Shown: positions 1 through 33,817 of the stretch, piece after piece
How the letters are laid out: each line of letters starts with the position of its first letter
How positions within the stretch are numbered: position 1 is the stretch's first letter
NCBI GenBank assembly: GCA_015663235.1
Contig: DQSL01000057.1
Coordinates: 1-33,817 of the forward strand
Origin: Mariprofundaceae bacterium
GTDB lineage: Bacteria > Pseudomonadota > Zetaproteobacteria > Mariprofundales > Mariprofundaceae
Direction: 5' to 3'
Length of the DNA stretch: 33,817 nucleotides
Notes under the pieces: generated by a model
What the model was told of the DNA's origin: nothing
Database searches by the model: none
The model's input: the letters and a program-made list of their open reading frames with translations, nothing else
Program-made: the position numbers and the translations under genes

Positions 1-327
1 ACGCATGGCAAAATTGAAACAACACAAGCCAAAGCACGTGCAGTTAAACCATATGTTGAAAAATTAATTACACTGGCTAAAAAAGGTGACTTGCATGCAC
101 GTCGCCAAGCATTGTCAAAATTGCGTTATCGCCCAATCGTTGATCGCTTGTTTGGTGATGTTGCAGAAGCTTTTAGTGAGCGTCCAGGCGGTTACACGCG
201 TATCATCAAAACACGTTTTCGTGTTGGTGATGCCGCACCGATGGCGTTGATTGAATTGGTTGAAGAAACCAATGTTCAAGCAGAAGAAGTGGTTGAGAAA
301 ATAGTTGAAGAAACAACTGCGTCTTAA
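1..327 (+). CDS. rplQ: 50S ribosomal protein L17, 3' part (5' end outside window)
   Basis: Frame 1 is open from base 1: THGKIETTQAKARAVKPYVEKLITLAKKGDLHARRQALSKL..., typical L17; the listed ORF start at 91 is only an internal TTG. Confidence 0.95.
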   Translation, partial: THGKIETTQAKARAVKPYVEKLITLAKKGDLHARRQALSKLRYRPIVDRLFGDVAEAFSERPGGYTRIIKTRFRVGDAAPMALIELVEETNVQAEEVVEKIVEETTAS

Positions 328-358
328 GCTTAAACTTTAAGATTAATAAAAATATTTA

Positions 359-387
359 AAGCTCCGCACTTGCGGAGCTTTTTTTTT
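359..387 (+). terminator. Rho-independent terminator after rplQ
   Basis: AAGCTCCGCA-ct-TGCGGAGCTT perfect hairpin followed by a T run. Confidence 0.9.
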
Positions 388-425
388 GAGCTAAACTAGG
401 TGATAAATAGCACGATGGAGGCTGT

Positions 426-1892
426 ATGAATTCAAAATATATAATGAGTGGTTTAATGATTCCGTTGCTTGGTTTCTCAGTGGCATCACAAGCAGCAGAG
501 TTTGCACCATCAAGTGTGCGGGCGTTGAGCATGGGTGGCTCAAGTGTGGCTTCAACACACGGGGTTGATGCGTCGTATTGGAACCCCGCTGCATATGGTT
601 TCTTTGGCGAAGAGGCTTCTGAGGCTGACAATCATAAAATGAGCGATAAAGACTTTGGTGTTGAGTTAGGCATTGGGGTAGGGGCTAATGTTTTTGGGCC
701 TTTGGATGCAAATAGGCTCAAGCTTGAAGCTTTACCTGACCCATCTGCTATTAGCTCTACAGGCGGGCTTGATGCTGCGGGAATTCAAGCCGCTGCGAGC
801 GTAATAGGCGGTTTGTCGTCTCTGGATCCAGCACCTCTGGGCGCGAATGTTTTTATAAATGGTGCGATTGGTGCGCGAGTTTCTAATTATGGACTTGGCG
901 TGCGCACAGCGGTTGACCTGAACAGTACAATCTCGGTTGATAATGTGAATGTAGGTTTTGCTGATATTTTCGCTGCATTTACGGGTCAACCGCTTCCATC
1001 TTCGCTAACTCCTCAATATTTTTCTGCTACACAAGTTGCTGAGATGGAGGCTTCTTTAGTAGCAAATGCTGGACTTACGGCACCTGAGGCCAATTTAGTT
1101 GTTGCAACTTATGATGCTACCTTAGCTGCGGATACAAATGCCGTGGGTCAAGAGCAGCAAAATACTGATGCGATGAATACGATTGCCAATGCAGCAGGCA
1201 CAGACTTGGCAAACAATAACACAGCACTTTCTGTGCGCGGCGTTGCAATTTCTGAAGTTGGTTTCACTTATGGTTATGCCATCAATGAAAGGCTTAGCGT
1301 GGGCGGTGTGTTGAAGTTGATGCAGGCTGATATTATTGCTGCAGACACCAAGTTGTTTTCCACAAACTCCGGGATTAGTTTTGATCAAAATAATACTGAG
1401 ACATCCACTGCATTTGGCTTGGACTTGGGCGTGATGTACCGTATTCCAAGCTGGCAAATTGGTTTGACGGTTAAAAACATCAATACCCCTAGTTTTGAGC
1501 ACTCTGGCGCAGGTACATTTGCCAATGTTCCGTATCTTTATGAACTGAAGCCGCAAGCGAAATTTGGCGCGGCGTGGATTCCTACAGATACAGTATCTGT
1601 GGAGTTGGGTTATGATTTAACAGAAAATGAAGGCGCAGTTGCTTCAAGTAAATCACAATATTGGAATATTGGCGCAGAATGGAATGCATGGAATGTTCTT
1701 GCGTTACGCTTAGGTGCATTTGAAAACATGTCACAAGACATTGGTTTGGTGACAACTGCGGGTCTAGGGCTTAATTTATGGGCAGCACGCATTGATTTGG
1801 GTGTTGCTGTGTCCTCGAGTGAAGTTGAGTTCGATGGTGAAAAAGTGCCAGCATATGCGGCTGCGGCATTAGCCATTGCGGTTGATTTTTAA
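426..1892 (+). CDS. Outer-membrane beta-barrel protein, FadL/TraF-like family
   Basis: Signal peptide, then AEFAPSSVRALSMGGSSVASTHGVDASYWNPAAYGFFG (ALSMGG...NPA motif of FadL/TraF-like barrels) and a C-terminal aromatic (VDF). Confidence 0.7.
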   Translation: MNSKYIMSGLMIPLLGFSVASQAAEFAPSSVRALSMGGSSVASTHGVDASYWNPAAYGFFGEEASEADNHKMSDKDFGVELGIGVGANVFGPLDANRLKLEALPDPSAISSTGGLDAAGIQAAASVIGGLSSLDPAPLGANVFINGAIGARVSNYGLGVRTAVDLNSTISVDNVNVGFADIFAAFTGQPLPSSLTPQYFSATQVAEMEASLVANAGLTAPEANLVVATYDATLAADTNAVGQEQQNTDAMNTIANAAGTDLANNNTALSVRGVAISEVGFTYGYAINERLSVGGVLKLMQADIIAADTKLFSTNSGISFDQNNTETSTAFGLDLGVMYRIPSWQIGLTVKNINTPSFEHSGAGTFANVPYLYELKPQAKFGAAWIPTDTVSVELGYDLTENEGAVASSKSQYWNIGAEWNAWNVLALRLGAFENMSQDIGLVTTAGLGLNLWAARIDLGVAVSSSEVEFDGEKVPAYAAAALAIAVDF

Positions 1893-1920
1893 AGAGAAAC
1901 TAAGCTTGATAGTATTGAAC

Positions 1921-1948
1921 AAAAGGGCGGCATTTGCCGCCCTTTTTT
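1921..1948 (+). terminator. Rho-independent terminator
   Basis: AAAAGGGCGGCA-tt-TGCCGCCCTTTTTT hairpin with T tract. Confidence 0.9.
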
Positions 1949-2023
1949 GTTGCATAAAAAACAATGTTTGTTTTTTGACTTGTATTCTGTTAGAAATCGC
2001 ACCGCAAAAGAGGGGGGAGTTCT

Positions 2024-2422
2024 TTGTTAGAGGAAGTTCCCATGCACAAAAAGGATGAAGAGCAGAGCTTTAATGTTCGCTCGCTGTTGCTGTGGCAGAT
2101 TATGGTTGTAATCGCTGTAGCACTTCTTTTTAGCGCCCTAGCATTGCCTTGGTTGAGTGTGTTGTTCGGTGGATTCGTTGTTGTGGTGTCCACCTGGCAT
2201 GTTTACCAAAGCATCAGCGTATCTGGCGGTGATAAGTTAATATTGCTGAAGTCTGCTGGAATACGATTTGCCTTGTTTTTAATGGTTGTGGCAGCAGGTG
2301 TTTTTTTCTTGGCGTTGCAGCCTTTATATTTGATTGTTGGCATGGCGATTGCCTATGTAACAATGTATGTAAAAAGTTTGATAATGATTTTTGAGAAAAT
2401 GAAGGGAGAGGACGTTGGCTGA
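2024..2422 (+). CDS. atpI: ATP synthase subunit I-like protein
   Basis: Small four-helix hydrophobic protein directly upstream of atpB. TTG start at 2024 follows AGGGGGGAG; ATG at 2042 is an alternative start. Confidence 0.75.
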   Translation: MLEEVPMHKKDEEQSFNVRSLLLWQIMVVIAVALLFSALALPWLSVLFGGFVVVVSTWHVYQSISVSGGDKLILLKSAGIRFALFLMVVAAGVFFLALQPLYLIVGMAIAYVTMYVKSLIMIFEKMKGEDVG

Positions 2423-3290
2423 ACACGGACACGTTGAACAAGGGCAAGCAGAAGAGCATGGCTCAAGTATTGCTGATCATTTAGAATATTGGACATATAA
2501 ATTTGATGAAACTAACCCTTTCATGCAAATTCATGTCGATACCATGATTGTGACAGCCACGATTGCTATGATGCTTGTTGGGTTTGCACTTTGGTTGCGC
2601 GGCAAGATTATTGAAGGTGCGCCAACAGGTGCGCAAAACTTCGTGGAATCTGTCGTTGATTTTATTAATACAACAGTAAATGATAACTTTCCGGTTCATA
2701 ACCCTATCGTTGCACCACTAGCGTTTACAATATTTGTCTTTATTTTACTGTGTAACACGATAGATATTTTACCTGCATACTTGATTGGTAATATCGCTCA
2801 TGCGTTGGGCGCGCCTGCATTTAGACCAGTGCCGACCAATGATTTGAACTTGCCTGCGGCAATGGGTGTTTCGGTATTTATTTTGGTTCTGTATTATGAG
2901 TTTAAACTTAAACCTGTGCATTTTATGAAAGAATTGGTGATGGAGCCGTTTACAAGCTTGGTTCCTATTTATTTAAAACCAATCGTCATGCCTATCAATT
3001 TGATTTTGAAACTTGTGGAAGAGATTGCTAAACCGTTAAGCCTTTCTTTCCGTCTGTTTGGTAATATGTTTGCTGGTGAGGTTATCTTCTTGTTGATTGC
3101 TTCATTGTTGTTGGTTGGCTCTTTTGAAGAGTTGATGACAGTGGGCGGCATGATTTCTGAAGTGATGGGCATCTTGGTTGGCTTGGCTTGGTCATTCTTC
3201 CACATGTTTATTGGCTTGCTTCAAGCCTTTATCTTCATGATTCTTACTGTGGTGTACTTATCAATTGCACACCAGCCAGTAGAACACTAA
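2415..3290 (+). CDS. atpB: F0F1 ATP synthase subunit a
   Basis: Contains SLSFRLFGNMFAGEVIFLLI and GLLQAFIFMILTVVYL, typical subunit a; TTG start overlapping atpI. Confidence 0.97.
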   Translation: MAEHGHVEQGQAEEHGSSIADHLEYWTYKFDETNPFMQIHVDTMIVTATIAMMLVGFALWLRGKIIEGAPTGAQNFVESVVDFINTTVNDNFPVHNPIVAPLAFTIFVFILLCNTIDILPAYLIGNIAHALGAPAFRPVPTNDLNLPAAMGVSVFILVLYYEFKLKPVHFMKELVMEPFTSLVPIYLKPIVMPINLILKLVEEIAKPLSLSFRLFGNMFAGEVIFLLIASLLLVGSFEELMTVGGMISEVMGILVGLAWSFFHMFIGLLQAFIFMILTVVYLSIAHQPVEH

Positions 3291-3339
3291 TCGCAAAGCG
3301 ATAATTTTAAAAAAGTAGTAAAACTAAGGAGTAGTAAAA

Positions 3340-3594
3340 ATGGATGCAACAGTAATCATCACCGCTGCGACAGCAATCTCTGTCGGCGTAATTTTGGCAG
3401 CTGCAGGCTTGGGTTCTGCAATTGGATGGGGCTTAATTTGCTCTAAAACTTTGGAAGGTATTTCTCGTCAACCAGAAATGCGTCCTCAATTGATGTTCAA
3501 CATGTTCATTTTCGCAGGTTTGATGGAGTCTTTCCCATTTATTATTATGGCATTCGCTCTTTGGTTCTTGTTCGCTAACCCATTCTTGGGCTAA
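3340..3594 (+). CDS. atpE: F0F1 ATP synthase subunit c
   Basis: 84 aa hairpin protein with SRQPE loop and GLMESFPFI carboxylate helix. Confidence 0.97.
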   Translation: MDATVIITAATAISVGVILAAAGLGSAIGWGLICSKTLEGISRQPEMRPQLMFNMFIFAGLMESFPFIIMAFALWFLFANPFLG

Positions 3595-3632
3595 TTGTTA
3601 AAAAAGAATAAGAATTTTAAAGGAGTAAAAAG

Positions 3633-4112
3633 ATGAGTTTAGATTTAACTTTTATTGGACAAATTATCGTTTTCTTAACGATGGTCTTTATATTGAGTAA
3701 ACTTCTTTATACGCCTTTGAATGATGCAATGTCAGCACGTACGCAAAAAATTGCGGATGGTCTTGCAGCAGCAGAAGCTGGTAAAAGCGCACAAGCAGAC
3801 GCGGAAGCTGAAGTGAAAGTGCAAATCGAAGAAGCGAAGCAGAAAGCACAAGAGATTGTAGCTGCTGCTGAGCGTCGTGCCTTGGAAGTTTCGGAAGAAG
3901 CTACTTCTAAAGCACGTCACGATGGCGAGCTTATTATTCAAAGCGCGAAAGAAGAGGCAGATGCAGAAGAAGGCAAAATGCGCCAAGGATTGCAGAAAGA
4001 AGTTGCATCATTGGCAGTTTTAGCGGCTGAGAAGATTGTCGAAGCAGAGCTTGATGCAAACAAACATTCAGCATTGATTGAAAAAGTTATTGCTGATGGT
4101 GTGTCTGCATGA
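3633..4112 (+). CDS. atpF: F0F1 ATP synthase subunit b
   Basis: N-terminal TM helix plus long charged Ala-rich coil; position in operon. Confidence 0.95.
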   Translation: MSLDLTFIGQIIVFLTMVFILSKLLYTPLNDAMSARTQKIADGLAAAEAGKSAQADAEAEVKVQIEEAKQKAQEIVAAAERRALEVSEEATSKARHDGELIIQSAKEEADAEEGKMRQGLQKEVASLAVLAAEKIVEAELDANKHSALIEKVIADGVSA

Positions 4113-4633
4113 GCACTGAAAGATCAATAGCAAGCCGCTATGCAGTGGCTTTGTTTGAGCTTCGCCAAGAAGGTGTTGATGTTTCATCAGACCTAAACAA
4201 GGTTGCTCAAGTTGCTGAAAATGAAGATGCGCAAGTGCTTTTGAAAAACACACAAATTACTGCGGAATACAGGGCGAAAGCTGTGTTGAAAGCAGCGTCC
4301 GTAAAGGATGAGCATGTTCTTAGGCTGGTTGTGATGTTATGTGCGCGTAACAAGGCTTCCTTGCTTGTACATATTGATGAAATGCTTGAGGCATTGATTC
4401 GTAATGCAAATGCGCAAGTGATGGTTGATGTAACTGTTGCAGGCGACTTGAATGCGGCGCTTGCTAGTAAACTAAAAGAATCTATCAGTTCTGGTTTGGG
4501 CAAAGCGGTTGACTTAAATGTTAAAACCGATGCTTCGATTTTAGGTGGTTTGATTCTAAATATTGGCGATCGCCAAATTGATCACTCTGTACGTGGCCGT
4601 ATTAACGGCTTGAAACGTGCATTGTCGGTTTGA
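4109..4633 (+). CDS. atpH: F0F1 ATP synthase subunit delta
   Basis: RSIASRYAVALFELRQEG N-terminus and ILGGLILNIGDRQIDHSVRGRINGLKRAL C-terminus. Confidence 0.96.
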   Translation: MSTERSIASRYAVALFELRQEGVDVSSDLNKVAQVAENEDAQVLLKNTQITAEYRAKAVLKAASVKDEHVLRLVVMLCARNKASLLVHIDEMLEALIRNANAQVMVDVTVAGDLNAALASKLKESISSGLGKAVDLNVKTDASILGGLILNIGDRQIDHSVRGRINGLKRALSV

Positions 4634-4657
4634 TTAGATACAGAGGATATTGAGATT

Positions 4658-6199
4658 ATGAAACTTGATACAGCAGAAATTAGTTCTATTATTAAAGAAC
4701 AAATCAAGGGTTTTGAAGCCAGTGCTAGTGATGCAAACGTCGGACGTTTGATTTCAGTTGGTGATGGTGTTGCTTTGATTCACGGACTGGGCGCAGCAAT
4801 GGCTGGCGAAATGCTTGAGTTCCCTGGTGATACGATGGGTATGGTTCTAAACCTTGAGCAAGATAGTGTCGGTGTCATCATCTTCGGTGAGTATACACAC
4901 TTGGCAGAAGGCGATGAAGTCAAATGTACAGGTCGTATTTTTGAAGTACCTGTAGGCCCTGGTCTTAAAGGTCGCGTACTTAACGCGCTTGGTCAGCCTA
5001 TTGATGGTAAAGGTCCTGTTGAAAATGATGGGTTTGATGCTGTTGAGAAAATTGCACCGGGTGTAATTGAACGTAAATCTGTTGATCAACCTTTGCAAAC
5101 TGGCATTAAAGCGATTGATTCCATGGTTCCTGTGGGACGTGGTCAACGCGAACTTATCATTGGTGACCGCCAAACAGGTAAAACCGCGATTGCCATTGAT
5201 ACGATTATCAATCAAAAAGACACTGGTGTAACATGTGTATATGTGGCGATTGGTCAAAAAGCTTCTACAGTGGCAAACGTTGTTCGCACGCTTAAAGAAC
5301 ATGACGCTTTGGATCACACAATCATCGTTGCTGCAAGCGCTTCTGAAGCTGCTGCATTGCAATACATTGCACCATATTCTGGTTGTACCATGGGTGAATA
5401 TTTCCGCGACCGTGGCGAAGATGCACTCATTATTTATGATGACCTTACCAAACAAGCTTGGGCTTACCGTCAAATCTCTTTGATTTTGCGTCGTCCTCCA
5501 GGTCGTGAAGCATATCCTGGTGATGTTTTCTACATTCACTCACGTTTATTGGAGCGCGCTTCTCGTGTGGATGAAATTTATGTTGAAAAATTCACTAACG
5601 GTGCTGTAAAAGGTAAAACAGGTTCTTTGACCTCATTGCCAATCATTGAAACCCAAGAGGGTGATGTGTCTGCATTCGTACCAACCAACGTTATTTCAAT
5701 TACTGATGGTCAAATTTTCTTGGAAACATCCATGTTTAACTCGGGACAACGCCCAGCAATTAATGCTGGTCTATCTGTATCTCGTGTTGGTGGTGCTGCA
5801 CAAACCAAAGCCATGAAAAAAGTTGGTGGCGGTCTTCGCCTCGACTTGGCGCAATACCGTGAGTTGGCAGCATTTGCACAGTTCGCATCGGACTTGGATG
5901 AAGCGACACGTGCGCAAATCGAACGTGGTAAGCGTGGTGTTGAAGTTCTAAAACAAGATGAAAATTCACCACAATCTGTTGCTGAAATGACAGCCGTATT
6001 GTACGCACTTAACAATGGTGACTTGGATGATGTTGAAGTTGGCAAAATCGTTTCTTTTGAGAAAGCATATATTGCATACTTGAATTCAAGCCTTGGTGAT
6101 TTCATCAAAGATTTGAATGCAACACCAACGTTGACTGATGAAGTTACAGACACTTTGAAGAAAGCAGTAGCAGACTTTAAAGCGACTGGCACCTACTAA
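4658..6199 (+). CDS. atpA: F0F1 ATP synthase subunit alpha
   Basis: [19 protein letters not shown]-loop; [17 protein letters not shown]. Confidence 0.99.
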
Positions 6200-6212
6200 A
6201 AGGAGCGAACCA

Positions 6213-7070
6213 ATGGCATCGGCTAAGGAAATACGCGGGCAAATTAAAGCCACGCAAAATACTTCAAAGATTACCAAAGCCATGGAAATGGTGGCGGCAA
6301 GTAAAATGCGTAAAGCACAACAAGCAGTGACTTCGTCACGCGCTTATGCTGATGGCATTCATGCGATTATGGCAAACTTGGCACAAGCGCACCCAGAATA
6401 TAAACACGCTTTCATCACGCCTCGTGAAGAAGTGAAACGTGTGGCTTATATTGTGGTCTCTTCGGATAAAGGTTTGTGTGGTGGTTTAAATACAAATGTA
6501 TTGAAACACGCGATAACAAGCATGAAAAAAATACAAGAAACGGCCGAAGTTGAAGTCCTAAACATTGGTCGCCGTGCTGGCTTATTTATGAAACGCATTG
6601 TGCCACTTGCGGCAAGCGCAGAAGATATTAACGATGAACCAGAGTTGTCAGAGATTTTACCGATTGTGACGCTTGCGGCTGAGAAGTTTATCAAAGGTGA
6701 GTATGATGAAGTTCGTTTGGTGTTTAATACATTTGTAAACACAATGACACAAACACCAACTGAAGTGACTTTGATTCCAACACCAACGCCTGAAGTAGAA
6801 AGTCGTTCTGGTTATTGGGATTATCTTTATGAGCCAGATAGTAAAGAGGTGCTTGATGGATTATTGCGCCGTTATATTGAAACGGTTGTGTATCAAGCAG
6901 TGTTGGAAAACAAAGCTTGTGAACAATCAGCACGAATGGTTGCAATGAAATCTGCAACAGACAACGCAAAAGATATTATATCTGATTTGCAAATTACTTA
7001 TAACAAGGCACGCCAAGCAGCAATTACACAAGAGCTTGCTGAAATTTGTGCCGGTGCAGCAGCTGCATAG
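6213..7070 (+). CDS. atpG: F0F1 ATP synthase subunit gamma
   Basis: KEIRGQIKATQNTSKITKAMEMVAASKMRKAQ and C-terminal ITQELAEICAGAAA. Confidence 0.99.
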   Translation: MASAKEIRGQIKATQNTSKITKAMEMVAASKMRKAQQAVTSSRAYADGIHAIMANLAQAHPEYKHAFITPREEVKRVAYIVVSSDKGLCGGLNTNVLKHAITSMKKIQETAEVEVLNIGRRAGLFMKRIVPLAASAEDINDEPELSEILPIVTLAAEKFIKGEYDEVRLVFNTFVNTMTQTPTEVTLIPTPTPEVESRSGYWDYLYEPDSKEVLDGLLRRYIETVVYQAVLENKACEQSARMVAMKSATDNAKDIISDLQITYNKARQAAITQELAEICAGAAAA

Positions 7071-8480
<1,410 letters not shown>

Positions 8481-8485
8481 TTATC

Positions 8486-8893
8486 ATGTCTAGCATGGAA
8501 GTGTTGGTCGCAACGGCTGAACGCGAAGTTTACAGTGGTCAGGCTACAATGTTAATTGTACCTGGTGCTGCTGGAGACTTAGGCATTTTGCCAAACCACA
8601 GCCCATTATTGGCTGCATTAAAAGCTGGCGAGCTTCGCATTACCAATGGTGATGAGATTGATGAAGTTTTTGTTTCTGGTGGTTTTGTTGAGATTCAACC
8701 CGATAAGGTGACCATCTTAGCCGATACTGCGGAACGCGCTGCGGACATGGATGAAGCGGAAATTGTTGCTGCACAGCGTCGTGCTGAAGAACTTGTTTCT
8801 TCAAACAATGGTGATGTTGATTTGGCAATGGCTGAAGCTGAACTCTCTATGCTTACTGCACGTTTGCACTTGTTACGCAAGAAACGTAAATAG
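8486..8893 (+). CDS. atpC: F0F1 ATP synthase subunit epsilon
   Basis: MEVLVATAEREVYSGQATMLIVPGAAGDLGILPNHSPLLAALKAGELRI. Confidence 0.97.
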   Translation: MSSMEVLVATAEREVYSGQATMLIVPGAAGDLGILPNHSPLLAALKAGELRITNGDEIDEVFVSGGFVEIQPDKVTILADTAERAADMDEAEIVAAQRRAEELVSSNNGDVDLAMAEAELSMLTARLHLLRKKRK

Positions 8894-8916
8894 TCACTGT
8901 TAGCTTATGTATATTT

Positions 8917-8947
8917 TAAAAGGTCACCAGATGGTGGCCTTTTTTTA
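8917..8947 (+). terminator. Rho-independent terminator closing the atp operon
   Basis: AGGTCACCA-ga-TGGTGGCCT (one G:U pair) followed by T tract. Confidence 0.88.
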
Positions 8948-8990
8948 TGTCTAAGATTGCTTGTTGCAACGTTTCTTTTTAAACTAGCCC

Positions 8991-9614
8991 ATGATGAAGA
9001 AATCAAACACGCGATTGAAGATATGTGGCATTACACGTGCTGAGGATGCTATGTCTGCTGTCCAGTGTGGTGCTGATGCACTTGGGTTTGTTTTTTATGC
9101 CAAGTCACCGCGTTTTATTACCCCGCAATCTGCTCAACATATTATAAGCCAGTTGCCGCCATTTGTGGTTGCCGTTGGTTTATTTGTGAATGCTTCTCAG
9201 CAGGAAATTGACACGGTTTTACAGCACTGTTCACTGGATGTTATTCAATTGCACGGAGATGAAACACCTGCGTTTTGCGCGGCACAATCCAGACGTGCCA
9301 TCAAAGCAATACCCATTGCAGCAGCAGATGATTTAAACCGCATTAACGATTTTGATTGCACCGTATTGTTGGATACTAAAGCCCCTAAAGATGTTTATGG
9401 CGGCACAGGAACATCCTTTGATTGGAATATGTTAAAAAACCTCAAACATACGCATCCCATCCTTTTGGCTGGTGGCATTGATGCCTCGAATATTGGTCAG
9501 GCATTAGCTATTGATGGTATTTACGCATTGGATGTTTCATCGGGTGTTGAATCAGCAAAAGGCATCAAAGATAGACAAAAAATAGAACAATTATGTGGAT
9601 TGATGAATGAATAA
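8991..9614 (+). CDS. trpF: Phosphoribosylanthranilate isomerase
   Basis: [48 protein letters not shown]. Confidence 0.97.
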
Positions 9615-10836
9615 GTATGATTTAGAAATCAAACATGCACCAGACGAAGGTGGACATTTTGGTAAGTTTGGTGGCAGGTTTGCTGCCGAAACATTGATGC
9701 AGCCACTCAAAGAAATTGAAGATGCATTTTTTGCAGCGTGGGCTGACCCTGAGTTTCATAAAGAAAGGTTAGACTTGCTCAAAAACTATGTTGGTCGCGC
9801 TACACCGCTATATCACGCCAAACAATTAACAGCAGAAGCTGGTGGCGCACAAATATATCTCAAACGTGAAGATTTAAATCACACGGGTGCACACAAAATA
9901 AATAACACCATTGGTCAGGCACTGTTGGCACGGCGCATGGGTAAAAAGAAAGTGATTGCTGAAACAGGTGCAGGGCAACATGGTGTTGCCACAGCAACGG
10001 TTGCGGCAATGTTTAATATGCAGTGCGATATTTATATGGGCCGCGAAGATATTCGCAGGCAAGCGCCCAATGTGTTTCGTATGAAGCTTCTCGGCGCGAA
10101 TGTTGTGCCTGTCGATTGCGGCACAGCAACACTTAAAGATGCGGTGAATGAAGCCTTGCGGGTCTGGGTCGCATCATGTGAAGATACCTACTATATCTTC
10201 GGTACTGCTGCGGGTCCTCATCCATTTCCTTTGATGGTTAGACAGTTTCACACCGTGATTGGTCAAGAAGCCCGTGAGCAGTGTTTGGCGCAAGCTGGTA
10301 AGCTTCCTGATGTTGCCGTGGCATGTGTGGGTGGTGGTTCAAATGCGATGGGTTTATTACATCCTTTACAAGATGATAAAAGCATTCGTCTTGTTGCCGT
10401 TGAGGCAGGCGGTCATGGTTTGGATTCGGGTGAACATGCGGCATCTTTGGCGAAAGGTCAGCCTGGTATTATTCATGGTAGCTTGAGTTATGTGCTTGCA
10501 GATAAAGAAGGGCAAATTTCAGCGAATGCACATAGCATATCCGCAGGTTTGGACTATCCTGGTGTTGGTCCTGAGCTGGCATATATGATGGATGAAGGGC
10601 GGCTTGAATTAGATAGCGCAACAGATGATGAAGCATTGCAAGCTTTTCAAACCTTAACCAAAACTGAAGGTATTATTCCTGCGCTAGAATCGAGTCATGC
10701 GCTGGCAGCAGGCATACGCATTGCAGCAGGCATGGACAAAGAACAGGTGGTATTGATTAATCTATCGGGGCGTGGTGATAAAGATTTGAATACAGTGATG
10801 GATAAGTTTGGATTTGATGTGGATGGCAGCTTATGA
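9607..10836 (+). CDS. trpB: Tryptophan synthase beta chain
   Basis: [37 protein letters not shown]-Lys motif; GGGSNAMG. Confidence 0.99.
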
Positions 10837-11639
10837 GCAATCTACTAGCCTCTGTATTTGAGAGATGTGCGGCTGAGAATAGAGCAGCTTTGGTGGGTTA
10901 CTTAACGGCGGGAGACCCGAACATACAAACATCTGAATTATTGATACTTACACTTGCTGAGCAAGTAGATATTATTGAAATTGGTATGCCTTTTTCAGAC
11001 CCTGCGGCTGATGGACCTGTGATTCAGGCGGCAAGTGAGCGTGCTTTGCAGGCTGGAACGAAGATACATGATGTATTTACCATTGCTAAAAAAGTACGAG
11101 AAGTTAAACCTGATATAGGCATTGTACTTATGGGTTATGCCAATGTGCCTTACAGCATAGGTTTTGCATCTTTTGCTGAACAGGCAAAGGAATCAGGTGT
11201 GGATGGCGTGTTGCTGGTGGATGTGCCTGCGGAAGAAAGTGATATTTGTGCGGCTGTTTTTAAACAACATGATTTAAGTCAAATTATGTTGCTTGCACCC
11301 ACTTCGACTGAGCAGCGTATTCAGCTTGCTGCCAATGTTGGCAGTGGATTTATTTATTATGTTTCGCTTGCTGGGATTACGGGTGCTGAGATGGGGGCTG
11401 TTCAAGAAATACAAGATAAGTTGTCTTTGATTCGGAAGTACTCTAAGCTACCTATATGTGTTGGTTTTGGTGTAAAAACACCTGAGCAAGCAAAAAGTGT
11501 TGCGGCATTTGCTGATGGTGTGGTGGTAGGCAGTCATTTTGTGAGCCACATCACATTAAATACAGGTGACAATGCTGCAATGAACGGGTGTCTTTCAGCG
11601 TCTGTAAAATTGATGGCTGATGCGATGGGGAAAGGATGA
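10833..11639 (+). CDS. trpA: Tryptophan synthase alpha chain
   Basis: [47 protein letters not shown]. Confidence 0.98.
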
Positions 11640-11649
11640 GGGAGGCTAC

Positions 11650-12441
11650 ATGAAAATACGGGTTTTGGGCTGTTATGGGGGGCAACTTTTAGGGTTTCAT
11701 TTGACCTCATTTCTTGTTAATGACACCGTATTACTCGATGCTGGCTCACCTACTGAAGTGTTAACGCTTGAAGAACAAAGCAAAATTAAACATATTTTTT
11801 TATCACACACCCATCTTGACCATATCAAAGATATTGCATTTTTAGCGGATAATCGTGCGCTTAAACGGATGGGCGATACAGGTCAAGCAAGTCGCTTGAC
11901 TATTCATAGCCTCCAAGAAAATTTAGACACATTATCAAAACACTTTTTGAACAATATTGTTTGGCCAGATTTCACGAAAATACCAACGGAAGAGAAGGGT
12001 ATTCTTCGCATGGAAAGCTTTGAGTCTGAACAGACGCTAAGGGTGGGTGATTTGGAAATTACACCCATTGGTGTGAATCATCCCGTGCCATGCACAGGTT
12101 TTTTACTCAACCAAGATGGTGTGCAAGTAATATTCACAGCAGACACAGGTCACACCGACAGAATTTGGGAAATAGCCAATGAGCAGCCCAATCTTAAAGC
12201 TGTTATTATTGACTGTTCGTTTCCTAATAATTATGAAAATCTAGCCAGCATCAGTGGTCATTTAACCCCCAAAGGTATGGCAAAAGAATTGAAGAAGTTG
12301 AATAAACTTGGCGAAATTTCTATTTATTTGTATCATATGAAACCAGAAGTATTAACTGAAATGGCTTCTGAAGTTGAAGTGGAAAATATCCCTCACTTGC
12401 GTATGCTAACGCAGGTGGATGAGTTGATTATCGAAGCTTAA
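11650..12441 (+). CDS. Metallo-beta-lactamase-fold hydrolase, class II cyclic-nucleotide phosphodiesterase-like
   Basis: LSHTHLDHIKDIAFLADN metal motif and FTADTGHTDRIWE. ATG at 11650 is preceded by GAGGGAGG; the ORF-track start at 11620 lies inside trpA. Confidence 0.8.
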   Translation: MKIRVLGCYGGQLLGFHLTSFLVNDTVLLDAGSPTEVLTLEEQSKIKHIFLSHTHLDHIKDIAFLADNRALKRMGDTGQASRLTIHSLQENLDTLSKHFLNNIVWPDFTKIPTEEKGILRMESFESEQTLRVGDLEITPIGVNHPVPCTGFLLNQDGVQVIFTADTGHTDRIWEIANEQPNLKAVIIDCSFPNNYENLASISGHLTPKGMAKELKKLNKLGEISIYLYHMKPEVLTEMASEVEVENIPHLRMLTQVDELIIEA

Positions 12442-12465
12442 AATTTTACTTGAAAGGGATTACTT

Positions 12466-13335
12466 ATGAGTTGGTTAACCCGTTTGATTGAACGACCTAA
12501 AAATATCATTGCTGGCGATAAAGATAACACGCCAGACGGCTTGTGGATTAAATGCAAAGGCTGCGCGGAAACACTTTATAACAAAGAGCTAGAGCGCTCT
12601 GAAATGGTTTGCCCCAAATGCAATCAACATATGCGTATTTCCACTACACAAAGAGCTGGATTCTTATTCGATGAAGATACCTATGATGCATGTGATACGC
12701 ATTTAAGCTCACTTGACCCACTGCAATTTAAAGACCAAAAGCGATATACAGATAGGCTAAAAGCTGCGAATAAAAAAATGGGTGATGATGACGCTGCACG
12801 CAATTATTTGGGTGACATCAATGGCATCACGACATCCGTAACCATGTTTGAGTTTGGCTATATGGGCGGCAGCATGGGTTCTGTTGTTGGTGAAAAGATT
12901 GTGTTGGGTATGGAGCGTGCGATTGAGCGTCAGTGTCCATATTTATTGATTACGGCATCTGGTGGGGCGCGAATGCAAGAGGGTATTTTATCGCTCATGC
13001 AGATGGCAAAAACATCTTCCACAGTGAATCGTTTAAATGAAGCCAAGCTTCCCTTTGTTTGTTTGCTGGCAGACCCAACTATGGGCGGTGTTTCCGCATC
13101 GGTGGCATGGCTTGGTGATGTTATTATTGCCGAGCCAAGAGCTTTGATTGGTTTTGCAGGACCGCGTGTAATTAAGGAAACCGTTGCCGAAGAATTGCCT
13201 GAAGGTTTTCAGCGGGCAGAGTTTTTACTTGAGCATGGTTTGATTGATGATGTGGTGGATAGACGCGAACAACGCGAATATTTACGTACATTGTTTGAAC
13301 ACTTAATGTCGCGCTCTTACCGCCAACCGCACTAA
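12466..13335 (+). CDS. accD: Acetyl-CoA carboxylase carboxyltransferase subunit beta
   Basis: CKGC...CPKC zinc ribbon; TASGGARMQEGILSLMQMAKTS; GFAGPRVIKETV. Confidence 0.98.
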   Translation: MSWLTRLIERPKNIIAGDKDNTPDGLWIKCKGCAETLYNKELERSEMVCPKCNQHMRISTTQRAGFLFDEDTYDACDTHLSSLDPLQFKDQKRYTDRLKAANKKMGDDDAARNYLGDINGITTSVTMFEFGYMGGSMGSVVGEKIVLGMERAIERQCPYLLITASGGARMQEGILSLMQMAKTSSTVNRLNEAKLPFVCLLADPTMGGVSASVAWLGDVIIAEPRALIGFAGPRVIKETVAEELPEGFQRAEFLLEHGLIDDVVDRREQREYLRTLFEHLMSRSYRQPH

Positions 13336-13348
13336 ATTCTAACATCAG

Positions 13349-14518
13349 GTGACAACAAAAGAAAAACCAGGTGATATTGATGCTTGGTTACAAGCCTTGG
13401 GTGACCCCAGCGCAGACAGAGATTACAAGCCTGGTCACGAGCGGGTGCAAAAGCTTATTTTTGCACTTGAACAGTTGGGTCATTGTTTTGTAAAACCCAA
13501 GCTTCGTGTGCGTGTTGCGGGAACCAATGGCAAGGGTTCAACATCGCACTTCTTAGCGGCTGCATTACAAGTAAATGATTGTAAAGTTGGGCTTTATACA
13601 TCACCTCATATTTTAAGCTTTCATGAACGTATGCGGATTGATGGCAAGCCTATTTCACAAGCTGAACTGCTTGATTTGATGGCATTGGTCATGCCTTTGG
13701 CTTTAGAGATTGGCACATCCTATTTTGAAACAGCTACCGTGCTTGCTCTATTATACTTTTCGCAACAACAGGTAGATGTTGAAATATTAGAAGCCGGTGT
13801 GGGCGCAAAGCTTGATGCGACGACGGCTGTTTTCGCAGATGTTGGGCTGCTAACACCGATAGGGCTTGACCACCAAGCTTGGTTAGGCAATACGCTGGAA
13901 GAGATAACCCAAGAAAAATATTATGTATTTCAAGGGTGTAAGATTCAAATTAGCGCGCCACAAGGTGAAGTTGTTATGGGTGTATTATCGCAATATGTTG
14001 GCAACTTAGCGTATGCGCAGCTATTCCCAGAAGAGTTATCTGTAATAGGCAAACATCAAAAAACCAACGCAGGCTTGGCATATGCAGCGGTGCAAATGAT
14101 AGCGAAGCAATGTCTTCCCATGCATTTAAACAAGTCAAAACGGGCAATCGGTAACTTACATATTCAGGGGCGTATGCAATGCATTCAACATGGGAAACAT
14201 ACATTCTATCTTGATGCCGCGCACAATGAACATGCAGTGCAGGCACTACTGCCAACTTTATCAGGTATGCAACCCCAGTTTGATGTTATTATTGTCTGTA
14301 CGCGTGAAGATAGGAACCTGAGTGATTGCCTACCGTGGTTGGAAAAAATGACCGATAAAATCATTGGTATGACGGGTGATGATACATACCAATATCCAAC
14401 GATTGGAGAAGCCCTTACGGTAGAGACACAAGCGATTAAAGCTGGGAAATTTCTTATATTAGGCTCATTTGTCACGTTGGGTAAAGTGTTGGCGTGGATG
14501 GATAAAGATGAGTTTTAA
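13349..14518 (+). CDS. folC: Bifunctional folylpolyglutamate synthase/dihydrofolate synthase
   Basis: RVAGTNGKGSTSHFLAAAL; LYTSPHILSFHERMRIDG; GVGAKLDATTAV; LDAAHNEHA. GTG start. Confidence 0.96.
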   Translation: MTTKEKPGDIDAWLQALGDPSADRDYKPGHERVQKLIFALEQLGHCFVKPKLRVRVAGTNGKGSTSHFLAAALQVNDCKVGLYTSPHILSFHERMRIDGKPISQAELLDLMALVMPLALEIGTSYFETATVLALLYFSQQQVDVEILEAGVGAKLDATTAVFADVGLLTPIGLDHQAWLGNTLEEITQEKYYVFQGCKIQISAPQGEVVMGVLSQYVGNLAYAQLFPEELSVIGKHQKTNAGLAYAAVQMIAKQCLPMHLNKSKRAIGNLHIQGRMQCIQHGKHTFYLDAAHNEHAVQALLPTLSGMQPQFDVIIVCTREDRNLSDCLPWLEKMTDKIIGMTGDDTYQYPTIGEALTVETQAIKAGKFLILGSFVTLGKVLAWMDKDEF

Positions 14519-14727
14519 TTTCCATATGAATGCCGAAAAGAAGCTGTTATATGTACTTGGACAAGGTGTGATTAGCGCTACGGATATTGACCAATATTAT
14601 CCGAGCCTAAAAGCTACGCGTGGTGCTAAACATTGCCGAAAGGCACGCGTTTAAGCTTAAGACAAGCCCCTATCAAAATATTAAGGCGATGGATTGGTCG
14701 GGTGTGAAAGAAGTCGATATTTCTTAA
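14508..14727 (+). pseudogene. Degraded small ORF (frameshifted), family unknown
   Basis: MSFNFHMNAEKKLLYVLGQGVISATDIDQYYPSLKA in one frame; VVLNIAERHAFKLKTSPYQNIKAMDWSGVKEVDIS* in another. Together they read as one broken protein. Confidence 0.45.
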
Positions 14728-15941
14728 TTAGATCCCTTGGGCAGGTCTTTGCCCCAGCGTTTATAAAACCATTTCAAGATAAATGGTGGTAAGACAGTCG
14801 TGACGGCAATGGTTAGCACCATCACAGCATATATTTCTTGATTAAATACATTCGAAATTCGCCCCAACTCAGCAAAGACCAAGCCTACTTCTGCACGCGG
14901 AATCATAGATAAACCTACTGCCCAGCGAAATGCCATGGATTCTTTAATGAGGAAAGCACCCACCAATTTGCTGAGCATGGCGATGATGATAAAAGATGAA
15001 GCCATCAGCATGACAGTAGGTGAGCCCCAATCAATTTCACGCAAGTTTAGCGATAGCCCCACCATGACAAAAAATATGGGTGTGAAAAGCTGAATGATAG
15101 GCATCATAGAGGTATGAATGCGTTGCACAAAGTCCGTGTTAGACTGTGCTTGAAGTGCTGCGCCAAAGGGTAAGAAAAACCTGCGGGATAAGGCAAGACC
15201 AGCAGCGAAACCACCCAATAAGGCAGGAGCGCCTACGGCATGGGCAAGCCAAGCAAATAAAAGAACCAAGGTGACAATGGTTGTTGGAATTAACCCCGGG
15301 ACTTGGCTTTGTGGGCTAAATTTGCCAATAGTTTCAGCCATGATTTTTGCCACAATAGGTGCAAGAGCCATAAAAATTACGATAAATACAATGACTTTAC
15401 CCGTGTTGATAAGGTTAATACCACCCGATGTTGAAAACTCATAGAGAAGAGCAAGCAAAACGATGCCGAGAATATCATCCAAGACGGCTGCACCAATCAC
15501 AACCTGCGCTTCACTGGATTTATGCCGTTTAAGGTCGCGCAATACACGTACAGTGACACCGATACTGGTTGCTGTAAGTGTGCCGCCAATAAACATGGAC
15601 ACCAAAAGTGATAGGTCAAACAACCAATAGCTCAGCACAAATCCACCCAAGAATGGGGCAATAAAACCACCAAGAGCGACTACGGATGCTTTGACACGCT
15701 GCTGTGAAAGTTTTGAGAGGTCAGTATCTAACCCAACCTCAAAAAGTAATAGGATTAAGCCAATTTCTGCCAACACATAAATGATGTCATTCAGCTCAAC
15801 AATACCGAGCAAACTAGGTCCTATGATGATACCAGCGAGCATCTCACCCATCACGGATGGTGCTTTAAATCGTGCAGCAAGCTCCCCTAGAATTCTTGCC
15901 GAAAGCAGGATGATTCCGATGGATAAGAAAATGGATTCCAT
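14724..15941 (-). CDS. CPA2-family cation:proton antiporter (Kef-type membrane domain)
   Basis: LLLFEVGLDTDLSKL; GAAVLDDILGIVLLALL; SMIPRAEVGLVFAELG. 405 aa with no TrkA-N domain. Confidence 0.92.
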   Translation of the reverse strand: MESIFLSIGIILLSARILGELAARFKAPSVMGEMLAGIIIGPSLLGIVELNDIIYVLAEIGLILLLFEVGLDTDLSKLSQQRVKASVVALGGFIAPFLGGFVLSYWLFDLSLLVSMFIGGTLTATSIGVTVRVLRDLKRHKSSEAQVVIGAAVLDDILGIVLLALLYEFSTSGGINLINTGKVIVFIVIFMALAPIVAKIMAETIGKFSPQSQVPGLIPTTIVTLVLLFAWLAHAVGAPALLGGFAAGLALSRRFFLPFGAALQAQSNTDFVQRIHTSMMPIIQLFTPIFFVMVGLSLNLREIDWGSPTVMLMASSFIIIAMLSKLVGAFLIKESMAFRWAVGLSMIPRAEVGLVFAELGRISNVFNQEIYAVMVLTIAVTTVLPPFILKWFYKRWGKDLPKGSN

Positions 15942-15963
15942 ATGCGTTGCTTACTATTTCAGT

Positions 15964-16422
15964 TTAGCCAGGTTTGACTTGAAGACGGTTTAAAATATCG
16001 CGAGCAGAAATAATACCCACAAGTTTATCGGCTTCATCAATAACCAAAATATTATGGGTATCATGGTTTAAGCCAACCAGCATGGCGCCAATAGCACTGG
16101 TTGCGGTGGCGGGTTTTACGGTGACAATGTCGGTATCTAGCACTATGGAAATACTATTTTGTAAAATATACGCGATATTTTTATACATGGACTGAATGTC
16201 GGGGGCAGCTTGCATTGTGGCAAGCAGCTTGCTGTTGACGTAGTCAGGAAGGGCATGGTGTAGGATGGATTTTGCGGTGACTGTACCGACTACTCTTTGG
16301 TTGTCATCAATCACAGGCACATCATTGAGGTGGGAGCTTTTTAGCAGGATGATGGCATCAGTAACTGTTGTCGTATGTGGTAATGTCTTTACACTTTCAC
16401 TCATAACATGGCTTGCAATCAT
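15964..16422 (-). CDS. CBS-domain pair protein
   Basis: Two CBS repeats: VMSESVKTLPHTTTVTDAIILLKSSHLNDVPVIDDNQRVVGTVTAKSIL and DTHNILVIDEADKLVGIISARDIL. AGGAGGT lies directly upstream of the ATG at 16422. Confidence 0.9.
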   Translation of the reverse strand: MIASHVMSESVKTLPHTTTVTDAIILLKSSHLNDVPVIDDNQRVVGTVTAKSILHHALPDYVNSKLLATMQAAPDIQSMYKNIAYILQNSISIVLDTDIVTVKPATATSAIGAMLVGLNHDTHNILVIDEADKLVGIISARDILNRLQVKPG

Positions 16423-16567
16423 TATTACCTCCTGCATTTTTGCTGAATTTATTAGGTTGATTAAAGTAGGTTAAGCATACATGGTAAGCACTTAAAAATA
16501 GAGTGGTTTTATATTTTGATGATAAGTTAAGCTTGTCATTCAAAGGCTTTCAAACCATCATTTGTGC

Positions 16568-17272
16568 ATGACCTCTATTTATGTAGACCCTGAAGAAATC
16601 AAACGCTTTGAAGCTATTGCGGCTGAGTGGTGGGATCCCGATGGGATGTTTAAACCGCTGCACCAAATCAATCCATTGCGTCTGGATTATATTGCCCAAC
16701 GTATCAACTTAAAAGAAGCCAAGGTATTGGATGTGGGTTGTGGGGGTGGTTTGCTTGCAGAAGGCATGGCAAGTCGCGGTGCAGAGGTGACAGGCATAGA
16801 CCGCTCACCCAAGGCTTTAAGTGTAGCAAGTGTTCATGCTGAGCAATCAGGCATTTCAGTAGATTATCAAGAAAATGATGCGGAAACATGGGCTGAAACC
16901 CACAAGGAAACGTATGATGTAGTTACATGTTTGGAAGTTTTAGAGCACGTGCCAGATGTGAAACGCGCAGTGGCAGCATGTGCGGATATGCTCAAACCTG
17001 GTGGGATGTTTTTCTTTGCCACACTTAATCGCACACCAGAGTGTTACCTCAAAGCCATTATTGGTGCAGAATATGTGTTGGGTTGGTTGCCCAAAGGCAC
17101 ACACCAATACAGCAAGTTTATCAAACCATCGGAAATGATTGATGCGGTACGCAGCGCAGGGCTTGTTGAAAAAGATGTGCAAGGCATGAGTTATGCACTG
17201 CTTACAGGGCAATTTTCATTAACACACAACTTGAATGTTAATTATTTGGGTTTTGCGCAAAAACCGAAATAA
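16568..17272 (+). CDS. ubiG: Ubiquinone biosynthesis O-methyltransferase
   Basis: EIKRFEAIAAEWWDPDGMFKPLHQINPLRLDYI; VLDVGCGGGLLAEGMA; CLEVLEHVPD. Confidence 0.97.
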   Translation: MTSIYVDPEEIKRFEAIAAEWWDPDGMFKPLHQINPLRLDYIAQRINLKEAKVLDVGCGGGLLAEGMASRGAEVTGIDRSPKALSVASVHAEQSGISVDYQENDAETWAETHKETYDVVTCLEVLEHVPDVKRAVAACADMLKPGGMFFFATLNRTPECYLKAIIGAEYVLGWLPKGTHQYSKFIKPSEMIDAVRSAGLVEKDVQGMSYALLTGQFSLTHNLNVNYLGFAQKPK

Positions 17273-17281
17273 CTTATAAAT

Positions 17282-19252
17282 TTGCCTTTTTATTCATTCT
17301 TTATTGCTGGAATCTGGATGTTTTCACCCGCATTTGCAGCAGCAGGCGTGATTGTGGCAGACAGCATTCAACGCGATGTGTATGGCATGATTCAAGCTGA
17401 AGGTAATGTTCAGTTTAGCACCCATGGTATGGATGTTCGCGCATCCCATGTTCGCTTTGATGCGGAGTCACAAGTGGCAGATATTGTGGATGCTAAAGTG
17501 ACTACAAAAGATGGGCATAGGCTTGACGGTAAACGTTTACAGCGCATTGATTTGGAAACATTTGAGGGTGAGGATGTGGTTTATACTTTATGCCCAGAAG
17601 ATGATTTGGCGTGGGCGATTAAAGCTAGTTCTGCCAGAATGGATGGTGATGCAGGCACATTTACAGCCACCCATGCACGATTTGAATGGGCTGGTATCCC
17701 TGTGTTTTACACGCCTTATTGGAGTCATGCGTTAACCCGAAGAACTGGTTTTTTGATGCCAAGGATATCCAGCAGTACGCGACGTGGCTCGCAGATTGAC
17801 GTTCCTTTTTATTGGGCGGCATCACCGAATTGGGATATGACATTCACGCCACGTCAAATGTCTTTACGAGGAACGATGGCAGATATTGAGTGGCGACACC
17901 GCTCAAATATTGGCGAAGAACTGTTGCAATGGCAGGGTATTCAGGATGATGTGACGGGCGAAAAGCGCGGGCGTTTACGTACAGATATGGGCTGGCGACT
18001 ATCACCTTCTATTGATGCAGTGCTTGATATTGATGCGGTGAGTGATGGTTTGTATATTGCAGACTATGCCCTTTATGATGGTGATATTAAGACCGCATCA
18101 TACTTGACCAGCAATGCAAGTTTAACCTGGCGAGATGGCAGCGATAGCGCGATTTTTAGTAGTCGCTATCAGCAGGTTTTGGGAGGTGCGAGCAATGCAA
18201 GTACCTTGCAAGTGTTGCCGCGTTTACAAACCAGAAACTATTTCTCAATTGCCAAACAACAAACCATCCAACTTGACCATCAAACCACATTTTTTCAGCG
18301 GGACATTGGCGTTTCAGGTTTGCGCACGGGTATTCGCCCTTCATGGTCGCTGCCTTGGCATATGCAAGGCGGGGCAGTTTCGGCAACATGGTCGGTATTG
18401 GGGCAGGGTGTAGGTTATCAATCGCAAAGCTTCACCAACACATCCTCATCCTATGGTGCATTAGCTTCCAGCTTGCAACTAGAAGCAACATTTGAGAAAG
18501 TTTTTGCAGCGCAACAGTGGCGGCATGAAATCAAACCCATTGTCCGTTTTGATGTATCTTCCGCTTCAGACCAAAGCAGCCAACCACGTTATGATTCCAG
18601 TTTGTTGCCGTTGAACTTGAGCAACTTGTTGCAAGGCAACCGTTATTCGGGTTGGGACAGGTTTGAGCGTATGCGTAAGGTTAGTTTTTTACTTGCTCAA
18701 GCATTGCAAACAAAGGATAATGCTGTGGTACGCAATGTGTTGGAAGTGCAATTCGGTGTGGCTTATGATGGTTTGCAGGAAACGGTGGATGCAGCTATTG
18801 CGCCAGCCCCAACACGAACAGTGTCTAACCTTTTGGCAGAGCTTGTTTGGAAACCTCATCAGGCGTGGCGTTTGAATGCGGGTGGTCAGTTTCATGCGCC
18901 TACCAACCGCTGGGTTGAAAATCATGGTGGTATTTCTTGGCGGGAGCAGGCGCAATATTTTGATGTTTCATGGCGGAAAACGGATGCATCTTATTCGCAA
19001 GCAGCAGAATCGGTGACCGTATCGGGGCAAGTGAACATTAACCAACGCTGGTCAGCCAATACATTTAATCAATATGATGTGTTGCGTGAGCGGGTGATTC
19101 AAACGCGGTTGGGAGCGGCATACCATCATGCATGTTGGGATTTTGGTTTGGAAGGTTACAAAACATATCAAGTGGGCAGCAACACTTTAACGGATATTGG
19201 CTGGCGCTTCTTGCTCACGTTTGATGGGCTAGGTAGTTTCGGCGGTTCGTAA
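17282..19252 (+). CDS. lptD: LPS-assembly protein LptD
   Basis: OstA-like N-domain (DVYGMIQAEGNVQF...DGKRL), IPVFYTPYWSHALTRRTGFLMPRIS, large barrel; followed by surA. Confidence 0.93.
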   Translation: MPFYSFFIAGIWMFSPAFAAAGVIVADSIQRDVYGMIQAEGNVQFSTHGMDVRASHVRFDAESQVADIVDAKVTTKDGHRLDGKRLQRIDLETFEGEDVVYTLCPEDDLAWAIKASSARMDGDAGTFTATHARFEWAGIPVFYTPYWSHALTRRTGFLMPRISSSTRRGSQIDVPFYWAASPNWDMTFTPRQMSLRGTMADIEWRHRSNIGEELLQWQGIQDDVTGEKRGRLRTDMGWRLSPSIDAVLDIDAVSDGLYIADYALYDGDIKTASYLTSNASLTWRDGSDSAIFSSRYQQVLGGASNASTLQVLPRLQTRNYFSIAKQQTIQLDHQTTFFQRDIGVSGLRTGIRPSWSLPWHMQGGAVSATWSVLGQGVGYQSQSFTNTSSSYGALASSLQLEATFEKVFAAQQWRHEIKPIVRFDVSSASDQSSQPRYDSSLLPLNLSNLLQGNRYSGWDRFERMRKVSFLLAQALQTKDNAVVRNVLEVQFGVAYDGLQETVDAAIAPAPTRTVSNLLAELVWKPHQAWRLNAGGQFHAPTNRWVENHGGISWREQAQYFDVSWRKTDASYSQAAESVTVSGQVNINQRWSANTFNQYDVLRERVIQTRLGAAYHHACWDFGLEGYKTYQVGSNTLTDIGWRFLLTFDGLGSFGGS

Positions 19253-19253
19253 G

Positions 19254-21059
19254 ATGAGAGGATATATTTTGAAAATGATAAGAAACATGGTTATCGGTTT
19301 GATGGCATTGGTATGCAATACGCAAGTGGTGTACGCCGAGCGTTTGGATGCGATTGCGGCAGTTGTGAATGGTGATGTAATTACCTGCTTTGAAGTGGAA
19401 ACCGAAATGCAGAGTCTGAAAGATCAATTGCGACAAAGTGGTGTGCCTATCCCAAGTGGTTCAGCGCTTTATGAGCGAGCTTTGGATTCGCGTATCCAAC
19501 GTACACTGCAAAATCATGAGGCGCAGACGTTGGGTATACGCATTACGCCCGCAGAAGTGGATGCAGCGATGGCGGATGTGGAGAAGCGCAATAATTTGCA
19601 GGCTGGGCAACTGTCTGAAGTGCTGCAAGCCCAAGGTATAGACATTGAAACATACCGCGACACACTGAAAGCTAGGATATTAAACGGGCGACTTGTTAAT
19701 GCTGTTGTGCGTTCCAAGTTAAGTGTGAGCGATGAGGCCAAACGTGAATATTATCGTAAACATTTAAAAGACCCCAAACCTGTACGCGAGGTGCGCACTT
19801 CGCAGATGTTTGTTGCTTTGCCTGCTGATGCTGATGCCGAAATTGTGGAACAAAAACGCGCAGAAGCGGAGGTTTATTATCAACGCTTTTTAGCAGGGGA
19901 AAATTTTCTTTCTACTGTCACCTTGGAGTCTGATGCACCCAACGCCAGTGAAGGTGGAGATATGGGCTGGGTATCCAAAGGTGGAGTAAAAGGCGCATTT
20001 GCACAAATTTTTGACGTGCCAGTAGGTGGTATAACCCCGCCGATTCGTTCAGCAGGCGGCTTTCATATCGTCAAGGTGATGGATGAAAGGGTGCGCAAAC
20101 CTGAAAATATACAGCCGTATGAAGAAGTTCGGGCAAGGCATATTTTGTTGCAAATTCCTGAAAGTGCAGATTTGGATACACAGGTAAAAATCAGGCAACG
20201 TGCTGAGAAAATTGCCGAAGAAATGCAGAACACCTCTGATGAAGCCTTTGCGGTACGCGCAAAAGAGTTGTCGCAAGGACCAAGTGCAACGCGTGGTGGT
20301 GATTTGGGCTGGTTCAAACGCGGGCAAATGGTTTCAGCATTTGATGAAGTTGTGTTTGATATGCAGCCTGGGGAAACCAGTGGTGTGGTGGAAACCCAGT
20401 TTGGTTTGCATGTGATTCGATTGGTTGAAAAAAGAAGGGTTGAGCCGAATGCGTATGAAGCACATCAAGAACGGATCGGGCAGTTGTTGCTGGAAACAGA
20501 AATGCAGCAAGAAGTACCACGTTGGATGAATAGTTTAAAATCTAAAGCGAAAATTGAAAAGAAAAGTTGTGATTTCAAGGTTGATGTACAAGAAAAAGTT
20601 GCGGAAAGTCCAGCGAAAGAGAGCGATAGCCTTGTGATAGGGCAACTTACGGATACTGCCAATGCTGATATGTATAGTGCCGCGAGTCATGAAGATATGG
20701 CAGTTGAAGAAGATACATCGAAACCATCGTTTACACTGGGCGTGTGGAAACAAGCGTGGCAAAACAAAGATTTGGACGTTTATCTTTCATTGTATGATGA
20801 TAAGCATTCTCCTGACTCACGCTTCTCAAGTTTTGCCAAGTGGAAAGCGTATAAAACGCAAGTGATTGGCAAACACCAGAATATTCGCGTTGAGATAAGC
20901 AATATGATTGAAGAAGTGATTACGCCTGAACTGCGTGTTCAATTTAGCTTTGACCAACATTTTGAGTCGGATAGTATGGATGATAATGACCGTAAAATAA
21001 TCGTGATGGAAAAGCTTGAAGGTACATGGAAAATCGTTAGCGAACGCACGGTAAAATAA
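19254..21059 (+). CDS. surA: SurA-like periplasmic peptidyl-prolyl isomerase with an additional C-terminal NTF2-like domain
   Basis: RLDAIAAVVNGDVITCFEVETEMQSL, two parvulin domains (GGDMGWVSKG, GGDLGWFKRGQMVSAFDEVVF), then FTLGVWKQAWQNKDLDVYLSLYDD...EGTWKIVSE. Confidence 0.93.
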   Translation: MRGYILKMIRNMVIGLMALVCNTQVVYAERLDAIAAVVNGDVITCFEVETEMQSLKDQLRQSGVPIPSGSALYERALDSRIQRTLQNHEAQTLGIRITPAEVDAAMADVEKRNNLQAGQLSEVLQAQGIDIETYRDTLKARILNGRLVNAVVRSKLSVSDEAKREYYRKHLKDPKPVREVRTSQMFVALPADADAEIVEQKRAEAEVYYQRFLAGENFLSTVTLESDAPNASEGGDMGWVSKGGVKGAFAQIFDVPVGGITPPIRSAGGFHIVKVMDERVRKPENIQPYEEVRARHILLQIPESADLDTQVKIRQRAEKIAEEMQNTSDEAFAVRAKELSQGPSATRGGDLGWFKRGQMVSAFDEVVFDMQPGETSGVVETQFGLHVIRLVEKRRVEPNAYEAHQERIGQLLLETEMQQEVPRWMNSLKSKAKIEKKSCDFKVDVQEKVAESPAKESDSLVIGQLTDTANADMYSAASHEDMAVEEDTSKPSFTLGVWKQAWQNKDLDVYLSLYDDKHSPDSRFSSFAKWKAYKTQVIGKHQNIRVEISNMIEEVITPELRVQFSFDQHFESDSMDDNDRKIIVMEKLEGTWKIVSERTVK

Positions 21060-21063
21060 GCTT

Positions 21064-22080
21064 ATGAAATCTTTTGTATTAACATTGGGTGAGCCAGCGG
21101 GTATTGGCCCGGATTGTGTGCTTCTTGCCTATCAAAATCAGCCTGCATTGTTTGCGGATATTGTGATTGTTGCCAAAGCTTGTTGGCTGGAGCAACGCGC
21201 CAAAGAGTTGGGTTTAAACGTTCATATATCAATATGTGATGAGCGTTTAAATCGAGATATTTCAGAGCAAACACTTTGGGTGTTTGACCCAACAGATGAT
21301 GCTGCGCGAGTGGTGCAAGCAGGTAAACCTGCTGCGCTTGAAGCAGAATCTGTGGTGACGTGCATTCGTGTGGCTGCTGAAATGTGTTTAAATCAGCAAG
21401 CATTGGGCTTAGTTACTGCGCCCATTGAAAAAGCGATTCTTAAAGATGGTGGTTTTGATTTCCCAGGGCATACTGAGTTTTTGGCAGATATTGCAGGGGT
21501 GGAAAGAGTCGTGATGATGTTGGCAAGCTCGCAAGTGCGTGTTGCCCTGTTGACCACGCATGTGGCGATTGCTGATGTCTCAGATTTGCTAAATCAAGAA
21601 GATACAAAGACTATTATTCGCATCACCTATCAAGCTATGCAGAAGCAAATGGGCATTCAAAACCCACGGCTGGGGCTTACAGGCTTAAACCCGCACGCAG
21701 GTGAACAAGGGCATTTTGGCAGAGAAGAAATTGATACATTAACACCTGCCTTGCAAGCTTTAGAAGTTGAAGGTTTGAAGGTGGATGGGCCTCTGCCTGC
21801 CGACACATTATTTTCCGCAGATATGCGCCAGAATTATGATGCCATCATCTGTTGCTATCATGACCAAGCCTTGATTCCCATCAAAGCATTGAGTTTTGGT
21901 GATGCGGTGAATGTTACCCTTGGCTTGCCGTTCATCCGCACCAGCGTTGACCACGGCACGGCATTAAGTCGTGCAGGCACAGGCGATATCAACTACACTA
22001 GCTTGGTGGCAGCCATTGATATGGCAAAGGATATGGCTAAGCGTAGTCGTAGCACGTTCAGCGGAGTGAGTCATGATTGA
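21064..22080 (+). CDS. pdxA: 4-hydroxythreonine-4-phosphate dehydrogenase
   Basis: LTLGEPAGIGPDCVL; TAPIEKAIL; GLNPHAGEQGHFGREE; RTSVDHGTA. Confidence 0.97.
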   Translation: MKSFVLTLGEPAGIGPDCVLLAYQNQPALFADIVIVAKACWLEQRAKELGLNVHISICDERLNRDISEQTLWVFDPTDDAARVVQAGKPAALEAESVVTCIRVAAEMCLNQQALGLVTAPIEKAILKDGGFDFPGHTEFLADIAGVERVVMMLASSQVRVALLTTHVAIADVSDLLNQEDTKTIIRITYQAMQKQMGIQNPRLGLTGLNPHAGEQGHFGREEIDTLTPALQALEVEGLKVDGPLPADTLFSADMRQNYDAIICCYHDQALIPIKALSFGDAVNVTLGLPFIRTSVDHGTALSRAGTGDINYTSLVAAIDMAKDMAKRSRSTFSGVSHD

Positions 22081-22651
22081 TGATATTGTAGGAAAACTAT
22101 TGATTGCAACACCATCATTGGGTGAAGGCTTTTTTCACGATAGTGTGGTTTTGTTGTGTCAGCATGATGATGAAGGGTCTATGGGTTTGGTGTTGAACAA
22201 GCCCCAGCCGATTACGGTGTTTGAAGTATTGGATGACATGGCATTGTTTGAAACGGAACGGCAGAAAGGCATTGCCCAAATGAAATTTGAAGAACAAATC
22301 GTCTATGAAGCAGGGCCTGTGGACGCATACCGTGGTTTTGTGTTGCATGAATTGGATAAAACATACGATTCCACTATGCGCATTTGCTCAGACTTCAATT
22401 TAACAACATCCAAAGACGTTTTAGAATTGATTGCCCACGGCAAAGGTCCCAAACGGTTTAACCTATTATTGGGTTATGCAGGCTGGGAAGCAGGGCAGCT
22501 TGAAGATGAATTGATGCAAAATGATTGGCTACTCGCCACGCCAAGCAAAGACATGGTGTTTGCCACTGAGCCTGAACAAATGTGGGCAATGGCAGCGCGC
22601 GGCATTGGTTTTGAGCGCAGCCAGCTATCATCGCAGGTGGGTCACGCATAA
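22073..22651 (+). CDS. yqgE: YqgE/AlgH family protein
   Basis: GKLLIATPSLGEGFFHDSVVLLCQHDDEGSMGLVLNKP; LLGYAGWEAGQLEDELMQNDWL. Confidence 0.95.
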   Translation: MIDDIVGKLLIATPSLGEGFFHDSVVLLCQHDDEGSMGLVLNKPQPITVFEVLDDMALFETERQKGIAQMKFEEQIVYEAGPVDAYRGFVLHELDKTYDSTMRICSDFNLTTSKDVLELIAHGKGPKRFNLLLGYAGWEAGQLEDELMQNDWLLATPSKDMVFATEPEQMWAMAARGIGFERSQLSSQVGHA

Positions 22652-23202
22652 TGCATATTCTTATTGCTTATCATTCCGATTATCAACATACACAAGCCGT
22701 GGCAGATGCGGTGGCGGCAGGCGCAAATGCGGCACTTGCAGATGCAGGCATCAATGCCCAAGCGATTCTAAAACAAGCCGTTGATGCTTCCCTTGATGAT
22801 TTAAGAGATGCAGATGTGCTTATCTTTGGTTCACCCGTGCACATGGGTAGCATGGCTTGGCAAATGAAGCAGTTGGTTGATGCAGGCTCTAAGCTTTGGA
22901 TGGCAGGCGACTTGGAAGGTAAAGTTGGTGGCGTGTTTGCCACCTATGGCGGTTTTGGCGGTGCGGGTGGTGGTGTTGAGCAAACATTGATGTCGCTTCA
23001 TGCCAACTTCTTAGAACACGGGATGTTGGTGTGTGGTTTTCCGCGTTCTTTATCAGGCTTTGCCGATGCAGGTATTCATTGGGGTTTGGCGGTGCGGACA
23101 GGTAATGATGAAGGTATGCCTGAAGGTGTTGATGATGCGGCATTGGTGGCAGCGCGAGCGTACGGTTCGCATGTGGCAGAAACAGCACTTCGATTTCAAT
23201 AA
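22651..23202 (+). CDS. Flavodoxin-fold NAD(P)H:quinone oxidoreductase, WrbA-like
   Basis: ILIAYHSDYQHTQAVADAVAAGA; IFGSPVHMGSMAWQMKQLVD; FATYGGFGGAGGGVEQTL. Confidence 0.85.
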   Translation: MHILIAYHSDYQHTQAVADAVAAGANAALADAGINAQAILKQAVDASLDDLRDADVLIFGSPVHMGSMAWQMKQLVDAGSKLWMAGDLEGKVGGVFATYGGFGGAGGGVEQTLMSLHANFLEHGMLVCGFPRSLSGFADAGIHWGLAVRTGNDEGMPEGVDDAALVAARAYGSHVAETALRFQ

Positions 23203-23221
23203 ATAAAGGTTTAGAGCATTC

Positions 23222-24172
23222 ATGTCCGTTTATACAGAATTAACCACACAAGATTTCAACAATATTTTAGCTGGTTATTCGCTTGGGAAACTGCAAAGTT
23301 TCACGGGCATTGCCGCAGGCATTGAAAACAGTAATTTTTTCTTGGAGATGCAAGGTGGAACGCGATATGTGTTGACCATTTTTGAGCGATTGAATGCTGA
23401 TGAGCTTCCCTATTTTATGCGTTTGATGAAACATTTAGCTAGCCATGGTTTGAAAAGCCCTGATGTGTTGGTGCGCAATGACGATTCACTTATTTTCGAT
23501 TTTGAAACGGATGACGGTGTTAAACAAGGTTGTATCGTGTCTTGCTTAACAGGTGAGACTTTAGACTTTTTAAATCAAGCTCAGCTTCGCTCATCAGGCG
23601 AAGCATTGGCGACGTTACACATGGCAGGCAGCAGCTTTGATGAACATAGAGACAACCCAACAGGCTTTGATTGGCTGGAAGATAACATTCAAAATATGCA
23701 AGCCGATGTAGAAAAGATATATGGTGCGGAAGCGCTTGCCTTGCTTAATGATGAGCTGGCTTTTCAAAAGCAGCAACGTGTCAGTGGTTTGCCTAGCGGC
23801 GTGATTCATGGTGATTTATTTACGGATAACATCTTGTTTATGGGTAATGATGTTTCAGGGGTAATTGATTTCTATTATGCCCATCACTCATCTTTTGCCA
23901 TGGATATTGCCATTGCCATCAATGCGCAAGCCATTGTACTTGGTGATGAGGATGAAGCTCGTATGGCAGCATTTTTGGCAGGTTATGAATCCAAACGTGT
24001 GCTCCAAGCCAGTGAAAAAGATGCGCTGAATGGTTTGCTGCGACTGGGTGCATTGCGCTTTTGGGTATCGCGGTTGTTTGATGCTTTGTATCCTAGAGGT
24101 GGTGCGATGACGCAAACCAAGGACCCTGAAGAATACCGTAGGAAGTTACTTTCCCATAAGTTGACAGAGTGA
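23222..24172 (+). CDS. thrB: Homoserine kinase, aminoglycoside-phosphotransferase fold
   Basis: SVYTELTTQDFNNILAGYSLGKLQSFTGIAAGIENSNFFLE; GVIHGDLFTDNILF. Confidence 0.93.
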   Translation: MSVYTELTTQDFNNILAGYSLGKLQSFTGIAAGIENSNFFLEMQGGTRYVLTIFERLNADELPYFMRLMKHLASHGLKSPDVLVRNDDSLIFDFETDDGVKQGCIVSCLTGETLDFLNQAQLRSSGEALATLHMAGSSFDEHRDNPTGFDWLEDNIQNMQADVEKIYGAEALALLNDELAFQKQQRVSGLPSGVIHGDLFTDNILFMGNDVSGVIDFYYAHHSSFAMDIAIAINAQAIVLGDEDEARMAAFLAGYESKRVLQASEKDALNGLLRLGALRFWVSRLFDALYPRGGAMTQTKDPEEYRRKLLSHKLTE

Positions 24173-24231
24173 CTTCTTGACAGCCCCTCCATTTATATAC
24201 TCTTACAGTCAGCTTGGAAAAGGGAGTATCA

Positions 24232-24486
24232 ATGTTTACGAAAATAAGTACAAATAACGGTTGCAGCACCATGTTTGATGATGGCTGCCACAGTAGTGTT
24301 TATCAGACACGGTCGTTATAGTGTCTCAGATTTGAAAAAGAATCCGATTAAAGTTGTGGGGCACAAGGTGAAGGTTTTCCTATTGCTGTGCTGAATAGGA
24401 ACACCCCTGATTGTGCGCCTGCGAAAGCTTATGAAGCGTTGATGGATAGATTGGAAGACTTGGAATTGAACGCAAGCCGTGTATAA
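24232..24486 (+). pseudogene. Phd/YefM (StbD-like) antitoxin remnant, frameshifted, no adjacent toxin
   Basis: Fragments VSDLKKNPIKVVG and, in another frame, AQGEGFPIAVLNRNTPDCAPAKAYEALMDRLEDLELNASRV*, separated by stops and shifts. Confidence 0.7.
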
Positions 24487-24534
24487 AAAAAGTGGCGGCT
24501 AAGCGGTAATCAATGATGACTTAACGATGTTACT

Positions 24535-24584
24535 CACAATACCGCCGCCAACAAGTTTATCTCCACATAAAATACAGCGACTTG
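24535..24584 (-). repeat. Diverged second copy of the mnmA 3' tail (direct repeat of 25862-25912)
   Basis: Hand alignment gives 45 of 51 columns identical (5 mismatches, 1 gap). Minus-strand translation retains ...DKLVGGGIVSNIVK versus ...DELVGGGIVSTIVK in mnmA. Confidence 0.85.
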
Positions 24585-24620
24585 ACATTCTTTATTCTAG
24601 ATTCCAGAATATGGAATAAA
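24582..24620 (+). promoter_or_regulatory. Candidate sigma70-type promoter with overlapping dyad operator
   Basis: TTGACA (24582-24587), 17-nt spacer, CAGAAT (24605-24610). Symmetric dyad TTTATTC-TAG-ATTC-CA-GAAT-ATG-GAATAAA spans 24591-24620. Confidence 0.6.
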
Positions 24621-24644
24621 TTAGAAGGGAGGGAGAGTGTTGTC

Positions 24645-25160
24645 ATGAGGCTAAAAGAAGAAGATATATATGTTGGTCTTAAACTGGTCGTTCTTAGGAA
24701 TGAGCCATGGTCTATGCAGCGCATTGGGGAGTCATTAGGGCTTAGTGCATCAAGGGTGCATGGTGCTATTCATAGGTTATTAAAAGCAAATTTGATTCGT
24801 AAAGACAAAGGTTACAAAGTTATATCAGCTAATCTCAAGGAGTTTCTAGTACATGGCATTCGATTTGTATTTGTTCCTGATATAGGCGAACCATGTAGAG
24901 GTATGCCAACAGCATCGTATGCAGCGCCATTGAACATAGACTTTTTTGAAACAAACCATTTGCCTCATGTTTGGCCTGATGCGGAAGGTGAGGTGAGGGG
25001 CATTTCTTTCTCCCCACTTTGTAAACATGTGCCTAAAGGTGCGCGTAGCGATGCAGAGTTGTATGCGCTGCTGGCGTTGGTGGATGCTATTCGAGGCGGG
25101 CGGGCAAGAGAACGAAATATGGCGATTGAACAAATCAAACAAAAACTATCTACTAAATGA
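24645..25160 (+). CDS. Winged-helix DNA-binding protein, candidate AbiEi-like antitoxin/autoregulator
   Basis: WSMQRIGESLGLSASRVHGAIHRLLKANLIRK HTH region. ATG at 24645 follows GGGAGGGAG, and the stop overlaps the next ATG (ATGA). Confidence 0.75.
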   Translation: MRLKEEDIYVGLKLVVLRNEPWSMQRIGESLGLSASRVHGAIHRLLKANLIRKDKGYKVISANLKEFLVHGIRFVFVPDIGEPCRGMPTASYAAPLNIDFFETNHLPHVWPDAEGEVRGISFSPLCKHVPKGARSDAELYALLALVDAIRGGRARERNMAIEQIKQKLSTK

Positions 25161-25860
25161 GTCCGCAAGACCCAAATGTGGAAATGCTAGAGTTGGTGAG
25201 TAGTGGGTTAAGTTATCTTACTGATGAAGTTGTATTTCTTGGTGGCTGTGCTGTCGGCTTTCTGATTACAGACCCAGCAGCAGCACCGATAAGGGAAACA
25301 AAAGATGTGGGTGTTATTGCTGAAATCACAAGCCACCAAGATTACTATGATTTTTCACAGAAATTACCGATTTAGGATTTCGCGAAGATAGAAGCGAAGG
25401 TGCTCCAATGTGCCGTTGGGTTTATCAATCGATTGCTGTGGATGTGATGCCTATAAATGAGGATATTCTTGGCTTTAGTAATAAGTGGTATGATAAAGCA
25501 ATGGATAACGCTAAAACAGTATCACTTCGTAATGGTGATATCAGAATGGTTTCTGCGCCTTATTTTTTAGCGACCAAATTGGAGGCATTTTATGGGAGAG
25601 GACGGAATGATTATATAGCAAGTCACGACCTTGAAGATTTAATTGCGGTGTTGGATGGTAGAGCTAGCCTTGTACAAGAGGTGCTAGAAAGCTCAGAAGT
25701 TTTACAAGTATATTTAACGGATGCTTTTGAAAAACTGCTTAGCAATGATGATTTTTTGGATGCGTTACATGGGCATGTATTAGCGGATGCTGTAAGTCAG
25801 TCTCGTGTTGTTATCGTACAAGAAAGAATGCGTAAAATAGCGGCTATTTTACAATCGTAG
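25157..25860 (+). pseudogene. AbiEii-like nucleotidyltransferase, disrupted by frameshift
   Basis: First part ...VFLGGCAVGFLITDPAAAPIRETKDVGVIAEITSHQDYYDFSQKL, then a -1 shift near 25366-25370, then DLGFREDRSEGAPMCRWVYQSIAVDVMPINEDILGFSNKWY...APYFLATKLEAFYGRGRNDYIASHDLEDLIAVLDG. Confidence 0.8.
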
Positions 25861-26959
25861 ACACAATACCACCACCAACAAGTTCATCGCCCACATAAAA
25901 TGCAGCGACTTGCCCTGGCGCAGTTGGTTTTTGTGGGTCATCAAAGGTGAGCGAAGTGTTACCAGCATCAACTGTGATAACGCATGGTGATGGGCGCATT
26001 TGATAGCGGACTTTGCTTAATACCTGCTCACCTGCTTTGATGTTTCTAAGCCATGTGGTTTCAGCTACGGATACTTCACGAATCAGCGCATCGGCTGGTG
26101 GCGCAACAATTACACGCGCTGTTGTGCCATCCATCTCAACAACATGCCAAGGACCATTGGGAAGCCCCAAACCTTTGCGTTGCCCTAGCGTGAAATGGGC
26201 AATGCCTTTATGTCTGCCCAAGATATTGCCTTCTCTATCCATAATATCACCAGCGCGGAAACCAGCTTCTGCACCTTCTTTTTTGAGGAATGCAATGCGA
26301 TTGCCCGCAGGGATAAAACAAATATCTTGTGACTCATGTTTTTCAGCGGTCATCAAATCATAATGGCGGGCTAAAATGCGCGTACCATCTTTTTGTAAAT
26401 GACCGACAGGGAATAAAATTCTAGCAACTTGTTGTTTGTTGGTGGTGGCTAGAAAATAACTTTGGTCTTTGATTTGGTCGTTGCCGCGATAAATATGTAC
26501 GCCTTCATCATCATCTTTGCGTTGCACGTAATGACCTGTGGCAATAAATTCGGCTTCCAATTCATCGGCAGCATCAAGCAATGCGCCAAATTTCACAAAA
26601 CGATTGCAACGTTCACATGGGTTGGGTGTGCGCCCTGTTTCATAATCACTGATGAATGGGTCAATGACATTTTCGCGGAAATTTTTGCGCATGTCCATAT
26701 TGTAGAATGGAATACCGATTTGGTCGCAAACGCGCCTTGCATCATAGGCATCATCCAATGAACAGCATGAGCCATGCCCAGATACTTCATCACGATTGTA
26801 GTCCCACACATGCAAGAATACACCAATCACATCAGCACCCGCTTCTTTGAGCATGGCAGCCACCACAGAAGAATCCACACCGCCTGACATCGCAGCAATG
26901 ACACGCACACCTTTGAGGTGCGATAAGTCAGGCATAAGTGATTGAATGTCAGTGCTCAT
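25844..26959 (-). CDS. mnmA: tRNA-specific 2-thiouridylase
   Basis: VRVIAAMSGGVDSSVVAAMLKEAGADVIGVFLHVWDYN; TPNPCERCNRFVKFG; ATGHYVQR; GQRKGLGL. Confidence 0.98.
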   Translation of the reverse strand: MSTDIQSLMPDLSHLKGVRVIAAMSGGVDSSVVAAMLKEAGADVIGVFLHVWDYNRDEVSGHGSCCSLDDAYDARRVCDQIGIPFYNMDMRKNFRENVIDPFISDYETGRTPNPCERCNRFVKFGALLDAADELEAEFIATGHYVQRKDDDEGVHIYRGNDQIKDQSYFLATTNKQQVARILFPVGHLQKDGTRILARHYDLMTAEKHESQDICFIPAGNRIAFLKKEGAEAGFRAGDIMDREGNILGRHKGIAHFTLGQRKGLGLPNGPWHVVEMDGTTARVIVAPPADALIREVSVAETTWLRNIKAGEQVLSKVRYQMRPSPCVITVDAGNTSLTFDDPQKPTAPGQVAAFYVGDELVGGGIVSTIVK

Positions 26960-26988
26960 GGGTTCTCCGTGATTTTTTTAGTGAAACA

Positions 26989-27025
26989 AAAAAGCCTACA
27001 TGTTTTGCAACAGTGTAGGCTTTAG
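26989..27025 (-). terminator. Rho-independent terminator downstream of sspA
   Basis: Minus strand AAGCCTACA-loop-TGTAGGCTT followed by TTTTG. Confidence 0.8.
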
Positions 27026-27044
27026 AACAGGTTTCATACAAAGC

Positions 27045-27641
27045 TTACAGGCTGTCGCGCAGCATCTTCTCATGTTCAGATAATGAACGACCAAATGCAG
27101 GGCGCTCAAAAACTCTGTCCATGTATGCTTCCAAATGCGGCCAATCAAATGTGCTGATACCATTTGATTCTAAGCGCCACAACACGGGTGCAAGTGTGAT
27201 GTCTGCAAGCGTATATTGTTCACCAATAAAGAACACTTGGTTGGCAAGGTAGCCATCCAATGATTCAAGGTAGGCGCGCATTTTCTTCGCAGGCTCAGAT
27301 TTTTTCTTTAAACGAACCAAGTTGTAATGAAGTGGGTACACTTCTTGCTCAATGCGCATCACAGCCAAACGCATTTGTGCGCGTTCTGCGGGTGAACCAG
27401 GTTTAAGGGGTGGGTGTGGATAACGTTCATCCAAATACTCATTCACCACAGACGGCTCAAAAAACACAACATCACGGTCAATCACTGTTGGAAGCTTGCC
27501 GTAGGGGTTGATTTTTGAGAAGTCAGCAGGAAGCTTGTCTTCATCCAACTCGAAGGTTTCAACGGGCAATTCTTTTTCAGCCAACACAATACGGGTACGG
27601 TGTGAATCGGGTGAAACACCACTTGAATATAACTTTATCAT
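27045..27641 (-). CDS. sspA: Stringent starvation protein A / glutathione S-transferase-fold protein
   Basis: MIKLYSSGVSPDSHRTRIVLAEKELPVE; NPYGKLPTVIDRDVVFFEPSVVNEYLDERYPHPPL. Confidence 0.88.
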   Translation of the reverse strand: MIKLYSSGVSPDSHRTRIVLAEKELPVETFELDEDKLPADFSKINPYGKLPTVIDRDVVFFEPSVVNEYLDERYPHPPLKPGSPAERAQMRLAVMRIEQEVYPLHYNLVRLKKKSEPAKKMRAYLESLDGYLANQVFFIGEQYTLADITLAPVLWRLESNGISTFDWPHLEAYMDRVFERPAFGRSLSEHEKMLRDSL

Positions 27642-27705
27642 TTACGCTACTCCAGCAAAAAAAGGTTGCGGATTATATCATTATAGATAAAAAAAGAAAG
27701 AAGCT

Positions 27706-28443
27706 TTATTTATTGGCTTGTTGGAGGTCCGATTGCAGCCAGCGATGTGCCAACTTTATGGTAAGCGGCAAGGCATTACCAAGTGCGATATGTGCGGCAA
27801 TAGCTGAGGCTAACCTGCATCCTGTGCCGTGCGCTGCGGAGATGGAAAGGGATTGCTTTTGGCATGAGAATGTTTGCAAGATGCCGTCCATACAAAGTAC
27901 ATCATGCAGCGTGTTTGCCTCTTTATGCCCGCCTTTGAGTAGAACTGGGGTGTGAAATGCATCAAACAATAACCGAGCTGCTTCTTGTGCATCCACAATA
28001 TCAGACCTTAAGAAAAACGAAGCTTCTTGAAGGTTGGGTGTCCAAAGTGTTGCCAAAGAAATGAGTTTTTCATAAGCATCTTTAGCTGTTTCTTTATCAA
28101 ATAAAAATGTGTTCGATGAGGCAATCAACACAGGGTCAACAATCAAAGGTATATCGCCAATAAAAGGAATCAGTGCTTCGATATGTGTTTGGTCATACAA
28201 CATGCCCGTTTTGATACATGCCACATTATAATAACTGGAAATAGCTTGCAGTTCGGCTTCAAATTGGGTGATGGATGAGGCTTGAATATGTAAAATGTTC
28301 TCAGGATTTTGTGCGGTGAGTGCGGTAATGGCAGAACAGCCTTGAACATCAAGCGCTTCAAATACACGCAAGTCCGCTTGAATGCCTGCGCCAGCGCAAG
28401 AATCCGAGCCGCCTACACTTAGGCAGACGGGGCGTTGTTCCAC
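27706..28443 (-). CDS. thiD: Hydroxymethylpyrimidine/phosphomethylpyrimidine kinase
   Basis: GGSDSCAGAGIQADLRVFEALDVQGCSAITALTAQN; VLLKGGHKE; HGTGCRLASAIAAHIALG. Confidence 0.95.
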   Translation of the reverse strand: MEQRPVCLSVGGSDSCAGAGIQADLRVFEALDVQGCSAITALTAQNPENILHIQASSITQFEAELQAISSYYNVACIKTGMLYDQTHIEALIPFIGDIPLIVDPVLIASSNTFLFDKETAKDAYEKLISLATLWTPNLQEASFFLRSDIVDAQEAARLLFDAFHTPVLLKGGHKEANTLHDVLCMDGILQTFSCQKQSLSISAAHGTGCRLASAIAAHIALGNALPLTIKLAHRWLQSDLQQANK

Positions 28444-29072
28444 AATGTCACCATGTTTTCTGCGTTGTTTTGAATGTCTGAGGTAGTGCCATCAAATAAG
28501 CTGGAAACCACGGCTGCATATGTTGCGCCTGCGGCTTTAATCATCACAATATTATCCAAGTTGATGCCGCCAATCGCGCAAACTTTAGCATCGGGAAACA
28601 TGCTGCAAGCTTTGGCTAAGCGAGGCAAACCAATCACAGGCACATCAGCTTTGGTGGTGGAGGCGAACACTGCGCCAAAGGATATATAATCTGCACCATA
28701 TCGTAGGGCGGACTTGGCATATTGGGCATCGGCACGGGCTGTGATGCCAATAATAAAATCATCAGAGGTTTGACTACGAAGTTTGGCAAGCTCTGGTGCA
28801 TCATCTTTGCCCAAGTGCACACCATCCGCACCACTTTCTAAGGCAAGTTGCATGGAATCATTGATGATAAGTGTAGCATTATATTTTTGGGTTAATTTAC
28901 GCAAAACTTTGGCGCGTTTTAGCCCACGCTTAAACCCCTGTTTTTTGTCGCGAAGTTGTAATATGCGAACACCACCAAGCATTGCAGCTTCTGCTTTTTC
29001 AAGCAGAAGTTCTGTTTCAACATCGGCGGGTAGGATGCCGTATATACCTGATGTCATTTCTTTTTGAGCCAT
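28419..29072 (-). CDS. thiE: Thiamine-phosphate synthase (start uncertain; open to 29126)
   Basis: RILQLRDKKQ; LIINDSMQLALESGADGVHLGKDDAPE; GADYISFGAVFASTTK; AIGGINLDNI. Confidence 0.93.
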   Translation of the reverse strand: MAQKEMTSGIYGILPADVETELLLEKAEAAMLGGVRILQLRDKKQGFKRGLKRAKVLRKLTQKYNATLIINDSMQLALESGADGVHLGKDDAPELAKLRSQTSDDFIIGITARADAQYAKSALRYGADYISFGAVFASTTKADVPVIGLPRLAKACSMFPDAKVCAIGGINLDNIVMIKAAGATYAAVVSSLFDGTTSDIQNNAENMVTLWNNAPSA

Positions 29073-29101
29073 GGCGGAAGTGTAACTTGTTATAGCGAAC
29101 G

Positions 29102-29139
29102 TTTCCTTCATTTTTTGCGTGAACAAAAAACGAAGGAAA
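29102..29139. repeat. 38-bp near-perfect stem-loop 5' of thiE
   Basis: TTTCCTTCATTTTTTG-cgtgaa-CAAAAAACGAAGGAAA; 15 of 16 arm positions complementary. Confidence 0.7.
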
Positions 29140-29276
29140 AAAATCGCCCTTTACAGCCTTCTTCTTCCTACACTTTCAGAATAAAACGGGCGCAAAATGA
29201 GAATATTTTGCTTTATCCTTTTTTTGTTCTTTCGTTTCGGCGCAGGCGAACAAAGAAAAAGACTTGCCGACTGGTT

Positions 29277-29343
29277 TGCCATCCCCGCGAAGGCGGGAAT
29301 TCATTTAGGCTGACGGGGTGCCATATCGAGTACGGCATGACGG
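29277..29343. repeat. REP-like palindromic intergenic element
   Basis: CCCGC-gaag-GCGGG hairpin, then TGCCATA-tcgag-TACGGCA hairpin, ending in CATGACG; resembles the widespread proteobacterial CCCGCGAAGGCGGG...GTACGGCATGACG repeat. Confidence 0.65.
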
Positions 29344-29386
29344 TTGTTAAGGCTGTGTTTATCTGCGTGAATCCGTGGCGAATTGG

Positions 29387-30055
29387 TTAATCAATTAGTT
29401 TGAGCAAGTCTGTGAAGTGTGAGAGACTTACTACTTTATCTGCGTATTCCGCAGGCACATCTTGGTAGCCATGTTCAGCAAAACAAACCGTATGACACTC
29501 AGCTGCAAAACCAGCTTCAACATCAAAGCGGGTATCACCCACCATCACTGTTTCACTGTGGTCAACACCCATAGCGCGGCAGCACTCTAGAAGCATGTCA
29601 GGTGCTGGTTTTTTGGCGAAACCATCTTCAGGTGATAATGCTAAGGTCATGTAGTCATCCAAGCCCAAGGCAGCAGTCACTTTAACCCGTGCTTTGGCAG
29701 GTTTTGCGGTGACGATACACATCGGGATACCTTTGGCTTTGATGGTATCCAATGTTTCGGTCACACCAGGAAGCATCTTGCCTTCTTCAGCAGGAAACTG
29801 CTCATAAAAATCAGCAAAAGCATGATACAATGCCATAGTGTCGGGGTGATCCATCGGTTTACCCAACACATTCGATGCAAGCTTTTGTGCGCCGCCGCCC
29901 ACATGCGGTTGTGTTTCGGCAGTGGTCATTTGAAAATCATAACCAAGCTTTTTTAAGGCGCGGTTGGCATTGGCGCGAATATCAGGAAGCGCATCTATCA
30001 GTGTACCATCCAAATCAAAAATAAACGCCTTAATTTTAGTGTTTTGATTACTCAT
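29387..30055 (-). CDS. gph: Phosphoglycolate phosphatase-like HAD hydrolase
   Basis: IKAFIFDLDGTLIDALPDIRANANRALKKLG; VMVGDTRFDVEAG. Confidence 0.88.
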   Translation of the reverse strand: MSNQNTKIKAFIFDLDGTLIDALPDIRANANRALKKLGYDFQMTTAETQPHVGGGAQKLASNVLGKPMDHPDTMALYHAFADFYEQFPAEEGKMLPGVTETLDTIKAKGIPMCIVTAKPAKARVKVTAALGLDDYMTLALSPEDGFAKKPAPDMLLECCRAMGVDHSETVMVGDTRFDVEAGFAAECHTVCFAEHGYQDVPAEYADKVVSLSHFTDLLKLID

Positions 30056-31197
30056 ATTACCCTCTCAAAACTGGCGATTTCTGCCAGCACGTTTTTATGT
30101 TGTTCATTGTCTTTCAATAACTGTATCTGTTGTTGCACGTCTGCATCATCTGCTGCAAGTTGCGCCAAAGCCCACACGGCATGACCGCGAATAAGCGGTT
30201 CATTATCGTGTAAAACATCAAGCAATTGTGGCACAAAAATCATATCACCACTATTACCCATCGCAATACACACATTGCGTAAAAGCCCAGCACGTTTACT
30301 GCGTTTGATAGCGGATTTGCGAAACATTTGGCGAAAATCATCATCATCCAAGCGCAGAAGCATAGCAAGGTTGGGCAAAAATGTATCCTCGCGTGGTTTA
30401 AGGTAATCTATTTCAGGCTTTTTGGCTTTTTGATTCCACGGGCAAATGGTTTGGCAATCATCACAACCAAAAATGCGATCCCCCATAGGTTTTCTTAAAT
30501 TTTCAGGGATAAAACCATTAAACTCAATGGTTAAATAGGAAATGCAAAGCCGCGCATCCACCACATAAGGCGAGACAATCGCACCCGTGGGGCATGCAGG
30601 CATACAATCGGTGCATGTGCCGCAATGCAGGGTGGCTTCCGTGTCGGGTTTAATGTCTGCGGTGGTAAAAAGCTCGGCTAAAAAGAACCAAGACCCATAA
30701 TCACGATTAATACTTAACGAATGTTTGCCTTGCCAAGCTAGACCACCTTTGGCGGCAAGGGCATGTTCCAACACGGGGGCAGTATCCACATAAACACGCT
30801 GCCCATGTTCACCAAGCAAAACATCCAAATCTCGCGCTAAAGCTTTGAGCTTCTTCTTCATCAGTTCATGGTAGTCATCACCTCTGGCATAGCTGGCAAT
30901 AATGCCTTGTTGTGGTGTCACTTTTTCATAATCAGGGGCGGCATACGGAAAACCTAAAGAAATCACGCTTTGAATACCATCCAGCATGGTGGCAGGTTGT
31001 TTGCGCCGCATGGTGCGCACTTTTTCACCCATATAGTCCATCTCACCAAACATCTTAGCATCCACCCACCTGTCCAAAGCCTCTTGGTCGATGCTATTGA
31101 TATGTGGGCGTGTAAAAGCGCACAGTTCAAAGCCGTGTTGTTTGGCGAGTTCGCGGATTTTATCTTTTGTTTGTTGTGTCATACGCGGCGTATTCAA
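30052..31197 (-). CDS. queG: Epoxyqueuosine reductase
   Basis: CGTCTDCMPACPTGAIVSPYVVDARLCISYLTIE and CDDCQTICPWNQKAKKPE Fe-S motifs; C-terminal HEAT-like repeat. Confidence 0.96.
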   Translation of the reverse strand: MNTPRMTQQTKDKIRELAKQHGFELCAFTRPHINSIDQEALDRWVDAKMFGEMDYMGEKVRTMRRKQPATMLDGIQSVISLGFPYAAPDYEKVTPQQGIIASYARGDDYHELMKKKLKALARDLDVLLGEHGQRVYVDTAPVLEHALAAKGGLAWQGKHSLSINRDYGSWFFLAELFTTADIKPDTEATLHCGTCTDCMPACPTGAIVSPYVVDARLCISYLTIEFNGFIPENLRKPMGDRIFGCDDCQTICPWNQKAKKPEIDYLKPREDTFLPNLAMLLRLDDDDFRQMFRKSAIKRSKRAGLLRNVCIAMGNSGDMIFVPQLLDVLHDNEPLIRGHAVWALAQLAADDADVQQQIQLLKDNEQHKNVLAEIASFERVI

Positions 31198-31278
31198 GCA
31201 TATAGGGCTTATTTAAAGTATGTTTTTATTCTGTAATAATTAAACTATGGTTGCGACTTAGGGAACACTTGAGCAAGC

Positions 31279-31887
31279 ATGGAGAGCCTAATGTCTGATG
31301 ATTTTGATGTGAATGACCCGAAAAACAAAGTAGCCATGGCACATGTTAAAGCTTTGTTGGCGCATTTTGGCGAAGACCCTGAGCGAGAAGGTTTGCTGGA
31401 AACACCCAAACGTGTGGTCAAAGCATTTGAGGAATATTTTTCAGGTTACAAAGAAGACCCATCCGAACATTTGCGCAAAACCTTTGAGGAAGTTGAAGGT
31501 TATGATGAGTTGGTGATGGTGTCTGACATTGATGTGCATAGCCATTGCGAACATCATCTTGCGCCATTCTTTGGTAAAGCGCATGTGGCGTATATTCCCA
31601 ATGGTCGCGTTGTGGGTTTGTCGAAACTCGGGCGTTTGGTGGATGGGTTTGCCAAACGATTGCAGGTACAGGAAAAGCTGACCATGCAAATTCACAATGC
31701 CATGGAAGAGGTGTTGCAGCCAGCGGGTATAGCTGTTATTTTACAATGTAAACATTCATGTATGTGTTATCGCGGGGTGAAAAAACCAGATGCAATTACC
31801 ACCACATCCAAGCTTAGTGGCGCATTTATGAACAACCCATCCTCGCGCCTTGAACTCTTCCAATTGATTAATAATAAGAACATCTAA
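31279..31887 (+). CDS. folE: GTP cyclohydrolase I
   Basis: DIDVHSHCEHHLAPFFGKAHVAYIPNGRVVGLSKLGRLVDGFAKRLQVQE; CKHSCMCYRGVKK. Confidence 0.97.
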   Translation: MESLMSDDFDVNDPKNKVAMAHVKALLAHFGEDPEREGLLETPKRVVKAFEEYFSGYKEDPSEHLRKTFEEVEGYDELVMVSDIDVHSHCEHHLAPFFGKAHVAYIPNGRVVGLSKLGRLVDGFAKRLQVQEKLTMQIHNAMEEVLQPAGIAVILQCKHSCMCYRGVKKPDAITTTSKLSGAFMNNPSSRLELFQLINNKNI

Positions 31888-31977
31888 ATATCTCTCTGCT
31901 GGTATTTTGCTAACAAATTAGGCACTCTGCGCCGCCTTTGAGTATCATTGGTTGTTGTTATAACCACGGAGAAACCC

Positions 31978-33495
31978 ATGTTTTACGCATTATATAAAAA
32001 GCACGTTTGGAGTGCCAAAGACGATATTTTATCAGGTTTGACTGTGGCGCTTGCCTTGGTTCCTGAAGCTGTTGCTTTTGCCTTTGTCGCTGGCGTACAT
32101 CCTTTGGTTGGTTTGTATGCTGCATTTATGGTGGGTTTGATTACATCATTGGTGGGCGGTCGCCCAGGTATGATTTCTGGGGCAACGGGTGCGTTGGCTG
32201 TGGTGATGGTGGCGTTGGTCGCCCAACATGGTGTGGAGTATTTGTTTGCCACTGTGGTTTTGATGGGTGTGTTGCAGGTTGCCTTTGGTCTGCTTAAGTT
32301 TGGTAAGTTTATTCGTATGGTTCCCTATCCTGTGATGCTTGGTTTTGTGAATGGGTTGGCGATTGTGATTTTTTTAGCACAAATCCCACAGTTCAAAGTG
32401 GGTGATGAATGGATGCAGGGTGCTGACTTATATATGATGCTTGGGCTTGTGTTTGCCACCATGGCAATCATGTTTTTCCTACCCAAAATCACCCGCGCTG
32501 TACCTGCTGGATTGGTGGCGATTGCGGGGTTATCGGCAATCGTTATCTTTGCAGGTTTTGATACCAAAACAGTAGGGGATATTGCATCCATTGGTGGTTC
32601 GCTTCCACCATTTCATATTCCTGAAATCCCTTTAAACTTTGAAACACTGTATATCATTCTTCCGTATGCTGTGATTCTTGCAGCCATTGGTTTGATTGAG
32701 TCGTTATTGACCATGACAGTGATTGATGAAATGACAGATACACGAGGGCAGGGTAATCGTGTGTCTATCGGGCAAGGTGCTGCCAATGTGGTCACTGGCT
32801 TCTTTGGTGGCATGGGTGGTTGTGCGATGATTGGACAATCCATGATTAATATTTCATCAGGTGGTCGCCGTAATCTATCTGGCATTGCTGCGGCATTATT
32901 TTTATTGTCGTTTATCTTATTTGCCAATGAATTGATTGAAATGATTCCAGTTGCTGTGCTGGTGGGCATCATGTTTATGGTGGTGATTGGTACATTTGAG
33001 TGGGGCAGTTTTAATATGTTCAACAAAATCCCCAAAGAAGATGTGTTTGTGGTGGTCTTGGTAACTGTGGTGACCGTGTTTACCGATCTTGCCATTGCCG
33101 TGGTTGTGGGTGTGATTGCATCGGCTTTGGTATTTGCATGGAAAAATGCCAAACATATTTATGCAGTGGGCAAAGATTTGGAATCGGGTGAGCGAGTGTA
33201 TGAAATTCATGGTCCATTATTCTTTGCATCAGCGCACCGATTTAATGAATTGTTTGACCCCAAAAATGACCCAGATGAAGTGATTATTGATTTTGCGCAC
33301 TCGCGTGTTGCCGACCATTCAGCCATTGAAGCCATTGATAATTTGGCAGAAAAATATACCAAAGCAGGCAAGAAACTGCACTTGCGTCACCTCAGTAAAG
33401 AGTGCAGGGCGTTGTTGGAAAAAGCGGGGGGGCTTGTTGAAATCAACATCAAAGAAGATCCGCATTATCACATCGCAGACGACAAACTAGCTTAA
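31978..33495 (+). CDS. SulP-family anion transporter with C-terminal STAS domain
   Basis: [69 protein letters not shown]-like [21 protein letters not shown]. Confidence 0.94.
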
Positions 33496-33646
33496 TTGAT
33501 TTAGCTCTCCTCTTATTTGTGGGCTAACGGCGTTCAATTTTCACCATGTGCAAGTAGCACACTCTGAATATTTGCCTTGTTATCCCGCAAAACGAAGCAA
33601 GCTCGAAGCTCGAATCAATTATAGACTATTATTTCTTATGTATTGT

Positions 33647-33817
33647 CTAAGTTTTGTTTTGGGGAATAAACATCGCATCACCGTATGAATAAAAGCGATA
33701 GTTTTGCTCGATGGCATGGCGGTAGGCTTGTTTGATGGTGTTTTGCCCTGCAAGCGCTGAGACCAGCATTAGCAATGTTGATTTGGGCAGGTGAAAGTTG
33801 GTGAGTAGGGCATCAAT
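33647..33817 (-). CDS. queA: S-adenosylmethionine:tRNA ribosyltransferase-isomerase, C-terminal part (truncated by window end)
   Basis: Minus-strand translation [55 protein letters not shown]. Confidence 0.95.

Follow-up and report, generated by a model that had tools for sequence, protein, structure and literature searches.

The stretch of DNA analyzed here (the window, 33,817 nucleotides of contig DQSL01000057.1) belongs to the genome of an iron-oxidising deep-sea zetaproteobacterium, which its named relatives place in the genus Ghiorsea. It is labelled G000 in what follows, with other genomes of the comparison set carrying G-numbers of their own and individual loci carrying L-numbers. Our subject is the gap between thrB and mnmA, two genes whose orthologues bound the corresponding gap in G002, G003, G006, G007, G008, G011, G013 and G015. 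In G000, an intact winged-helix gene and a broken nucleotidyltransferase gene lie between the complete mnmA gene and an orphan copy of the mnmA 3' end, which is in turn followed, on the thrB side, by what is left of a StbDE toxin-antitoxin pair (Table 1). The 3' end of the nucleotidyltransferase gene overlaps the end of mnmA, including its stop codon, by 17 bp. No RNA families were found in the window.

Table 1. Features of the thrB-mnmA region of G000, in window coordinates.
Feature	Position	Strand	Basis and remarks
thrB (homoserine kinase)	23222..24172	+	ORF list; conserved right-hand neighbour of the variable gap
StbD/Phd-type antitoxin remnant, decayed	24232..24486	+	Recognisable stretch 24352-24477; frame broken
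Putative last codons of StbE toxin (VAAKR-stop), remainder deleted	24492..24509	+	Short match
Displaced older mnmA 3' end (orphan tail)	24520..24584	-	Repeat alignment; adjoins StbE end
PDC-M21 left border and promoter	24582..24618	+	TTGACA at 24582-24587, then imperfect palindrome TATTCTAGATTCCAGAATATGGAATA at 24593-24618
PDC-M21A, winged-helix protein, intact, 171 aa	24645..25160	+	PADLOC E 7.8e-39
PDC-M21B, nucleotidyltransferase, broken	25157..25860	+	PADLOC E 1.2e-11 and 4.6e-44 (two pieces)
mnmA (tRNA 2-thiouridine synthase), intact, 371 aa, newer tail	25844..26959	-	NCBIfam equivalog NF001138 E 5e-120; ORF

The two genes between the tails, which stand side by side on the same strand, correspond by profile to the PADLOC candidate defence system PDC-M21, while the Pfam matches of PDC-M21A to a MarR-like helix-turn-helix and of the window's PDC-M21B to AbiEii both fall below the cut-off. 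PDC-M21B is split into two pieces in different frames (25157-25375 and 25408-25860), and the second aspartate of its DxD motif, a motif that is invariant in 23 relatives, has become a glycine. With its frame broken and this residue lost, the copy no longer has a functional active site, and the PDC-M21 of G000 is a member by descent that is probably inactive in this genome. Intact copies of PDC-M21B exist in other genomes, and one such relative (L118) has the nucleotidyltransferase fold and the GG...DxD motif of AbiEii/MenT toxins. Namely, the best PDB matches of its AlphaFold model (pLDDT 93) are MenT1 (8an5, E 3e-6) and MenT3, and given this model PDC-M21 could plausibly act in defence or in the manner of a type IV toxin-antitoxin system. 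While the predicted fold is closest to these MenT toxins, PDC-M21 differs from the MenAT and AbiE systems in that the partner is the winged-helix protein, in which sequence searches recognised no relative of MenA or AbiEi, and in that the window copy of the nucleotidyltransferase is broken.

PDC-M21 is patchily distributed, being present in 18 of 78 genomes of the class and at differing loci. It also occurs in 120 plasmid records, at less than 60% identity and with no DNA-level match to the module among them, and none was found on phages. Neither Pfam nor PADLOC recognised a recombinase or a nuclease in the module. Across the class, PDC-M21 loci share the left border, and upstream of it conservation ceases. 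The imperfect palindrome between the -35 box and the winged-helix start codon is likewise conserved at these loci and is a likely operator for self-regulation of the module; in a second PDC-M21 subfamily the palindrome is another one, ATTCGCAAATCGCGAAT. G000, G008, G075, G081, G084 and G092 (whose locus lies at a contig edge) keep the winged-helix gene, with a nucleotidyltransferase that is either missing or broken, as would be expected were the latter the harmful member of the pair.

A preliminary description of this DNA had reported that 24535-24584 and 25862-25912 are direct repeats with 45 of 51 columns identical, both encoding the MnmA C-terminus on the minus strand. Local alignment reproduced the count and the coordinates exactly (88.2%, E 5e-13), and both copies are indeed mnmA 3' ends on that strand, the one at 25862 being the end of the intact gene. 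The repeat is actually longer than first given, with approximately 65 columns at 81.5% identity (24520-24584 against 25848-25912), and it stops on the TTG (24582-24584) of the module's TTGACA. The orphan tail carries a 1-nt deletion and has lost its stop codon, and the differences within the pair lean synonymous (pS 0.35, pN 0.12), as had been read off the translations. What is more, the repeat clearly exceeds the background of such genomes: none of 444 control positions at the same loci has a flanking direct repeat at E<1e-6, and repeat-bounded inserts amount to a mere handful in 1.2 Mb of G023, a complete genome of the Mariprofundus group, together with 0.4 Mb of Ghiorsea DNA. A search of the whole G000 genome found no second copy of the module, no further copy of the tail and no other tail-plus-module DNA.

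While the span originally assigned to the scar, 24535-25912, has the right coordinates, the scar is two-layered and reaches beyond it into the StbDE remnant at 24232-24509. The StbD remnant is 76% identical to the intact StbD of G003 (E 2.7e-14), and VAAKR-stop matches the AAAKR-stop with which StbE ends in G002, G003 and G015. In G002, the order is mnmA, 17 bp, stbE, stbD and thrB, with a single mnmA tail abutting the intact StbDE pair, and it is in this same way that the displaced tail of G000 adjoins the StbE end. For this reason, the distal, displaced tail is the older, native one, and since it belonged to an earlier arrangement, the module arrived, together with the present mnmA tail, between this older tail and the remainder of mnmA. 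In other words, StbDE lay beside mnmA before PDC-M21 arrived, and has since decayed.

The mnmA-thrB gap is a variable site in Ghiorsea. It contains a Ser/Thr kinase in G011, which G007 and G013 match in gap size, and it holds pta-ackA in G008, pta-ackA plus StbDE in G015 and StbDE in G002; each of these six readable gaps without PDC-M21 has one mnmA tail. The only other genome with two tails is G003, where an intact StbDE pair lies between them; G003 apart, the repeats are absent from the insert-free relatives with a readable gap. Consistent with the insertion first proposed, no Ghiorsea genome compared has a pair of mnmA tails with no accessory module separating them. Two further candidates were discarded, namely G011, where identically overlapping contig ends represent one gene, and G010, which stops at a contig break. 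In G006 (L038), mnmA and thrB have the same orientation, with surA, pdxA and other genes between them, so that the gap is rearranged.

G003 also offers a comparison with a sister genome, G014. The body of its mnmA differs from that of G014 at 64 of 954 sites (6.7%), the resident tail at 25 of 144 (17.4%, p 1e-4 against the gene body) and the displaced tail at 16 of 144 (11.1%, p 0.08). At the sites that can be polarised, G014 agrees with the displaced tail 11 times and with the resident tail twice (p 0.02). Because it is the displaced tail that agrees with the sister at these distinguishing sites, the resident tail of G003 is likelier the foreign newcomer, the displaced one appearing nearer to G014. 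In G000, which has no close sister and whose mnmA is variable from about nucleotide 840 onwards in nearly all pairs, the crossover point inside the gene was not located.

Flanking repeats recur at other loci of the class. Leaving out the row for G092, which is an artefact, 8 of 17 zetaproteobacterial PDC-M21 loci have them, as compared with 0 of the 444 control positions. Five of the eight look locus-specific, namely those at mnmA (G000), at the nrdJ end with its terminator (G023), at the cobA 5' end (G024) and in regions of G012 and G063, the genome-wide copy number being verified only for G000 and for G012, where there are exactly two copies. The remaining three (G032, G075 and G084) are terminator-like or dispersed, count for less and could be coincidental. 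The repeats vary in length, and their contexts include gene 3' ends, the one 5' end at cobA, and upstream regions. PDC-M21 lies near nrdJ in G023, in G032 and, going by coordinates, in G081. StbDE, for its part, is found at mnmA in several species, the clear StbDE/Phd-type cases being G003 at mnmA, G030 and G064 at cas1, and G020 at ilvE. The cas1 loci, where the gene was named by eye, are stacked: L241 (8255-10389, G064) and L240 (7191-9933, G030) have the order cas1, StbDE, cas1 tail fragment, a second toxin-antitoxin-like pair and a second cas1 tail fragment. In G020 (L242, 8275-10418), a 111-bp ilvE tail is duplicated at 93% identity around a PIN-toxin/antitoxin-like pair. An unbiased scan of the 1.2 Mb of G023, with gene names read by eye, gave two further cases, an HD-GYP gene with nth on one side and an orphan nth tail that looks intact on the other (G023:C1:527117-529321, L206), and a cluster of HigBA-like and HipBA-like genes flanked by direct repeats of 68 bp (78%; G023:C1:1131665-1135240, L320). 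With an HD-GYP gene between nth tails, the cargo of such scars is not limited to toxin-antitoxin genes. Outside the class, repeats flank 4 of 34 PDC-M21 loci as against 2 of 103 controls, and StbDE-type loci gave weak matches only (2 of 8, approximately 71-72% identity), with no clean pattern; within the sample, the repeat signal is mostly restricted to Zetaproteobacteria. A distant relative of PDC-M21A in G136 (L169) is flanked by 89-bp repeats of 95% identity with a tRNA 3' end inside them, which is an integrase site of the usual type, and some PDC-M21 relatives may travel on conventional islands.

How did the resident and orphan tails come to differ? All seven coding pairs, six of them independent if the cas1 cases of G030 and G064 are counted once as what is probably one event, have pN/pS of at most 0.5 (range 0 to 0.5). 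The ilvE tails differ by 6 synonymous changes against 1 nonsynonymous, and the nrdJ tails by 2 against 0. The nth tails, which differ by 26% over 78 nt, each resemble the tails of other species in the genus and look like genuine alleles. At ilvE, nth and nrdJ, and in G003, the orphan retains an open frame. In G000, the ratio of 0.33 comes from a short tail and is only weakly below the value of about 0.5 expected for an identical copy decaying after duplication. Because the differences are mainly synonymous, the tails fit better as alleles that had grown apart in separate lineages, each under selection, before they met and were brought together.

We therefore consider it likely that the module arrived with a donor mnmA end by one-sided homologous import, displacing the resident tail. 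The preliminary description had left two origins side by side, an element inserting with its own replacement tail and a foreign mnmA end recombined in, and it is the second that the synonymous divergence and the foreign resident tail of G003 favour. In particular, a related donor would have had PDC-M21 just downstream of its mnmA, and a fragment of this DNA would have entered the cell, where homology at its mnmA end alone let it recombine with the resident gene. One possible route is circularisation of the fragment followed by single-crossover integration; in the other, homologous recombination within mnmA would have been combined with an illegitimate join at the opposite end, inside the resident tail. 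By either route, the result would be an mnmA with the donor's end, then the module, and then the former resident tail, which, having lost its role, would decay. The outer junction coincides with the TTG, the 3 bp that the mnmA tail shares with the -35 box of the module, and, with the StbDE pair already beside mnmA, the import of PDC-M21 would form the second layer. An addiction or defence function may have favoured retention of the module.

The sequences themselves show the repeat and its recurrence, the relative age of the tails and their mainly synonymous divergence, the foreign resident tail of G003 and an insert that has no integrase ORF. Who the donor was, whether recombination was one-sided or by single crossover, how the DNA came in and why the module was retained is what we infer, and single crossover and one-sided illegitimate joining fit the data alike. 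Of 60 E. coli clones made by single crossover of circularised fragments, 56 carried a duplicated homologous end, 109-950 bp long in the 14 that were sequenced, while laboratory one-sided events (homology-facilitated illegitimate recombination) usually delete rather than duplicate (PMC3240628). The likeness lies in incoming DNA that is homologous at one end and in the duplication of that end; the difference is that those were laboratory constructs, whereas our reconstruction draws on natural sequence alone. ComEC is present in G000, as it is in E. coli, and DNA uptake by G000 is plausible. A search for PDC-M21 immediately next to mnmA found no such arrangement in any sequenced genome, so that the donor is hypothetical. 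Altogether, the recurrence of the scar suggests that toxin and defence genes of this kind move by exchanging the end of an adjacent gene for one they bring along, and not with an integrase.

An unlikely alternative is that the tails are attachment-site scars, left by an integrative element that entered the mnmA 3' end with a replacement tail and later lost its integrase together with most of its length. Integration at a 3' end does as a rule duplicate the tail and leave the displaced copy on the distal side, yet there is no integrase ORF in the inserts of 1.1-1.4 kb at mnmA, neither between the tails of G000, as had been noted from the start, nor in G003. An integrase-like fragment, read by eye, does lie upstream of the module in G027, and the relative in G136 has its repeat with the tRNA 3' end. 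However, an integrase family keeps one target, while PDC-M21 sits beside mnmA, nrdJ, the cobA 5' end and others, and a module that recurs next to unrelated genes, once at a 5' end, argues against one dedicated attachment site; StbDE, too, is found beside both mnmA and cas1. Likewise, the two G003 tails are identical over their first 24 nt and diverge thereafter, as a crossover core would, but in the ilvE copies of G020 a 59-nt identical stretch lies in the middle of the repeat, with divergence on both sides.

Would the same picture arise if insertion of the module had simply duplicated 50-200 bp of its target, with the orphan copy drifting afterwards? Such a pattern has a name, insertion with long target duplication, given to restriction-modification systems by Nobusato et al. 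in 2000, and later papers that cite it describe long repeats of variable length, around 100 bp, with the mechanism given only as suggested (PMC1643837, PMC3031569, PMC3874152). The name fits (PMC1643837, PMC3874152), and so do the variable lengths of the flanking repeats at many PDC-M21 loci and the 97% identity of the nrdJ copies in G023. Nevertheless, we give this explanation little credence. The copies would be identical at birth and the orphan would gain nonsynonymous changes as fast as synonymous ones, which disfavours target duplication, since the divergence is mostly synonymous, with pN/pS at or below 0.5 throughout and with the orphan frame open in four cases. In addition, the nth tails look like two different species-level alleles, the resident tail of G003 appears foreign, and the module has no recognisable recombinase or nuclease. 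Finally, that the mnmA end and its neighbouring DNA were tandemly duplicated within one genome and the second copy then partly lost is very improbable: it would yield the same order of parts, and the stacking of module and tail at cas1 could be a remnant array, but it too predicts copies identical at birth, and the distal side in G000 has StbDE rather than a second PDC-M21, of which the genome has none.

One-sided import of a donor gene end shares features with both long target duplication and a second known pattern. Different gene sets can alternate in one gap between conserved genes through transformation and recombination in the flanks, with crossovers on both sides and no displaced gene tail left behind. 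In Neisseria, such units go by the term minimal mobile elements (PMC1538595). The mnmA-thrB gap resembles them in that the kinase, pta-ackA, StbDE and PDC-M21 alternate there, and is unlike them in its displaced gene tail. With long target duplication, our cases have in common small genes of a selfish or addiction type, the lack of mobility genes and variable direct repeats of about 100 bp derived from the insertion site. They differ in cargo and host, with PDC-M21, StbDE, other toxin-antitoxin pairs or HD-GYP in Ghiorsea and other Zetaproteobacteria, and in tail copies that differ synonymously, which points to an imported donor end. A literature search found no report of tail duplication around toxin-antitoxin genes, a weak absence given that the original papers of 2000 and 2010 were outside its reach. 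This suggests that what is new is the toxin-antitoxin or defence cargo and an end that is imported rather than duplicated.

A more general view can be offered as a tentative one, on balance not expected to hold. Namely, toxin-antitoxin and defence modules of Zetaproteobacteria may form a general class of integrase-free travelling cassettes that bring along the end of a core gene, displace the resident end and accumulate in layers at mnmA, cas1, nrdJ and ilvE, and the long target duplications of restriction systems may likewise be imported ends. For the movement of small toxin-antitoxin and defence genes that have no recombinase of their own, the only named pattern dates from 2000. Paired tails record donor against recipient and so provide a way of testing that pattern; the tails described here indicate that at least some duplicated ends are imported. 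In this sense, the signature of a core-gene end, a module and an orphan end can be used to screen genomes for such transfers.
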